This document shows, one piece after another, positions 1 to 64,000 of a DNA stretch of 64,000 bases. Under the pieces are notes generated by a model. It was not told where the DNA came from, ran no database searches, and was given only the letters and a program-made list of their open reading frames with translations. Source of the stretch: Verrucomicrobiota bacterium (GTDB lineage: Bacteria; Verrucomicrobiota; Verrucomicrobiia; Opitutales; Opitutaceae); contig JAQGON010000045.1 of the NCBI GenBank assembly GCA_028293565.1, positions 1-64,000 of the forward strand. Direction: 5' to 3'. The first letter of the stretch is position 1. The number at the start of each line of letters is the position of its first letter. The position numbers were made by a program, and so were the translations under genes.

Positions 1-1191
1 GCGCGGCGCCCGCAGGCGCTGGGCGAAATTGCGGTCGGGAAACACGTCGCCCGCGTTCATGTCCTCCACCCGGTACGCCGTCATCGTCACGGGCTCCTCG
101 CGCAGCGCGACCACCCCGAGCTCCCAGCTGAACCTGAAATTCTGCTTTTCCTGGAAACGCACCTGCACGAAAGGCCCGAGCACCGGAAGGTACCGGCTGA
201 TCCCCGACTCGAGGTAAAACGTCCAGAACACCGGGGTCCCGCGGCGGGAGCGTCCCGCCCCCTCGACCACCGAGTCGGTCCGCTCCGGGTTCAGCGTCCG
301 CCGCAGCGCCGGCGAAAGCCGGAACGAGCCGTCGCGATATTCGTCGAGCACGAGCATCCGCCAGTAAGGCGTCGCCGGAACCTGCCGCGGATCCGTCACA
401 TCGACGCTCAGCGCCAGGCTGCTGTCCTGCTGGATTTCCGTCACCTCGCCGAACTTGATCGTGTCGTTGAAGCCGGAGCGCGCCTTCTTCGAGACAAAGC
501 GCTCGAGGAAAAGGCTGTTCTCGAGCTGGAAGCGCGGGATCGCCAGGAACAGGACCGCCGACAGCGCCACGACGCCCGCGAACAGCAGACCGCCGAGCAC
601 CACCACCCGCCAGTCCGTCACCGCGCGCATGCGCCGGAACAGCGGGCGCCAGCGCAGGCGGACCCAGCCCGTGGCCGGGGGCGCGTTTTTCGCCGCGGTC
701 CGGCCTTCCGCCGACTCAAGGAGCGTGATGACCAGGAGAAAGGCGAGCGCGCACGCGGTGAACACGAGGATCTGCACCGCGAACACGAGGGAAACCGTGA
801 GCACGCCCGCCACCACGATCAGAAAAAGCCCCAGCACGATCACCTGGAGATCGTCGCGTTTTTTCCGATAGCTGATTCCGCGGTAGAGCAGCAGCAGGAT
901 GTCGAGCCGCACGATCGCCGGCAGCATCTCGCCCGTCACCCAGAGGTCGCCGAGGAAAAACGCCACGACGGCGGGAAAGACCAGCCGGTGCACGAATCCG
1001 GGGATTTTCCCCGGCCACTCGGGACGCACCAGCGCGGCGAGCACGGCGAGCGTGGTGATGCCCATCAGCGTCCACGCGTCGAACTCGAGGTAAAACACCG
1101 TCCACACCGACAGCAGGACCAGCACTCCGCCGAGGAGCCACTTGAGCTGCTGCAGCTCGTCGAGGTTAAGCTGAGGCCGTCTGTTCTCCAT
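1..1191 (-). CDS. TgpA/DUF3488-type transglutaminase family membrane protein, N-terminal part (runs off window start)
   Basis: Reverse-strand reading from ATG at 1191: [40 protein letters not shown]..., multiple TM stretches, then EYRDGSFRLSP; no stop before the window edge; sits in MoxR-DUF58-TgpA order. Missing from the ORF track because it is open at the edge. Confidence 0.8.
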   Translation of the reverse strand, partial: MENRRPQLNLDELQQLKWLLGGVLVLLSVWTVFYLEFDAWTLMGITTLAVLAALVRPEWPGKIPGFVHRLVFPAVVAFFLGDLWVTGEMLPAIVRLDILLLLYRGISYRKKRDDLQVIVLGLFLIVVAGVLTVSLVFAVQILVFTACALAFLLVITLLESAEGRTAAKNAPPATGWVRLRWRPLFRRMRAVTDWRVVVLGGLLFAGVVALSAVLFLAIPRFQLENSLFLERFVSKKARSGFNDTIKFGEVTEIQQDSSLALSVDVTDPRQVPATPYWRMLVLDEYRDGSFRLSPALRRTLNPERTDSVVEGAGRSRRGTPVFWTFYLESGISRYLPVLGPFVQVRFQEKQNFRFSWELGVVALREEPVTMTAYRVEDMNAGDVFPDRNFAQRLRAPR

Positions 1192-2428
1192 CGACAAAGG
1201 CGGCCACGCCGCGCGCGCCATCCGGCGCGAAGGTCAGCCGATTTCCCCCCCCCCGGAAAAATGCCGGCGATCCCCCCGGGGGCGGGCCGCCGGCGTTTGC
1301 TTCCGGCTGCGGCTGCACGACCGCGAGCCGGTCGAGGAAACTCTCGAGGTCGCGAACCCGGCGGACCGGCGCCGGCGGCTCGTCGTCGATCGCGACCTCG
1401 CCGAGCTGCCCGGCCCGGAACAGGTCCTCGGCCAGCGTCGCGCAGAAACTCACCAGCAGCTCGAACTGCTCGGGGCGGGACCAGACGCCGGCATTGGTCC
1501 GCAGCCAGAGCGAGAACTTCTCCGTGCTCTCCGCCGCGAACTGCCGCACGAGGAGCTGCTGCGAGCGCGCGCTCGCCTTCCAGTGGATCAGCCGGTGCGA
1601 ATCGCCCGACGCGTAGCGGCGGAGTGCGAGGAGATCGCCGCCGCTGCCCGCGCGCGCCAGCCGGTCCTCGCCGGCGTCGCGGCGCTCGGCGGCGATGGCG
1701 TCCCGCCGGTACTCCACCGCCGCGGGCCACACCACCCGCTCCTCGCGCGAGCCGAGGCTGAGGGTTTTTTTCAGGAATCCGAAGGGGAACAGCGACCCGA
1801 GTCCCGCCAGCTCCACCGCCAGCCGCCCGCGCCGCCGCGGCTGAAACCGCCACTCCAGGCGCGCCGCGCCCCGGGGATCGAGCCGCTCGCGCAACGCCAC
1901 CTGCCCGCGCGCCTCCGCGGCGTCCATCTGCGCCAGGGCCGCGCGCACGTCGACGTCGCGGCCGGTGATCGTCGACTCCGCCACGGCGGCCGGACCCTGC
2001 GACACGGCCCGCGCGGCGAAATCAAACCACAGCCCGTACGTCGGCACGAACGTCTTCCGGTTGCGCAGCGCCAACCCGACCACCGCCTCGTGCCCCACGC
2101 GCAGCGGGGGCGCCAGCTCCATCTGCCAGGTGATCCCGCGAAAATTCAGCCACGACAGCACGCCGCTGAGAATCAGGCACGCGAGCATCAGCGACAACGT
2201 GATGAAGAGAATGTTGTTCGCCGAATTATACGCCGCCGACCCGATCCCGAGCGAGAGCACGATCAGCAGCGTCCCCGAGAGCGTCGGCCGGATGCGCTGT
2301 CCGCGCTGCGGAAACACCAGCGCCCAGAGCAGTGCGTTCCAGGTGAAGCGGCGGCCCGGCGGGTTGGCGGCGCGAGTGATCATGCGGGTCGTCCCGCAGG
2401 GCCGATGGGTCCCGTGCTCATCCGTCAA
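1166..2428 (-). CDS. DUF58 domain-containing protein
   Basis: ORF with two N-terminal TM segments and [26 protein letters not shown]58 signature; directly downstream of MoxR. TTG start at 2428 or ATG at 2383. Confidence 0.9.
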
Positions 2429-3396
2429 ACGGGCGCCGCCACCGCCGCCAGAATGCTCCGCAGCGCCGCGCCCACCGCCCGCCGCTCCTCGAGCGAATCG
2501 CTCGTCTGCCGCGCCAGCGCCAGCCGGTGCGCGAGGATCGGCACCACGAGTTCCATCACGTCCTCGGGCAGGACAAAGTCGCGCCCCAGCACGAGCGCCC
2601 GCGCCTGTGCCGCCGCGCGGAGCGCCAGCCCGCCGCGCACGCTGACCCCGGCCTTGAACTCCGCCTCCGTGCGCGTCGCCGTCACGATCCGCAGGATGTA
2701 GTCGAGCACGCTGTCCTCCACGAAAACCTGCGCCGCGAGCGACTGGATCCGCAGCACCTCCTCGCGCGTCACCACCGGATTGAGCGCAATGGCGTCATAG
2801 CTCGCGCGCGCGATGCGAAGGATCTCGAGTTCGTCGGCCGGCGCGGGATAGCCCATCCGCAGCCTCATCAGGAAACGGTCCATCTGGCTCTCCGGCAGTG
2901 CAAACGTGCCCTCGTAATCCACCGGGTTCTGCGTCGCGAAGACCATGAAGGGCGCGCCGACCGCGTGCGCCACGCCGTCGACCGTCACCCGTGCGCGGTC
3001 CATCACCTCGAGGAGCGCCGACTGGGTCTTCGGCGTCGTGCGGTTGATTTCGTCCGCGAGAACCACGTTCGCAAACACCGGGCCGGGCTTGAAGACGAAC
3101 TCCTTCGCCGTCTCGTCGTAGATCGCGACGCCCGTGACGTCCCCCGGCAGCAGGTCGCTCGTGAACTGGATCCGCGAGAACGCGCAATCCATCGACCGCG
3201 CGAGCGCGTACGCCAGCGTCGTCTTGCCCACGCCGGGCAGGTCCTCGATCAGCAGGTGCCCGCCCGCGACGAGGCAGACCAGCACCTGGTCGATGACGTC
3301 GTCCTTGCCCTTGATCGACGTCCGCATGTTGTCGCGCAGCCGGTCCAGCGCCCGCTTCGCCTCCGCCACCTGAACCGTCTGCAGAAATTCGCTCAT
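2425..3396 (-). CDS. MoxR-family AAA+ ATPase
   Basis: [14 protein letters not shown] Walker [25 protein letters not shown] Walker B/sensor, [22 protein letters not shown]. Confidence 0.95.
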
Positions 3397-3415
3397 GGGA
3401 CCGGAAAATAACTTC
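3364..3415. repeat. Direct duplication copy 1: moxR 5' end and upstream
   Basis: CGCCACCTGAACCGTCTGCAGAAATTCGCTCATGGGACCGGAAAATAACTTC; recurs at 3581-3631 with 4 substitutions and 1 indel. Confidence 0.9.
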
Positions 3416-3465
3416 GCGCCCGCCGAACGTCAATTCGCCCGCGCAAACCTTTCCGCCCCTCCTCC

Positions 3466-3556
3466 GGAAATTTAACCACGAAGGTCGCGAAGGTTCGGAC
3501 CAATTCTTCTGGGGATCGACCTTCGCGTGCTTCGCGACCTTCGTGGTTAAATTTCC
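3466..3556. repeat. Long inverted repeat (hairpin element family A, copy 1)
   Basis: GGAAATTTAACCACGAAGGTCGCGAAGG ... CTTCGCGACCTTCGTGGTTAAATTTCC, about 27 bp complementary arms. Confidence 0.9.
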
Positions 3557-3580
3557 GATTCCGACCGCGCGAAATCGATC

Positions 3581-3631
3581 CGTCACCTGAACCATCTGCA
3601 GAAATCCGCTCACGGGACCGGAAATAACTTC
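3581..3631. repeat. Direct duplication copy 2 of moxR 5' end, start codon ATG mutated
   Basis: CGTCACCTGAACCATCTGCAGAAATCCGCTCACGGGACCGGAAATAACTTC; peptide SGFLQMVQVTD vs Mox[12 protein letters not shown]. Confidence 0.88.
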
Positions 3632-3639
3632 CTCCGAAG

Positions 3640-3725
3640 TTTTAACCGCCAAGGACGCGAAGGCCGCAAAGACCGATCCCAGAAAGATTGGCCTTCGCGA
3701 CCTTTGCGCCCTTCGCGGTTAAAAT
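3640..3725. repeat. Inverted repeat (hairpin element family A, copy 2)
   Basis: TTTTAACCGCCAAGGACGCGAAGG ... CCTTTGCGCCCTTCGCGGTTAAAA, imperfect arms. Confidence 0.8.
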
Positions 3726-3751
3726 TCCGATTCGCCCGCGGACCCTTGATC

Positions 3752-4453
3752 CTAGCCGAGGATCTCGAGCAGGCGCACGAACAGGCGGTTCACCTTCGCC
3801 TGGTTGTCCTTCACCAAGTCCTTGAACTTCGCGAAATCGATCTCGGTGCCCTCGAGCCCGTTCGCGTAGTTGTCGATCAGCGCGAGGCTGTTGTACCGCA
3901 GGCCCGCCTCCGTGCAGAGGTCGGCCTCGTGCGCGGCGGTCATCCCGATCACGTCCCCCCAATGCTGCACGACGCGGATCTCGGCCTTGGTTTCAAACCG
4001 CGGACCGCGCATCTGCACGTAGACCTTGCCCGGATGAATCGTGAATTCCGGCGCCAGGCGGCCGACCAGCAGCGGAATGAGATTGTTGGCGATCCCGGGA
4101 GCCCCGCCCTTCAGCTCGTCGTCGAAAAACGTCACCGGCCCCTGCTGGAAACAGACGTAATCGCTGCACGAGACCAGCGTTCCCGGCGGCAGCTCCTTCT
4201 TCAGCGACCCGACCGAGTTCAGCGACACCACGTCCTGAAACCCCAGCTCCGCCAGCGCCCGGATGTTGGCGCGGTAATTGATCGAGTGCGGCGGCAGCGG
4301 AAACTGGTAGCCGTGGCGGTTGATCAGCGCAAAATCGCCCTTCGTCTTGTACGTCACCGCGCCGTGCGCGGTCGCGACCGTCTTCACGTCCCACGCGGAA
4401 AACAGCGTGGAGTTGACGATGCTGGTGCCGCTGAGGAAGGCGACTTTCATCAA
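3752..4453 (-). CDS. MTAP/purine nucleoside phosphorylase family protein
   Basis: MKVAFLSGTSIVNS..., VYVQMRGPRFETKAEIRVVQHWGDVIGMTAAHEADLCTEAGL typical of MTAP-family phosphorylases. Confidence 0.85.
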   Translation of the reverse strand: MMKVAFLSGTSIVNSTLFSAWDVKTVATAHGAVTYKTKGDFALINRHGYQFPLPPHSINYRANIRALAELGFQDVVSLNSVGSLKKELPPGTLVSCSDYVCFQQGPVTFFDDELKGGAPGIANNLIPLLVGRLAPEFTIHPGKVYVQMRGPRFETKAEIRVVQHWGDVIGMTAAHEADLCTEAGLRYNSLALIDNYANGLEGTEIDFAKFKDLVKDNQAKVNRLFVRLLEILG

Positions 4454-4467
4454 TTGCGGATTGGAGG

Positions 4468-4548
4468 ATTTCGGATTGCGGAAAGGTCGGACCCCGGCGG
4501 CTGGGCCGAAGGAGAACCATCATTGCCCCCCTTTCCGCAATCCGAAAT
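4468..4548. repeat. 19-bp perfect inverted repeat between divergent genes
   Basis: ATTTCGGATTGCGGAAAGG at 4468-4486, exact reverse complement at 4530-4548. Confidence 0.85.
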
Positions 4549-4647
4549 GCAGGGTCTTGCCTCTTTCCGGCTTTTCCCCCGAATCCCCCCAGCCGAGCGC
4601 TCTCTTCAATCCGCATTCCGCCTTCCGCAATCAACCTCGATTGATCC

Positions 4648-5613
4648 ATGCCTCTGATCGACAAACCCCTCTCCGAACTGAAAACGTACCAGGGACTCAA
4701 TCCCCGGCCGGCCGATTTCGACGCCTACTGGTCCGCGGCCCTGAAGGAGCTCGACGCGACGGACCCGAAGCCGGAGCTGGTGCCGACGAAGGAGATCTCG
4801 CCCCGCCACAGCGAGGCGTTCGACCTGTGGTTCACCGGCGTCGGCGGCGCACGCGTTTACGCGAAATACGTCCGCCCGAAAAAATCCTCCGGCCGGAATC
4901 CCGCGGTGCTCCAGTTTCACGGCTACACGGGAAACAGCGGCGACTTCGCCGGACGCCTCGCGTGGGCCGGCGAAGGGTTCAGCGTGGCCGCGCTGGATTG
5001 CCGCGGGCAGGGCGGACGCTCGGAGGACAACGGCAGCGTGAACGGCACCACCTATCGCGGGCACATTGTCCGCGGACTCGACGACCCCGATCCGCGCAAG
5101 CTGCACTTCCGCCAGATCTTCCTCGACACCGCCCAGCTCGCGCGCGTCGTGATGAGCCTGCCCGAAGTGGACGCCGCGCGCGTCGGCGCGATGGGCGGAT
5201 CGCAGGGCGGCGCGTTGACGCTCGCCTGTGCGGCGCTCGAGCCGCGCATCAAGCGCGCCGCGCCGGTGTTTCCCTTTCTCTGCGACTACCGCCGGGTATG
5301 GGAAATGGACCTGGCGAAGGACGCCTACGAGGAGCTGCGCACCTGGTTTCGCCAGTTCGACCCGCTGCACGCCCGCGAACAGGAGGTCTTCAGCAAGCTC
5401 GGCTACATCGACTGCCAGCATCTCGCGCCGCGGATCAAGGCGGAGATCCTCATGTATGTCGGCCTCATGGACCCGATCTGCCCGCCGAGCTCGCAGTACG
5501 CCGCGTACAACAAGATCACGTCCCGGAAGAACATCGTGATCTATCCCGACTACGGCCACGAGGGCCTCCCCGGCGAACCCGACCGCACGTTCAATTTCAT
5601 GCTCGGCCTCTAG
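4648..5613 (+). CDS. Acetylxylan esterase / cephalosporin-C deacetylase family (AXE1)
   Basis: LQFHGYTGNSGDF, LDCRGQGGRSED, MGGSQGGALTLACAAL; C-terminal DYGHEG. Confidence 0.9.
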   Translation: MPLIDKPLSELKTYQGLNPRPADFDAYWSAALKELDATDPKPELVPTKEISPRHSEAFDLWFTGVGGARVYAKYVRPKKSSGRNPAVLQFHGYTGNSGDFAGRLAWAGEGFSVAALDCRGQGGRSEDNGSVNGTTYRGHIVRGLDDPDPRKLHFRQIFLDTAQLARVVMSLPEVDAARVGAMGGSQGGALTLACAALEPRIKRAAPVFPFLCDYRRVWEMDLAKDAYEELRTWFRQFDPLHAREQEVFSKLGYIDCQHLAPRIKAEILMYVGLMDPICPPSSQYAAYNKITSRKNIVIYPDYGHEGLPGEPDRTFNFMLGL

Positions 5614-5739
5614 GCGGCACGAAAAGCCACGCTGTTGACCGCGAACCTCAAGGAATTCCGCCGCGTTCAGGGACTGAAGTGCCACGCCTGGAAACCGGCG
5701 TTGCGCGGTTCCGTTTCGTAACCCGGGCTGACCACGCCG

Positions 5740-6876
5740 ATGCCCAAATTGAACGTCGCGCTCGTCGGACTCGGCTTCGGCAGCGTCTTCGCGCCGATCT
5801 ATCGCCGGCACCCCGACGTCGGGAGGCTGGTGCTCTGCGACGCCAAGCGGCCGCGCGTCACCGACCTGACGCAGCGCATCGGTTTCGACCAGACGCTCGA
5901 CTCGCTCGACGAGGTCCTCGCCGACGCCTCCATCGACGCGGTCCACCTCAACACCGGCATTCCCGATCATGCCCGGCACGCCATTTCCGTCCTCGACGCC
6001 GGCAAGCACTGCGCCTGCACCGTGCCGATGGCGACGTCCCTCGACGACATCCGCGCCGTCGTCGCCGCACGGCGCCGCAGCGGGAAAAATTACATGATGA
6101 TGGAAACGCAGCTCTACTCGCGCGATTTCCTCCACGCGCTCGAGCTGCGGGACGAGGGCTTTTTCGGCCGGCTCCAGTTTCTGAGCGGGGCGCATTTCCA
6201 GGACATGGAAAACTGGGCGCCCTACTGGGCCGGCCTGCCGCCGATGTGGTACGCCACCCACGCCGTCGCCCCATGCCTCGCCTTCGCCGGCACCCGCGCG
6301 CGCAACGTCCGGTGCCTCGGCAGCGGCTGGATGCGGCCCGAACTTCGCGCGCGGCACGGCAACCCCTTTCCGATGGAGACCGCGATCTTCGACCTCGTGC
6401 GCGAGGACCCGCTGGCGATGGAGGTCACGCGGGCGCTGTTCCACTCGGCCCGCGGATACTCCGAGTCGTTCAGCTTCTACGGCGAGGATGCGACCTTCGA
6501 GGCGCCGCAGGTGCACGGCGAGCCGCCGGTGGTCTTTCGCCTGAGCCAACTCGGCGCGCAGGCCGGTTCGCGCGTCAGCACCGAGGAACGCATCTACCTG
6601 CGGGATTATGCGCACCGGCTGCCGCCGGAAATCGCCGGGTTCACCGGCGCGGCGGGGCCCGACGCCCGCGGCGAGCATCCGTCCGTCAAACACGGCGGCG
6701 GACACGGAGGTTCGCATCCCCATCTGGTCCACGAGTTCCTCCGCAGCATCGTCGAGGGCCGGCCGCCGGCGATCGACGAGATCAAGGCCGCCGACTGGAG
6801 CGCTCCCGGCATCTGCGCCCACGCCTCGGCGATGCAGGGCGGAACGGTGGTCGAGATTCCCGCGTTCCTCCCGTAA
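5740..6876 (+). CDS. Gfo/Idh/MocA family oxidoreductase
   Basis: LNVALVGLGFGSVFAPIY nucleotide-binding motif; GKHCACTVPMATSLDD. Confidence 0.88.
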   Translation: MPKLNVALVGLGFGSVFAPIYRRHPDVGRLVLCDAKRPRVTDLTQRIGFDQTLDSLDEVLADASIDAVHLNTGIPDHARHAISVLDAGKHCACTVPMATSLDDIRAVVAARRRSGKNYMMMETQLYSRDFLHALELRDEGFFGRLQFLSGAHFQDMENWAPYWAGLPPMWYATHAVAPCLAFAGTRARNVRCLGSGWMRPELRARHGNPFPMETAIFDLVREDPLAMEVTRALFHSARGYSESFSFYGEDATFEAPQVHGEPPVVFRLSQLGAQAGSRVSTEERIYLRDYAHRLPPEIAGFTGAAGPDARGEHPSVKHGGGHGGSHPHLVHEFLRSIVEGRPPAIDEIKAADWSAPGICAHASAMQGGTVVEIPAFLP

Positions 6877-6923
6877 AATTGCTGGGTTGCGCTGACTTCA
6901 TCCGCCGCCAGATTGTCGTCCAC

Positions 6924-7373
6924 ATGGACCAGACCGAACGGGAGCTCCGCGACATGCTGGCCGACCGGCGGCTGGTCCACTGGCCCGACGAGGAGCAATG
7001 GAAGGCCATCTGGCTCGCCGCGAATGCCAAGGGCTACACCGGCACCGTCTCCGCCGCGGTCCACGGGATCGCCCCCGATCTCCTCAATCCCGACTGGATC
7101 GAAATGATGAACGTGCCGCCCTCGGAGGCGAAAATGATGTGGGCCGAGATCTGCATGCGGGCCTCCGTTTCGCCCTTCGTCGACGTCAACCTCCCCTTCA
7201 CGGACACCCAGAAAGCGGAAGCCGCTTTTCGCGGGGAACTGGACGACCTCATGGCGAAGGGCTGGATCGTCACCAGCAACGGCCCGGACGGCGTCGCCCT
7301 CAGCGCGCCGAAGAAACTGATGGGGTTTCTCTCCAAGCCCGAGACCCGTTTTCTCCCGCGCCCGTCGAATTGA
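6924..7373 (+). CDS. Conserved hypothetical protein
   Basis: C-terminal part of ORF 4320-7373; ATG at 6924 gives MDQTERELRDMLADRRLVHWPDEEQWKAIWLAANAKG... (149 aa). Confidence 0.65.
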   Translation: MDQTERELRDMLADRRLVHWPDEEQWKAIWLAANAKGYTGTVSAAVHGIAPDLLNPDWIEMMNVPPSEAKMMWAEICMRASVSPFVDVNLPFTDTQKAEAAFRGELDDLMAKGWIVTSNGPDGVALSAPKKLMGFLSKPETRFLPRPSN

Positions 7374-7423
7374 GCGCGGGCTTCGTGAACCCCGTGTCGA
7401 AAAAGGATCGGTTAAATTCCCCC

Positions 7424-9484
7424 ATGCACTCCTTTCTTCTGCCCGTCCTCCGCGCGCCCGCCCTTGTCGGACTGGTCCTCTCCACCGCGTTCGCGGCCGA
7501 TCCCGCCCCCTCGCCCCGGACGATCACGGCCGAGGACCTCTGGTCGGTGAAGCGTCCGTCCTCGCTGGATCTCTCGCCCGACGGCCGCCACCTCGTCTTC
7601 GCCGTGAAGGAGTACACGCTCGAAAAGAACAGCTCCGTTTCCCATCTCTGGATCCTCGATACCTCGACCGGCGAGAGCCACGCGCTCACCGCCGCCGCGA
7701 GCACCGACAGCAGCCCGGCGTGGAGTCCCGACAGCACCCGCATCGCCTTCACGTCCAAGCGCACCGGCGACGAGAACCCCGCCCTCTACGTCATCCGCGC
7801 CGACGGAGGCGAGGCCGAGAAAATCGTCGAGCTGCCGCTCCCGGTGTCCGGCCCGCGCTGGCTGCCGGACGGCCAGCACGTCATCGTGGCGACGGAGGTC
7901 CTCCAGAAATTCGCGGCCGACCCCGACGCGATGAAGAAGGAGCTCAAGAAGGAGCAGGAGAAAAAAGTGACGGCCAAGGTCACCGAGAACGCGTTTTTCC
8001 GGTTTTTCGACACCTGGGTCAGCGAGGGACACGCCAGCCATCTCGTCCTCGTCGACCTGGCGTCGCACCAGACAACGGACCTCACGCCGCGGTGGGATCG
8101 CCGGTTTCGTTTCGACGACGACAGCCAGTTCGACGTCTCGCCCGACGGGAAATGGGTGGCGCTCTCGGCGGGCACGCTCGCGCCGCCCTATCACGACGCC
8201 GAGAACACGGACGTCTACCTGCTCTCGGTCGCCGATCCCGCCGCGCCGTGGAAGAATCTGACGGCGGATAATCCCGGCTCGGATGACGAGCCGCGGTTCG
8301 CGCCCGACGGGAAATCGGTGATCTTCGGCCGCACGGTCAGACCGCGCGGCCTGGCCGAATACAACCGGCTCATGCGCGTCGACCTCGCCAGCGGAGTCGC
8401 GACGCGGCTGCTGGCCGACGCCGACCTCAGCCCGCAGGACTGGCATTTTTCCCCCGACGGGAAAGCGCTGTTCTTCTGCGCGGAGGACCGGGGGCGCACG
8501 CGGATTTTTCGCACGGCGCCGGATGGATCGGGGCTCCGCGCGCTGGTGTCCAACGGCACGAACAGCTCGCTCGCCGTCGGGACCCAGGCCCTTTATTTTC
8601 TCGAGGCTTCGTTCCGCCGGCCCGACGAGGTCCATTCCCATGACCTCGCCACGGGCGCGACGGCCGTTCGCTCGCACCTGAACGACGCGCTCTTCGCCGG
8701 ACTCAAGCTCGGCCGGGTCGAGGAATACACGTTCCCCGGCGCGGCGGGCGACACGGTGCAAGGCTGGCTGATCTATCCGCCGGACTTCGATCCCGCGAAA
8801 AAATATCCGCTCCTCCAGCTCATGCACGGCGGCCCGGCCACGATGGTCGGGGACATGTGGCAGCCGAGATGGAACGCGCAGGCGCTCGTCGCTCCCGGCT
8901 ATGTCGCGACCTGGGTCAACCGCCATGGCTCGACCGGCTTCGGCGAAAAATTCCTCGCCTCGATCGACGGCGCATGGGGCGACAAGCCCTATCAGGACAT
9001 CATGAAGGCGACGGACTTCCTGCTCGCCAACCGGCCCTTCCTCGACCCGAACCGCACCGCGGCCCTCGGCGCCAGCTACGGCGGCTACATGGCCGCGTGG
9101 ATCTGCGGACACACCAATCGCTTCAAGGCGATCGTCTGCCACGCGGGCGCCTCCGATTTCGACACCCAGTATGCCTCGGACGTTTCGCTGCAGTGGCAGG
9201 ACGGGGCGATGGACGGTTCGCCGTGGCGGCGGACCGCTGCGTACGACGCGCAAAACGCGATGAACTTCGCCGGGAATTTCAGGACCCCCACCCTCGTGAT
9301 CCACGGCGAGCTCGATTACCGCGTGCCCGTCGCCCAAGGCATCGAGTTCTACTCCGCCCTCCAGGCGCAGACGGTCCCGTCGCGCCTGGTTTATTTTCCC
9401 GATGAAAATCACTGGGTCCTGCATCCGCAGAACTCGGTCTTCTGGTACGGCGAGGTCCACACCTGGCTGAAGCGATGGCTCTGA
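7424..9484 (+). CDS. S9 family peptidase (dipeptidyl aminopeptidase/acylaminoacyl-peptidase type), secreted
   Basis: Signal peptide MHSFLLPVLRAPALVGLVLSTAFA; WD40-like beta-propeller (PDGRHLVFAV, WSPDSTRIAF); GASYGGYMAAW; HGELDYRVP; ENHWV. Confidence 0.92.
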   Translation: MHSFLLPVLRAPALVGLVLSTAFAADPAPSPRTITAEDLWSVKRPSSLDLSPDGRHLVFAVKEYTLEKNSSVSHLWILDTSTGESHALTAAASTDSSPAWSPDSTRIAFTSKRTGDENPALYVIRADGGEAEKIVELPLPVSGPRWLPDGQHVIVATEVLQKFAADPDAMKKELKKEQEKKVTAKVTENAFFRFFDTWVSEGHASHLVLVDLASHQTTDLTPRWDRRFRFDDDSQFDVSPDGKWVALSAGTLAPPYHDAENTDVYLLSVADPAAPWKNLTADNPGSDDEPRFAPDGKSVIFGRTVRPRGLAEYNRLMRVDLASGVATRLLADADLSPQDWHFSPDGKALFFCAEDRGRTRIFRTAPDGSGLRALVSNGTNSSLAVGTQALYFLEASFRRPDEVHSHDLATGATAVRSHLNDALFAGLKLGRVEEYTFPGAAGDTVQGWLIYPPDFDPAKKYPLLQLMHGGPATMVGDMWQPRWNAQALVAPGYVATWVNRHGSTGFGEKFLASIDGAWGDKPYQDIMKATDFLLANRPFLDPNRTAALGASYGGYMAAWICGHTNRFKAIVCHAGASDFDTQYASDVSLQWQDGAMDGSPWRRTAAYDAQNAMNFAGNFRTPTLVIHGELDYRVPVAQGIEFYSALQAQTVPSRLVYFPDENHWVLHPQNSVFWYGEVHTWLKRWL

Positions 9485-9569
9485 CCCGCGACGAGCACAT
9501 GCGATTTGCCCGAGCCAGGCTTGACCGGACCCAAAATTGCGGGAACTCCTCCGCCCGTTGACTGACCTC

Positions 9570-10223
9570 ATGACCATGCCACGCCCCCTTCCTCGATTCC
9601 TGCCCGTGCTGGTTTTTGCGACGGTGCTGCTGGCTGCGGCGCGGGCCCAAACCGGCGCCGCCCCCGCGCAGGAACCCGCGAGCGTTTTCACCGACCCGGC
9701 CCGCGCCGCGAATTCAGCCGACGCCCCCCCCGCCGCCAAGCTCGGCAAGCCGCGCCGCGAACGGGTCATGTCGGACGACCTCGCCGCCACCCTTTCCGTC
9801 GGCATGCCGAAATACACTCCGCCCAAGCCCGTCGAAAAAAAACCGGCCGACGAACCCGCCGATGCGCGCGAGGCCGACAAGCCCAAGAACGGAATCATCC
9901 GTCTCCCCGACTACGTGGTCCGCGAAACGCGGCCGGCCGTCTTCAAGGAAAGGGATTTCGCGACCCCCAATGGCAAGGCCGACATCGGCATGCAGCGGAA
10001 CGCCGGGCTCAACTTCGGTCCCTTCGCGTCGCTCAATCGCCCCGTCGCGCTGGCGATGTATTACGAGCAGGAGCGCCTGGACAACATGACGGAACTCGCC
10101 GACGACGCGAAAACCGCCCGCCGCGCCGGCGACAAGGCCACCTCGGACTACATCATGAGACAGAGCCAGCAGACCTACCTGCGCGCCGACGGCACCGCGC
10201 CGACCTACGGCCTGCCCAAGTAG
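9570..10223 (+). CDS. Hypothetical secreted protein
   Basis: MTMPRPLPRFLPVLVFATVLLAAARA signal peptide; IIRLPDYVVRETRPAVF. Confidence 0.65.
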   Translation: MTMPRPLPRFLPVLVFATVLLAAARAQTGAAPAQEPASVFTDPARAANSADAPPAAKLGKPRRERVMSDDLAATLSVGMPKYTPPKPVEKKPADEPADAREADKPKNGIIRLPDYVVRETRPAVFKERDFATPNGKADIGMQRNAGLNFGPFASLNRPVALAMYYEQERLDNMTELADDAKTARRAGDKATSDYIMRQSQQTYLRADGTAPTYGLPK

Positions 10224-10230
10224 CAACGGG

Positions 10231-10512
10231 CTACAGCAGGGCCCGGACGATCGCCTCGCGTTCGGCGTCGAGCGGCGCGCCGGGCTTGGGGCGCGACCGG
10301 CCGGCCCGGGCATACCAATATCCGGCATTGGAATCGTCGCCCTCCCGGCGATGCAGGTACGCATGAACCCACGCCGCGTCGCGGCCCGGGTCGTCCTGCA
10401 CGCTCGCGTGCGCGCGGCTCCAGTCCCAGTGGGCGTCGTGCCACAATCCGGCCAGCGCCGCGCCCGCGCCCTCCGGCGGCGCGGCGGAGGAGAGAAATTC
10501 CTCAAATGACAT
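10231..10512 (-). CDS. Conserved hypothetical small protein (93 aa)
   Basis: MSFEEFLSSAAPPEGAGAALAGLWHDAHWDWSRAHASVQDDPGRDAAWVHAYLHRREGDDSNAGYWYARAGR; low-bias composition, fits between neighbours. Confidence 0.7.
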   Translation of the reverse strand: MSFEEFLSSAAPPEGAGAALAGLWHDAHWDWSRAHASVQDDPGRDAAWVHAYLHRREGDDSNAGYWYARAGRSRPKPGAPLDAEREAIVRALL

Positions 10513-10554
10513 TTGCCCAGCTTGCGTCGACGCTCTCTATTTTCAACTCCGCCC

Positions 10555-11550
10555 GTGTCCCCGACGCCCAGCACCGAACTCGTCATCCTTCGCGAACTGC
10601 TCGCGCGCGAACCCGGTTTCATGTCCGGCGCCGCCCTTGCCGGCAAACTCGGGATCAGCCGCGTCGCCGTCTGGCAGCACATGGAAAAACTCCGCAGCCA
10701 GGGCTTCGAGTTCGAGGCGGCCCGCGCCCGCGGCTACCGGATCTCGCGGCGGCCGTCGGAGCTCCACCCGACGTTCATCGCCGCGCAGCTCAAGGGCCGC
10801 GCCCGGGATTTTTCGGTCACGCTGCTCGACGAGATCGACAGCACCAACGACGAAGCCGCCCGCCAGCTCGCCGCGGGCCGCGCGGCGCCCTTCGTGGTGC
10901 TCGCGCGCCGCCAGACGCGTGGACGCGGCCGGCTCGGCCGCTCCTGGCACAGCGAGGCGAATGGCAACCTCTACGCGAGCTTTGCCTTCCGGCCCCACCT
11001 CGCGCCCGCGCGCATGCCAACCTTCACCCTGTGGATGGGCGTCAACGTCTGCGAGCTCATCGCCAACATCTGCCACACCCCGCCCGGCCTCAAGTGGCCC
11101 AACGACCTGCTCTTCGACGGACGCAAGGCGGGCGGGATGCTCACCGAGGCGCGCATCGACGCGGACCAGATCCGCGACCTCGTCTTCGGACTCGGGCTGA
11201 ACCTGAACAGCCCGGCCGGCACCTGGCCGGCCGAACTCGCGCGCCATGCCGTCTCGCTCGCCGAAAAAACCTCCGCCCCCCTCGACCCGAATCATTTCAC
11301 GGCGGCCCTGATCGGACGCGTGTTGATGGCCTACACGGAATTCGTCGACGGCGACTATCTGAAAACGTTCGCCGATCGCTGGAACCGGCTCGACCTCCTC
11401 CGCGGCCACCACGTCGCCGTCCTCCAGGGCGGCAAACGCGTCGCCGGCATCGCCGCCGGCGTCGACGACTCCGGGGCGCTGCTGGTCCGCAGCGCCGCCG
11501 GCGGACGCCCGCACCGATTCCAGGCTGGCGACGTGACCCTCGAGAAATAG
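10555..11550 (+). CDS. birA: Biotin--[acetyl-CoA-carboxylase] ligase with N-terminal HTH
   Basis: HTH LAGKLGISRVAVWQHMEKLRSQGF; TRGRGRLGRSWHSEANGNLYAS; LKWPNDLLFDGRKAGGMLTE; GLGLNLN. Confidence 0.92.
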   Translation: MSPTPSTELVILRELLAREPGFMSGAALAGKLGISRVAVWQHMEKLRSQGFEFEAARARGYRISRRPSELHPTFIAAQLKGRARDFSVTLLDEIDSTNDEAARQLAAGRAAPFVVLARRQTRGRGRLGRSWHSEANGNLYASFAFRPHLAPARMPTFTLWMGVNVCELIANICHTPPGLKWPNDLLFDGRKAGGMLTEARIDADQIRDLVFGLGLNLNSPAGTWPAELARHAVSLAEKTSAPLDPNHFTAALIGRVLMAYTEFVDGDYLKTFADRWNRLDLLRGHHVAVLQGGKRVAGIAAGVDDSGALLVRSAAGGRPHRFQAGDVTLEK

Positions 11551-11650
11551 CGCGGCCGGCGTCCGCCCTGCGCCTCCGATCTCCGGACCGCCCTCGCCGA
11601 CACAGCGTCTCCGCTTGCCCCGGCGGATTACTGACTCAGCCTTTTGCCTG

Positions 11651-12637
11651 ATGCCCGACGCGCCCGCCATCGAAGTTTCGCACCTCGTCAAAACCTACGC
11701 GGGCGTCACGGCGGTCAACGACATCACCTTCCGCGTCGGCCGCGGGGAGATCCTCGGTTTTCTCGGCCCGAATGGTGCGGGAAAATCCACGACGATGCGC
11801 GTCCTGACCGGCTACCTGCCCGCGACGTCCGGCAGCGTCCAGATCTGCGGGATTCCGGTCGCGTCGCAGCCGGACGCCGCGAAGCGGCTGATCGGCTACA
11901 TGCCGGAAAACAACCCGCTGCCGGAAGACATGCGCGTGTCGGAGTACCTTTATTTCCGGGGACGCCTGAAGGAAGTGTCGCGCCGCAAGCTCGGGCCGCG
12001 GATCGACGAGGTCCTCGAGCTCTGCGACTTGAAGCGCGTGCGGCACAAGATCATCGGCCAGCTCTCCAAGGGCTACCGCCAGCGCGTGGGCATCGCCGAA
12101 TCCATCCTCGCCGAGCCGCCCGTGATCATCATGGACGAGCCCACGATCGGGCTGGATCCGCATCAGATCCTGATCGTGCGCGACCTCATCGCCAGCCTCC
12201 GCGGACGCATGACGGTGATCATTTCGTCGCACATCCTGCCCGAGATCGAGGTCACCTGCGACCGCGTGCTGATCATCAACCAGGGCCGCGTCGTCGCGCA
12301 GGGCACGCCAGCCGACCTGCGCCGCGAGATCCTCGGCCGCTCCACCTACGACGTGGAGCTGGCCGGCGACGTCAGCACGCTCCCGTCCGTGCTGTCGGCG
12401 ATCGAGCCGACCCTCGAAATCGCCGAGCAGGGCGATCCCGACGCGGAAGGGTTCCGCCATCTCAAGCTCTCGACCGAGCGCGACGCCGAGCTCGGCGAAC
12501 CGCTGCTGCGCGCGCTCTCCGCTCCGGGTTACCGGCTCCGCGCGCTGAGCCGCGCCCATCCCACGCTCGAGGACGTCTTCCTCGCCGCCACTCGCCGCAG
12601 CTGGGACGTGAAATCGCCCGAGCCCCGCAAAAAATGA
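11651..12637 (+). CDS. ABC transporter ATP-binding protein (GldA-like)
   Basis: GFLGPNGAGKSTTMRVLTGYL Walker A; LSKGYRQRVGIAESILAEPPVIIMDEPTIGLDP. Confidence 0.93.
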   Translation: MPDAPAIEVSHLVKTYAGVTAVNDITFRVGRGEILGFLGPNGAGKSTTMRVLTGYLPATSGSVQICGIPVASQPDAAKRLIGYMPENNPLPEDMRVSEYLYFRGRLKEVSRRKLGPRIDEVLELCDLKRVRHKIIGQLSKGYRQRVGIAESILAEPPVIIMDEPTIGLDPHQILIVRDLIASLRGRMTVIISSHILPEIEVTCDRVLIINQGRVVAQGTPADLRREILGRSTYDVELAGDVSTLPSVLSAIEPTLEIAEQGDPDAEGFRHLKLSTERDAELGEPLLRALSAPGYRLRALSRAHPTLEDVFLAATRRSWDVKSPEPRKK

Positions 12638-12667
12638 CAGTTCGCGGCATCCTTTCGTAAACGCGCC

Positions 12668-13429
12668 ATGAAGCATTTTTTCACGCTCCTCAGCCACGAG
12701 ATCCGGATGCTGCTCGTCAGCGCCAGCACCTACATCGCGGCCACGCTTTTCCTCGGGTTCACCGGATTCATCTTCACGAGCATCCTCGAGATCTACAGCA
12801 AGGCCCCGCAGGAGTCGTCGCCGGCCGAGGATTTTTTCCGGTTCTTCTGGTTCCCGGTGCTCCTGATGGTTCCGATGCTGACGATGAAGTCGCTGGCCGA
12901 GGAACGCCGCCTGGGCACGATCGAGACGCTGCTGACGACCCCCGTCACCACCACGGAAGTGGTCCTCGCGAAATACGGCGCCGCCTATTTCCTCTACGTC
13001 TGCCTCTGGGGCTCGACCGCGGCGTTCTTTTTCGTGCTGGGAAAGTTCTCCGGCGACGCCCGCCTGCTCGATGCCGGGCCGCTGCTGGGGGGTTACCTTT
13101 TCATCGCGATTTCCGGGCTGCTCTTCATCGCGCTGGGCATCTTCGCGAGTTCGCTTTCGCGAAACCAGGCCGTCGCCGCCATCCTCTGCGCGACGATGAT
13201 CTTCGGCGTGATCTTCGGACTCAGCTGGCTGGCGGGATCCTCCGCGCTCAACCGCGAAGTGCTTCAGCCGGTTCGCCTCGCCGTCGACTACGCGCAGGTC
13301 CTCGTGCATCGCGATGACTTCACCCACGGGATCATCGACACCCGGCAGCTCCTGTTCTACCTGAGCGGCACGGTCCTCGCGCTGATCTTCAGCATCCTCG
13401 GCGTCGAGGCGAAGCTGCTGCATTCGTGA
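12668..13429 (+). CDS. ABC transporter permease (GldF-like)
   Basis: 6-TM ABC-2 type; EERRLGTIETLLTTPVTTTEVVLAKYGAAY. Confidence 0.88.
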   Translation: MKHFFTLLSHEIRMLLVSASTYIAATLFLGFTGFIFTSILEIYSKAPQESSPAEDFFRFFWFPVLLMVPMLTMKSLAEERRLGTIETLLTTPVTTTEVVLAKYGAAYFLYVCLWGSTAAFFFVLGKFSGDARLLDAGPLLGGYLFIAISGLLFIALGIFASSLSRNQAVAAILCATMIFGVIFGLSWLAGSSALNREVLQPVRLAVDYAQVLVHRDDFTHGIIDTRQLLFYLSGTVLALIFSILGVEAKLLHS

Positions 13430-13481
13430 GCAGAAACGCCGAGTGACGCCTGACGAGAAAATCCAGCCAGCAAGACGCCGC

Positions 13482-14978
13482 ATGCCCTCCTTCGACAGCT
13501 TCCGCACCGCCCGGTGGATCCGCACGCTCAACCTGCTGCTGCAGGCGGTGCTCTTCCTCTCGCTGTTCGCCGGGCTGAATTACCTGGCGAGGAACCACCC
13601 GTCGCGTTTCGACCTCACCCACCAGCACCGCTATTCGCTTTCCGCCGAGACGGAAGCCTACCTGAAGAACCTGCCCCAGCCGGCACGGATCGTCGTCACC
13701 GTGACGGCGGACTCCGAAAACCCGGGCAACGTTCAGGCCTTCCGCGACATCAGCGGGCTCCTGCGCGAGTACACCTACGCCAGCGAGAGCAACGTCAACG
13801 GTCGGATCGCGGTGGAATATCTCGACGTCTACAAGAACCGCCGCAAGGCCGAGGAATACGGGATCGAGTCCCCCGACATTCTCGTGGTGATTTCCGGCGA
13901 CCGCCGCCGCGCGCTGAATGTCGACGACCTCTACCGCGTGAAGGACAAGGTCCGCGCCGCCTTCCAGGGCGAGCAGGCGCTGACCGCCGCGCTGCTCGAG
14001 GTTTCGAGCCAGGGCCGGAAAAAGATCTATTTCCTGACGGGCCACGGCGAATTGAACCCCGAGGACGTTGATCCCGTCCACGGACTTTCCGCGGTGAAGG
14101 ACCAGCTGCGGGCACGCAATTTCGACGTCGATCGCCTCGACCTTTCCGCCGTGCCGAAAATCCCGGCGGACGCCGCGCTGCTGATCGCCGCCTCGCCGCA
14201 GGCCGCGTATACGCCGCCCGAGCAGGAAATGCTGCGGCAATATCTCGCCGCCGGCGCCGGCCGTCTCATCGCGCTGCTGGCGCCCGGACAGCCCCATGGC
14301 CTGATCAATGTGATCCTCGACTGGGGCATCCTGATTGACGACGACGTGATCCATGATCCCGGCGCCGGGAGCATGACCGAGGAAGGGGATCTGATCCTGA
14401 AACTTTTCCAGCCCCACCCCATCACGCAGACCCTGATCGACTACCAGATGCCGCTGCGCATCGGCCAGGCGCGGAGCGTGCGTCCCGACCCGGGCCGGAA
14501 ATCCGGCGGCGGACTCACGGTGACGACCCTCGCCGTCACCTCGACGGCCGCGTGGGGCGAGGTGAGTTACCGGCTGCACACGGCGCCCGAGTACAACCCT
14601 GGCTACGACATCAAGAACGACCGTCCCGGCCTGGAGCCGCCCGACCACCTTGCCGTCGCCATCGCCTCCGAGCGCGTCAACGTGCGCGCCGGCCTCGATT
14701 TCAGCGTGCGCGGCGGCCGCCTCGTGGTGTTCGGCACCGGCGACCTCGTCGCGAACAACCGCATCGCGCTGCCCGGCAACCTCGACATCTTTCTCAGCGC
14801 GGTGAACTGGTCGGTGGACCGGGACACGCAGTTCAACATTCCGGTGCGCCCGATCGAGCGCCTCCAGCTTTCCCTCAGCGCCAGCGAACTCGCCCGCCTG
14901 CGCACGGTCCTCCTGCTCGGGCTGCCGGGCATTGCGCTCCTGCTCGGCCTTCTCGTCTACTGGACCCGGCGGCGCTGA
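13482..14978 (+). CDS. GldG-family ABC transporter auxiliary protein
   Basis: LNYLARNHPSRFDLTHQHRYSLSAETEAYLKNL; KKIYFLTGHGELNPED; C-terminal TM. Confidence 0.87.
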   Translation: MPSFDSFRTARWIRTLNLLLQAVLFLSLFAGLNYLARNHPSRFDLTHQHRYSLSAETEAYLKNLPQPARIVVTVTADSENPGNVQAFRDISGLLREYTYASESNVNGRIAVEYLDVYKNRRKAEEYGIESPDILVVISGDRRRALNVDDLYRVKDKVRAAFQGEQALTAALLEVSSQGRKKIYFLTGHGELNPEDVDPVHGLSAVKDQLRARNFDVDRLDLSAVPKIPADAALLIAASPQAAYTPPEQEMLRQYLAAGAGRLIALLAPGQPHGLINVILDWGILIDDDVIHDPGAGSMTEEGDLILKLFQPHPITQTLIDYQMPLRIGQARSVRPDPGRKSGGGLTVTTLAVTSTAAWGEVSYRLHTAPEYNPGYDIKNDRPGLEPPDHLAVAIASERVNVRAGLDFSVRGGRLVVFGTGDLVANNRIALPGNLDIFLSAVNWSVDRDTQFNIPVRPIERLQLSLSASELARLRTVLLLGLPGIALLLGLLVYWTRRR

Positions 14979-15133
14979 TGCCACTATCCGCGACCCGCTC
15001 CCGGCCTTCAGCCACCGGCAAAATTCACCGATCCTTCCGCCTTTCCGCCATGTCCTCAGCCCCGTCGATCCTCTCCATCCGCTGACCGCCGAAAGCTGAC
15101 GGCTGATCGTCTCCTTCGCTGCCCGCTCCTCCC

Positions 15134-17086
15134 ATGCGCACCAAAGTCACGCTCGTCCTGCTGTTCATGAACGTCGCCCTGTTCTTTTATATTTTCCAGG
15201 TGGAGCGGCGGCAGCAGACCGACCGCGCCTACCAGGTCACGCGCGCCAACGTGCTCGGCGCCGAGGCCGCCGACATCCGGTCGATCGAGGTCACGGGCGG
15301 CACGCACGTTCTCTCGCTCGCCAAGCGCGGCGACACCTGGTTCGTCACCTCGCCGCTCGAGTGGCCGGCCAACCCGAACGCCGTCAACCGGATCCTCACC
15401 GAGCTCCAGTTCCTCCGCCACGAAACGAGCTTCAATGTCGCCGACCTCGCGAAAAGCGGGCAGTCGCTCGCCGACTACGGCCTCGAAAAACCCAGCCTCA
15501 CGCTGACAATCACGTCGGGCGATCCCTCGAGCCCGTCGCGGGCCGACGGCACCACGCAGGTCACCAAGCTGCAGATCGGCGACCTGACGAAGGACGGCCT
15601 GCGCCTTTATCTTCTCTCCCCGGACCGCGAACGCATCCACGTCGTCAGCCAGAGCCTGGCGCGCAGCCTCGCTTTGACCTTCGACGACCTGCGCGCCGAC
15701 GCGCTGTTCACGATCCAGGTGTTCGAAGCCCGCTCGCTCAATCTCCAGACCGCCGCGCCGGCCAGCCTGCGGATCCGCCTGCGGCGCGACGGGAACCGCT
15801 GGTCGTTCGAGACGCCGATTGTCGCGCGCGCGAGCAAGAACGCCGCGGAGCTGGCGATCAACGGCCTCAATGCCCTGCGGGTGGCGTCGTTCATCAGCTC
15901 GAACCCGCGCGCCACTTTGCCGGGCGAAAAACCGTCGCTGCGGATCAGCCTCGAGGGAAACAACCGGCGCGAGACGCTCATCCTCGGGGACCCTGCCCCC
16001 GCCGGCGGCGACGCGCCGTCCGCCGGGAACCCGTTGTTTTATGCCCAGCTGGAGGGCCGGAGCGCGCTGTTCACCGTCAGCATCCCGAAGAGCCTGCTCG
16101 ACACGCTGCGCTCGGCCCAGGTCTCGCTGCGGGAAACGCGCGTCCTCGACTTCGATCCCGCGGCGGTGAACGCCATCACGCTGACCGCCCCGAACCAGCC
16201 CGAGCTCGCCCTGCAGCGTCTCGAGACGGCCGCGGCCGGCGCGGACGGTTCGGCGTGGCAGATCGTCCGGCGCGGCGAGGGCGCGGCCGGCCCGCAGACC
16301 AAGCCCGCCGACCGCGGGCGCGTGCAGCGGCTGCTCGACCAGCTGGCCCGCCTCACCGCCAGCGATTTCAAAAGCGATGCGCCGAGCGCAGCCGACCTCG
16401 AGACGTGGGGATTCAACCGGCCCGAGCGCGAAGTCAGCCTCGCCCTGGTCGGCGGCGCCGCGCCCGTCGCATTCCAGCTCGGCACGGATTCGAGCCGAAA
16501 TGTCTACGCGCGGCTCGGGACCTCGGCAAATCCCGGGCCTTCGATTTACGCCGTCGACCCGGCCGTGCTCACGGAATTGCCCGTCGCATCGAAGGACTGG
16601 CGGGACCGGTTGCTGCGGGAACTTCCGGCCGGCGCCAAGCTGACCGCGCTGAAGCTCGTCGACTTGTCCAACAACCAGACGGTCCTCGACACCGCCATCG
16701 ACGCGGCCGGCAAGCTCGTCGCCGCCGTGCCTCACCCCGACGCGGTCGGCGCCCTCGTCGCGCATCTCCAGACCCTTCGCGCCAAGGCCTTCGTCCTCGA
16801 TCAGTTCGCGGAAAAGGTCACGGTCGCCGGCGAGGAGCGCCCCTGGCGCTATCGGCTCGACGCGACTGCCACGCTGGTCGGCGGCGCCGGGGAACAGACG
16901 AGCGTCACCACCCTTTTCCTGAGCGTCCGCGTCGGAGGCGACCTGCAGCTGGCCGGTTCGCCCGCGGCCGATTTCAACACCGTCTTCTCGATCGAGCAGC
17001 CTCTGCTCGATGCGCTCTGGACCGTCACCGAAGGCCCGCACGACCCGGGCGCGCCGCCGGTGCCGCCGGCGCCGGCCGCGAAATGA
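15134..17086 (+). CDS. DUF4340 domain-containing protein
   Basis: N-terminal TM MRTKVTLVLLFMNVALFFYIFQVER; repeated IEVTGGTHVLSLAKRGDTWFVTSP / WGFNRPEREVSLAL units; adjacent to the GldG-like gene. Confidence 0.82.
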   Translation: MRTKVTLVLLFMNVALFFYIFQVERRQQTDRAYQVTRANVLGAEAADIRSIEVTGGTHVLSLAKRGDTWFVTSPLEWPANPNAVNRILTELQFLRHETSFNVADLAKSGQSLADYGLEKPSLTLTITSGDPSSPSRADGTTQVTKLQIGDLTKDGLRLYLLSPDRERIHVVSQSLARSLALTFDDLRADALFTIQVFEARSLNLQTAAPASLRIRLRRDGNRWSFETPIVARASKNAAELAINGLNALRVASFISSNPRATLPGEKPSLRISLEGNNRRETLILGDPAPAGGDAPSAGNPLFYAQLEGRSALFTVSIPKSLLDTLRSAQVSLRETRVLDFDPAAVNAITLTAPNQPELALQRLETAAAGADGSAWQIVRRGEGAAGPQTKPADRGRVQRLLDQLARLTASDFKSDAPSAADLETWGFNRPEREVSLALVGGAAPVAFQLGTDSSRNVYARLGTSANPGPSIYAVDPAVLTELPVASKDWRDRLLRELPAGAKLTALKLVDLSNNQTVLDTAIDAAGKLVAAVPHPDAVGALVAHLQTLRAKAFVLDQFAEKVTVAGEERPWRYRLDATATLVGGAGEQTSVTTLFLSVRVGGDLQLAGSPAADFNTVFSIEQPLLDALWTVTEGPHDPGAPPVPPAPAAK

Positions 17087-17215
17087 GTGAACGGCGCCGT
17101 CTGCCCCGTGCTGGATCCAGGCGGAAGCAGTTCGGCGGAAGCTCCAAGCTCAAATGAACCTTCCAGCCCGGAACCACCCTCGGAGCAGCGCCGCGCCTCC
17201 GCTTCGCAACCATCC

Positions 17216-19969
17216 ATGAAGTCCTGGTGGCATCACTGCAGGCGCGGCGCGTCCTTCTGCGGACATGGCGCACTGCGCCTGCTGCGCTGGACCCTCTGGC
17301 TGGTCCTCTCGCTCGCGCTGGCGTTCCAGATCTGGATCGCGGCGTCCCGCGAGCTGGCGCTGCCGGCGTTCGTGCTCCGGATGCTGGAGGACCGCCTCGC
17401 GGCCTCGCAGGTCCAGGTGAAATTCGGGCACGCGCGCTTCGACCAAGCTGGGCGCATCCTGGTGGAGAACGTCACGCTTTCGCTCCCCGCCTACCGTGAA
17501 CCGATCGCCGTCGCCCAGGCCGCCTATCTCGAGCTGGACCCGTGGGAGCTTCTCGCCGGAAAATTCACGCCGCAGCGGCTTCACCTCACGGGAGCCCGGT
17601 TCGCCGTCCCCGCCATGCTCTCCCGCTCCGGGCAGGCGGAGGACATCGTCCGCGATCTCGATGCCACCGTGGACCTGAACGGCAACGAACTCGTCATCGA
17701 GCACCTGACCGCGCGCGTCGCCGGAATCGCCGCGGTGGCGCGCGGCGGCGTTCATCTCCGGCCGCGCACCGACACACGCGCGGCGGCGCTGCCGATCGCG
17801 GACTCGCTCGCGCGGAACTATCCCGCGGTCTGCCGCCAGCTGATCCGCGCCGCCGAACGGCTCACGGCGCTCGATCAGCCGGAACTCCGCGTCGACCTCA
17901 CGCCGTCCGAGACCCGCGCCGCCATCGCCACGGTCAGCGTCTCCGCGCGCGGCCTGAAACTTTCCGAACCCTACGCGGTCGAGGCCCAGGGCCTTCGCCT
18001 GACGACGCGCTTCCCCCTGCAGGGCGACACGCCGGTGATGGCGCCGCTCACCTTGGAGGTCGACGCCTTGGAAGTGGGCCACGAGGTCTCGGTCCGGGCG
18101 CTGCGGGCCCGCCTGCGCGGCGCGCTGCATCCCTCGCAGTACACCTACGACCCCCGCGACATGCAGCTCGGCGCCGCCGGCATTTCGGCGCGCGGCTTCG
18201 CCGTCGGCGAACTCTCCGCGCGGCTCACGGCGGGGCCCCTGCCCCGGATCGAAGGCGAACTCGTCGCGGAGTGTCTCGGACAGCTCCTCGCCTTCCGCGG
18301 GGAAGTGGACCTCAGCCGGCGGACCGCATCAATGCGCTTCAACGGCGCCCTCGCTCCGGAACTGCTCGAGCCGATCGAACGGGCGATCGGGCGGGATGTC
18401 CGCCCCTACCTCAATTTCGGCGCACCCGTCCGGATCGACGCGCGCGCCGTCTTCGAACCCGGCTGGAAATTTCGCCGGCTGACCGGCCATTTCCATGCCC
18501 GCCAGGTCGACGCCTTCCGCGTGCCGATCGACGAGGGTGGAGGCGAGATCGATTTCGACGGGATCCGGTTCGTGGCGCGCCACGCGTTCGCGCGGCTCGG
18601 GGATAATTTTGCGCGAGGCTCCTTCGAGCAGGATTTCTCGGACCTCCGCTTCCGCTTCCTCCTCGAGGGACGCCTCCGCCCGCTCGCGATCTCGGGCTGG
18701 TTTGGAAAATGGTGGCCCGCGTTCTTCGAGGACTTTGACTTCCCCGTCGCGCCGCCCGAGGCGAGCGTCGACGTGACCGGCGAGTGGAAGCAGGGCCGGC
18801 GGACCACGGTGTTCGTCTTCGCCGACAGCGCCGGACCGGTCGTCCATGGAGTGAAGTTCGATCACATGCGCACCCTGATGTTCATCCGCCCGAACTTTTT
18901 CGACGGGCTGGAGCTGTTTGCGACGATCGGCTCGGGGGCGGCGAGAGGAACCTTCGCGCGGCAGATCGACCCCGCCACGTATCATCTGGTCGGGATGGAC
19001 CTGGATTTCGAGTCCAGCCTGCCGATCGGAGTCGCCGGGGAGATTTTCGGGGCGTCAATCGCCGCGCAGGTCGACCCGGTCCATTTCGCGGTCTCGCCCG
19101 CCATCAAGCTCAAGGCGCGGTTCGACGGGCCGGCGTCCCCCGACGGCGTGCATCAGGCGATGAAATTGTCGGCGCAGTCGACGGGCGAGTTTTCCTATTA
19201 CGGCTTTCCGCTCAGCGAACTCGCCGTGAAAGTCTCGCTGCACGACGACGAGGTCGCGCTCGACGATGTCTCCGTCAATTTCGCCGGCGGGACGGTCAAC
19301 GGCAAGGCGCGGGTCTGGGGGAAGGACGCGGAGCGCCGCCTCGGCTTCGACCTTGCGCTGCGCGGCGGCAGCCTGGGCCGCGCGGTGCGGGTGATGGAGG
19401 AGTTTTCCGCGGCGCGGAAAGGAGTCCCCCTGCCGGCGCCCGGCAAGTTTGTGCAGGACAAGGCGCAGGTCGCGCTGGACCTGGCGGCCTCGGCGGAGGG
19501 GCTGTTCGCCGACCCCTTCAGCTACAAGGGCGAGGGGCACGCGACGCTTGAAGGCGCGGCGCTCGGCGAGGTCCACATGCTCGGGTTGCTCTCCGAACTG
19601 CTGTCGTTCACGTCGCTGCGCTTCACGGCGGCGCGGGCCAACTTCAAGGTCGACGGCCCCCGGCTCGTCTTTTCCGACATCGCCGCGACGGGCGCAAATT
19701 CCGCGATCGACGCGCACGGCAGCTACGACCTGCGCGAGCGCCAGCTCGATTTCAAGGCACGGCTGAAACCGTTCCAGGAAAGCAAATTTCTCCCGTCGCT
19801 GCTGATCGGCGCCGTGCTCACGCCGTTCACAAGCGTGCTGGAGGTGAAGCTGACGGGCACGATCGACAAACCGTCGTGGGCGTTCGTCAACGGGCCGACG
19901 AATTTCTTCCGCAATCTCGCAAAGCCGTCCGAAGCAGCGCCACCCAAGCCCGATTACCTCCGTAGGTAG
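17216..19969 (+). CDS. AsmA/TamB-like membrane-anchored large protein
   Basis: ATG at 17216 MKSWWHHCRRGASFCGHGALRLLRWTLWLVLSLALAF; C-terminal SAIDAHGSYDLRERQLDFKARLKPF...LTPFTSVLEVKLTGTIDKPSWAF. Confidence 0.75.
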   Translation: MKSWWHHCRRGASFCGHGALRLLRWTLWLVLSLALAFQIWIAASRELALPAFVLRMLEDRLAASQVQVKFGHARFDQAGRILVENVTLSLPAYREPIAVAQAAYLELDPWELLAGKFTPQRLHLTGARFAVPAMLSRSGQAEDIVRDLDATVDLNGNELVIEHLTARVAGIAAVARGGVHLRPRTDTRAAALPIADSLARNYPAVCRQLIRAAERLTALDQPELRVDLTPSETRAAIATVSVSARGLKLSEPYAVEAQGLRLTTRFPLQGDTPVMAPLTLEVDALEVGHEVSVRALRARLRGALHPSQYTYDPRDMQLGAAGISARGFAVGELSARLTAGPLPRIEGELVAECLGQLLAFRGEVDLSRRTASMRFNGALAPELLEPIERAIGRDVRPYLNFGAPVRIDARAVFEPGWKFRRLTGHFHARQVDAFRVPIDEGGGEIDFDGIRFVARHAFARLGDNFARGSFEQDFSDLRFRFLLEGRLRPLAISGWFGKWWPAFFEDFDFPVAPPEASVDVTGEWKQGRRTTVFVFADSAGPVVHGVKFDHMRTLMFIRPNFFDGLELFATIGSGAARGTFARQIDPATYHLVGMDLDFESSLPIGVAGEIFGASIAAQVDPVHFAVSPAIKLKARFDGPASPDGVHQAMKLSAQSTGEFSYYGFPLSELAVKVSLHDDEVALDDVSVNFAGGTVNGKARVWGKDAERRLGFDLALRGGSLGRAVRVMEEFSAARKGVPLPAPGKFVQDKAQVALDLAASAEGLFADPFSYKGEGHATLEGAALGEVHMLGLLSELLSFTSLRFTAARANFKVDGPRLVFSDIAATGANSAIDAHGSYDLRERQLDFKARLKPFQESKFLPSLLIGAVLTPFTSVLEVKLTGTIDKPSWAFVNGPTNFFRNLAKPSEAAPPKPDYLRR

Positions 19970-19980
19970 GATCGGCCGCG

Positions 19981-20330
19981 CACTCGATCCGGTTTTTGAA
20001 CAGAAGCGAACGAAGGAAACGAAGCGCCGTCCGTGCGCGAAGCCAGGGTTGCAGGCGGAGGCCAATTCGGAGGAGGGTTCGGAAACCCAACCCATCATTG
20101 GGTGCGGCTCGCAACCGCCTTCAACGGACCGCACTCGATCCGGTTTGAACAGAGGCGAACGAAGGGAACAAGGAGCCGTCCGTGGGAAATGCGAGGGTTG
20201 CAAGCTGCATCCGATGATTGGGGTTTCCGAACCCTCCTCCGAATGACCCTCCGCGTGCAACCCAGGGTCCGCATGCGAACAGCGCTTCGTTTCCTTCGTT
20301 TGCTTCTGTTCAAATTCCGGTGCCCGGTCG
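19981..20330. repeat. Nested direct and inverted repeat cluster filling the whole intergenic region
   Basis: TTTGAACAGAAGCGAACGAAGGAAACGAAGCGC at 19995-20027 vs inverted copy 20282-20314 (1 mismatch); second direct copy from 20132; inner GGAGGAGGGTTCGGAAACCC also inverted. Confidence 0.9.
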
Positions 20331-20391
20331 CTCATCTTGGAAAACTCGTTGTACTCGCTCGGGCGGGACCTTATTCAGGGCGCATCCCTTG

Positions 20392-23300
20392 ATGGCAATT
20401 CCGCCCCAACCGACCAGGCGCTCCTGGCTTGAGCTGATCTCGCTGGTTCTTGCGGTGGCGCTTATCCTCATCGGCGCCGGCAGCCTGGCGGGCTGGTGGC
20501 TGCACCTCGACGTCCTCGTGCAGCCGCTGATCGCGTTCGCGCCGATCGCCGCCAACGAGGCCGCCTGCATCTTCCTGCTCGGCGGCGCGCTCCTCGGCGT
20601 GGAATTGCGCTGGTTTCCCCCGGCGTGGTTTGCGCTGCCGGCTGTCATCATCACCAGCCTCACGCTCGGCGAGTATGCCTTCGGCGCGGATTTCCGGATC
20701 GACGAACTTCTCGTGCGCGACCACCTGCTGGTCGACACCTCGTACCCGGGACGGATGTCGCTCGCCTCCGCGTGCTCGCTGCTGCTCGTCGCCGGATCGT
20801 TCGTCTGGCGCGGCATCCACCGCGTCGTCCGCACCCAGGCCTTCATCGGCGGCGTCGCCGGATCGATCATCGCGGCGGTTGGCTGTTCGACGCTGCTCGG
20901 CTACGCCGCGAGCGTCCCCGCCGTTTACAGCTGGGGTACCGGGACCGCGATCTCGCCGGTCGGCGGCGCGGCGCTGCTCCTGATCGGTCTCGCCCTGCTC
21001 GGATTGTCGTGGCGCGAGGCGCTCCAGGCGGAGGGCGGCACCCCGACGTGGTCGCCCATCCCGGTGTTCACCGCGTGTCTCACCCTCACCGTCATCCTCT
21101 GGATCGGCCTGCGCGCGCGCGAGCAGGGCTATGTCGGCGCGAAGACGCAGACGGCGATGGAAGGGCTGGCGAGCACGATCAACTACGAGCTCGACCGCCA
21201 GAAATCCGTGATCGAGCGGCTGGCGGGCGACTGGAGCGCGAACGCGCGGGACTCCCGGGCCCTCGGGGAAGCCGACGCGCGCCGCCGGATGGACGAGCTG
21301 TCCCAATTCGGCTGCGTCGCGGTCGACTGGGTGAACCTCGATTTTCGCACGGCGTGGGTCTATCCGCAGGCGGCCAATGAAGGCGCGGCCAATTACGATC
21401 ACCGCCACGACGAGGAGCGCCTCGATGCGCTCAACCGCGCGCTGCGAGAAAAGGTGTCGGTGGTCTCCGCCAGCACGGACATCGGCGGCCGCGGCAAGGG
21501 TTTCGTGATCTACGCGCCGGTGATCCGCGCGGGAAGCGTCGGGGGCTTCGCCGCCGCCGAGTTTCCCTACCGGCCATTCTTCGCGACGGTCATCAACCAG
21601 CGGAAGCTGGCGAACGATTATCGGATCGCGGTTTCGATCGGGACCGAACGCCTCTTCGAGTCGGCCGTCCGCTCGTCGCCGCGGAATGCCGACCTCACCG
21701 TCGAGAAGACCTATCCCATTTTCGACCGCCGGATGCGGCTGAGCTTCATGCCCTCCGACACGGCGCTGGCGAGCGACCGCCGGCTGCTGCCCGAACTCGC
21801 GCTCCTCGCCGGTCTCGGCATCACCGGGCTGCTCGGCCTCAGCATCCATTTCGCGCGCCGTTCGCGGGCGGGGCAGCGCGCCGCGGAGTTTTCCAACCAG
21901 CGGCTCGTGGCGGAAAACGAGGAGCGCCGCCGGATCGAGGAGCGGCTCAAGGTTTCCGACGAGCGCCTGCGGCTCGCTCTCGACTCCACGCAGATCGGCA
22001 TCTTCGAGTGGAACGTCGCCGCCGGCCACGTCTACTACAGCCCCGGCCTGTGGGCGATGCTCGGCTATGAACACCACCGGATGCCGGCCACGGTCGAGGC
22101 GTGGCAATCGTTGATCCACCCCGACGACCTCCCGCTCTACCGCGAGCGCACCGCCGACCAGTTCGACCGCCGGGTGACCTTCATCGAGGCCGATTACCGG
22201 GTCCGCGCGAAGGCCGGCGAGTGGCGCTGGGTCTTCACGCGCGCCAAGACCGTCGCCACCCAGGCCAGCGGCCGGCCCGAACGCATCATCGGCACGGTCC
22301 AGGACATCACCGCCCGCCGGGAAACCGAGCTCGCGCTGCGCGAGAGCCAGGCCGAGGCCCGCAAGCTTTCGCTCGTCGCCTCGAAGACCGACAACCCCGT
22401 CCTCATCGGGTCGCCCGACGGTGTCATCGAGTGGGTCAACGAAAGCTTCTGCCGCGTGATGGAGTATTCGCTCTCCGAGGTGATCGGGCGCAATCCCGCC
22501 GACTTCATGATCGGCCCGGAAACGAACCCGCGCACGATCGTCCAGATCCGCTCCGCGATGGCGCGCGGCCAGGGCCTCAGCACCGACGTCGTCAACTACT
22601 CGAAATCCGGGCGCAAGTACCACCTCCACCTCGAAATCCAGCCGATCCGCAACGACGCGGGCCAGCTGGAGAACTTCATCGCGATCGAGTCGGACATCAC
22701 CGCGCGGGTCGAAACCGAGGCCCAGCTCCGGCTCGCCAAGGCCGAGGCCGACGCCGCGTCGCGGGCGAAGAGCGAGTTCCTCGCCTCGATGTCGCACGAG
22801 ATCCGCACGCCGATGAACGGGGTGATCGGCATGACGAGCCTCCTGATGGAGACCACGCTCAGCGACGAGCAGCGGGACTTCGTCAACACGATCCGCGTCT
22901 CCGGCGAGGCCCTGCTCACCATCATCAACGACATCCTCGACTTCTCGAAAATCGAGTCGGGCAAGATGGATCTCGAGCAGGTCCCGTTCGAGCTCGCGAG
23001 CTGTCTCGAGGAAACCCTCGACCTCTTCGCCCCGCAGGCCGCGGCGAAGCAGATCGAGCTCGCCTGCCACATCGACCCTTCGACGCCCGCCTGGATCCTC
23101 GGCGACATCACGCGCGTGCGCCAGATCCTGGTCAACCTCGTCAACAACGCCGTGAAATTCACGCCGCACGGCAGCGTGTCCGTCGAAGTCCGCGCGCTGC
23201 CGCCCGTCGCGCCCGGCGCCCAGTTTCCCCTCGAGTTCACCGTCCGCGACACGGGCATCGGCATCCCGCCGGACCGCGTCGGCCGGCTCTTCAAGGCGTT

Positions 23301-24327
23301 CAGCCAGGGAGACTCCTCCACCACCCGCAAATACGGGGGCACCGGCCTCGGCCTCGTCATTTCCCAGAGCCTCGCCACGCTCATGGGGGGCGAGATCCGC
23401 GCCGAAAGCACGGTGGGAAAAGGCGCGGCGTTCACCTTCACGATCCGCACCGAGGCGACACCCGTGCCGCTGGAAAACTCCGCGCCGGCCCTCGACCCCG
23501 CGCTGCGGTCCGGCCCGGTGCTGTGCATCGAGGACCATCCCGTGACGCAGCTGCGGCTGAAGACCTTGATAGAGTCGCTCGGCGGCCGGTGCGTGTTCGC
23601 GCCCGACATCGAGGCCGGCCTGAAGCTGGTCCCTGGGCTTCCGCAGCCGCCGACCCTGCTGGTCGTCGACTTCGATCGGAATCACCACGGCCCGGATCTT
23701 GCGCGCCTGCTCGCCCTGAAAGCGCCGTGTCTCCTGATGCTGCCATTCGGGCAAAGCGCGCCGGCCCGCGGGGAAAACGAGCCGCCGGTCGCGGTCGTGC
23801 ACAAGCCGCTTCGGACCAGCGCCCTGATCCACGCCTTCAACCAGCTGGCCAGCCCGGGCTCGCGGCTGTCCCACGCCGCCGGCGCTTCCTCGGCGTCAGG
23901 AATTCTCCTCGCCCACGAATTTCCGCTGAACCTGCTCCTCGCCGAGGACAACACGGTGAACCAGAAGGTCGCGCTGCGCTTCCTCGAGCGGCTCGGCTAC
24001 CGGGCCGATGCGGTGGGCAACGGACTCGAGGTGATCGCCGCGCTCGGCTCTCGTCACTACGATGTCGTGCTTATGGTTCTCCAGATGCCGGAGATGGACG
24101 GACTGGAAGCCAGCCGGCAGATCCGCCGCATCCTCCCGCCGGAGCGCCAGCCGAAGATCATCGCGCTCACGGCGAACGCGATGCAGGGCGACCGCGAGCT
24201 CTGCCTGGCCGCGGGCATGGACGACTACGTCAGCAAGCCGGTGAAGCTGCATGAAATTTCCGCCGCAATCCGCCGCCTCTTCGGCAAGCCGGTCGAGACG
24301 CCGGTCGGCGAGCGCCTGATCGGGTAG
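20392..24327 (+). CDS. Hybrid sensor histidine kinase (MHYT/MASE-like TM region, CHASE, PAS repeats, HisKA, HATPase_c, two receiver-like domains)
   Basis: EFLASMSHEIRTPMNGVIGMTSLL H-box; VNLVNNAVKFTPHG N-box; KYGGTGLGLVIS; receiver ILLAHEFPLNLLLAEDNTVNQ...; two PAS/PAC blocks. Confidence 0.95.
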   Translation: MAIPPQPTRRSWLELISLVLAVALILIGAGSLAGWWLHLDVLVQPLIAFAPIAANEAACIFLLGGALLGVELRWFPPAWFALPAVIITSLTLGEYAFGADFRIDELLVRDHLLVDTSYPGRMSLASACSLLLVAGSFVWRGIHRVVRTQAFIGGVAGSIIAAVGCSTLLGYAASVPAVYSWGTGTAISPVGGAALLLIGLALLGLSWREALQAEGGTPTWSPIPVFTACLTLTVILWIGLRAREQGYVGAKTQTAMEGLASTINYELDRQKSVIERLAGDWSANARDSRALGEADARRRMDELSQFGCVAVDWVNLDFRTAWVYPQAANEGAANYDHRHDEERLDALNRALREKVSVVSASTDIGGRGKGFVIYAPVIRAGSVGGFAAAEFPYRPFFATVINQRKLANDYRIAVSIGTERLFESAVRSSPRNADLTVEKTYPIFDRRMRLSFMPSDTALASDRRLLPELALLAGLGITGLLGLSIHFARRSRAGQRAAEFSNQRLVAENEERRRIEERLKVSDERLRLALDSTQIGIFEWNVAAGHVYYSPGLWAMLGYEHHRMPATVEAWQSLIHPDDLPLYRERTADQFDRRVTFIEADYRVRAKAGEWRWVFTRAKTVATQASGRPERIIGTVQDITARRETELALRESQAEARKLSLVASKTDNPVLIGSPDGVIEWVNESFCRVMEYSLSEVIGRNPADFMIGPETNPRTIVQIRSAMARGQGLSTDVVNYSKSGRKYHLHLEIQPIRNDAGQLENFIAIESDITARVETEAQLRLAKAEADAASRAKSEFLASMSHEIRTPMNGVIGMTSLLMETTLSDEQRDFVNTIRVSGEALLTIINDILDFSKIESGKMDLEQVPFELASCLEETLDLFAPQAAAKQIELACHIDPSTPAWILGDITRVRQILVNLVNNAVKFTPHGSVSVEVRALPPVAPGAQFPLEFTVRDTGIGIPPDRVGRLFKAFSQGDSSTTRKYGGTGLGLVISQSLATLMGGEIRAESTVGKGAAFTFTIRTEATPVPLENSAPALDPALRSGPVLCIEDHPVTQLRLKTLIESLGGRCVFAPDIEAGLKLVPGLPQPPTLLVVDFDRNHHGPDLARLLALKAPCLLMLPFGQSAPARGENEPPVAVVHKPLRTSALIHAFNQLASPGSRLSHAAGASSASGILLAHEFPLNLLLAEDNTVNQKVALRFLERLGYRADAVGNGLEVIAALGSRHYDVVLMVLQMPEMDGLEASRQIRRILPPERQPKIIALTANAMQGDRELCLAAGMDDYVSKPVKLHEISAAIRRLFGKPVETPVGERLIG

Positions 24328-24330
24328 CCA

Positions 24331-24536
24331 CGCTGCTGATACACATCGTCGGCGAGAATTCCGGCGTGGAGGTTGGCCGCAAAAATGCGCAAGTGCTCCG
24401 GGGTTGCGAAGGAGCTGCCATCGCGCCTATGGCGCACGGGAGATTCGATTCGGAGTCCCGAAGCCCTTGCGCTTTTTTGCGGCGACTCCTTTCGAACCCC
24501 GCTTTGGGCCCGGCTTCTTGGCGGATCCTCTTTTAT
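24331..24536. repeat. Dispersed hairpin repeat family D, copy 1
   Basis: GTTGGCCGCAAAAATGCGCAAGTGCTCCGGGGTTGCGAAGGAGC...GCGCTTTTTTGCGGCGACTCCTTTCGAACCC; strong identity to 28804-29001. Confidence 0.9.
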
Positions 24537-24555
24537 TTAAAATGCTCCAGCCGTC

Positions 24556-25779
24556 TCACGATAGGAGCACCGTCCGCAGCCGGTCAATTTCGGCCCGGCT
24601 AGCCGGATTCCCGACGAGATTCGTCATCTCCCACGGATCGCGCTCGAGATCGAAAAACAGCCAAGGCGTCCCGTCGTCATTCAGGATCAGTTTCCGATCC
24701 CGTGTCCGCACGCCGTGCCAGACCCGGTCGCATTGATGCGGCAGGGCCACGACCGACGGCATCGAGATGCGCGCCGCGCCCGCACGACCGGGAATCCATT
24801 CCGCGCCGCCGCTCCATGCCGCAGTCATCGCCGGCAGGTCCAGAAGTGAGACCGCCGCATCGTCCTTCCGCGGCTGGACGCCGGGCCGCCGCACCAGTAG
24901 CGGGACGCGCACGCTCTCCTCGTACGGCCAGCCTTTGCGAAAAAGCCCGTGCGCCCCGTGCATGTCCCCGTGCACGCTCGTGAAACCCACGATCGTCGGC
25001 CCAGCCGTCTCCGACGACAGGTTGCGCAGCATTCTTCCGATCGCCCGGTCGGTCGCCTCGATGTGGGCATGGTATCCCGCCAGTTCCTTCCTGGCCGTCT
25101 TTTCCGCGGGGCCGCCGAGAGGGACGTTCGGCGCCAGCACGATCGCGGCCGGATCGCGCGCCGTCACTCCCGCTGCCGGCGCGTCGTAGGGTGGATGCGG
25201 CGCCTCGAGGCTGACCACGCAAAAACGCGGACGGGAATCCCGCGCTTCGTCCCCCGCGAGCCACCGCGCCGCGCGGTCGGCCAGCACGTCGCTCTGATAT
25301 CCCCTCACCTGCACCGGCACGGGCAGCGCGGTCCCGTGCAGCCACGGGTCGTTGAGCAGAAATCCGCCCTCGAAACCCTCCCAATGGTCAAATCCTCCGC
25401 GGGCACCGGGAGGAACGAGCGTTTTCGCATGCGCCTCCCCCACCAGCGGCGCCGCCGCGTCACGTTTGCCGAGGTGCCACTTCCCGAAAAACGCCGTCGC
25501 ATAGCCGAGGGACTTCATCGCGCCGGCAATCGTCCGTGAGTCCAGCGGCAGCGGATCGAAGTAATCCCGCACGCCGTTTTCCGGCGACGTCACGCCGGTG
25601 AGCATCGCCGCCCGCGCAAACGGGCCGAACGGATGGGGCGTGACCGCCTGCGTGAAATTCACGCTTTCCGCGGCGAACGCATCCAGGCAGGGCGTGCGCG
25701 CATTCGGATCGCCCGCATGACCGAACGCCGAGGCGCGCCACTGCGTCGTGACAATCCAGAGGATGTTCGGGCGCGGCAT
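24556..25779 (-). CDS. Sulfatase-fold protein lacking catalytic residues (pseudo-sulfatase)
   Basis: MPRPNILWIVTTQWRASAFGHAG..., GYATAFFGKWHLGK, VGFTSVHGDMHGAHGLFRKGWPYEESVRVPLLVRRPG sulfatase architecture; CxPxR replaced by FGPFAR. Confidence 0.88.
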   Translation of the reverse strand: MPRPNILWIVTTQWRASAFGHAGDPNARTPCLDAFAAESVNFTQAVTPHPFGPFARAAMLTGVTSPENGVRDYFDPLPLDSRTIAGAMKSLGYATAFFGKWHLGKRDAAAPLVGEAHAKTLVPPGARGGFDHWEGFEGGFLLNDPWLHGTALPVPVQVRGYQSDVLADRAARWLAGDEARDSRPRFCVVSLEAPHPPYDAPAAGVTARDPAAIVLAPNVPLGGPAEKTARKELAGYHAHIEATDRAIGRMLRNLSSETAGPTIVGFTSVHGDMHGAHGLFRKGWPYEESVRVPLLVRRPGVQPRKDDAAVSLLDLPAMTAAWSGGAEWIPGRAGAARISMPSVVALPHQCDRVWHGVRTRDRKLILNDDGTPWLFFDLERDPWEMTNLVGNPASRAEIDRLRTVLLS

Positions 25780-25849
25780 CCCCGATTCAATTCTCCAAAC
25801 CGGCCGCCTTGGCAAGTGGCCGCTGCGCGACGCCGCGCCACGGCGGGCG

Positions 25850-26071
25850 CTACGCCGCTTTTCCGACGGAGACCCCCAGGCTCCGCGGCGCCGACATTTT
25901 CCCCGGCGTCAGGGAACGACCGCGGGGCCGGCGGTATTGGAAAAAGGTCCAGAGGGCCACGCCGAGAGCGAAGCCGAGCGCAAGCAGGTCGGCCGCTTCG
26001 AGGAAGCGCGCGGCGAAAAATGCCAGCACTTCGAGGAACACGACGGCAGAGAGGAAAGGAAGGAATTTCAT
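25850..26071 (-). CDS. Small hypothetical membrane protein (73 aa)
   Basis: MKFLPFLSAVVFLEVLAFFAARFLEAADLLALGFALGVALWTFFQYRRPRGR: two hydrophobic segments. Confidence 0.5.
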   Translation of the reverse strand: MKFLPFLSAVVFLEVLAFFAARFLEAADLLALGFALGVALWTFFQYRRPRGRSLTPGKMSAPRSLGVSVGKAA

Positions 26072-26213
26072 GTCGGATTGGTTTCAGTGGATTAAACCCG
26101 ACGTTCGTCACGTTCGTCCGACAGGTGCGTGACACCCCGGCAACTTCCGCTGCCGCGGAACATTTCGCCGCAAAGGGATGGGCATTCCACCCGTTTCTGC
26201 TAAGACAAAATCC

Positions 26214-27005
26214 ATGACCGTCCTCGATTCGGAGCTGGCCGATCTCCCGACCCCGTCGGGTCCGATGCGGACCTACCTGTTTCGTCCGGCCGCTCCCGGA
26301 AAATATCCGGGCATTCTGCTCTACTCGGAAATCTTCCAGGTGACGGGCCCGATCCGACGGACGGCGGCGTTTCTGGCCGGTCACGGATTCGTCGTCGCCG
26401 TGCCCGAAATCTACCATGAGTTCGAGCCGGCCGGCAAAGTGCTCGCCTACGACCAGGCCGGCGCCGAGCGCGGCAACGCGCTGAAAATTTCCAAGGAGCT
26501 CGGCGCCTTCGACGCCGATGCGCGCGCGGTGCTCGCGCACCTCGCGAAACACCCGCAGTGCACCGGGAGACTGGGCGCGATGGGCATCTGCATCGGCGGA
26601 CATCTCGCGTTCCGCGCCGCGATGAATCCGGAGGTGCTCGCGGCGACGTGCTTTTACGCGACCGACATCCACAAGCGCGGGCTGGGCAAGGGCGCGAACG
26701 ACAACTCGCTCGACCGGATCCCGGAAACCAAAGGCGAGCTGATGATGATCTGGGGGCGCCAGGATCCGCACGTCCCGCTCGAGGGACGCGGCAAGGTGCA
26801 CGCCGCGCTCTGCGCCGCGGGGACGAATTTCACGTGGCACGAGCTCAACGGCGCGCACGCGTTCCTACGAGACGAGGGCTATCGTTATGACCCGGAGCTG
26901 GCGCACCTCTGCCTCGGCCTCGCCGTCGGATTGTTCCGGAGAAAACTCGGCGAGGGCGATCTGCGCGTGACCGGAGCAGCCGGACCTGCCGAGACGAAAC
27001 ACTGA
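26214..27005 (+). CDS. Dienelactone hydrolase family protein
   Basis: GILLYSEIFQVTGPIRRTAAFLAGHGF; GAMGICIGGHLAFRAA nucleophile motif; GRQDPHVP; NGAHAF. Confidence 0.88.
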   Translation: MTVLDSELADLPTPSGPMRTYLFRPAAPGKYPGILLYSEIFQVTGPIRRTAAFLAGHGFVVAVPEIYHEFEPAGKVLAYDQAGAERGNALKISKELGAFDADARAVLAHLAKHPQCTGRLGAMGICIGGHLAFRAAMNPEVLAATCFYATDIHKRGLGKGANDNSLDRIPETKGELMMIWGRQDPHVPLEGRGKVHAALCAAGTNFTWHELNGAHAFLRDEGYRYDPELAHLCLGLAVGLFRRKLGEGDLRVTGAAGPAETKH

Positions 27006-27064
27006 ATCCGGAACGGACCCTCTTTTTTATTTCGATCACCGCCGGCCGGCGCCGGGGCGCCGCT

Positions 27065-27155
27065 TCAACCGCAAAGATCGCAAAGCACGCGAAGGAAGCC
27101 AGGTCGCCGATTTCCTCTTCGCGCCGTTGGCGTGCTTTGCGGTGAAATTACCTTC
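27065..27155. repeat. Inverted repeat (hairpin element family A, copy 3)
   Basis: TTCAACCGCAAAGATCGCAAAGCACGCGAAG ... CTTCGCGCCGTTGGCGTGCTTTGCGGTGAAA. Confidence 0.75.
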
Positions 27156-27162
27156 GGGAACC

Positions 27163-28047
27163 ATGTCTTCGTCGAATCCAGGCCCTCGCCCGTTCGTTCC
27201 GGGAAGACCCCATTGGTGGCAATGGCCGACGGTGCTGTCGCTCGACGCCCCGGCGGTGGCGGTGCTCTGGCAGTGGCTCCTGGCACGCGTGGCAAGGGTG
27301 CCGCTGGCCTGGCACCATGCGGTGGTCCTCGGCGTTTCGGTCTGGCTCGCCTATGCGGCGGATCGCTGGATCGAAGGATGGCGGCTTGCGCCTGACCAGA
27401 TCCGCACGCAGCGGCATCGTTTTTATCAACGCTGGCGGTGGCCTCTCGCCGCGGTGTGGTGCGTGGCGCTGGGAGCGGACCTTGGCGTGTCGCTGCTCTG
27501 CCTGACACGGCGCGAACTTGAGGCGGGCCTGCTGCTGCTGCTGCCCGTGTTCGCCTACCTCCTTTCGCACCAGCTCGTGCACCGGCTTCGCCGCTGGCGC
27601 GCGCCCAAGGAGATCTGCGTGGCGCTCCTGTTTGGCGCCGGCGTGTCGGTGTTTCTTTTCGCGGAGCCCGATGCGGACGTCCGGTCGCTTTTTGCGCCCC
27701 TCGGTTTCTTCGTGCTCCTGTGCTTCGCGAACTGCGCGCTGATCGCAGCCTGGGAACAGGCGGTCGACGCGGCGCACGGACAAACCTCGTTCGCGCTTCA
27801 GTTCCGCCGCGCGCATGCGTTCACCCACGCGCTGCCGTGGCTGCTGGCCATCGCGGCCGGCTGGCTCGCCGGCGACCGCAGCGGACCGGTGCGGACAGCG
27901 ATGGCGTGCACGGCCGCCAGCGGCGTCCTGCTGGGCCTGCTCGACGTGGCGCAGCCGAGGGTCGGCCCGCGCCTGGCGCGAGCCCTCGTGGATTTCACCC
28001 TGATGACTCCGGCGCTGGTCTGGGGTTTCGAACGGTGGCGGTTTTGA
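27163..28047 (+). CDS. Polytopic membrane protein (UbiA-like topology, function unknown)
   Basis: About 8 hydrophobic segments; WLAYAADRWIEGWRL; charged loop RTQRHRFYQRW. Confidence 0.65.
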   Translation: MSSSNPGPRPFVPGRPHWWQWPTVLSLDAPAVAVLWQWLLARVARVPLAWHHAVVLGVSVWLAYAADRWIEGWRLAPDQIRTQRHRFYQRWRWPLAAVWCVALGADLGVSLLCLTRRELEAGLLLLLPVFAYLLSHQLVHRLRRWRAPKEICVALLFGAGVSVFLFAEPDADVRSLFAPLGFFVLLCFANCALIAAWEQAVDAAHGQTSFALQFRRAHAFTHALPWLLAIAAGWLAGDRSGPVRTAMACTAASGVLLGLLDVAQPRVGPRLARALVDFTLMTPALVWGFERWRF

Positions 28048-28117
28048 TTCCCGGCTGTCCTCCTCGGAAGAGGAGGCCGTGTTCGCAAAATGGCCCACAG
28101 CGATTGAAAAGGTTCCC

Positions 28118-28813
28118 ATGGCGAAAACGACGCAGGCGGCCGCGGCCAATTTCGATCCTCTCGCACGGGTCTATCGTGCGCTCGAGATCGTCGCCTTCGG
28201 CGGCGACCTGGAACGCGCGCGGTTTTGCCTGCTGCCTCGTCTGGCGGGCTGCCGTTCGATCCTCATTCTCGGCGAAGGCGACGGCCGGTGCGCCGAGCGT
28301 CTGCTGACCGTGGCTCCGTCGGCCAGGATTCATTGCGTCGATTCGAGCCCGGCGATGATCGCGCAGGCGAAGGCCCGCGTGGCGGGAAAGGGCGGCGGGG
28401 AACGGGTGACCTTTGAATGCGCGGATGTGCTCGGCCGGGAATTTCCCGTCGCGGGCCACGATGCGGTCGTGACGCTTTTTTTCCTCGATTGTTTCGAGCC
28501 GGAACAGGCGGAGGCGGTGGTGGGCCGGATCGCGGCGGCGCTGCAGCCTGGCGCCCGGTGGCTCTTCGCGGATTTTGTGCGGCCGGAAAAAGGCCTCGCC
28601 CGGCTGAGGGCGCGACTCTGGCTCGCGGTGCTCTATGCGTTTTTCCGGTGGCAAACCGGGCTCAGGGTGCGGGCGCTGCCACCCTCGGAAATGCTCATCG
28701 AAAAGGCAGGCTTCGAGGGCATCGCCGCGGCGACGTTCCAACACGGGCTGCTGAGGACCCGCCTCTTCGTCGAGAACAGGCAAAGCAGGATTGAAAAAAT
28801 CCAACGCTGCTGA
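28118..28813 (+). CDS. Class I SAM-dependent methyltransferase
   Basis: ILILGEGDGRCAERLLTVAPSARIHCVDSSPAMIAQAKARV motif I/post-I; PVAGHDAVVTLFFLDCF. Confidence 0.88.
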   Translation: MAKTTQAAAANFDPLARVYRALEIVAFGGDLERARFCLLPRLAGCRSILILGEGDGRCAERLLTVAPSARIHCVDSSPAMIAQAKARVAGKGGGERVTFECADVLGREFPVAGHDAVVTLFFLDCFEPEQAEAVVGRIAAALQPGARWLFADFVRPEKGLARLRARLWLAVLYAFFRWQTGLRVRALPPSEMLIEKAGFEGIAAATFQHGLLRTRLFVENRQSRIEKIQRC

Positions 28814-29001
28814 ATCCCTGCTCCCCGAGGAATTCCGAGGGAAAGTTGGCCGCAAAAAATGCGCAAGGGCTCCGGGGTTACGAAGGAGCCGCCATCGCGC
28901 CCATAGGCGCACGGGAGATTCGATCCGGAGCCCCCGAGCCCTTGTGCTTTTTTGCGGCGACTCCTTCCGAACCTGGATTTGGCGCCGGCTTCCGGGCGGA
29001 T
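28804..29001. repeat. Dispersed hairpin repeat family D, copy 2
   Basis: GTTGGCCGCAAAAAATGCGCAAGGGCTCCGGGGTTACGAAGGAGC...CCCTTGTGCTTTTTTGCGGCGACTCCTTCCGAACC. Confidence 0.9.
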
Positions 29002-29040
29002 ACATTCAGGGATGCGCCGCAAACCTCACGGGCCCTTCGC

Positions 29041-30432
29041 CTACTGCAGCTTCACGGGCAGCGACATTTTTCGGGCGGCGAGGGCGTTGAGGAGTTCGCC
29101 GGTGTGCTGGGCGGAGACGTCGTCGCCGGTGCGGATCGTTTTGTTCGGGAGAAAATTGTTCACCACCGCGCAATAGTCGCTGTTGACCATGATCCCGAGC
29201 AGCTCGCCGGTCTTGCTCAGGACCAGATCGCCGCGCGAAGGGGCGAAATCGCCGAAGAGCCGTTTGAAAAGCCGGTTGTCGACCCGCACATAACCGGGCT
29301 GCGACGCATCCAGCTTGAAGCCGACATCGCCGTAGCCCTTCCCTCCCCCGTTCACCAGCACGGCCTCGGTGAACTTCACCGGATCGAGGGCGGTGGGGTA
29401 GACCTTGACGCCGAGCGCCGCGGCCTGCGTCGCGTCCACGGGCATGGCGACCACGCGCGGGTCCACCGAAAGGAAATGGATGGCCGACGCCCTGCTCGGC
29501 GCCGTCGCCCCGCGCGAGAACTCCACGCTGACCTTGTCCCAGTCATAGCTCGTCTCGCTCAGCGTGAACGGCGTGTCGTCGACGTGCAGCAGCGCATAGG
29601 TCCGGTCGCCGTCGGTGACAAGGACCGTCGACGAGGTCTTCTCGCGCGTCGCCGGGCCAAGCAGTCCGCGGCGCACGGCGGTGAACCGTGCCGTGACGCG
29701 GTTGGCGAGGTAATCGTTGAAGAGAACGTTCGCGTTGATCGGGCGGTTGTCGCGGATCTCCTTGGTAAGCTCGCCGGATTTTTCCGCGAGCTGGCCGACG
29801 CCCTGCGCGAGCTGGGTGGTGGTTTCCTGGACCTTGAGCCGGTCCTGCCGTTCGACTGCGGCCTGCGTTTTCAAGGTCTCGGCGGTCTCCCGCAGCATCT
29901 GCTTTTCCTGCTCGGCGACCTTCACCGCCACCGTCAGGCCCTCGATTTTCTGGCGGGACTCGGCCTGCTGCTGGTTGAGCAGGGCGAGCGCGGCCTTCTG
30001 GCGTTCGGCCTCGGCGCGCTTGTCCTCGAGCTCCTTCTGGATTCGTGCGAGTTGCTCCTTGGTCAGCGTGGCATCCTTCGTCGCCGCGGCAACCTTCTGG
30101 CCAAGGTCGGCGGCGGTGCGCTGCGTGGCGTCGAGCGAGCTGGCCAGTTTTTCGCGCTCGGCCTGGAGCTGCGTCAGGTTCTGGTCGCGCTGCGCCAGCG
30201 TGGACTCGGTCGAGGAAAGTCTCCGGGTGAGCTGCTCGCGCGTGGCGCGTTCGTCGGCGAGCGAGAGCTTCATCGTCTCGACGATGTCCTGGTCCTTGGT
30301 GACGGCGTTGGCGGCGACTTCGGGCACGGGCGGCTGCTTCGCGCGCGCCGGCTCCGCCTTTTCCCAGCGCGTGAGCGCGAGGAGGTTGAGCAGGAGAAAG
30401 TCGCAGAGGATGAGCAGCAGGGTCTTGTTCAT
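29041..30432 (-). CDS. Membrane-anchored coiled-coil protein with C-terminal trypsin-like-fold-resembling domain (unknown function)
   Basis: ATG at 30432 MNKTLLLILCDFLLLNLLALTRWEKAEP; long heptad-like region; C-terminal SRGDLVLSKTGELLGIMVNSDYCAVVNNF. Confidence 0.75.
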   Translation of the reverse strand: MNKTLLLILCDFLLLNLLALTRWEKAEPARAKQPPVPEVAANAVTKDQDIVETMKLSLADERATREQLTRRLSSTESTLAQRDQNLTQLQAEREKLASSLDATQRTAADLGQKVAAATKDATLTKEQLARIQKELEDKRAEAERQKAALALLNQQQAESRQKIEGLTVAVKVAEQEKQMLRETAETLKTQAAVERQDRLKVQETTTQLAQGVGQLAEKSGELTKEIRDNRPINANVLFNDYLANRVTARFTAVRRGLLGPATREKTSSTVLVTDGDRTYALLHVDDTPFTLSETSYDWDKVSVEFSRGATAPSRASAIHFLSVDPRVVAMPVDATQAAALGVKVYPTALDPVKFTEAVLVNGGGKGYGDVGFKLDASQPGYVRVDNRLFKRLFGDFAPSRGDLVLSKTGELLGIMVNSDYCAVVNNFLPNKTIRTGDDVSAQHTGELLNALAARKMSLPVKLQ

Positions 30433-32090
30433 GGCTTCGCGACGGGCAGGGACTGGCTGTCGAGGATGAGCTGGCGCTTGTAGGGCCGCACGTGGCGGAT
30501 CTTCACGAGCGCGACGCACGTGATGCCGAAGAGGTTCGAGGAATAGGCCGCGAGCAGGTTCGGCTCGATCACCCCGAGCACCTGGAGCACGAGCGCGGTC
30601 GCCGTGCCGCCGATGCCGACGTAGAGGCCGCCGTCGAAGAGGTTTTCCTCATTCTCCATCAGGCGGAGCTTCACGAGCGGCGTCAGGTCGCTGCGGGAAA
30701 TCTCCCGGATTTTCAGGAGACAGATGAAATACATGACGATCTGGAGCACGGCGAAGAAGCCGATGGAAATGAGGGTGGAGGCGTCCATGTTGGGAGTGGG
30801 TTTGGGAGCAGAGTGGTCGGGAGGGGTGGAAGTGGAAACCAGGACAGGAAGAACCAGGCGCACGCGGTACTCGGAGACCGGCGCCGCCTTCAGCAAGAAC
30901 GGCTCCGTCACGACGATGAACAGGGCGGAGAAGAGAAGCGCGAGAATCCCGCTCTTCATGTGGATCAGGCTGGCGGGCGCGCCGGTGGAAGGCGTGACGA
31001 TCCACCGGTCCATTCCGCGGAGAAGGAAAAAAGCGCCGACCAGATACCCGAGGTATTTCAGCGCAATCATCACGCGCGGATGAAGAATCACGAGCGACGC
31101 CGCCGCGACGAAACCGGCGCTTGGCCCGCGGTTGACCGGGACCTGCCAGCGCAGCAGCTGGTTCACGGCGCCCTGTCCGTCCGCGAGCGCCGTCCGGAGA
31201 TCCTCCAGCCCGGGCTTGCCGTACTTGATCAGATACGTGGCCACCTGGTCGGCGGATCCGGAAAAAAGGGAGGCCGCGTAAATCATCGGAAGCTGGTCCG
31301 GCGCCACGCGCGCGAGGTGTGCATATTCGCCGACGGTCTTGGTGTCCTCCGTCCGCCGGAGCAATTCACCGAGCTGCGCCCAGTCGAGCCGTTTTCCCAG
31401 CGAAAGCAGGTCCACGAGGAAAGGCTCGAGTTCCCCGAGGTCCTTCTGGGTGACGGCGGAGTCGGCGAGATTCCGCAAGTCCCGCTGGAGCGGCGGCGCG
31501 AGGTGCTCGCCCTGGTAAAGCAGGGCCGTCAGGAGGACGACCGCCTCGAGCGTCTGCCCGCCCGGCTCGGACACCGGCACAAAGCGGCCCGTGGACGTGA
31601 TCTCGCGCGTCCGCAGGAGCGCCTGCACGCCGAGCGAGCGCGACGTCGCGAGGTAATCGCGGAGCTTGGTGCGCGCCTGTTCGGTGATGAAAAAGGTGAG
31701 GACGGGCGTGCTGGCGGTGTGCCCGCGGTTTTCGCGCAGGTTGAAGAGCGGATCGAGAAAGGGGTCCCACCCGCCCCACGCGACCATCTCGGGAGCGTGC
31801 GCGGACAATTCGCCGAGGGATTTCTCGAGCTGGGGAGCGAGGGGATCGTTGACGGCCTGCGCAGCGGCGAGCGTGAGGGCGGCAGGGCCGATTTTCTCCG
31901 ACTGGACGAGCTGGAGTCCGAACTGGCCCAGCGACGGGGTTCCGGCGCCCGCCTCGCGCAGGAGCGCCGGGCTGATGGACTTGAGATTCACCGGCAGGGA
32001 CCACGCGGCCAGGGCGATGATGGCGCCGACCGCCACGAGCAGCGGCCCCGTGAGATTCCAGTGGCGGGCGCGTGGGCTTGGTTCGCTCAT
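30429..32090 (-). CDS. Hypothetical polytopic membrane protein
   Basis: 553 aa, N-terminal TM and a C-terminal cluster of TMs; ATGA overlap (30429-30432) with the next gene. Confidence 0.75.
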   Translation of the reverse strand: MSEPSPRARHWNLTGPLLVAVGAIIALAAWSLPVNLKSISPALLREAGAGTPSLGQFGLQLVQSEKIGPAALTLAAAQAVNDPLAPQLEKSLGELSAHAPEMVAWGGWDPFLDPLFNLRENRGHTASTPVLTFFITEQARTKLRDYLATSRSLGVQALLRTREITSTGRFVPVSEPGGQTLEAVVLLTALLYQGEHLAPPLQRDLRNLADSAVTQKDLGELEPFLVDLLSLGKRLDWAQLGELLRRTEDTKTVGEYAHLARVAPDQLPMIYAASLFSGSADQVATYLIKYGKPGLEDLRTALADGQGAVNQLLRWQVPVNRGPSAGFVAAASLVILHPRVMIALKYLGYLVGAFFLLRGMDRWIVTPSTGAPASLIHMKSGILALLFSALFIVVTEPFLLKAAPVSEYRVRLVLPVLVSTSTPPDHSAPKPTPNMDASTLISIGFFAVLQIVMYFICLLKIREISRSDLTPLVKLRLMENEENLFDGGLYVGIGGTATALVLQVLGVIEPNLLAAYSSNLFGITCVALVKIRHVRPYKRQLILDSQSLPVAKP

Positions 32091-32151
32091 GCTACAGGAG
32101 TATTTATTTGCGGGCTGCGAAAGGCAAACCCACCCTTAAGCACAACGACCG

Positions 32152-32721
32152 ATGTCCTTTACCATTGTTCACTATAACGAGCCCATTTTGAGGAAGAAGG
32201 GGGAGAAAGTGACGGTTTTTGACCGGTCCTTGATGGATTTGGCCGACGAAATGGTGGAAGCCATGCGGAAGGCGGAAGGCATCGGCCTGGCCGCGCAGCA
32301 GATCGGGAAGGCGCTGCAGCTGTGCGTGGTGGACCTGAGGCGGGCCGAGGCGGATTTCACGTGGGAGCTGGATGGCTCGAAACCGCCGCTCGACCTCTTC
32401 ATGCCGATGGTGATCGCGAATCCGCGGATCGCGGTGCTGCCGGGCACCGACGAGGTCGTTTTCGAGGAAGGCTGCCTCTCGTTCCCGAAGATCCGTGGCG
32501 ACGTCGTCCGGCCGGACAAGATCCGGGTGAATTTCCAGGACGAGCGCGGCGTGCCGCACGTGCTGACGTGCGACGGCCTGCTGTCGCGCTGCATCCAGCA
32601 CGAAGCCGATCACCTGAACGGCGTGCTCTTCATCGACCGGATGACGAAGGCCGCGCGCGCGACGGTGAACGACGCTGTCAAGGCCCTGGCGAAGGAAACG
32701 CGCGAACTCGCAAAGACATGA
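32152..32721 (+). CDS. def: Peptide deformylase
   Basis: GIGLAAQQIG, EGCLSFP, HEADHLNG. Confidence 0.96.
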   Translation: MSFTIVHYNEPILRKKGEKVTVFDRSLMDLADEMVEAMRKAEGIGLAAQQIGKALQLCVVDLRRAEADFTWELDGSKPPLDLFMPMVIANPRIAVLPGTDEVVFEEGCLSFPKIRGDVVRPDKIRVNFQDERGVPHVLTCDGLLSRCIQHEADHLNGVLFIDRMTKAARATVNDAVKALAKETRELAKT

Positions 32722-33251
32722 GCGGCGGAAGGTCCATTGCCACCCGCACCGGCGACGACGGCACCACGAGCCTGCTTTACGGCCAGCGGGTGCCGAAGGA
32801 TCATTTTCAGATCGAAGCCGTCGGCGCCTTCGATGAACTGAACGCGGCGGTGGGATTTGCGAAGGCGAGCGTTTCATCCCCGGAGGCGAAGGCGGCGCTC
32901 GAACAGATTCAGAAGGATCTCGTGACACTGATGGGAGAACTCGCGTGCGCCGAAAGCGACGCCGAGCGCCACGCCGCCTCGAAGTTCGAAAAAATCGGCG
33001 ACGGCGCCCTGGTGCGGATCGATGCGGCGATCGCGCAGATCGAAGCCAAGTCGCTGAATTTTGACGGATGGGCGACGCCTGGCGCCACGCTTCCGGCCGC
33101 GGCGCTGGATCTGGCGCGGACCGCGGCGCGGCGGGCGGAGCGGCGGCTGGCCGGCCTCCCCGCCCAAGGGCGCTCCGTGCGACCGGTGCTGGGACAGTTC
33201 GTCAACCGGGTTTCCGACCTGCTCTGGCTGATGGCGCGGGAGGCGGAGTAG
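32718..33251 (+). CDS. Cob(I)yrinic acid a,c-diamide adenosyltransferase (PduO type)
   Basis: RTGDDGTTSLLYGQRVPKDHFQIEAVGAFDELNAAVGFA; RTAARRAERRLAGL; FVNRVSDLLWLMAR; ATGA overlap with def. Confidence 0.93.
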   Translation: MSGGRSIATRTGDDGTTSLLYGQRVPKDHFQIEAVGAFDELNAAVGFAKASVSSPEAKAALEQIQKDLVTLMGELACAESDAERHAASKFEKIGDGALVRIDAAIAQIEAKSLNFDGWATPGATLPAAALDLARTAARRAERRLAGLPAQGRSVRPVLGQFVNRVSDLLWLMAREAE

Positions 33252-33353
33252 CACGGGTCTCCGACCCGTGAACGCGGGCTCGAGCTGACGTGCAAAACTC
33301 GATTTTCGGGGTGGACAGAGCCCGCCATCACGGGTCGGAGACCCGTGCTACTC
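33251..33353. repeat. Hairpin repeat family 'ARVSDP', copy 1
   Basis: TAGCACGGGTCTCCGACCCGTGA ... TCACGGGTCGGAGACCCGTGCTA. Confidence 0.95.
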
Positions 33354-33396
33354 CTGCTCTTGTCATCGGCGGAAATCCGCTTCTAGTCTTCGCACC

Positions 33397-33972
33397 ATGA
33401 TTGCTGCCCTTGTCATGATCGTCGTTGCGGCCGGTTACCGTGTGCTCGCGGTGCATGAGCCGGCCATGTCCAATTTCGCGCCGCTGATGGCGCTCACATT
33501 CTGCGGCGGCCTCTATTTCCGCGACCGCCGGCTCTGGCTGGTTCCCTTCATCGCGCTCGTGCTCTCGGATCTTTACATCGACCGGTTTTACGCCGTGCAG
33601 TACGGCTACCTCTGGACCCCCGGAGGCGCCGCCGTGCGCGCGCTCTGCTTCGTGGTCGCGCTCGGGCTCGGGTATCTCGTCTCGCGGCAGAAGAGCTGGC
33701 TGAATGTCTTTTCGGGCGTCCTCGGCGGTGCGGTGTTTTTCTATCTCGTGACCAACACCCAGTCGTGGATCACCGACCTGAATTACGCGAAGACCGCGGC
33801 GGGCTGGTGGCAGGCGATGACCGTGGGGCATCCGCAATTTCCCCCGACGCTGCTCTTTTTCCGCAATTCGCTCGTGAGCGATTTCATTTTCACTGCCGCG
33901 TTCGTCGGGGTGATGGAATATCGCGCGTTGCAGGCGGATCAGCCGAGTTTGCTGCGGCGGCAAAGCGCGTAG
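33397..33972 (+). CDS. DUF6580-like membrane protein
   Basis: SNFAPLMALTFCGGLYFRDRRLWLVPFIALVLSDLYID; multiple TMs; C-terminal FFRNSLVSDFIFTAAFVG. Confidence 0.75.
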   Translation: MIAALVMIVVAAGYRVLAVHEPAMSNFAPLMALTFCGGLYFRDRRLWLVPFIALVLSDLYIDRFYAVQYGYLWTPGGAAVRALCFVVALGLGYLVSRQKSWLNVFSGVLGGAVFFYLVTNTQSWITDLNYAKTAAGWWQAMTVGHPQFPPTLLFFRNSLVSDFIFTAAFVGVMEYRALQADQPSLLRRQSA

Positions 33973-33974
33973 GC

Positions 33975-34165
33975 GATCAGCTGTGAGCTTTCAGCTGTCA
34001 GCTTTCAGCCGGAAACCTGGCGTTCATCGTTGCTTGGGATTTTGGCTCGGGCGCGCCTCGCCGCCGGCCGGGATTGGCGAGCGGACGGGATGTCCGTGCC
34101 AAATAACGCCCTGACTTGAACGCTGACAGCTGAACGCTGATTGCCGATCGCTGATCGCTGATCGC
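33975..34165. repeat. GCTGA/TCAGC-rich inverted and short tandem repeat region
   Basis: cagctgtgagctttcagctgtcagctttcagc ... gaacgctgacagctgaacgctgattgccgatcgctgatcgctgatcgc. Confidence 0.75.
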
Positions 34166-34170
34166 TTCCC

Positions 34171-35712
34171 TCACAGCAGGTCTGCCGCCAGCTCGGCCAA
34201 TCTGGAGCGCTCGCCCTTGGTGAGCTTCACATGCGCGGCGATCGCCTGGCCCTTCATCCGGTTGTGGCAGTAAACCAAGCCGTTGCTGCGGGAATCGACG
34301 TAGGGGTTGTCGATCTGCGCCGGATCGCCAATGAGGACGATCTTCGAACCCTCGGAAATGCGCGTGATCACCGTCTTCACTTCGTGCGGCGTGAGCTGCT
34401 GCGCTTCATCGAGGATGAAAAAACGGCGCGCGATGGAGCGTCCACGGATGAACGCCAGCGCCTCGATCTCGACCAGCCCGCTCTTGAGGAGCCGCTCGTA
34501 GGGCTTCGCCAGCGGCGTTCCGTTGTGGCCGCCGCTCTGGCTGACGTGCGACGGCTGCACCGCCGTCATCGCGGCGAGAAAACGGTCGTCGTGCTTCTTG
34601 TGCTTCTTCTTCGAAACTTTCTTCGCCGCGAACTGCGGCTCCTTCTGGGGCTTCGACGGCATCAGCACCTCCAGGGCGTCGTAATACGGCTGGAGCCACG
34701 GCTTCATCTTCTCCTCGAGCGTCCCGGGGAGAAACCCGATGTCCTTGCCGAGGGCGATCACGGGGCGCGAAATCGACACCCCATCGTAGCGCGAATGCTC
34801 GTCCTGCGTCTGGTGAAGCGCGCCCGCGATCGAGAGCAGCGTCTTGCCGGTCCCGGCCTTGCCGAAGCACGTCAGCATGTGGATGCTGTCGTCCAGCAGC
34901 GCATCGAGGAAAAATTGCTGCTCGAGGTTTCGCGCGCGGATCGGGATCCCGCCGGGCGCCTTGACGTAATCCGGGAGCTTCAGCCGGCGCACGACGCCCT
35001 CGCCGTAGTAGCGCGCCGGCATCGTCTTGCCCTCGTCGGAGCGAAGCAGGACATACTCATTCAGGTAAAGCGGTTTCGCCGCGTCGGGTCCGATGTCGAA
35101 TTCACCCTCGGAACAGAACCGCTGGAGCTCGTAGAGGTTCACGGGAATCTCCCGGTAGCTGGCCTCCTCGATATTCTCGGGGACCTTGTCGTTGAGATAG
35201 TCCTCGGACTCGAGCCCGACCGCGCGGGCTTTCAGCTGAACGTTGACGTCCTTCGTGACGAGGATCGTCGGCGGCGGAAACTGTTCCTGGACGAAAAGCG
35301 CGGCGGCGATGATCCGGTTGTCCTTCTTGGTGAGGTCCGGCAGGATATTCCGGAGCCGTTCCATTGCGGGGGACGTGCGTCCGCCCTCCACCAGATACGG
35401 GTTGATGATGATCGAAAGGGTGCCGCCCGTGTCGAGTTTGACCCCCTCGTGCATCGAGCGCGAGTCGGGGAGGAGCTCCTGCAGGATCCGGTGAACGCGG
35501 CGGGCGTTGCGGCCGCGTTCCGTCGATTGCTCGCCCTTGATGGCGTCGAGCTCCTCGAGGACCTCGACCGGGATCGCCAGGTTGTTCTCCTGGAATTTAT
35601 AGATCGATTGCGGATCGTGGAGGAGGACGTTCGTGTCGAGCACGAAGGTCTTAACTTTAGCCGCCACCTTGACCCCCGAAGTTGGGGCTACTGCCCCTCG
35701 CAGGTTTTCCAT
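34171..35712 (-). CDS. PhoH family protein with N-terminal PIN domain
   Basis: KTFVLDTNVLLHDPQSIYKFQENNLAIPVEVLEELD (PIN); GKAGTGKTLLSIAGAL; FFILDEAQQLTPHEVKTVITRISEGSKIVLIGDPAQID. Confidence 0.93.
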   Translation of the reverse strand: MENLRGAVAPTSGVKVAAKVKTFVLDTNVLLHDPQSIYKFQENNLAIPVEVLEELDAIKGEQSTERGRNARRVHRILQELLPDSRSMHEGVKLDTGGTLSIIINPYLVEGGRTSPAMERLRNILPDLTKKDNRIIAAALFVQEQFPPPTILVTKDVNVQLKARAVGLESEDYLNDKVPENIEEASYREIPVNLYELQRFCSEGEFDIGPDAAKPLYLNEYVLLRSDEGKTMPARYYGEGVVRRLKLPDYVKAPGGIPIRARNLEQQFFLDALLDDSIHMLTCFGKAGTGKTLLSIAGALHQTQDEHSRYDGVSISRPVIALGKDIGFLPGTLEEKMKPWLQPYYDALEVLMPSKPQKEPQFAAKKVSKKKHKKHDDRFLAAMTAVQPSHVSQSGGHNGTPLAKPYERLLKSGLVEIEALAFIRGRSIARRFFILDEAQQLTPHEVKTVITRISEGSKIVLIGDPAQIDNPYVDSRSNGLVYCHNRMKGQAIAAHVKLTKGERSRLAELAADLL

Positions 35713-35893
35713 CGTGTGGATATCTTGTGAGCAACTCTGCACGGGGCGTGCCATTTGTCGATGATAGAGTTATACCAGCCCGATAAAATCCCCTCCTCTG
35801 ACACACCCTTGGACACGCGTTTCTCCCTTTGGAGCGATGCGGTGGCGAGGTATCAGCGGCGGAACAGTCAGCGATCAGTTGTTCGCTTGGGGG

Positions 35894-35932
35894 AAAAAAG
35901 AAGGCGGGCCGCCTACCCCTAGACGACCCGCC
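35894..35932 (-). terminator. Strong intrinsic terminator (minus strand)
   Basis: Minus-strand GGCGGGTCGTCTA-GGGG-TAGGCGGCCCGCC followed by TTCTTTTTT: 13-bp stem (with G-U pairs), GGGG loop, U-tract. Confidence 0.85.
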
Positions 35933-36025
35933 AATGACTTTCTTACGTACCCCAATTCTCCCGCTAAGCAGGATATTGGCGTGCAGGAATAGACGTCGGT
36001 TGGGGCCAAAGGTTCCAAACGATCC

Positions 36026-36340
36026 TTACATCGAGGAGTGAGATGTGGGATTTTTTTTTGAACGTGAAACAGGAATCCAGAGTTGCAGGAGATATTCCGC
36101 GAGGCTCCGCATGCTGGTTCGCTGGAGGCCCTCGTGCCGCACCGCCTCGCGGAAGGCCGGAACAATTTCGCTCCGTTCCTTGTAGTAGTGCCAGAGTTCC
36201 GCCTCGAGCCGGGTGGCGACCGCGTGCGGGTCGGAATTCGGCGCGCTCAGCTTCTGCACCTTGCCCTGCCAGAATCGCTTTTCCTCGGGGTGGGTCAGGA
36301 GGTAGTCGGAGACGCGTTGTTCACACCGGTTGAGACTCAC
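36026..36340 (-). CDS. Small conserved-looking hypothetical protein (GTG start)
   Basis: Sub-ORF of 36026-36511: VSLNRCEQRVSDYLLTHPEEKRFWQGKVQKLSAPNSDPHAVATRLEAELWHYYKERSEIVPAFREAVRHEGLQRTSMRSLAEYLLQLW; protein-like composition; terminator downstream. Confidence 0.6.
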   Translation of the reverse strand: MSLNRCEQRVSDYLLTHPEEKRFWQGKVQKLSAPNSDPHAVATRLEAELWHYYKERSEIVPAFREAVRHEGLQRTSMRSLAEYLLQLWIPVSRSKKNPTSHSSM

Positions 36341-36452
36341 GGCGCCACGGTGCTTCGCATGAGGTAAAAAACAACCGCAAATCCCCCGCCAGCCCACGAT
36401 TGCATTTCCCCGGTATTCACCCCATACATCCCCCAACCCCTCCTCCGACACC

Positions 36453-37265
36453 ATGTGGCCCAAACTCAAAGAGCAACTTCCGACCGTTTTCCTGACCGCG
36501 CTGCTGATCACCGGCGCCGCCTTCTGGCTTCATCAGCGCACGGTCAACGACATGGCGGCGCGACAGGATGCCGAACTCGCCCCGCTGCGGGAGCAGAATG
36601 ACGCGCTCAAAGCCTCGCAGGACGAAAATCGCCGGCAGATCGAGGCCACGAACAAACTCCTGCGCGATGCCATCTCGAAGCGTCAGGCGGACATGTTCAT
36701 GACGGACGAGGAAGTGAACAAGCTCAACGCTGACAAGATCAACGCCTTGGCCGAGGCGGTCGCGAAGAAGGTTCAGCCTTATAATCCGCTTCCGAAAACG
36801 CCCGAGGAGGCCGAGAAGATGCAGAACGACCAGGTCGACAAGGTCTCGTCGCGCATGACGGAGCGGATCCAGCCGATCCTCGCCGAGATGGCGAACGACC
36901 AGCATCTCACCCGCGACTCGATCGCGTCCTATAGCCAGAAAATTTCCGACCAGGTCGGAAATGTCCTGACCTCGGAGCTGGCGAAGAACCAGCAGTTGAA
37001 CAACAATCTCGTCGCCACGCAGACCGTCGCGCAGGACTCGCTCAAGCTCTCGCACGAGATCACTGCGTTGTATCTTAGCTCCTTCAAGGACCAGGGCCTC
37101 ATCACGCGCCTCCTCACGCTGCCCGCGAATGTCGTGAAGGACGCCGCCAGCCTGAGCATCATCTCGAGCAGCCAGCGCAAGAAGGTCGAGGAAGACCTGC
37201 TGAACCGGATGAACCAGATCGAAAACCGCCTGACCGAAATCCAGGCGCAGGCCCCGAAGAAATAA
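36453..37265 (+). CDS. Membrane-anchored coiled-coil hypothetical protein
   Basis: MWPKLKEQLPTVFLTALLITGAAFWLHQRTVNDMAARQDAELAPLREQNDALKASQDENRRQIEATNKLL. Confidence 0.7.
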   Translation: MWPKLKEQLPTVFLTALLITGAAFWLHQRTVNDMAARQDAELAPLREQNDALKASQDENRRQIEATNKLLRDAISKRQADMFMTDEEVNKLNADKINALAEAVAKKVQPYNPLPKTPEEAEKMQNDQVDKVSSRMTERIQPILAEMANDQHLTRDSIASYSQKISDQVGNVLTSELAKNQQLNNNLVATQTVAQDSLKLSHEITALYLSSFKDQGLITRLLTLPANVVKDAASLSIISSSQRKKVEEDLLNRMNQIENRLTEIQAQAPKK

Positions 37266-37353
37266 GCGTCGCAGCGGCGACATGGGCCTGCTGCCCATCA
37301 TTCGACCCGGCATGCGACGCGCCGCCCTGCAGCGCCAACGGGACCTGCCGCCG

Positions 37354-38013
37354 CTACTTCGTCAGGTAAAACGGATCCGGCAGCTTGAAGCCTCGCTCGG
37401 CGACGCCGCCCTCGAGGTCGCTGTCCTGGTCGCCGATGTTGGCAATGATCACGTGGCCCTCGGATTCCAGCCGCCGGCGGGCCGCCAGCTTGAAGGCGCC
37501 GGTCGTTTCGCTCGAGCCGTCGGGTTTCAGGATCAACCGGGTGTAATCTCCGCAGCCGATCGCGCGCAGGTTTTTCTCCGTGCCCGCGCGATGGCGTTCG
37601 TGTCGGCCGGTGATAAAGATGATTTCAACCTTCAGGGCGCGGGCCCGTAGGTAGAGGTCGCGCACCGCGGGAATCGCCGGCGCCTTTCCATCGGCGACCC
37701 AGGCGTTCCAGGTCACGGCGTTGTACGCGAAATCCTGGCCGCGGATCAGTGGCAGGTTCGAAAAAAGCGTCTCGTCGAGATCGAACACGATGGCGAGATG
37801 CGCCCCGCCCCGCTTCACGCGCTGCTCCAGCCATTCCCCCGCCTGCGCGGCCACGGCTGCCGTCTCGCGGTCATACTCTCCCGAATCGAGGTAGGCGCGG
37901 ATCTCGCCCTTCAGAACATCGAGGTTCGCCGGTTCGCGACCAAGCGCCGGCGCGAAAGCCAGGGTCGCGCCCAGGAAGATTTTCAGCAGCCGCGAAGGCA
38001 TTGCTCGGCTCAT
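37354..38013 (-). CDS. HAD-superfamily class B acid phosphatase-like secreted protein
   Basis: C-terminal part of ORF 37354-40212: MSRAMPSRLLKIFLGATLAFAPALG signal; LAIVFDLDETLFSN; IIFITGRHERHR. Confidence 0.85.
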   Translation of the reverse strand: MSRAMPSRLLKIFLGATLAFAPALGREPANLDVLKGEIRAYLDSGEYDRETAAVAAQAGEWLEQRVKRGGAHLAIVFDLDETLFSNLPLIRGQDFAYNAVTWNAWVADGKAPAIPAVRDLYLRARALKVEIIFITGRHERHRAGTEKNLRAIGCGDYTRLILKPDGSSETTGAFKLAARRRLESEGHVIIANIGDQDSDLEGGVAERGFKLPDPFYLTK

Positions 38014-38024
38014 GCGGGGAGGCG

Positions 38025-40172
38025 CTACCCGAGCTTCAGGTCCGGACGCTTCACTTCCTTCACCGCCCATTTGGTGACGGTCAGCCCTTTCGCCGTCCGC
38101 GTGCTGACGGGCACCGCCGTGAGGTCGAAGTCGATCTCGCGCACGCGCGCCCCGCTGCGTCCGTCGAGCGAGACGTGCAGCATCTTCGGCATCTCCTTTT
38201 CCGTCTTGCTGACCTCGAGATAGACGACCTGCGAGCCCTCGCTCTTGACCAGCGGGTAGAGCTTGTCCCGCGAAAGCCCGCCGATCTGGAATTTTTTCGC
38301 GAAGGCCTTCCCCGACTCCTTGTCCTGGTAAACCATCGTGTAGAAGCTCGTGTCGCCCTCCTTCGGCCAGATCGCGATGTGGATGATCTCGCGTCCCATG
38401 AAAACCTTGTCGGCCACCTTCGACACCTTCAGCGAACCGTCGCGCATGATCGTCAGGACGCTGTCGAGGATCGTGCACTCGGTCACGAACTCGTGCTGGC
38501 GCCAGTTGAGCCCGATGAAGCCGTCCTCGCGGTTCACGTAAAGCCGCTGGTTCGCCGACACGACTTCCGCCGCGTCGATCTGCTCGATCTCGTCGTAGCT
38601 CGTGCGGCGCCTGCTGCCCTTGCCGTATTTTTCGGCGAGCATCTCGAACCAGTTGACGGCATAGGCGGTGAGATTCCGGAGGTCGCCCTTCGTCTCCTTC
38701 ATGCCCTCCTCGATTTTCTTCATTGCTTCCTCGGCCTGGAAACGGTTGTACGCCGAGATCCGCTTGATCCGGATTTCCGTCAGGCGGACGATGTCCTCGT
38801 CGGTCACGTCCTGGCGCAGCTGCTTGAGGAACGGCTTCAGTCCGGCGCGGATTTCGGCGAGCACGCTCTCCCAGGTCTTCGACTTCTCGATGTTCCGGTA
38901 GATGCGCTCCTCGATGAAGATCCGCTCGAGCGAATCCCAGTGCCACTGCTGCTCGAGCTCGCCGAGCTTGATCTCGAGCTCGCGCTTGAGCAGCGCCTTC
39001 GTCGCCTCCGCGCTCGTCTTGAGGATGTCGCGGACGCCGACGAAATGCGGCTTGTCGTCGCCGCTCTTCGGATCGCGCACGATCACGCACGCCGCCGGGG
39101 AAAGCTGGATCTGGCAGCTCGTGAAGACATAGAGCTGCTGGATCACCTTGTCCGGCTCGCTGCCCTGCGGCAGGTGGACCAGGATCTCGACCTTGTCCGC
39201 CGTGTTGTCGTCGACGTGCTTGACCTTGATCTTGCCCTTCGCGTTGGCCGCGAGGATCGACTCGATGAGCGACTCGGTGGTGACGCCGTAGGGAAGCTCG
39301 GTGATCGCGAGCAGATATTTGGAGCGCTCCTCGATCTTGGCCCGGACCTTCACCTTCCCGCCGCGCTCGCCATCGTTGTACTCCGCAAAGTCGGCGGTCC
39401 CGCCGGTCGGGAAGTCCGGGAAGATGCGAAACGTTTTTCCCTGCAGGTGATTGATCGCCGCGCGGCAGAGGTCGTTGAAGTTGTGCGGGAGGATTTTCGT
39501 CGCCAGCCCGACCGCGATGCCGTCGGCGCCCTCGAGCAGCACGATCGGGAACTTCGCCGGCAGCGTGACCGGCTCCTTCGTCCGCCCGTCGTAGCTCAGC
39601 TGCCATGTCGTCGTCTTCGGATTGAACAGCACCTCGCGCGCGAAGGCCGTCAGCCGCGCCTCGATGTAGCGCGGCGCCGCCGCCTCGTCGCCCGTGAGCA
39701 TGTTGCCGTAGATGCCCTGCGGCTCGATCAGCCATGCGCGCTGTCCGATCGCGACGAGCGCCGCGCCGATCGAGGCGTCGCCGTGCGGGTGGAGCTTCAT
39801 CGTGGCGCCGACGACGTTGGCAACCTTGTGGAAGCGGCCGTCGTCCATGTCCCAGAGGGTGTGGAGGACGCGCCGCTGCACCGGCTTCAGGCCGTCGTCG
39901 ATATGCGGCACGGCGCGGTCGAGGATGACATAGCTCGCGTAATCGAGAAACCACTTCCGGTAATGCTGCGCCAGCGGCGCCTGCTCGTCCTGGACCTTCT
40001 CGCCCTTCTTGCGCTTGGGCGCGGGGGCGGCGGGAGCTTCCACGGACGGCGGCGAAGGGACCGTCGCGGGGACGGATGCGGCCGGTTTGGCGGGCTCGAC
40101 CGCGGCTTTTTGCTCGGGCGCGTCGAGCGGGAGTTCGGGCTGGTCGCTGGAAGGTTTCTTGCGTTTGGCCAT
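38025..40172 (-). CDS. parC: DNA topoisomerase IV subunit A
   Basis: YRKWFLDYASYVILDRAVPHIDDGLKPVQRRVLHTL; HPHGDASIG; APRYIEARLTAFA catalytic Tyr region. Confidence 0.93.
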   Translation of the reverse strand: MAKRKKPSSDQPELPLDAPEQKAAVEPAKPAASVPATVPSPPSVEAPAAPAPKRKKGEKVQDEQAPLAQHYRKWFLDYASYVILDRAVPHIDDGLKPVQRRVLHTLWDMDDGRFHKVANVVGATMKLHPHGDASIGAALVAIGQRAWLIEPQGIYGNMLTGDEAAAPRYIEARLTAFAREVLFNPKTTTWQLSYDGRTKEPVTLPAKFPIVLLEGADGIAVGLATKILPHNFNDLCRAAINHLQGKTFRIFPDFPTGGTADFAEYNDGERGGKVKVRAKIEERSKYLLAITELPYGVTTESLIESILAANAKGKIKVKHVDDNTADKVEILVHLPQGSEPDKVIQQLYVFTSCQIQLSPAACVIVRDPKSGDDKPHFVGVRDILKTSAEATKALLKRELEIKLGELEQQWHWDSLERIFIEERIYRNIEKSKTWESVLAEIRAGLKPFLKQLRQDVTDEDIVRLTEIRIKRISAYNRFQAEEAMKKIEEGMKETKGDLRNLTAYAVNWFEMLAEKYGKGSRRRTSYDEIEQIDAAEVVSANQRLYVNREDGFIGLNWRQHEFVTECTILDSVLTIMRDGSLKVSKVADKVFMGREIIHIAIWPKEGDTSFYTMVYQDKESGKAFAKKFQIGGLSRDKLYPLVKSEGSQVVYLEVSKTEKEMPKMLHVSLDGRSGARVREIDFDLTAVPVSTRTAKGLTVTKWAVKEVKRPDLKLG

Positions 40173-40272
40173 CTGGTAAATTCCGGTCAGGCGCCAGGGG
40201 CGCGAGGCTCACACCGCGAGAACCCCTGGGGGGCTTCGGGTCCTTGGGCCTCCTCGTGGTGGAAGAAATGAC

Positions 40273-42114
40273 TCAAGCTTCGACCAAGTCTTTCTCGATG
40301 CTAAGGTTGTCGATGATGAAGTCCTGCCGCTCCGGCGTGTTCTTGCCCATGTAGAAGGCGAGCAGCTCGTCGCTGCTGTGGAGGTGGTGGAGATTCACCG
40401 GCTCGAGCCGGATGTTCTCGCCGATGAAATCCTTGAACTCGCCGGCGGAAATCTCGCCGAGGCCCTTGAAGCGCGTGATCTCATGTGTGGCGCCCAGCTC
40501 GGCCACGGCCGCCTGCTTTTCCTGCTCCGAGTAGCAGTACCGGGTGACCTTCTTGTTGCGCACCCGGAATAGCGGCGTCTCGAGGATGAAGAGATGGTTG
40601 TTGCGGATGACGTCCGGGAAAAACTGGAGGAAAAACGAAAGCAGCAGGAGGCGGATGTGCATGCCGTCCACGTCCGCATCGGTCGCGATGACGATCCGGT
40701 TGTAACGAAGGCCGTCGAGCCCCTCCTCGATGTTCAGCGCCGCCTGCAGGAGGTGAAACTCCTCGTTCTCGTAGATGACTTTTTTCGAGAGGCCGTAGGT
40801 GTTGAGCGGCTTGCCCTTCAGCGCGAAGACCGCCTGGGTCTGCACGTCGCGCGTCGCCGTCAGCGAGCCGGCCGCCGAATCGCCCTCGACGATGAAGAGG
40901 GTGCTGTCCTCGGCCCGCTCGTTGCGGTCGCCGAGGTGCAGGCGGCAGTCGCGCAGCTTGCGGTTGTGCAGCGAGGCTTTCTTCGCGCGTTCGCGGGCGA
41001 TGTTCCGGATGCCGGCCAGCTCCTTCCGCTCGTGCTCGTTCTCCTCGATCTTCCGCTTGATCGTCTCGGCCGTCTCGCGGTTCTTGTGGAGATACGTGTC
41101 GAGCGACTGCTGCATGAACTTCCCGACAAATTCCTTCAGCGACGGCCCCTTCGGCCCGATGTCGGACGATCCGAGCTTGGTCTTGGTCTGCGACTCGAAC
41201 ACCGGTTCCTGGACGCGCACCGCGACGGCGGCGTCGATCGACTGCCGGATGTCCGCCGCGTCGTAGTCCTTCTTGAAATGATTCCGGATCGTCTCGACGA
41301 GCGCCTCGCGGAAGGCCGCGAGATGCGTGCCGCCCATCGTCGTGTGCTGCCCGTTGACGAACGACCAGTATTCCTCGCCGTAATGGTTCCCATGGGTGAA
41401 GGCCACCTCGATGTCCTCGCCCTCGAGATGGATGATCGGGTAGATCGGCTCGCCGCTGAGTTCCTTGGTGAGCAGGTCCTTGAGCCCGTTCTCGGATTTG
41501 AACGGCTTGCCGTTGAGCGTGAGGGTCAGCCCGCGGTTCAGGAAGGCGTAGTTCCACAGCATGTCCTCGATGAACTCGGTGCGGAACTTGAAGTCCTTGC
41601 CGAAGAGCGCCTCGTCCGGCGTAAACTCGACGACCGTGCCGTTGCGCTCGTCGGTCTTCGTCACCTTGGCGTCCTTCTTCAGCTTGCCCCGTTCGAACTC
41701 GACCGACTTCGTCTCGCCTTCGCGGATCGCCTGGGCGCGATAGGTGAACGCGAGGGCGTTGACCGCCTTCTGGCCGACGCCGTTGAGGCCGACCGCCTTC
41801 TGGAACGTCTCGGAATCGTACTTCGCCCCCGTGTTGATGACCGAGACGCACTCGACGAGTTTTCCCAGCGGGATGCCGCGGCCGTAGTCGCGGACCCTGA
41901 CGCTTCGCTCCGTGAGCTCGACCTCGATCTTGCGGCCGGCGCCCATCATGAATTCGTCGATGGAGTTATCGATCGTTTCCTTGAGGAGGACGTAGATGCC
42001 GTCTTCGGCGTGGGTCCCGTTGCCCAGCCGTCCGATGTACATTCCGGGACGGAGACGGATGTGTTCCAGGGAGCTGAGGGTCTTGATGCTGGCTTCAGTA
42101 TAGGCTTGGGCCAT
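40273..42114 (-). CDS. parE: DNA topoisomerase IV subunit B
   Basis: ATG at 42114 [90 protein letters not shown]. Confidence 0.94.
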
Positions 42115-42310
42115 GAGGATGCTTGATGGCGCACAGCGTCCCGCCGCCATGCCGGGTGACAAGCGAAATTGCGGGCGCGGCCCGGGCTGAAGGCCGATGC
42201 GCCTTCCGGGAAGGGTGCGGGAAGACCCCTCTCGCGCTGAACCTTTGGCGCTGTTCCCGGTCGGTGTGCTTGTTAACCACCAGCGTACAGGTATTCCCAG
42301 GCCATCCCCC

Positions 42311-43045
42311 ATGAAAAAATTCCTCAAATACACGGTCGCGACGGTGCTCGTCCTCGCGCTCGTTGCCTACATTGGCGTCGCTTTCTTCCTCGGGTCCATC
42401 GTCAAGGCGGGGGTCAACCGAGTCGGCCCGAAGCTCACCCAAACCAAGGTCGAGCTGGCGGGCGCGCATATTTCCCCGCTGAGCGGCAGCGGCACGTTGT
42501 CGGGGCTGTCGGTGGGCAATCCGGCCGGCTGGTCGGACGGGAACGCCTTTTACCTCGGGAGCATGCACATCGACGTGAAACCCCTCTCGCTGCTGGGCGA
42601 CCACATTGTCGTCAACGATCTCGACATCGACCGCGCCGAGTTCAACTACGAGACGAAGATCGTCTCGAGCAACATCAACGACCTGTTGAAGAACATCGAG
42701 GCGCGGACGGGCGGCGACAAGGAGGCGACGGCGGCAAACGGCAAGCAGAAGAAATTTGAGGTGCACCACCTGCGGCTCACGAATGCGAAAGTGACGGTCG
42801 GCCTCGGCGCAACCGCCCTGCCGTTGAGCATGCCGCCGATCGAGATGACGGACCTCGGCACGGCCGAGGGTGGCATCACCGCGGAGCAGCTCGCATTCGC
42901 CGTGATGCGGAAGGTGACCTCCGGAGTGGTCGCGGCGACGACGCAGGCGGCCGGCCAGATTGGATCGACCGGCGGAGCGGCGGCGGTGGAGAAGGCGAAA
43001 AAAGCGGGCGAGAGCATCAAGAAGCTTTTCGGCAGCGGAAAATAA
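42311..43045 (+). CDS. AsmA-like membrane-anchored protein
   Basis: [74 protein letters not shown]. Confidence 0.78.
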
Positions 43046-43145
43046 CCCCAGGCGGTTCGCCTCGCTGCGCAGCTCCGCGGAGGGTCTGCGGCAACGCGCT
43101 CCACCCGCGGCGATTTTCGGCGCCGAGCGCATTTGAATCGACGCG

Positions 43146-43832
43146 TTGTGCGCCGATGTTTCCGCTTGGGGCGTGAAAATCACCTATTATCTCGAAGTCC
43201 TTTCATCGTGGTGCGCCTGGTGCGAGCCGACGTGGGATGCCTTGAAGGAGCGCTATGGCACCCGCGTGGAGTTCGAATGGCGGATCGCGCTGATGAAGCC
43301 GGAGGATTTTCCCGTGTCGCGCGAGCAGTGCGACTGGTTTTACCGCCGCAGCGGCGGCACGATGATGCATTCGCCGGAGATGCTGAACTCAGGCTGGTTT
43401 GAAGCGGCGCGGGCCGGAATTTATCACGCGCCGAATCTGGTGACGGAGGCGGGCCGGGATTTTGGCTTCGAGGGCGACGACATCCGGCGGGCACTTTCGT
43501 ACGCGGCGCTGCGCGAGGGAAAGAAAGTCGGCGACATGGCGACGGCGGCGGCAGTCGGGGCGAAGGCGGGGAAGATCGACGCCAAAAAATTGCGCGCGGC
43601 GGCCGAGTCGAAAGCCGTGAAAGCGCGGGTCGAGGCCAGCACCCGCGAGTTTTTCGCGCACCAGATCAGCCAGCGTCCCGCGTTTGTGCTGACCGACAAG
43701 ATCGGCGACAAGGCCGTGTTTTCCGGCTTGGTGCGCGCCGAACCCCTGATCGCCACGATTGACGCGATGCTTTCGGACACCGCCGCGTACGCCTCGCACG
43801 CCATCCATCACGGCGATGCCCCGAAAAGCTGA
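43146..43832 (+). CDS. DsbA/thioredoxin-fold family protein
   Basis: KITYYLEVLSSWCAWCEPTWDALKERYG CxxC; ISQRPAFVLTDKIGDKAVFSGL. Confidence 0.75.
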   Translation: MCADVSAWGVKITYYLEVLSSWCAWCEPTWDALKERYGTRVEFEWRIALMKPEDFPVSREQCDWFYRRSGGTMMHSPEMLNSGWFEAARAGIYHAPNLVTEAGRDFGFEGDDIRRALSYAALREGKKVGDMATAAAVGAKAGKIDAKKLRAAAESKAVKARVEASTREFFAHQISQRPAFVLTDKIGDKAVFSGLVRAEPLIATIDAMLSDTAAYASHAIHHGDAPKS

Positions 43833-43934
43833 AACGGGATGAGGAAAAAGGGCGCGGGCAGATGGCCGTCGGCGAGCCATTCAAACGGCGAGGCCAACGC
43901 CAGTCCGAAAAAACCAGCAAGACAGCCATCGGCG

Positions 43935-43967
43935 GTAACAAAGGGGTCAGCCCCTTATGTCTGTTAC
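43935..43967. repeat. REP-like hairpin flanking the RAYT gene (left)
   Basis: GTAACAAAGGGGTCAGCCCCTTATGTCTGTTAC: outer GTAACA/TGTTAC and inner AAGGGG/CCCCTT stems. Confidence 0.85.
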
Positions 43968-44939
43968 GAGACCGTCAAGCAGCCGTCTGGCTTCCTTGCG
44001 GACGCCGCGTTGGCACTCTCCCACATAGCGGCTCACCGCGTCGGGGCCTCCGAGATGCAGCTGTTCCGCGAGCCACCGGTTGTTGACGCTTGTGCGCGAC
44101 TTGAGCCACGTCGCGATCGCGATTTTCCAAGGGGCGGCCTTTGGCTGTCCAAGTGTATCGCCGGCCCCTTGGCCGAAATGCGCCATCGCGTCCGCCAGCA
44201 GGCGGCCCCACTCCAGCCGGTTCAATTCCCGAACCTCCGAGCCGCCCCAGTCCTTCGCCGCCGCCATGCGCTTGAACTCGGCGAGGATGCGGTGCCGGAA
44301 TTTTTCGCTGCCGCGGATCCAGCCGGGGGAAAGCGGAACCTTTGCTTCGCGATCGGCGGCCAGCACGGCGGCGAGATGACGATGATAGGCATCCCAATCG
44401 TCCGCCGTGTCGCCGAGCCCCCGGACCCCGAGCCACTCCGCGCCCTCGAGAAAAACCGGCCGCTCCGCTCGTGGCCGTTGAAAGACGCGATAACTCGACC
44501 AGCGGAACTGACGGAGTTGATCAAACGCAACCAGTCCGGCGCGCACCGGCGCGAGGTGAACCGAATCGACGAGGTCCGCCAGGTGTTCGCCGGCTTCGAC
44601 CAGGACGGATTTGTAGCGGCCCTGGAATGCGCGGCCGTTTTCACCCCGAAAGCGATTGAACCGGTTGCCAAACGTGCTCTGCAGCCAATGAACGCCGTCG
44701 ACGAGGTTGCCCTGCGGAGTCTCGAGCGCCAGGCGGTACTGGTCGCGCAGCAGGCAGTAGGCGTGCACCTTCCAATGCATTCGCTCGCAACCTTGGAAAA
44801 GGCAGTCGACGAACGCCTGCGCCGCCCCGGGGGTCTCAAACAGATCCGCGCGATAATTCCCCCGGTTCACGACTTCATAAATTGCCCCGGCGAACTCGAT
44901 CCTGGGTTTGCGAGCCACGACCCCAGACAACGGCGGCAA
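43947..44939 (-). CDS. REP-associated tyrosine transposase (RAYT/TnpA_REP) with degenerate HUH motif
   Basis: RKPRIEFAGAIYEVVNRGNYRADLF; HAYCLLRDQYRLALETPQGNLVDGVHWLQSTFGNRFNRFRGENGRAFQGRYKSVLVE; VHLAPVRAGLV; repeat hairpins on both sides. Confidence 0.88.
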   Translation of the reverse strand: MPPLSGVVARKPRIEFAGAIYEVVNRGNYRADLFETPGAAQAFVDCLFQGCERMHWKVHAYCLLRDQYRLALETPQGNLVDGVHWLQSTFGNRFNRFRGENGRAFQGRYKSVLVEAGEHLADLVDSVHLAPVRAGLVAFDQLRQFRWSSYRVFQRPRAERPVFLEGAEWLGVRGLGDTADDWDAYHRHLAAVLAADREAKVPLSPGWIRGSEKFRHRILAEFKRMAAAKDWGGSEVRELNRLEWGRLLADAMAHFGQGAGDTLGQPKAAPWKIAIATWLKSRTSVNNRWLAEQLHLGGPDAVSRYVGECQRGVRKEARRLLDGLVTDIRG

Positions 44940-44961
44940 AAGTGTGCGTCAATCACCAAAT

Positions 44962-44981
44962 ATTAGGGGCTGACCCCTTAA
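44962..44981. repeat. REP-like hairpin flanking the RAYT gene (right, inverted)
   Basis: ATTAGGGGCTGACCCCTTAA, reverse complement of the left inner AAGGGGTCAGCCCCT. Confidence 0.85.
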
Positions 44982-45883
44982 TCGGTGCGCCCGCGATATT
45001 TCTTTTCGCCGGCGTTCACGGCGATGGGAAGCTGGTTTTCTTTCGGGGGCAAAGGACAGGTCGCATAGGGCGTGAAGGCGCACGGCGGATTTTGCGCCTT
45101 GTTGAAATCCAGCAGCACCTTTCCCGCGACCGGCGGAGCCGCATACAGAAAACGCGCCGCCCCGTAGGTCTCGAGTCCGCTCGTGCGATCCGAAATCACG
45201 AAGAACAGCACGCCCTCCGGATCATCCTGAATCGGCAGCAGTTCGATCGTGTGTCCCTCGCGCGTGAAGACCGCTTTCCCCAGGATCATCGCCGACGAAA
45301 CGTTTCCAATGATGTTGTGGATCGGCACCTCGCGCGGCTTTTCGAACGCCACCCAGTCCGCCTCAATCCGCCAACCCGGATCGATGGGAAAATAATCGAT
45401 GCCGAGGAATCCTGTGCGCCGCTCGGCCTCGCTGTCTTTCACCCGCAACGCCTTTTTCCCCCCGCGATCGATCACCAGAATGGCCAGCGTTCCCGTCGTC
45501 ACGACGTCCGAGGGACCGTGCGAATCATCCTTCAGATTCGACGCCAGCACCTCCTCCCCGTTCACCTTCACGCCCAAGCCCGGTTCGAACACCGCCTTCA
45601 CACGGCCGTCCTCGGCCATCGTCAATGTCCCAATGTGCGCCGGCCCCTTCGCCAGGACCACCGCATTGTCCGCCGCGGAGCCCACCGTGTTCTCTCCCGC
45701 CGTGAGAAAATGCAGGCCGATCAGCGTCAGCCATCCGTCCGGTTTCGTCAGTTGCGTCACCCGCGCGTTGCGCCACGCTTCCATCTCCCGGGAATAATCC
45801 GCGTCGGGTTCCGCCGCCCGAAGCGCCGCGCCCGCAGCCGTCACCGCCGCAAACCAACGCGCCAGAAAAGCAATTGTCCGCAT
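44978..45883 (-). CDS. DUF1684 domain-containing protein
   Basis: MRTIAFLARWFAAVTAAGAALRA; DGWLTLIGLHFLTAGENTVGS; FLGIDYFPIDPGWRIEADWV; CAFTPYATCPLPPKENQLPIAVNAGEKKY. Confidence 0.9.
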   Translation of the reverse strand: MRTIAFLARWFAAVTAAGAALRAAEPDADYSREMEAWRNARVTQLTKPDGWLTLIGLHFLTAGENTVGSAADNAVVLAKGPAHIGTLTMAEDGRVKAVFEPGLGVKVNGEEVLASNLKDDSHGPSDVVTTGTLAILVIDRGGKKALRVKDSEAERRTGFLGIDYFPIDPGWRIEADWVAFEKPREVPIHNIIGNVSSAMILGKAVFTREGHTIELLPIQDDPEGVLFFVISDRTSGLETYGAARFLYAAPPVAGKVLLDFNKAQNPPCAFTPYATCPLPPKENQLPIAVNAGEKKYRGRTD

Positions 45884-46027
45884 GCGCGCATGGTACACGA
45901 GTCGGCGCCTCGCGCCAGCGCAGGTTGCGCGGGCGCGCCGCCCACCGCCGGGAATGCCGGGATCCTGCCGTCCGGGAATTCTCGCCGCCCGATTTTACTT
46001 TGCCGGGCCCAGCAATAGCCTCCCGCC

Positions 46028-47020
46028 ATGGAGCAACGCACCGTCGGGAAGAACGGCCCTGCAGTCTCGGCCCTTGGCCTCGGCTGCATGGGCATGTCGG
46101 ACTTTTACGGCGGCCGCCAGGATTCCGAGTCCATCGCCACGATCCATCGCGCGCTCAATCGCGGACTCACCCTGCTCGACACCGCCGACATATATGGTTT
46201 TGGCGACAATGAGGAACTCGTCGGCCGGGCGGTGAGGGGCCGGCCGCGCGACAGCTTTTTCCTCGCGACGAAATTCGGCATCGTTCGCAGCCGCACGGAT
46301 CCGGCGGTTCGCGGATTCAACGGGCGCCCCGACTACATTCGCGCCGCCTGCGACCGCAGCCTGCGCCGCCTCGGCATGGAAACCATCGATCTCTATTACC
46401 AGCACCGCGTGGACCCCCAAACGCCCATCGAGGAAACCGTCGGAGCGATGGCCGAACTGGTGCGCGCCGGAAAGGTCCGCCATCTCGGCCTCTCGGAGGC
46501 GGGCGTCGACACGATCCGCCGCGCCCGGAAAGTTCACCCCATCGCCGCGCTCCAGTCCGAGTATTCGCTCTGGACCCGGGATCCGGAGGACGGCGTCCTG
46601 GCCGCCTGCCGCGAACTGGGGATCGGATTCGTCGCCTACAGCCCGCTCGGTCGCGGATTCCTCACCGGGCAGATCAATCGCTTCGAGGACTTCGCCGCGG
46701 ACGACTATCGGCGTCAGTCGCCGCGCTTTCAGGGGGAGAATTTCCAGCGGAACCTGGAGCTCGTGAAACGCGTGGGCGAACTCGCCGCCGCCAAGGGCTG
46801 CACGCCGGGACAGCTCGCGCTCGCCTGGGTCCTCGCCCAGGGCAAGGACATCGTGCCGATCCCCGGCACCAAGCGGCGCAGCTATCTCGACGAAAACCTC
46901 GGCGCGCTCGACGTGCGGCTCACGCCCTCGGATCTTGGGCAGATCGAGGCGATCTTTCCGAAGAACGCCGCGGCGGGACTGCGTTATCCCGAAGCGATGA
47001 TGAACGCCGTCGGACGCTGA
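46028..47020 (+). CDS. Aldo/keto reductase
   Basis: [71 protein letters not shown]. Confidence 0.95.
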
Positions 47021-47029
47021 ATCGAAACC

Positions 47030-48271
47030 CTAGGCCGCGACGGCCGGCGTCGGCGCCTGGTCCTTTCGAAACGTCAGCACGGCCAGATAGAGCGCGAGGC
47101 ACGTGATCAGGGCGCCGGTGAAGAACGACGAGCCGGCGAGCATGGGGCTTCTTCCCGGGCCGACGGCCCAGCCAAGAATAAAAGTCCCGATCAGCGGCCC
47201 GGGAATTCCCGCGAGGCTCGCGAGCCCGCCGTACACGCCCTGGACCGCGCCCTGCTCGTTCGCCGGAACATGCTTCGTGATGTACGCCTGCAGCGCGGGT
47301 TGGCTGATCCCCGCAAAAGCACCGACGGTGACAATCGCGTAGATCATCCAGCCATGCGTCGCGAGGCCGTAGCCGACTTGGGCGCAGATCGAAATGATGA
47401 AACCCAGCACCACCGCCCGCGTTTCGCCGATCTTCGGCACGATTTTTTTCACCAGCGTCGCCTGCACCAGTCCGGAGAGCACACCCACCGTCATCAGTGA
47501 AAAACCCACCTGCAGCGGACCCCAGTGATAGCGCGCATCCGTGTAGAGGGCCCAGGTCGACTGCAGCATCGTCTGCGCGAGCATCAGGATGAAATAGCTT
47601 CCGGCCAGCGCGAGCACGCTCGGGAGGTGCCGCAGCGCAAGCAGCGCGCCGATCGGGTTCGCGCGCTTCCATTCGAAAGCGCGCCGGTTTTCGGGCTTCA
47701 GCGACTCCGGCAGAACCATGAAACCCCAGCACCAGTTCAGCCCCGCGCAGCCCGCCGCCACCCAGAACGGCAGCCGAAGGTCGATGTGCCCGAGAAATCC
47801 CCCGAGCACCGGGCCTATCACGAATCCACTTCCGAACGCCGCGCCCATGAGCCCGAACGACTGCGCGCGTTTCTCCGGCGGCGTGACGTCGGCGATGTAC
47901 GCGTTGGCGGTCGAGAGCACCCCGGCCGTGAATCCCGCAATGATGCGCGCGACGAACAGCCACGCGAGCGTCGGCGCGTTCGCCATGATCACGTAGTCGA
48001 CGGCGGACCCCGCCGTCGCGATCAGGATGATCCGCCGCCGCCCGTAGCGGTCCGAAAGCGAGCCCATGATCGGCGAACCGACAAACTGCATCAGCGCATA
48101 GGTGCTGATGATCCAACCATACGCGTGCGAACCGGCGGAAACGTCGCCGCCCTTGAATTCCTTGACGAGCGACGGCAGCACCGGAATGAGCAGGCCGAAT
48201 CCGACCACCGACAGGACGAGCGTGACAAAAATGAATCCGACGGCGGGTTTTCGGCCTGGCACAATGCTCAT
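47030..48271 (-). CDS. MFS transporter, TCR/Tet-type
   Basis: MSIVPGRKPAVGFIFVTLVLSVVGFGLLIPVLP; GSLSDRYGRRRIILIA; FVARIIAGFTAGVLSTANAYIADVTPPEKRAQSFGLMGAAFGSGFVIGPVLGG. Confidence 0.93.
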   Translation of the reverse strand: MSIVPGRKPAVGFIFVTLVLSVVGFGLLIPVLPSLVKEFKGGDVSAGSHAYGWIISTYALMQFVGSPIMGSLSDRYGRRRIILIATAGSAVDYVIMANAPTLAWLFVARIIAGFTAGVLSTANAYIADVTPPEKRAQSFGLMGAAFGSGFVIGPVLGGFLGHIDLRLPFWVAAGCAGLNWCWGFMVLPESLKPENRRAFEWKRANPIGALLALRHLPSVLALAGSYFILMLAQTMLQSTWALYTDARYHWGPLQVGFSLMTVGVLSGLVQATLVKKIVPKIGETRAVVLGFIISICAQVGYGLATHGWMIYAIVTVGAFAGISQPALQAYITKHVPANEQGAVQGVYGGLASLAGIPGPLIGTFILGWAVGPGRSPMLAGSSFFTGALITCLALYLAVLTFRKDQAPTPAVAA

Positions 48272-48412
48272 TCCCGCATGTTTTGAGGGCGCCGCCTCCT
48301 TGGCGAGCCTGCAAAAAATCCGCGGCTCAGGCGGCGCCCTCACTGCCCCGGCCGATCCCGCTTCGAAATCGATGAAACCAAAAATACCGCAGAACGTCTA
48401 ACGTCCGACATC

Positions 48413-48922
48413 ATGAACTCCTCAAAATCCACTCTCGCCGCGCTCGCGGTCGCCAGCCTCCTCGCCGGCTGCAACGGCACGGGTCCAAACACGCAGCAGG
48501 GCGCCGTCGGCGGAGCCGCGTTGGGCGCGCTCGCCGGTGCGATCATTGGCAACAACAGCGGCAGCCACAACGGCGCCGCCGGAGCCGCCATCGGCGCGAT
48601 CGCGGGCGGCGTCGCAGGCGGCACGATCGGCAACAGCCTCGATAACGAACGGGGCACGCTCTACACGTCGGAGTCGCAGGCCACGACCAATGTCGTCGTC
48701 GACCAGCCTCCCGCGCCGCCGCCCCCGCAACGCGAGGTCGTCTACGCCGCGCCGCGCCCGGGCGTCGTCTGGATCCCGGGTTATTACGCGTATGACGGAT
48801 ACCAGTACGTCTGGATCGGGGGCCGCTGGATGCGTCCGCGCCGCGGCTATCGCGGCTACGTCACGCCGCATTGGCAGCGCCGCGGCGGCGGCTACGTCTA
48901 CGTCCAGGGCTACTGGCGCTGA
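48413..48922 (+). CDS. Glycine-zipper lipoprotein with YXWXXGXW-like C-terminus
   Basis: Lipobox ASLLAGC; GAVGGAALGALAGAIIGNNSG...GAAIGAIAGGVAGGTIGN; WIPGYYAYDGYQYVWIGGRW. Confidence 0.88.
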   Translation: MNSSKSTLAALAVASLLAGCNGTGPNTQQGAVGGAALGALAGAIIGNNSGSHNGAAGAAIGAIAGGVAGGTIGNSLDNERGTLYTSESQATTNVVVDQPPAPPPPQREVVYAAPRPGVVWIPGYYAYDGYQYVWIGGRWMRPRRGYRGYVTPHWQRRGGGYVYVQGYWR

Positions 48923-48948
48923 GCCGCCGCGAATTCCCGCGCCGAAAA

Positions 48949-48982
48949 AAAGCCCCGCCGAATGGCGGGGCTTTGTGTTTTT
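48949..48982 (+). terminator. Intrinsic terminator (bidirectional-looking)
   Basis: AAAGCCCCGCC-GAAT-GGCGGGGCTTT followed by GTGTTTTT; A-run upstream gives a U-tract on the minus strand. Confidence 0.9.
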
Positions 48983-48999
48983 GGACGGCGCGACGGGAA

Positions 49000-49290
49000 T
49001 TATTTCTTCGGCGTCGCGACCTTGATCATCGAGTCGCAGTCCGCGTCGGACAGCACCATGCCGTCATGGTGCGCCTTGGCGTGCTCCTTCAGCACCGAGG
49101 CCACTTCCTTCTTGTCGTGGCTCTTGACGGTGAAGTCGCACGGCGAAGGACATTTCGCGGTGTAGAGCGCAGGCTGCGGTTCGCTCGCGGCGGCGCCGGG
49201 GACTTTCTCGGCATCGGCCGCGGTAACGGCCGAGGTGACGGACAGGGCAAAGGCCAGCGTCGAAAACGCCGCGATCAGGTTCTTTTTCAT
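49000..49290 (-). CDS. Small secreted DUF1059-like protein
   Basis: MKKNLIAAFSTLAFALSVTSAVTAADA; ALYTAKCPSPCDFTVKSHDKKEVASVLKEHAKAHH. Confidence 0.8.
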   Translation of the reverse strand: MKKNLIAAFSTLAFALSVTSAVTAADAEKVPGAAASEPQPALYTAKCPSPCDFTVKSHDKKEVASVLKEHAKAHHDGMVLSDADCDSMIKVATPKK

Positions 49291-49385
49291 CTTGTGCCTC
49301 CTTCGTTTGACTATGCGTTGGGCGGCCACGCCGCCGGGTGACTGACGCCCAGATGCTGGAGCGGGGCGGGACTGCTGTCAATTTG

Positions 49386-49496
49386 GCGTAGCACGGGTCT
49401 CCGACCCGTGAAGCTGGACTCGAGCTCCACGGCGCCGCCCAGCGTTCACCGCAGGCGGCGTCCTGCATCACGGGTCGGAGACCCGTGCCACGCCGG
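49386..49496. repeat. Hairpin repeat family 'ARVSDP', copy 2
   Basis: GTAGCACGGGTCTCCGACCCGTGA ... TCACGGGTCGGAGACCCGTGCCAC. Confidence 0.93.
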
Positions 49497-51612
49497 CCAG
49501 CCGGTCGATCATCACGGCGATGTAGGACGTGAAGCCGTGGTTGCAGCTCACGTTTTTCTCGAAGAGCTCCCAGAGCGTGCCGGTCGTCCGCGCCATCGGG
49601 ACGTAGTTCCTGAGCACCTCGCGCCGCGCCGCGGCCATCTCCCCGTTCGCGATCAGAAGTTCGAAGCGCATGATCTTTCCGACGAAAACGTTCGCGGGAT
49701 AAAGCGGACCGTAATCGGAGCGCGCCAGCCGCCGCCAGAGCGCCGTCTCGCGCCGGATCGAGGCGACGCCGGTGAAAAAGGCGTAGTACTGGCAGACCTC
49801 GCTGGCATGGTTCGTCACGGTGAGCTTTCCCGCCCGGTCGCGCACCGCGTTGTCGACGAACCGGCCCTCGCGCCACGCCAGGCTGCGGATCGTGCGCTCG
49901 ATCCGCTCCGCCTTCGCCGCGAGCCGCGGGTCGGCGAGGAGCCTCGCCGCCGATCGCAGCGTCATCGCATAGAGCATGTTCGTCGGAAAATTCACGTCCT
50001 GCACGAACTCGTTGGCCTTCGACCATTCGACAAAGACCCAGCTCTGCAGTTTCTCGAGCAGCCCCGCCTCGTTCTCAAAGGGCCGGAAATAGGCCAGCAG
50101 GCCTTTCACCCGCCGCTCGATCAGCGGCCGCCAGGCCGCCGGCAGCCGGCGCAGGCGCTGCGCCTCGTCGAGCTCGATGACCAGGAACATCGCCCAGTTC
50201 GGAATGAACTGGTTCTGCAGCGGCTCCGCCGGGTAACACATCGGCACCATCCCGCGCGGCAAACCCGCGAATTTCGCCGGCCGGAGATAATTTTCGAGGA
50301 AGGCGCGCTCGATCGGATTGTCACCGGTGAGGTGCCATTCGGCGCGGGCGGTGAAAAGGCTGTCGCAGAGCCAGCCCGCCCGCTCGCGCGCCGGGCAGTC
50401 CATGAAAAGATCGAGCGCGTTCTGCCGGTAGCTCGAAAGCGCCGCGCGGCGCACAAGCGCGGCGGCAGCCGACAAGCCCGGCGGCGGCGCGAGGAGCGCG
50501 GTGGCGTTGATGTACTGCCGCAGCCGGAGGTCCGAAACCTGCGCCTCGCCCGTCCAGACCAGAACCTGCAGGTAACGAAACGTGTACGGCTCGAACGCCT
50601 CGAAATCGATCGCGGCCCCCGCCGCCAGCTCGAGCCAGAGCGCGTTCGTGCAGCCGGAGCGGTTGAACTTCACCTGGCCGTCGACGAGGATCTCGTCGAA
50701 CACGAGCAGCAGCCGCGTCGCTTTCCTCGCCGACATGCGCAAGGCCGGGAAGCCGGTGCAGTCCGATCCAAAATCGGCGCGCACCCACTCGCGCGACTTT
50801 AACGAGGTCACGCCTCCCGGCTTCAGCCGGAAAAATCCCCGGGACGTGAAGGCCGTGCCGGCGAGCGTCTCGAACAGCGGCCACGCCACCTGGTCGAGCC
50901 GGTATCCGGCCGAGCCCTTGGGGACTTCGAAGAGATGCCCCCATTTCGGGGCCTTCGCCGCCATCGCGGCGCTGAACCGTGCCGTGCCACCGCGCTGGGC
51001 GCGCGCGAGCGGGCGAACGAGGGAGAGATCCGGATAAGCCACGCCGCGCGGGAGCCATGCGCGGCGGTGGCGCACGCGCGCGAGTTTCAACGGCGACCGG
51101 GGCCGGTAACCCGCCGCGGTCCACGTCAGGCCCGACGCTCCGATCCGATAGGCTTCGACGAACGCGCGCTGATAACTGTACCGCTCGACCCGCTGGACGC
51201 GCTCGACGCGGTGCTCCGCGGTGAAACCGCCGTCGGACACCGCCGTCCACGCCACGGCCCGGCGGCCGACGACCAGCTCCGCACAGCAGAAAGGAGGCTC
51301 ATGCGTCGAACAAAACGTCGGCACCCCGTAACCCATCACCTCGATCACGACCCGCAGCGCGCCCGAATCGCTGGCGCGGACCGGCCATTCGTCCACGCGC
51401 GCAAAGCCATGCGCCGTGCGCGCCGGTCCGCGGCCGGCGAGCTCGCCGTTGACCAGGATCCGGCAGGCCTGCGCCGCCGCGATGCGAAGGGTGGCCGATG
51501 CGCCCGGCGCGGCGGAAACGTCGGCATGAAAGCTCAGCCAGGTGTTCATCCGCTTCGCGAGTCCTTGCGGCCAGACCGGGACAGCGCGGGCGAAGGGAGA
51601 GCGAGGCGTCAT
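49468..51612 (-). CDS. Alpha-L-rhamnosidase-like (GH78-type six-hairpin) glycoside hydrolase
   Basis: DLFMDCPARERAGWLCDSLFTARAEWHLTGD; ALRVVIEVMGYGVPTFCS; TTGTLWELFEKNVSCNHGFTSY. Confidence 0.8.
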   Translation of the reverse strand: MTPRSPFARAVPVWPQGLAKRMNTWLSFHADVSAAPGASATLRIAAAQACRILVNGELAGRGPARTAHGFARVDEWPVRASDSGALRVVIEVMGYGVPTFCSTHEPPFCCAELVVGRRAVAWTAVSDGGFTAEHRVERVQRVERYSYQRAFVEAYRIGASGLTWTAAGYRPRSPLKLARVRHRRAWLPRGVAYPDLSLVRPLARAQRGGTARFSAAMAAKAPKWGHLFEVPKGSAGYRLDQVAWPLFETLAGTAFTSRGFFRLKPGGVTSLKSREWVRADFGSDCTGFPALRMSARKATRLLLVFDEILVDGQVKFNRSGCTNALWLELAAGAAIDFEAFEPYTFRYLQVLVWTGEAQVSDLRLRQYINATALLAPPPGLSAAAALVRRAALSSYRQNALDLFMDCPARERAGWLCDSLFTARAEWHLTGDNPIERAFLENYLRPAKFAGLPRGMVPMCYPAEPLQNQFIPNWAMFLVIELDEAQRLRRLPAAWRPLIERRVKGLLAYFRPFENEAGLLEKLQSWVFVEWSKANEFVQDVNFPTNMLYAMTLRSAARLLADPRLAAKAERIERTIRSLAWREGRFVDNAVRDRAGKLTVTNHASEVCQYYAFFTGVASIRRETALWRRLARSDYGPLYPANVFVGKIMRFELLIANGEMAAARREVLRNYVPMARTTGTLWELFEKNVSCNHGFTSYIAVMIDRLAGVARVSDP

Positions 51613-51655
51613 CAGGGGAAATGCATGGCCGGTGAAACGGAGGCCGGCCCCGCGG

Positions 51656-52690
51656 CTACGCCCTCGCGGTCTTCAGTTCGGCGCGGCGTGGCGGCAGCTC
51701 GGCAACGTACTGGTACTCCGGTTCCATTTCCTGCCGGCGAAGGACGGAGACGATGTGACGCCAGACCGCCACGAGGCCGACCGGCGGCGGAGGCACATCG
51801 TATTTCACGGCCTGGTGCAACCGCCCGAGATTGTAGCACGGCACCGCCGCGAACATGTGATGCTCCATGTGGTAATTCATCTCCCAGAAGAGAAAACTCA
51901 CCACCGGGTGGAGAATCACGGTGCGGCAGCAGAGGCGGAAATCCGGGACCTTGTCCTGGAGCCCGATGTGCTGGGTGTGGTTGCAGAGAAAAAAGAGCCA
52001 CGCGCCGTACGCCGGGGTGAGCGAGACCAGCACAGGGATGATCCACAGCCCGTAATGCAGCGCCACCGCGGCGATGAGCACATGACCTGCGAGCACCGTG
52101 CGCGCCCAGCGGACCGGCACGCGTCGCAGCTCCGGCTGGTCCGGCGGATAACACACGAGCTCCCACGCGCCGGTGAACCGTCCGCAGGCGAGCCGGAGCG
52201 TGTAGAGAAAAATCCACCGGAAGCCGCGCAGGTTCACGAATCCCTGCTCGAGAAAATGCTTCAGCATCAGCTTCGTCGGCAGCACGACTTCCTGGTCGTC
52301 GGGCGGATGCAGCGTGTAACGGTGATGCCGCTGGTGGCTCGCGCTGAAAACATCCGGATGCAGCCAACCGAGGAAGGAGACGAGGCGGAGGAAAAATTCG
52401 TTCACGGCCTTGGTCTTGAACACGGTCCCGTGGCCGAGCTCGTGCATCCCGTTCGTGAGGAAACTCGCGACCATCCCGTGGAGAAACACGAGGAGAACCG
52501 TCACGTACCAGGGCAGATGGTGCGACCACGAGAGAAAGGCCATCGTCCCCGTGAGCGCGTAAACCGCGAGGAATCCCCCCGCCTGGGCGAATCCCCTCCC
52601 GTCGCTGCGCTGGTGCAGGCGCTTGAAAACGTCGGAAGGAATCGGAGTCCGATACCAGTCCACCAGGGGCGGTGTGCGCGTTTCGGGCAT
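51656..52690 (-). CDS. Fatty acid desaturase family protein
   Basis: Histidine boxes HELGH, HQRHH, MEHHMF; multiple TMs; ATG at 52690 MPETRTPPLVDWYRTPIPSDVFKRL. Confidence 0.92.
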   Translation of the reverse strand: MPETRTPPLVDWYRTPIPSDVFKRLHQRSDGRGFAQAGGFLAVYALTGTMAFLSWSHHLPWYVTVLLVFLHGMVASFLTNGMHELGHGTVFKTKAVNEFFLRLVSFLGWLHPDVFSASHQRHHRYTLHPPDDQEVVLPTKLMLKHFLEQGFVNLRGFRWIFLYTLRLACGRFTGAWELVCYPPDQPELRRVPVRWARTVLAGHVLIAAVALHYGLWIIPVLVSLTPAYGAWLFFLCNHTQHIGLQDKVPDFRLCCRTVILHPVVSFLFWEMNYHMEHHMFAAVPCYNLGRLHQAVKYDVPPPPVGLVAVWRHIVSVLRRQEMEPEYQYVAELPPRRAELKTARA

Positions 52691-52789
52691 GTGGCGTCGG
52701 GTATTGGGAGCGCGGCCAAGCATGGCAAGCCTCGAGGTGACGCCGCGTTTCGCCAGGTTGCTCGGCTCCGTCCGAGAAAACCGGACAGG

Positions 52790-52973
52790 CGAACATCGAA
52801 CTTTCAACGCTCAACTTCCAACCTCGAATTCCGGAGCGGTGGTACCAAGACATCCTATCCCGTTGTAGCCACGTGCGTCCTTGGTCATCGCCGTTCCAGT
52901 AGCTCACGCTCGTAAGAGGGGATGGTGGTCGGAATTCAACGTTGGAAGTTGAAAGTTGGACGTTCGATGTCCG
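52790..52973. repeat. Long inverted repeat upstream of the desaturase
   Basis: CGAACATCGAACTTTCAACGCTCAACTTCCAACCTCGAATTCCG ... GGAATTCAACGTTGGAAGTTGAAAGTTGGACGTTCGATGTCCG. Confidence 0.85.
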
Positions 52974-52979
52974 CCCCGC

Positions 52980-53651
52980 CTATCCGTCCCGCGCCGGGCG
53001 CCGGGAGAGTTTTTCCAGCAGCTCGGGAAACGCCGCGCGCACCGACGAATCCGCCAGATACTCCGCCGCCTTCGCCTTCGCGCCCCGCGCGCACAAGCCG
53101 GCGTAGACGTGCAGCTCGAACTGGAGCCGCAACCCGGCGCTCGCCTCCTCGAGGCCCAGCGCGCCCAGGAGGAAAATCAGCGCTTCCGCCGTGCAGAATT
53201 TTCCCTCCCCGGCCTGCGTGCGCAGCCAGTAGCGGCTCTCCCCCGTCATCGGCAGGCTCACCCGCCGCCCCCACGAATCGACGGCGCGCATCATGTCGCC
53301 CGCCTGCCGCCAAGTTCCGTCGAGGAGCAGCACCTGGAGATTTTCCGGCGGCACCTCGGAGGAAACCGGGCGGCCCAGGGGATGAAGGATCCAGAGCGTG
53401 CGATCCGGCCGGACGATCTCGGCGCGCTCCAGCGGACGCTCGCGGCGATACAGGTGGACGTCCGCCGCCGGCATCACGCGCTTGATCAAATGCCCGGTGC
53501 TGCTCGGCCGCCACTGCTCCATATGGTGCATGAGGACCTCGACCTTCACCGGGCAGGCGACGTCGCTGATCCCCTCACAAATGCACCAGCGCGGAGGCAG
53601 CTGGCACCGCGGGCATCGCGGGCTTTGGTTGAGAACTACGCTTCGCGCCAT
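52980..53651 (-). CDS. DTW domain protein (tRNA-uridine aminocarboxypropyltransferase family)
   Basis: CPRCQLPPRWCIC zinc cluster; LLLDGTWRQAGDM DTW-type motif; HPLGRP. Confidence 0.88.
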   Translation of the reverse strand: MARSVVLNQSPRCPRCQLPPRWCICEGISDVACPVKVEVLMHHMEQWRPSSTGHLIKRVMPAADVHLYRRERPLERAEIVRPDRTLWILHPLGRPVSSEVPPENLQVLLLDGTWRQAGDMMRAVDSWGRRVSLPMTGESRYWLRTQAGEGKFCTAEALIFLLGALGLEEASAGLRLQFELHVYAGLCARGAKAKAAEYLADSSVRAAFPELLEKLSRRPARDG

Positions 53652-53754
53652 CGTGGGCACATCCCGGGAGACAAAATCGCGCCGGTCAAGCGGTGGCATG
53701 GATTGGTCCGATGCCCGGGGCTGCTCCGTCGAGGCAACCCCGCCTGCTCGCGGC

Positions 53755-53783
53755 TCCAGCACGTTGAGGGCAACGTGCTCCAC
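53755..53783. repeat. Palindromic repeat family E, single unit
   Basis: TCCAGCACGTTGAGGGCAACGTGCTCCAC. Confidence 0.85.
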
Positions 53784-53803
53784 CTCAGGATGAACTTCCA
53801 GCC

Positions 53804-53971
53804 CTACCCCGCGCTGGCCAGATGCCATCGTCCGCAGATCGGGCAGAGGTAGGCCACCCGCTGGCGCTCGACTCCCCTCAGCATCGCCGCCTCCAGCGCG
53901 TCGCCCTGCGTGAGGTAACGCCGTTTCCGGGAGCAGCGCTGGCGAACGTCCTCGCGCGTGGGCTTTTTCAT
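53804..53971 (-). CDS. 55-aa zinc-ribbon-like microprotein
   Basis: MKKPTREDVRQRCSRKRRYLTQGDALEAAMLRGVERQRVAYLCPICGRWHLASAG; below the ORF-track length cut-off; fits exactly between genes. Confidence 0.7.
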   Translation of the reverse strand: MKKPTREDVRQRCSRKRRYLTQGDALEAAMLRGVERQRVAYLCPICGRWHLASAG

Positions 53972-53986
53972 GCCGGCGACGACACG

Positions 53987-54604
53987 CTAAAAAAGCTTCG
54001 AAATTCCCAGCGTCGGGCCGAGCGCGTTCAGCCCGGGGTTCACCTTGTTCATCCCCTTGTTCGAGATGTGCTGGAAATAGAGTCCCGCCGACACCTGCCA
54101 GTTTTCGCCCGTGCGGTAGCGCGCCCCGCAATGCATCAGCCAGTTGAGATTAAAATCCTGGCCCTGGCCGCCGACGACCTCGTAACCCTTGCTGTCCATC
54201 ACGCCGAACCCGCCGCCCGCGGCGAAAAATGCCGTGAATCGCCCGCTCGCATCGCGCCACTCGATTTCCCCCGCGGCCGCGAGCCCGAGATAATAATGCT
54301 CCGGCCCGCGGACGATGGGCTCCATCAGCAAGCTGAACCGCGAGCGCATCACGAGCGTGCCGCCGGCCCACGGCCGCGCGCTGATCGGAGGAATCTTCAG
54401 CGAGAGGATCTGGGGAACCAGCGTGTAGCTCAGCGGCGTCGCTCCGCCGCCCACCTTCCAGAGAACGCCGGACATCATTTCCAGTTCGTACCCGAGATTC
54501 GGCCGGAACGTCACCGGCTCTTCCGCCCGGGCGCAGCCCGCCGACCAGAGCCCGGCCACGACCAGCCAGATCGCGCGGCGCGAGTTCATTGATGCTCCCA
54601 TGAG
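53987..54604 (-). CDS. Acyloxyacyl hydrolase / PagL-like lipid A 3-O-deacylase family
   Basis: Signal peptide; YFQHISNKGMNKVNPGLNALGPTLGISKLF PagL-type C-terminus. Confidence 0.82.
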   Translation of the reverse strand, partial: LMGASMNSRRAIWLVVAGLWSAGCARAEEPVTFRPNLGYELEMMSGVLWKVGGGATPLSYTLVPQILSLKIPPISARPWAGGTLVMRSRFSLLMEPIVRGPEHYYLGLAAAGEIEWRDASGRFTAFFAAGGGFGVMDSKGYEVVGGQGQDFNLNWLMHCGARYRTGENWQVSAGLYFQHISNKGMNKVNPGLNALGPTLGISKLF

Positions 54605-54649
54605 CGCAGCGTGCACATCATCGCCGCCAACTCCACCCGATATCTCGGG

Positions 54650-55309
54650 TCATTTCAAAACCCGCGGACGCACCGCGGCCGCCGCCGCCCCGAGCACGGC
54701 CCCGGCGTACGCGTCGAGCGCGACGTGCTGCCGCGTCGCAATCGTCGAATAGACGATCCCCAGACACCACAGCGCGTTCAGTGGACGCATCCAGCCGCCG
54801 CCGCCCAGCGTCCGCAGGATGCGATCGAGCCACACCGCGGAAAACACCGCGAACGCGACATGCAGTGAGGGACACGCGTTCTGCGCGGCATCGACGCTCT
54901 TGAGCCAGGTGAAGCCCGGGTATCTCGACCATTCGACCCCCGTCGTCGCGGGAATCGAAGTGGGCCAGAAGAGGAAGATTCCCAGTCCGACGACCGCCAC
55001 CGCGCCCGCGAGCCAGCCATAGGCGTAGAGCTGGGGCCGGGTCGTGAGCAGCGTCGGCGGCAGCGAAACATAACCCCACAGCGACAGATAGAGCCACAGC
55101 ATCCCCGGCTGAAAGGGGATCAGCCGGTCGGCGGCCGTCAGAGGGATGACGGTCACCCGAAACAGCGGAAACCGCTGCAGGAGGAAATAGGCGAAGAAAA
55201 AAACCGTGACGAAGGCGGTGATCCCGAAAAGCTTCAGGACCACGTGAGGCGCGATGCGCGCCTTCAGCCCGGCGGCTGACGAAGGGCTCTCGGAAGGCGC
55301 TGCGCTCAT
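54650..55309 (-). CDS. PAP2-family phosphatase (membrane)
   Basis: CPSLHVAFAVFSAVWLDR; YSTIATRQHVALDAYAGAVLG; ATG at 55309. Confidence 0.88.
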   Translation of the reverse strand: MSAAPSESPSSAAGLKARIAPHVVLKLFGITAFVTVFFFAYFLLQRFPLFRVTVIPLTAADRLIPFQPGMLWLYLSLWGYVSLPPTLLTTRPQLYAYGWLAGAVAVVGLGIFLFWPTSIPATTGVEWSRYPGFTWLKSVDAAQNACPSLHVAFAVFSAVWLDRILRTLGGGGWMRPLNALWCLGIVYSTIATRQHVALDAYAGAVLGAAAAAVRPRVLK

Positions 55310-55346
55310 CGGCACGACGGCATACGGCCCCGAAACGCCGGAGCCG

Positions 55347-56174
55347 TCAATACGACCGGCCTTCCACCAGGGATTCCGGCTTTCCACCGCCGACGCGGAA
55401 AAGCGCCGGCAATGTCTCCCTCGTCTTTCCGTCGAGGGTGCGGAAGACGCAGAAATGCAGGTGCGGCTCCGACGAGAAGCCGGTGTTTCCCGACAGCGCG
55501 ATCGGCTGGCCGGCCACCACGGTCTCGCCGATCCGCACCTTGACGCCGTCGGTCGCCAGGTGGAAATACTCCGCATACGTGCCATCCGCGTGGCGGATGA
55601 TGACGTAGTTGGCGCGCTGCTTGAACACGGGGCTCACCCCGCCCGCGGTTGAATCCGAGCGCGCCCCGCAAACCGTGCCGGCCCGCGCGGCGCAGACCGT
55701 CGTCCCCACCGGCATCCTGAAGTCGAAGGCGCGCTCGTTCTGCGAGCCTTGACCGTGGCTGAAATGCCCGAAATTTCCCTGCTGCAGCCGGTGCGTCTCG
55801 TTCTGCGCGAACGGCAGCCGATAAATGGCCGATGCCTCCGGGCGGCCCTGGCGCGTGCCGAGACTCCAGAAAAAACGGTACTGATACCGCCACGCCGCCG
55901 CCGCATCCGCGGCCCGCACGATGACCGCCACCGCGGACCTCTGGCCTGAAAGATCGAACGTGTAAGGCAGCGGATGCGACGACGTCACGTTCTGGAGGTC
56001 CGCTTCGAGGGTCACGGTCACATCCGCCCCGTCGCGCACCCAGGCGACCAAGCGAACGGCCTTGCCGTCTTGCTGTTCCGTGAACGTCACGACCTTGTCG
56101 TCGCTCTCGACGGCCCTGAGCACCGTCAGGCCCGCAAAAAAACCGAGGCAGGCGAACCGGAAAAAATCCTTCAC
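55347..56174 (-). CDS. M23 family metallopeptidase
   Basis: AFDFRMPVGTTVCAARAGTVCG; YVIIRHADGTYAEYFHL; GNTGFSSEPHLHFCVF. Start uncertain (GTG 56174 or further upstream). Confidence 0.88.
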   Translation of the reverse strand: MKDFFRFACLGFFAGLTVLRAVESDDKVVTFTEQQDGKAVRLVAWVRDGADVTVTLEADLQNVTSSHPLPYTFDLSGQRSAVAVIVRAADAAAAWRYQYRFFWSLGTRQGRPEASAIYRLPFAQNETHRLQQGNFGHFSHGQGSQNERAFDFRMPVGTTVCAARAGTVCGARSDSTAGGVSPVFKQRANYVIIRHADGTYAEYFHLATDGVKVRIGETVVAGQPIALSGNTGFSSEPHLHFCVFRTLDGKTRETLPALFRVGGGKPESLVEGRSY

Positions 56175-56325
56175 CCTCCGATGGAAACGTCCTCCGCACC
56201 GGCGCGCGACGGAAAAAATCGGCGCGACGCCCACAACCCGCCCGGGAATTCAAGCGGATTGGCGAAACTCCCCCACATTTCCCTATCGCGTGGCGCAAAA
56301 CGATCCGGCAAGGAGGACGACCATC

Positions 56326-57300
56326 ATGCCTTCGCCTTCTTCCGCCCCTTGGAAACGCGCCAACACCGACTGGTTCATGCAGGGCAAATGGGGCCTGTTC
56401 ACCCATTATCTCGCCGACACGGCCAGCAACCTAAAGCCGATCGCGCTGCCGGTCGACGACTGGAACCGGCGGATCGACGCCTTCGACGTCGACGGCCTGG
56501 CGCGGCAGCTCGCGGAGGCCCGCGTGCCATATTTCGTCATCACCCTCGGACAGAATTCCGGGTTCTACCTGTCACCGAACCGCGCCTATGACGAGATCGT
56601 CGGCATCAAGCCGAGCAAGTGCTCCCGGCGGGATCTGATCGCCGATCTCGCCCAGGCGCTCGCGCCGCGCGGCATCCGGCTGATGGGATATCTTCCCGGC
56701 ACTGCTCCGGCGGGCGACGCGATTGCGAAGGAAAAACTGGAGGGGAAGCCCGACAAGCGGATGACGGAATTCCAGCGAAACTGGGAAGCCGTGGTGCGCG
56801 AGTGGTCCCTGCGCTGGGGAAAATCGCTGAGCGGCTGGTGGATCGACGGACCCTACGACGCGGCGGCTTACCAGCATCCCGACGCGCCGAACTACCGCAG
56901 CTTCGCCGAGGCGCTGAAGGCGGGAAATCCGGACTCGATCGTCGCCTTCAACAACGGACTGCGGACGCCGCTTTATTCGATGACGGAATACGAGGATTAT
57001 ACTCCCGGGGAAATCGAGCGCGACCTGTCGGTCGCGGCCGGAAACACGCCGGACTTTTCGCGCCTCGCGAATTACGACCGCTTCCTCAACGGGGCGCAGC
57101 TGCACGTGCTCACCATCATGGGGGAATGGTGGGGCAAGCGGCCGCTGCGGTTCCCGGACGAACTCACCATCGGCTACACCAAATTCATCAACTCGCGCGG
57201 CGGCGTGGTGTCATGGGACGCGCCACTCACGCTCGAGGGGCACATCGATCCCGAATTCCTCCCGCAGGTCACGGCGCTGGGACGCGCGATCGGAAAATAG
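56326..57300 (+). CDS. Alpha-L-fucosidase-like (GH29-related) protein
   Basis: DWFMQGKWGLFTHYL; YFVITLGQNSGFYLSPN; GWWIDGPYD; AAGGAGGA RBS before ATG. Confidence 0.82.
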   Translation: MPSPSSAPWKRANTDWFMQGKWGLFTHYLADTASNLKPIALPVDDWNRRIDAFDVDGLARQLAEARVPYFVITLGQNSGFYLSPNRAYDEIVGIKPSKCSRRDLIADLAQALAPRGIRLMGYLPGTAPAGDAIAKEKLEGKPDKRMTEFQRNWEAVVREWSLRWGKSLSGWWIDGPYDAAAYQHPDAPNYRSFAEALKAGNPDSIVAFNNGLRTPLYSMTEYEDYTPGEIERDLSVAAGNTPDFSRLANYDRFLNGAQLHVLTIMGEWWGKRPLRFPDELTIGYTKFINSRGGVVSWDAPLTLEGHIDPEFLPQVTALGRAIGK

Positions 57301-57338
57301 GCCGCCCCCATTCGCGCCCTTCGCGGAAAAAAAACTTC

Positions 57339-58337
57339 ATGAAGGTTCTGATCATCGGCGGGAGCGGCCTGATTTCGACGGGGATCGTGAAGGCGCTGCA
57401 CGCGCGCGGCACCGACCTCACGGTGTTCAACCGCGGGCAAACGGACGACCGGCTCGGCCCGGTCAAGCACCTCCGCGGCGACCGGGATGACTTCGCCGCG
57501 TTTGAAAAAACCATGGCCGCGCAGGGCACGTGGGACGCGGTGATCGACATGATCTGCTTCCGGCCCGACCAGGCCGGGAGCGATCTCCGCGCCTTCGCGC
57601 ACCGCTGCGGGCATTTCATCTTCTGCAGCACCGTGTGCACGTATGGAAACACCCAGACGGTGATCCCGACCACGGAAGCGACGCCGCAGGCGCCGCACTC
57701 GGGCTACGGACGGGACAAAGTCGCGTGCGAGGGGATTTTCCTCCGCGCCCATGCCGAGGGGAAAATGCCGGTGACGATTCTCCGCCCCTCCCACACCTAT
57801 GGACCGGGAGGAAACGTCATCAACAACCTGGGCTGGCAGCCAACCTTCATCGATCGTCTCAGAAAGGGCCGGCCAATTGTCGTGAGCGGCGACGGCCACG
57901 GCTTGTGGCAGAGCGCTTACTCCGAGGATGTCGGCGTGGGTTTCGCGCACGCCGCCGGACGGAAGGCGTGTTTCGGGCAGGCCTACAACATTGTCGGCGA
58001 CGAAGTCGTGACGTGGGATGACTACACGCGCCGGACCGCCGCCGCGATCGGCGCGCCCGATCCCCGGATCGTCCACATCCCCACGGATGTCCTGCTGGCG
58101 CTCGATCGGAAGCGCTACACGGCGCTGGAGGAAATCTTCCGTTTCCACGGAGTGTATTCGAACGGGAAAATCCGTCGTGACGTTCCGGAATACCGCTCGG
58201 CGATGCCGTACGAGGAAGGCGTCCGCCGGACGGTCGCCTGGATGGACCAGCATCAGACCATCGTCTCGTGCGACACCGATCCGTTCGAGGATCGGTTGGT
58301 GGACGCGTGGGAGAAACTCCGGCTGCAAGCCCTGTAG
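57339..58337 (+). CDS. NAD-dependent epimerase/dehydratase family protein
   Basis: MKVLIIGGSGLISTGIVKAL; FIFCSTVCTYG; YGRDKVACEGIF; RPSHTYGPGG. Confidence 0.92.
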   Translation: MKVLIIGGSGLISTGIVKALHARGTDLTVFNRGQTDDRLGPVKHLRGDRDDFAAFEKTMAAQGTWDAVIDMICFRPDQAGSDLRAFAHRCGHFIFCSTVCTYGNTQTVIPTTEATPQAPHSGYGRDKVACEGIFLRAHAEGKMPVTILRPSHTYGPGGNVINNLGWQPTFIDRLRKGRPIVVSGDGHGLWQSAYSEDVGVGFAHAAGRKACFGQAYNIVGDEVVTWDDYTRRTAAAIGAPDPRIVHIPTDVLLALDRKRYTALEEIFRFHGVYSNGKIRRDVPEYRSAMPYEEGVRRTVAWMDQHQTIVSCDTDPFEDRLVDAWEKLRLQAL

Positions 58338-58381
58338 GCGGCGCGCGGGCGCGCAGGCTCCGCCGGAAGCTGCGCCCTTTC

Positions 58382-59221
58382 CTACCCGCGCGACGGCTCG
58401 AGCATCGCCTCGCGCGCCTTGCGCGAAAGCTCCGCGATGTGCCCGTCGTTGGCCATCACCTGCTCCAAGTGACGCCTGCGTCCGGGGCCGGCCGTGTTCA
58501 TCATGATCTCGCCATAGGCGCGCTCCACCCAGAAGCGCGAGACGCCGTTGAGGTAATCGCGCAGCTCCTGGACGCGAGCCTCGGGATAACGCTGGCACAG
58601 GTTCATGGTGAACATCCGCCGCCATCCGCTGCCGCCGAAGGCCGCGTGCTTCGTGTTGTGATTGAACACCAGGATATCGCCCGGCTTCGTTTCGAGCGCC
58701 AGGCAGGGCACGTCGCGGCCGTGAATGCCCCAGTGTTCCTCGCTCTTGTAAACCTGCTCGTTGACGGACTTCGCGAAACTGTCGACGTCCTTGTGGCTGC
58801 CGGGAATGACCCGGAGGCAGCCGGTGTCGCGCGTCAGCGGGTCGAGGTAATAGGCAATTTTGAGATGAAGGATGTCCTTGTGCCATCCGTCCGAATGCCA
58901 GCCCGTGTCGCCGGAGTAATAATTCCCGTCGCTCGGCATGTAGTTGAAATCGTCGCCCAGCAGGCCGGCCGCAATGCCGTGAATGCGCGGATCGTCGAGC
59001 AGGCCGGAGAGCATCGCGCTCTGGTCGGGAAACGGCACGATGCACGAGCGCTGCTTGCCTTCGTGAGGCTTGCCGGCGTGCCCGCCCCCGCGCTTGGCGA
59101 AGATGCCTTCGAATTCGCGGATGATTTCGTCGATGCGATCCTTCAGCAGGCCGGGAAACGCGAGGAAGCCGAAGGTGTGGAAAAACGTTTTCTGCTGCGC
59201 GGTGAGTTCGAAGGAATCCAT
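58382..59221 (-). CDS. Phytanoyl-CoA dioxygenase family protein
   Basis: GWHSDGWHKDILHLKIAYYLDPLTRDTGCLRVIPGSHK; GDILVFNHNTKHAAFGG. Confidence 0.9.
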   Translation of the reverse strand: MDSFELTAQQKTFFHTFGFLAFPGLLKDRIDEIIREFEGIFAKRGGGHAGKPHEGKQRSCIVPFPDQSAMLSGLLDDPRIHGIAAGLLGDDFNYMPSDGNYYSGDTGWHSDGWHKDILHLKIAYYLDPLTRDTGCLRVIPGSHKDVDSFAKSVNEQVYKSEEHWGIHGRDVPCLALETKPGDILVFNHNTKHAAFGGSGWRRMFTMNLCQRYPEARVQELRDYLNGVSRFWVERAYGEIMMNTAGPGRRRHLEQVMANDGHIAELSRKAREAMLEPSRG

Positions 59222-59283
59222 GGGCGGGAGGGGGTTGGAGGGGACAGCGCCCGGTTTTCCACCGCGGGGCTGGGCAGTCAATG

Positions 59284-59374
59284 GTGGAACGCATTGCCCT
59301 CAATGCGTTGGACGCTCCGTCTGTCCCTTGAGTCCTGCTCGCACCTCCAGCGCATTGAGGGCAATGCGCTCCAC
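59284..59374. repeat. Palindromic repeat family E, inverted pair
   Basis: GTGGAACGCATTGCCCTCAATGCGTTGGA (59284-59312) and TCCAGCGCATTGAGGGCAATGCGCTCCAC (59346-59374). Confidence 0.92.
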
Positions 59375-59426
59375 CTTTCCGTCTGCGCTTTCAACCTTCC
59401 CCTTTCGCCTTTCAACTCCCCTCCCG

Positions 59427-61454
59427 ATGTCCCGACTCTCTTTCACCGTCGAACGCGAAGCCACCGGATCGAAAGCGCGCGCCGCCACGTTCCAGACGCT
59501 GCACGGAGCGGTCGAGACCCCGGTGTTCATGCCGGTCGGCACCCAGGCGACGGTGAAAAGCCAGACGGTCGAGACCCTGAAGGCCACGGGCGCGAGCGTC
59601 CTCCTCGCCAACACCTACCACCTGCTGCTGCGGCCGGGCGCGGAGGTTTTCCGGAAATTCGGCGGCATCCATCGCTTCATGAACTGGGACCGGCCCGTGC
59701 TGACCGACTCCGGCGGATTCCAGATCTTCTCCCTGCCGGGCGAGCGGTCGATGAACGAGGACGGCGCGCGGTTTCGCAGCTATGTCGACGGCGACATCCA
59801 CCTGCTCTCGCCGGAATCGAGCATTGCGATGCAGAAACTGATCGGCAGCGACATCATGATGGCCCTCGACCAATGCATCCCGTCGACCGCGCCCCATGAC
59901 GAAGCGCTCGCCGCGATGGAGCTGACACACCGGTGGGCCCGCCGCTCGCTTGAGGCGCGCGGCGACTCGGCGCAGGCACTTTTCGGAATCGTCCAGGGCG
60001 CGTGTCATCACGATTTGCGGAAAAAAAGCGCGGCCTTTCTGCGCGAACTTCCCTTCGACGGGCTGGCGATCGGCGGACTCGCGGTTGGCGAGACGCATGC
60101 CGAGCGCTACGAGTTCACCGGCCTGGTCACCGATCATCTTCCCAAAACCCTGCCGCGTTACCTGATGGGCGTCGGCACGCCGATCGACATCCTCGAGGCC
60201 GTTCATCGCGGCGTGGACATGTTCGACTGCATCATCCCTTCGCAGCTGGCGCAGCGCGGCGTCGCCTTCACCGCGCGCGGCCGGCTCCAGGTCCGGCGCG
60301 CGGTCCATAAGCTCGACGAGTCCCCGCTCGAGTCCGGCTGCGGCTGCTCCACCTGCCAGACCTACTCGCGCGCGTACCTGCACCATCTCGTCAAGTCCGA
60401 CGAAATGCTCGGCTGGCATCTGCTCGGCGTGCATAATTTCGCGTTCTATCACCGGCTGATGCGCGAGATGCGGCGGAGCATCCTGGAAAATCGCTTCGCG
60501 GAATTTTATGAGGCGCGACGGCACGACCTGGGCGGAAGCGACGACGAGAACGTCGTTCATCCTGTGAAGAAGCGGGCTCCGGCACGGTCGAGCCAGCTGG
60601 GCGACTACGACGTCGTGACCGGCTCGCAGGGTTTCTCGAGCATCCGCCAGATCAGCTCCGGCGAGGTGATGCACTCGGTCAACCGGCCGAGCGACGAGGC
60701 CCAGGCCCTCTACATCGAGCAGTCGCGGCTCGCCTTGCGCCTCCTCAAGCGCGACGACGACGCGGGCGAGCTGGTGATCTGGGACGTCGGTCTGGGCGCG
60801 GCGTCGAACGCGATGGCCGCGCTGCACTGCTTCGAAAAAGTCCTCGCCGAACATGGCTCAGGGGCGGTCCGGACGCTTCGCCTGATCAGCTTCGAGATCG
60901 ACCTCGACCCGCTGAAGCTCGCGCTGCGCTTCGCCAGCCACTTCCCCCACCTGCGCCACGGGGCGCCGCACGCGATCGTGAAGCACGGGCAATGGGATCA
61001 CGGCTCGGACCTGCTCCATTGGAAACTCCACCACGGCGATTTCCTCGCGTTTCTCGAGTCGTCGCCGGTGCCGGACCTGATCTTCTACGACCCCTTTTCC
61101 GCGAAGACGGACACGGCGTTGTGGACGCGCGAGGTCTTTGCGCGCCTGCTCCAGCACTGCCGCCCGAAGCCGGCCGAGCTGTACACCTACTCCGCCGCGA
61201 CCGCGGTGCGCGTGGCGTTCCTGGCCGCGGGATTCCACGTCGCCGAGGGCGTCGGAACAGGGCCGAAGGCGACGACGACCGTGGCGTTCACGCAGGAGCG
61301 CGGCGCCAGGGCGCATCCCGCCGCGTCCCGCCTCCTCGGCGCGGAGTGGCTCGCCCGGTGGCGCCGGAGCGATTCGAAATTTCCGGCGAACCTTGTGGCC
61401 GAAGAAAAACCGGCCTTCGAAAGAACCCTGGAAGCCCATCCGCAGTTCAGGTGA
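59427..61454 (+). CDS. tgt: tRNA-guanine(34) transglycosylase fused to an MnmC-like SAM methyltransferase domain
   Basis: TGT: PVLTDSGGFQIFSLPGERSMNEDG, GLAIGGLAVGE, GVDMFDCIIPSQLAQRGVAFT, CGCSTCQ...H. C-terminal part: GDYDVVTGSQGFSSIRQISSGEVMHS, VIWDVGLGAASNAMAAL, DLIFYDPFSAKTDTALWTREVFARLL, TYSAATAVRVAFLAAGFHVAEGVGTGPKATTTVA. Confidence 0.9.
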   Translation: MSRLSFTVEREATGSKARAATFQTLHGAVETPVFMPVGTQATVKSQTVETLKATGASVLLANTYHLLLRPGAEVFRKFGGIHRFMNWDRPVLTDSGGFQIFSLPGERSMNEDGARFRSYVDGDIHLLSPESSIAMQKLIGSDIMMALDQCIPSTAPHDEALAAMELTHRWARRSLEARGDSAQALFGIVQGACHHDLRKKSAAFLRELPFDGLAIGGLAVGETHAERYEFTGLVTDHLPKTLPRYLMGVGTPIDILEAVHRGVDMFDCIIPSQLAQRGVAFTARGRLQVRRAVHKLDESPLESGCGCSTCQTYSRAYLHHLVKSDEMLGWHLLGVHNFAFYHRLMREMRRSILENRFAEFYEARRHDLGGSDDENVVHPVKKRAPARSSQLGDYDVVTGSQGFSSIRQISSGEVMHSVNRPSDEAQALYIEQSRLALRLLKRDDDAGELVIWDVGLGAASNAMAALHCFEKVLAEHGSGAVRTLRLISFEIDLDPLKLALRFASHFPHLRHGAPHAIVKHGQWDHGSDLLHWKLHHGDFLAFLESSPVPDLIFYDPFSAKTDTALWTREVFARLLQHCRPKPAELYTYSAATAVRVAFLAAGFHVAEGVGTGPKATTTVAFTQERGARAHPAASRLLGAEWLARWRRSDSKFPANLVAEEKPAFERTLEAHPQFR

Positions 61455-61560
61455 CGCCGCGTCTCCGGCGGACGGACGGACCGGCCCTGTCCGGGAACTA
61501 AATGCGAGGAGGCCGGCGGCGCTCCTTGCGCGATCCGCAGCGGCCCGCTAGCTCTGGTCC

Positions 61561-62082
61561 ATGTCCTCCGCCTCCGCTCCAGATACGAAACCAAAACGCG
61601 GCCAGCCCTGCCCGTGCGGGAGCGGTCGTCTGTTCGAGGAGTGCTGCGAGCCGGTCCTCCTCGGCCGGCGCAGCGCGGCGAGTGCGGAGGAATTGATGCG
61701 CGCGCGCTTCACCGCGCACGTCGCGCATGATTTCAAGTTTCTCCACGAGTCCCATCGGCCGACCGCCGGAAAGCCGTATGTGGCGGAGCCGGGCGAGCCG
61801 AGCATGGCATGGACGCGTCTGGTGATCCATGACCATGGAACCCTCGACCAGCCGGATCGCGCCTTCGTCGATTTTTCCGCCTACGGAATCGAGGAGGGCG
61901 TGGAGAAAGTGCTGCACGAAAAATCGGAGTTTGTCCGCCTCGACGGCCAGTGGCTGTACAACCGCGAACTCCGGCTCGGGCCCGCTCCGTTCAGATCAGC
62001 GGCGCCCAAGGTCGGTCGGAACGACCCCTGCCCGTGCGACAGCGGGAAAAAGTACAAGCAGTGCTGCCTGGCCAAGGCGTAG
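61561..62082 (+). CDS. YchJ-like (UPF0225) protein with N- and C-terminal SEC-C motifs
   Basis: [13 protein letters not shown] and [25 protein letters not shown]. Confidence 0.9.
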
Positions 62083-62134
62083 CGCAGGCGCCCGCGCCGC
62101 CCGAGGGTGGAGCGCATTGTCTCCGACCCTCTGG

Positions 62135-62213
62135 TAGCAGCTGCCGTCAGGCGGCTGGGCTCATTGCGCTTGATCGGCGCACACACGGAACAGCCTTCTG
62201 ACGTCGGCTGCTA
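62135..62213. repeat. Inverted repeat TAGCAGCYGMCGTCAG...
   Basis: TAGCAGCTGCCGTCAGGCGGCTG / CAGCCTTCTGACGTCGGCTGCTA, 23-bp arms with 4 mismatches. Confidence 0.8.
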
Positions 62214-62290
62214 CGAGAGCGCTGGGGAGGTGAGCTGACTCACGAGTTCGACGGAGCCTCCGACGCGTTTCACCTTCCGCGAAATCCGGC

Positions 62291-63364
62291 CTATCGCGCC
62301 CAGTCCATCGGTGCGGGCGGCGTGAAACGGGAGGCCACCGCGACCGGGCCTCCGTCCTTCATCGACGTCCCCATCGCCTCGAGGATCTCCACGACGTGCG
62401 CCGCCTGCGCGCCGGTCGCGCGCTGCGGGCGGCCGGCGATCATCGCTGCCGTCATCTCGTCGACCGCCCGGGCGAACTCGGTGCCCTTGAACGGCGGCCG
62501 CACCAGGCTGACTTCCTCGAACGGTTTTCCGAACGGGGCGTACTCGACGCGCGCTCCGAAATCCTGGAAATCGCCGAGGTAGACGCTGCCCTCGTCGCCG
62601 GTGAACTCCACTCCGCCGCCCTGTTTTCCGCCCTTCACATAGAAGTTCGCCGACAACCGCGCCGTCAGGCCTTCCTCGAATTCGAGCATCGCGAGCACAA
62701 AATCCGGCGTCGTGATCGTGAACTTCCGGCCCTCCTTGGTGACCCGGTGCGGATGCACCACCCTGCCCATGGCGGTCGCGCGCCGCACCGGTCCGAACAT
62801 CGTGGTCAGGAGGGTCAGCGGATAGACGCCGACGTCCCACTGGATTCCAACCTCGTAGAACGGCTCCGGATTCGGATGCCACTCCTCGATGCGCCCGTGA
62901 TTGATTTCCGCGTAAGCGAGTCGGACCCGTCCAGCCCGGCCGCTGCGCAGGATTTTCCACGCGGTCTGCTGCGCCTCGCCCATGTACATGATCGGCGCGC
63001 AGCCCAGCCGGAGCCCGCGGGCGTCCGCGAGCTCGGCCAGCTCCTTCGCCTCGCGGTAGCGGATCGCGAGCGGCTTTTCCGAATGGACATGTTTGCCGGC
63101 CAGCAGGCACCGCTTCGTGATTTCGTAATGCGCGAAGTGAATCGTCAGATTGACGATGAGGTCGACCGACGGGTCGGCGAGCACCGCCTCCAGGCCTTCG
63201 AAGGCGCGGCCGCCGAATTTTTCGGCGAACGCCCTGGCGCGCAGCGGATCGAGGTCGGAAAATCCGACCAGCTCGCACGCGCCGTAGGTCCTGATGCGTT
63301 CGGCGTAACGGTCGGCGATGTTGCCGCAGCCCACGATGGCCACCCGGATTTTAGGAGAAGACAC
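62291..63364 (-). CDS. Gfo/Idh/MocA family oxidoreductase
   Basis: GTG at 63364: (V)SSPKIRVAIVGCGNIADRYAERI; GKHVHSEKPLAIRYREAKEL. Confidence 0.92.
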   Translation of the reverse strand: MSSPKIRVAIVGCGNIADRYAERIRTYGACELVGFSDLDPLRARAFAEKFGGRAFEGLEAVLADPSVDLIVNLTIHFAHYEITKRCLLAGKHVHSEKPLAIRYREAKELAELADARGLRLGCAPIMYMGEAQQTAWKILRSGRAGRVRLAYAEINHGRIEEWHPNPEPFYEVGIQWDVGVYPLTLLTTMFGPVRRATAMGRVVHPHRVTKEGRKFTITTPDFVLAMLEFEEGLTARLSANFYVKGGKQGGGVEFTGDEGSVYLGDFQDFGARVEYAPFGKPFEEVSLVRPPFKGTEFARAVDEMTAAMIAGRPQRATGAQAAHVVEILEAMGTSMKDGGPVAVASRFTPPAPMDWAR

Positions 63365-63549
63365 GGGAAGAGTGCTCGAACACTTGCCCTGGAACGTCCA
63401 TCGGAATCTCAGGGCAACAAGCCCTTTGGCATGATCTCGCGCCGCCAGGCGTTGTCCGCGCGCGGAACGCGCTGTCTTTGATCCTGAGCTTGTCGAATGG
63501 GCCCCAGCGCGTTGGCGGCTCCGTCCACGATGCAGGTCGAGCTCGCGTC

Positions 63550-63577
63550 TCCAGCGCGTTGGGGCAACGCGCTCCAC
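63550..63577. repeat. Palindromic repeat family E unit (partial inverted partner at about 63501-63520)
   Basis: TCCAGCGCGTTGGGGCAACGCGCTCCAC. Confidence 0.85.
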
Positions 63578-63646
63578 CCCTTGGGGCGGCACACCTTTCC
63601 GAGCTGGAACCTTGCCACGGGCGCGGGCGCTTCCTAGACGCATTCC

Positions 63647-64000
63647 ATGGCAACCCCCGAGGCCACGGCCGCCGACGGACGAAACGCCAAGGGCGAATGG
63701 CGGCCGCCCTACCCCGTCCGCTACGCGCCCCTGTTTTCGTGGCCGCTGCGAATCGTCGACACGCTCAAGTGGCTGTTCCGTTACCCCGGATTCCTCTGGC
63801 CGCTGAACCTGCTGCTGCTGGCGATCTCGACGGTCTCGTGGTATTTCACCCAGCCCGACCTCGCGCGCTGCGTGCGGTTCGAGCCCGGATGGATGACGCA
63901 GGTCTATCTGAGAAACCTCGCGATGATGTGGCTCTTCTACGGCGGGTTTCACCTGCACCTGTACGTCCTCCGGCGCGAAGGCGCCAAGGGAAAATACGAC
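63647..64000 (+). CDS. Possible sterol desaturase/fatty acid hydroxylase family protein, N-terminal part (runs off window)
   Basis: MATPEATAADGRNAKGEWRPPYPVRYAPLFSWPLRIVDTLKWLFRYPGFLWPLNLLLLAISTVSWYF...MWLFYGGFHLHLYVLRREGAKGKYD; TM-rich, open at the edge. Confidence 0.5.
   Translation, partial: MATPEATAADGRNAKGEWRPPYPVRYAPLFSWPLRIVDTLKWLFRYPGFLWPLNLLLLAISTVSWYFTQPDLARCVRFEPGWMTQVYLRNLAMMWLFYGGFHLHLYVLRREGAKGKYD

Follow-up and report, generated by a model that had tools for sequence, protein, structure and literature searches.

A pseudo-sulfatase kept across the Opitutaceae, with its catalytic and metal-ligand residues replaced, as a probable non-hydrolytic binding protein

What does a sulfatase-fold protein do once the residues that carry sulfatase chemistry have been replaced? 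Conserved pseudoenzymes are known among kinases, proteases and phosphatases. The literature that we searched, which included few subscription papers, yielded no description of a conserved pseudoenzyme of the sulfatase family, and no conserved pseudo-sulfatase clade in which the nucleophile and both metal Asp residues are missing. The question is raised here by a gene on the minus strand (24556..25779) of the window, by which we mean the whole stretch of 64,000 nucleotides that was analysed, from a bacterium of the Opitutaceae. This single gene starts with ATG and runs for 407 codons plus a stop with zero internal stops, and its 407-aa product is without a signal peptide. With a probability of roughly 0.6, as judged from sequence and predicted structure, we read the product as an ancient, vertically inherited Opitutaceae protein that binds a sulfated or phosphorylated small molecule without hydrolysing it.

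The product is matched across its whole core by PF00884 (Sulfatase; E 9.8e-37, 127 bits at a cut-off of 25), which places it in the alkaline-phosphatase-like fold of the S1 sulfatases. An AlphaFold2 model built from 62 aligned orthologues has a mean pLDDT of 94.0 and a pTM of 0.94, pointing to an intact predicted fold, and a Foldseek search with this model returned 6j66 as the top solved structure (E 2.9e-30). The sulfatase fold that had been proposed in the sequence-only reading of this DNA is borne out by all three results. The top Foldseek matches are chondroitin/dermatan sulfate 4-O-endosulfatases and yidJ of B. fragilis (E 3e-30 to 5e-29, TM 0.83–0.85 by query length, 24% identity), and a profile search against the PDB ranks 2qzu best (E 7e-46). 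These proteins (6j66, 6s21, 8di0, 2qzu) are alike in fold, with TM scores of 0.80–0.85 by query length, but they share 22–25% identity with the pseudo-sulfatase, carry the Cys or Ser and the metal Asp residues, and are glycan enzymes of ~490–520 aa. Because 132 of 135 orthologues lack a hydrophobic leader ahead of their first strand, the pseudo-sulfatase is most likely a cytosolic protein, and a secreted one was rejected on the same count.

Which residues have been lost? Three active-site losses had been named in the sequence-only reading, and all three are real and, beyond what it had stated, fixed across the family; one of them had been assigned to the wrong residue. The formylglycine position had been placed at Phe51, but the Arg of the C-x-P-x-R motif lies at +4 from the Cys, and since R56 is conserved the formylglycine position is 52. 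The 22 nearest outside sulfatases align as C52-x-P54-x-R56 with the motif free of gaps (S-P-L-C-C-P-F-R against H-P-F-G-P-F-A-R in the pseudo-sulfatase), and in the PDB profile alignment the wild-type, C84S and C84A entries of PsS1_NC show C, S and A, respectively, opposite G52. Phe51 is ruled out by the Arg spacing together with these two independent alignments. The segment G52-P53-F54-A55-R56 (25612..25626, minus strand) replaces C-x-P-x-R, and the G52 codon (25624-25626, minus strand) stands in the place of the formylglycine Cys; the position is Gly in 135 and Ala in 1 of 136 orthologues. The Cys or Ser of the S1 motif [CS]-x-P/A-x-R is absent here (Gly52). The motif Pro is also gone (F54), with Phe, Gln, Met, Trp, Leu or His at this position among the 136 sequences.

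The two metal-ligand replacements, read earlier as TTQ and TSVHGD, are as had been described. T11-T12-Q13 (25741..25749, minus strand) replaces the metal-ligand motif [GA]-D-Q, with T12 in the place of the Asp (Thr in 134 and Ser in 2 of 136 orthologues). In V269-H270 (24970..24975, minus strand), V269 (24973-24975, minus strand) stands in the place of the catalytic and metal-ligand Asp, the position being Val in 121, Ala in 13, Met in 1 and Thr in 1. By motif, Thr12 and Val269 match Asp13 and Asp317 of AtsA, two calcium ligands that show 96% and 99% conservation among 4058 FGly-sulfatases (PMC5066984), and also Asp14 and Asp296 of the S. meliloti choline sulfatase SmCS (6fny), where both are metal binders that hold the divalent metal together with His297 and where fGly54 is the nucleophile (PMC5870055). 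The SmCS plan of D14-Q15 / C54 / K102-H104 / H201 / D296-H297 / K309 (PMC5870055) has its counterparts in T12-Q13 / G52 / K100-H102 / H195 / V269-H270 / K282, with Thr, Val and Gly in the pseudo-sulfatase against Asp14, Asp296 and the nucleophile.

The nearest S1 sulfatases outside the clade (L134-L138, L168-L184), mostly from other Verrucomicrobiota families and of the same fold at about 32–44% identity, share D24, R56, K100, W101, H195, D244, H270 and K282 with the pseudo-sulfatase, but unlike it they have a full formylglycine/metal site with Cys52, Pro54, Asp12 (one Glu), His102 and Asp269 and read [GA]DQ / C-x-P-x-R / SDHGD in their motifs. In these 22 sequences, which make up the entire comparison set outside the clade, position 12 is Asp in 21 and Glu in 1, and positions 52, 54 and 269 are Cys, Pro and Asp in all 22, whereas none of the 136 distinct orthologues keeps any of Asp12, Cys52 and Asp269. 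SulfAtlas records that some PF00884 proteins without a catalytic residue may be inactive, and TxNxE proteins are noted there (PMC5066984); unlike the family-wide clade, these inactive-looking S1 sequences are scattered, with one loss each or another motif. Residues of the known mechanism, including counterparts of both AtsA metal ligands, are missing from every one of the 136 pseudo-sulfatase orthologues, as expected of a pseudoenzyme. Judging from these residue losses it is near certain that sulfatase chemistry has been lost, and the protein would be incapable of formylglycine- and metal-dependent sulfate ester hydrolysis.

Taken by themselves, losses at catalytic residues are compatible with a decaying pseudogene as well, and the window belongs to a fragmented assembly (239 contigs), which would be compatible with an isolated sequence or assembly error. 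How widely, then, is the altered site shared? A search of 150 Opitutaceae genomes gave a match in 148 at E 0.001, of which ~140 are orthologue-grade, typically at 50–75% identity and usually with one copy per genome; the genomes lacking an orthologue-grade match are mostly incomplete assemblies. A scan of a collection brought up 80 loci under the titles Opitutaceae, Opitutae, Opitutia, Opitutus, Cephaloticoccus, Ereboglobus or Verrucomicrobia. Beyond the Opitutaceae, a sample of the order held no orthologue-grade match and only 11 genomes at E<1e-50; its best match outside the family lies at ~5e-61 with 37–44% identity, a sharp drop that recurs outside the Opitutaceae in a phylum-wide sample. 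In a tree calculated from data without the trait positions 12, 52, 54, 102 and 269, a single branch (SH-aLRT 100) sets all orthologues apart from the other sequences, and the median dN/dS is 0.17 (30 pairs, each of at least 82% identity), so that this single clade has been kept under purifying selection, again as expected of a pseudoenzyme. One genome (G033) has two divergent copies (loci L146 and L147) with the same losses in both; its assembly is listed with 7% contamination, and the two copies may come from two organisms.

The same losses thus recur in intact frames throughout a set of 136 distinct sequences that spans two collections and many genomes. This conservation rules out recent decay or assembly error, and together with the dN/dS value and the near-universal presence it makes a decaying pseudogene or an isolated error scarcely credible as an account of the gene. 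It had been suggested from the sequence alone that a clade with shared substitutions should be sought and dN/dS determined on orthologues. The clade was found, selection on it is purifying, orthologues with Cys and both Asp residues, which would have spoken against that reading, did not occur among the 136, and the judgement that the losses do not reflect recent decay holds on the strength of the single branch, the dN/dS value and near-universality in the family. The non-hydrolytic role proposed at the same time likewise gains support from the conserved clade, its dN/dS and its near-universality.

Could the protein work in the service of another sulfatase? The pseudo-sulfatase's own genome encodes no other S1 sulfatase, its second PF00884 match being a phosphodiesterase-like protein; anSME was looked for there and none was found. 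It does encode one FGE-domain protein, and FGE domains are present also in proteins with other functions. A link to sulfatase maturation was rejected, as the genome is without anSME and the pseudo-sulfatase without a Cys or Ser to modify. The protein cannot serve an active sulfatase as a subunit in its own genome because none is encoded there, and a role as subunit or regulator of such an enzyme was also discarded on the finding that in ~25 of 150 family genomes this is the sole relative to appear.

The neighbourhood of the gene was considered as context only. A CHASE/PAS hybrid histidine kinase (20218..24327, plus strand) is its convergent neighbour and adjoins the pseudo-sulfatase in 35 of 70 loci with enough flank. 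In the C-terminal receiver of this genome's kinase (LMVLQMPEMDG, around residue 1290), Val stands at the phospho-acceptor position, while all 36 related kinases with a readable motif in orthologous loci have Asp; the Val is thus confined to this genome, as an isolated substitution or a sequence error. On the strand of the pseudo-sulfatase, and upstream of it, lie two overlapping genes without a Pfam family, for a membrane-anchored coiled-coil protein (29041-30519, minus strand) and a multi-pass membrane protein (30429-32090, minus strand). Roughly half of the Opitutaceae loci that were compared keep the pair upstream, and these include the most divergent group of loci. Beyond the kinase, 15107-19966 (plus strand) encodes a DUF4340 protein and an adjacent 959-aa protein without a Pfam match, both conserved; of 48 loci whose flank is long enough, 35 have the 959-aa protein. 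We take these two to be possibly a gliding/ABC-transporter-like auxiliary pair. Operon partners were dismissed, as the pseudo-sulfatase and the kinase gene run towards each other and the upstream same-strand genes often lie apart from it. The synteny looks like slow rearrangement, and the arrangement is consistent with a core locus under vertical inheritance and not with a cluster for glycan degradation. A pathway or enzyme partner was sought in the neighbourhoods of the orthologous loci and none was indicated. This would be compatible with a scaffold or protein–protein interaction module, in which the fold provides a stable surface and the old pocket goes unused for ligand, and so would the non-carboxylates at both metal Asp sites.

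What has been kept in the old pocket? Q13, R56, K100, W101, H195, D244, H270, D272 and K282 show no variation in 136 orthologues. R56, K100, H195, H270, K282 and D244 are invariant in the 22 outside sulfatases alike, and Q13 is found in 21 of these 22. The Arg, Lys, His and Lys of a cationic sulfate site are all present as R56, K100, H195 and K282; in active enzymes the cationic pocket residues are sulfate-contacting or leaving-group residues. K100 lies in K100-W101-H102 (25474..25482, minus strand) and is the sulfate-contacting Lys by homology to choline sulfatase Lys102 (PMC5870055), H195 (25195..25197, minus strand) is the leaving-group/sulfate His, and K282 (24934..24936, minus strand) is the sulfate-site Lys; in choline sulfatase, the equivalent Lys309 touches Gln15 and pairs with His201 (PMC5870055). 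H102, the FGly-contacting His by homology to choline sulfatase His104 (PMC5870055), is relaxed, being His in 92, Gly in 29 and Gln in 15 orthologues. Mean conservation is 0.89 within five residues of ten classical site positions but 0.66 over the rest of the protein, and each of 406 circular shifts gives a poorer result than the real placement. Near-invariant residues specific to the clade (H49, Y73, F136, G139, F140, Q162, P196, T243, W284, M340) are mostly in loops beside the site motifs. The pattern that emerges from these alignments is one in which nucleophile and metal ligands are lost, the oxyanion grip is kept and a specific pocket is strongly constrained.

This pattern bears on each of the other roles that the protein might have. 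In a pure scaffold one would expect surface patches to be conserved and not the pocket, but here conservation is highest in the old pocket and the sulfate-gripping residues are constant in 136 sequences, which makes a scaffold unlikely. A weak sulfate or phosphate ester hydrolase might bind metal in an unusual way via Q13, H270 and a ligand or water, and both residues, which are metal-adjacent in choline-sulfatase-type enzymes, are indeed invariant; yet position 52, as Gly or Ala, offers no nucleophile, the two carboxylate metal ligands are lost and His102 is Gly or Gln in 44 of 136 orthologues, and we regard such activity as very unlikely. A repurposed enzyme would instead use the old site for a reaction that needs no metal, in which the hydroxyl of Thr12 or Thr11 and the invariant His195, His270, Lys100 and Lys282 might be the catalytic groups. 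All 136 orthologues have Thr or Ser at position 12, a restriction that could reflect a new role in catalysis and not just binding. Around the site, histidines 49, 195, 270 and 274 as well as Lys residues are invariant, and a pocket for a specific substrate is suggested by the clade-specific Y73, F136, G139, F140, Q162, P196, W284 and M340. However, metal-free catalysis is to our knowledge without precedent in the alkaline phosphatase superfamily, no member of which is known to us to work without metal, and we consider a repurposed enzyme rather unlikely. The conserved cationic residues could, alternatively, have been kept for folding.

We favour the reading as a non-hydrolytic binder and propose the following course. 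A cytosolic S1-type sulfatase would have lost its Cys (now Gly52), its Pro (F54) and its Asp pair (T12, V269) before the Opitutaceae diversified. The cationic residues that hold the sulfate group (R56, K100, H195 and K282) have been kept, along with Q13 and H270, in an otherwise highly conserved pocket, where one conserved sulfated or phosphorylated small molecule would most likely be bound stably in the cytosol without hydrolysis; we infer that binding would be used for sensing, allosteric regulation or carriage. More tentatively, the protein might be a metal-free cytosolic sensor of the alkaline-phosphatase fold (or a metal-independent enzyme) whose target, a sulfated or phosphorylated metabolite, matters to almost every member of the Opitutaceae; a sulfatase turned receptor would then be a shared derived trait of the family.

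In conclusion, the pseudo-sulfatase offers a natural test of what the sulfatase pocket binds minus nucleophile and metal. Domain searches score it as a sulfatase, and in the widespread Opitutaceae it would be miscounted as evidence of sulfated-glycan degradation. It is kept by almost the whole family, even in genomes without an active sulfatase.
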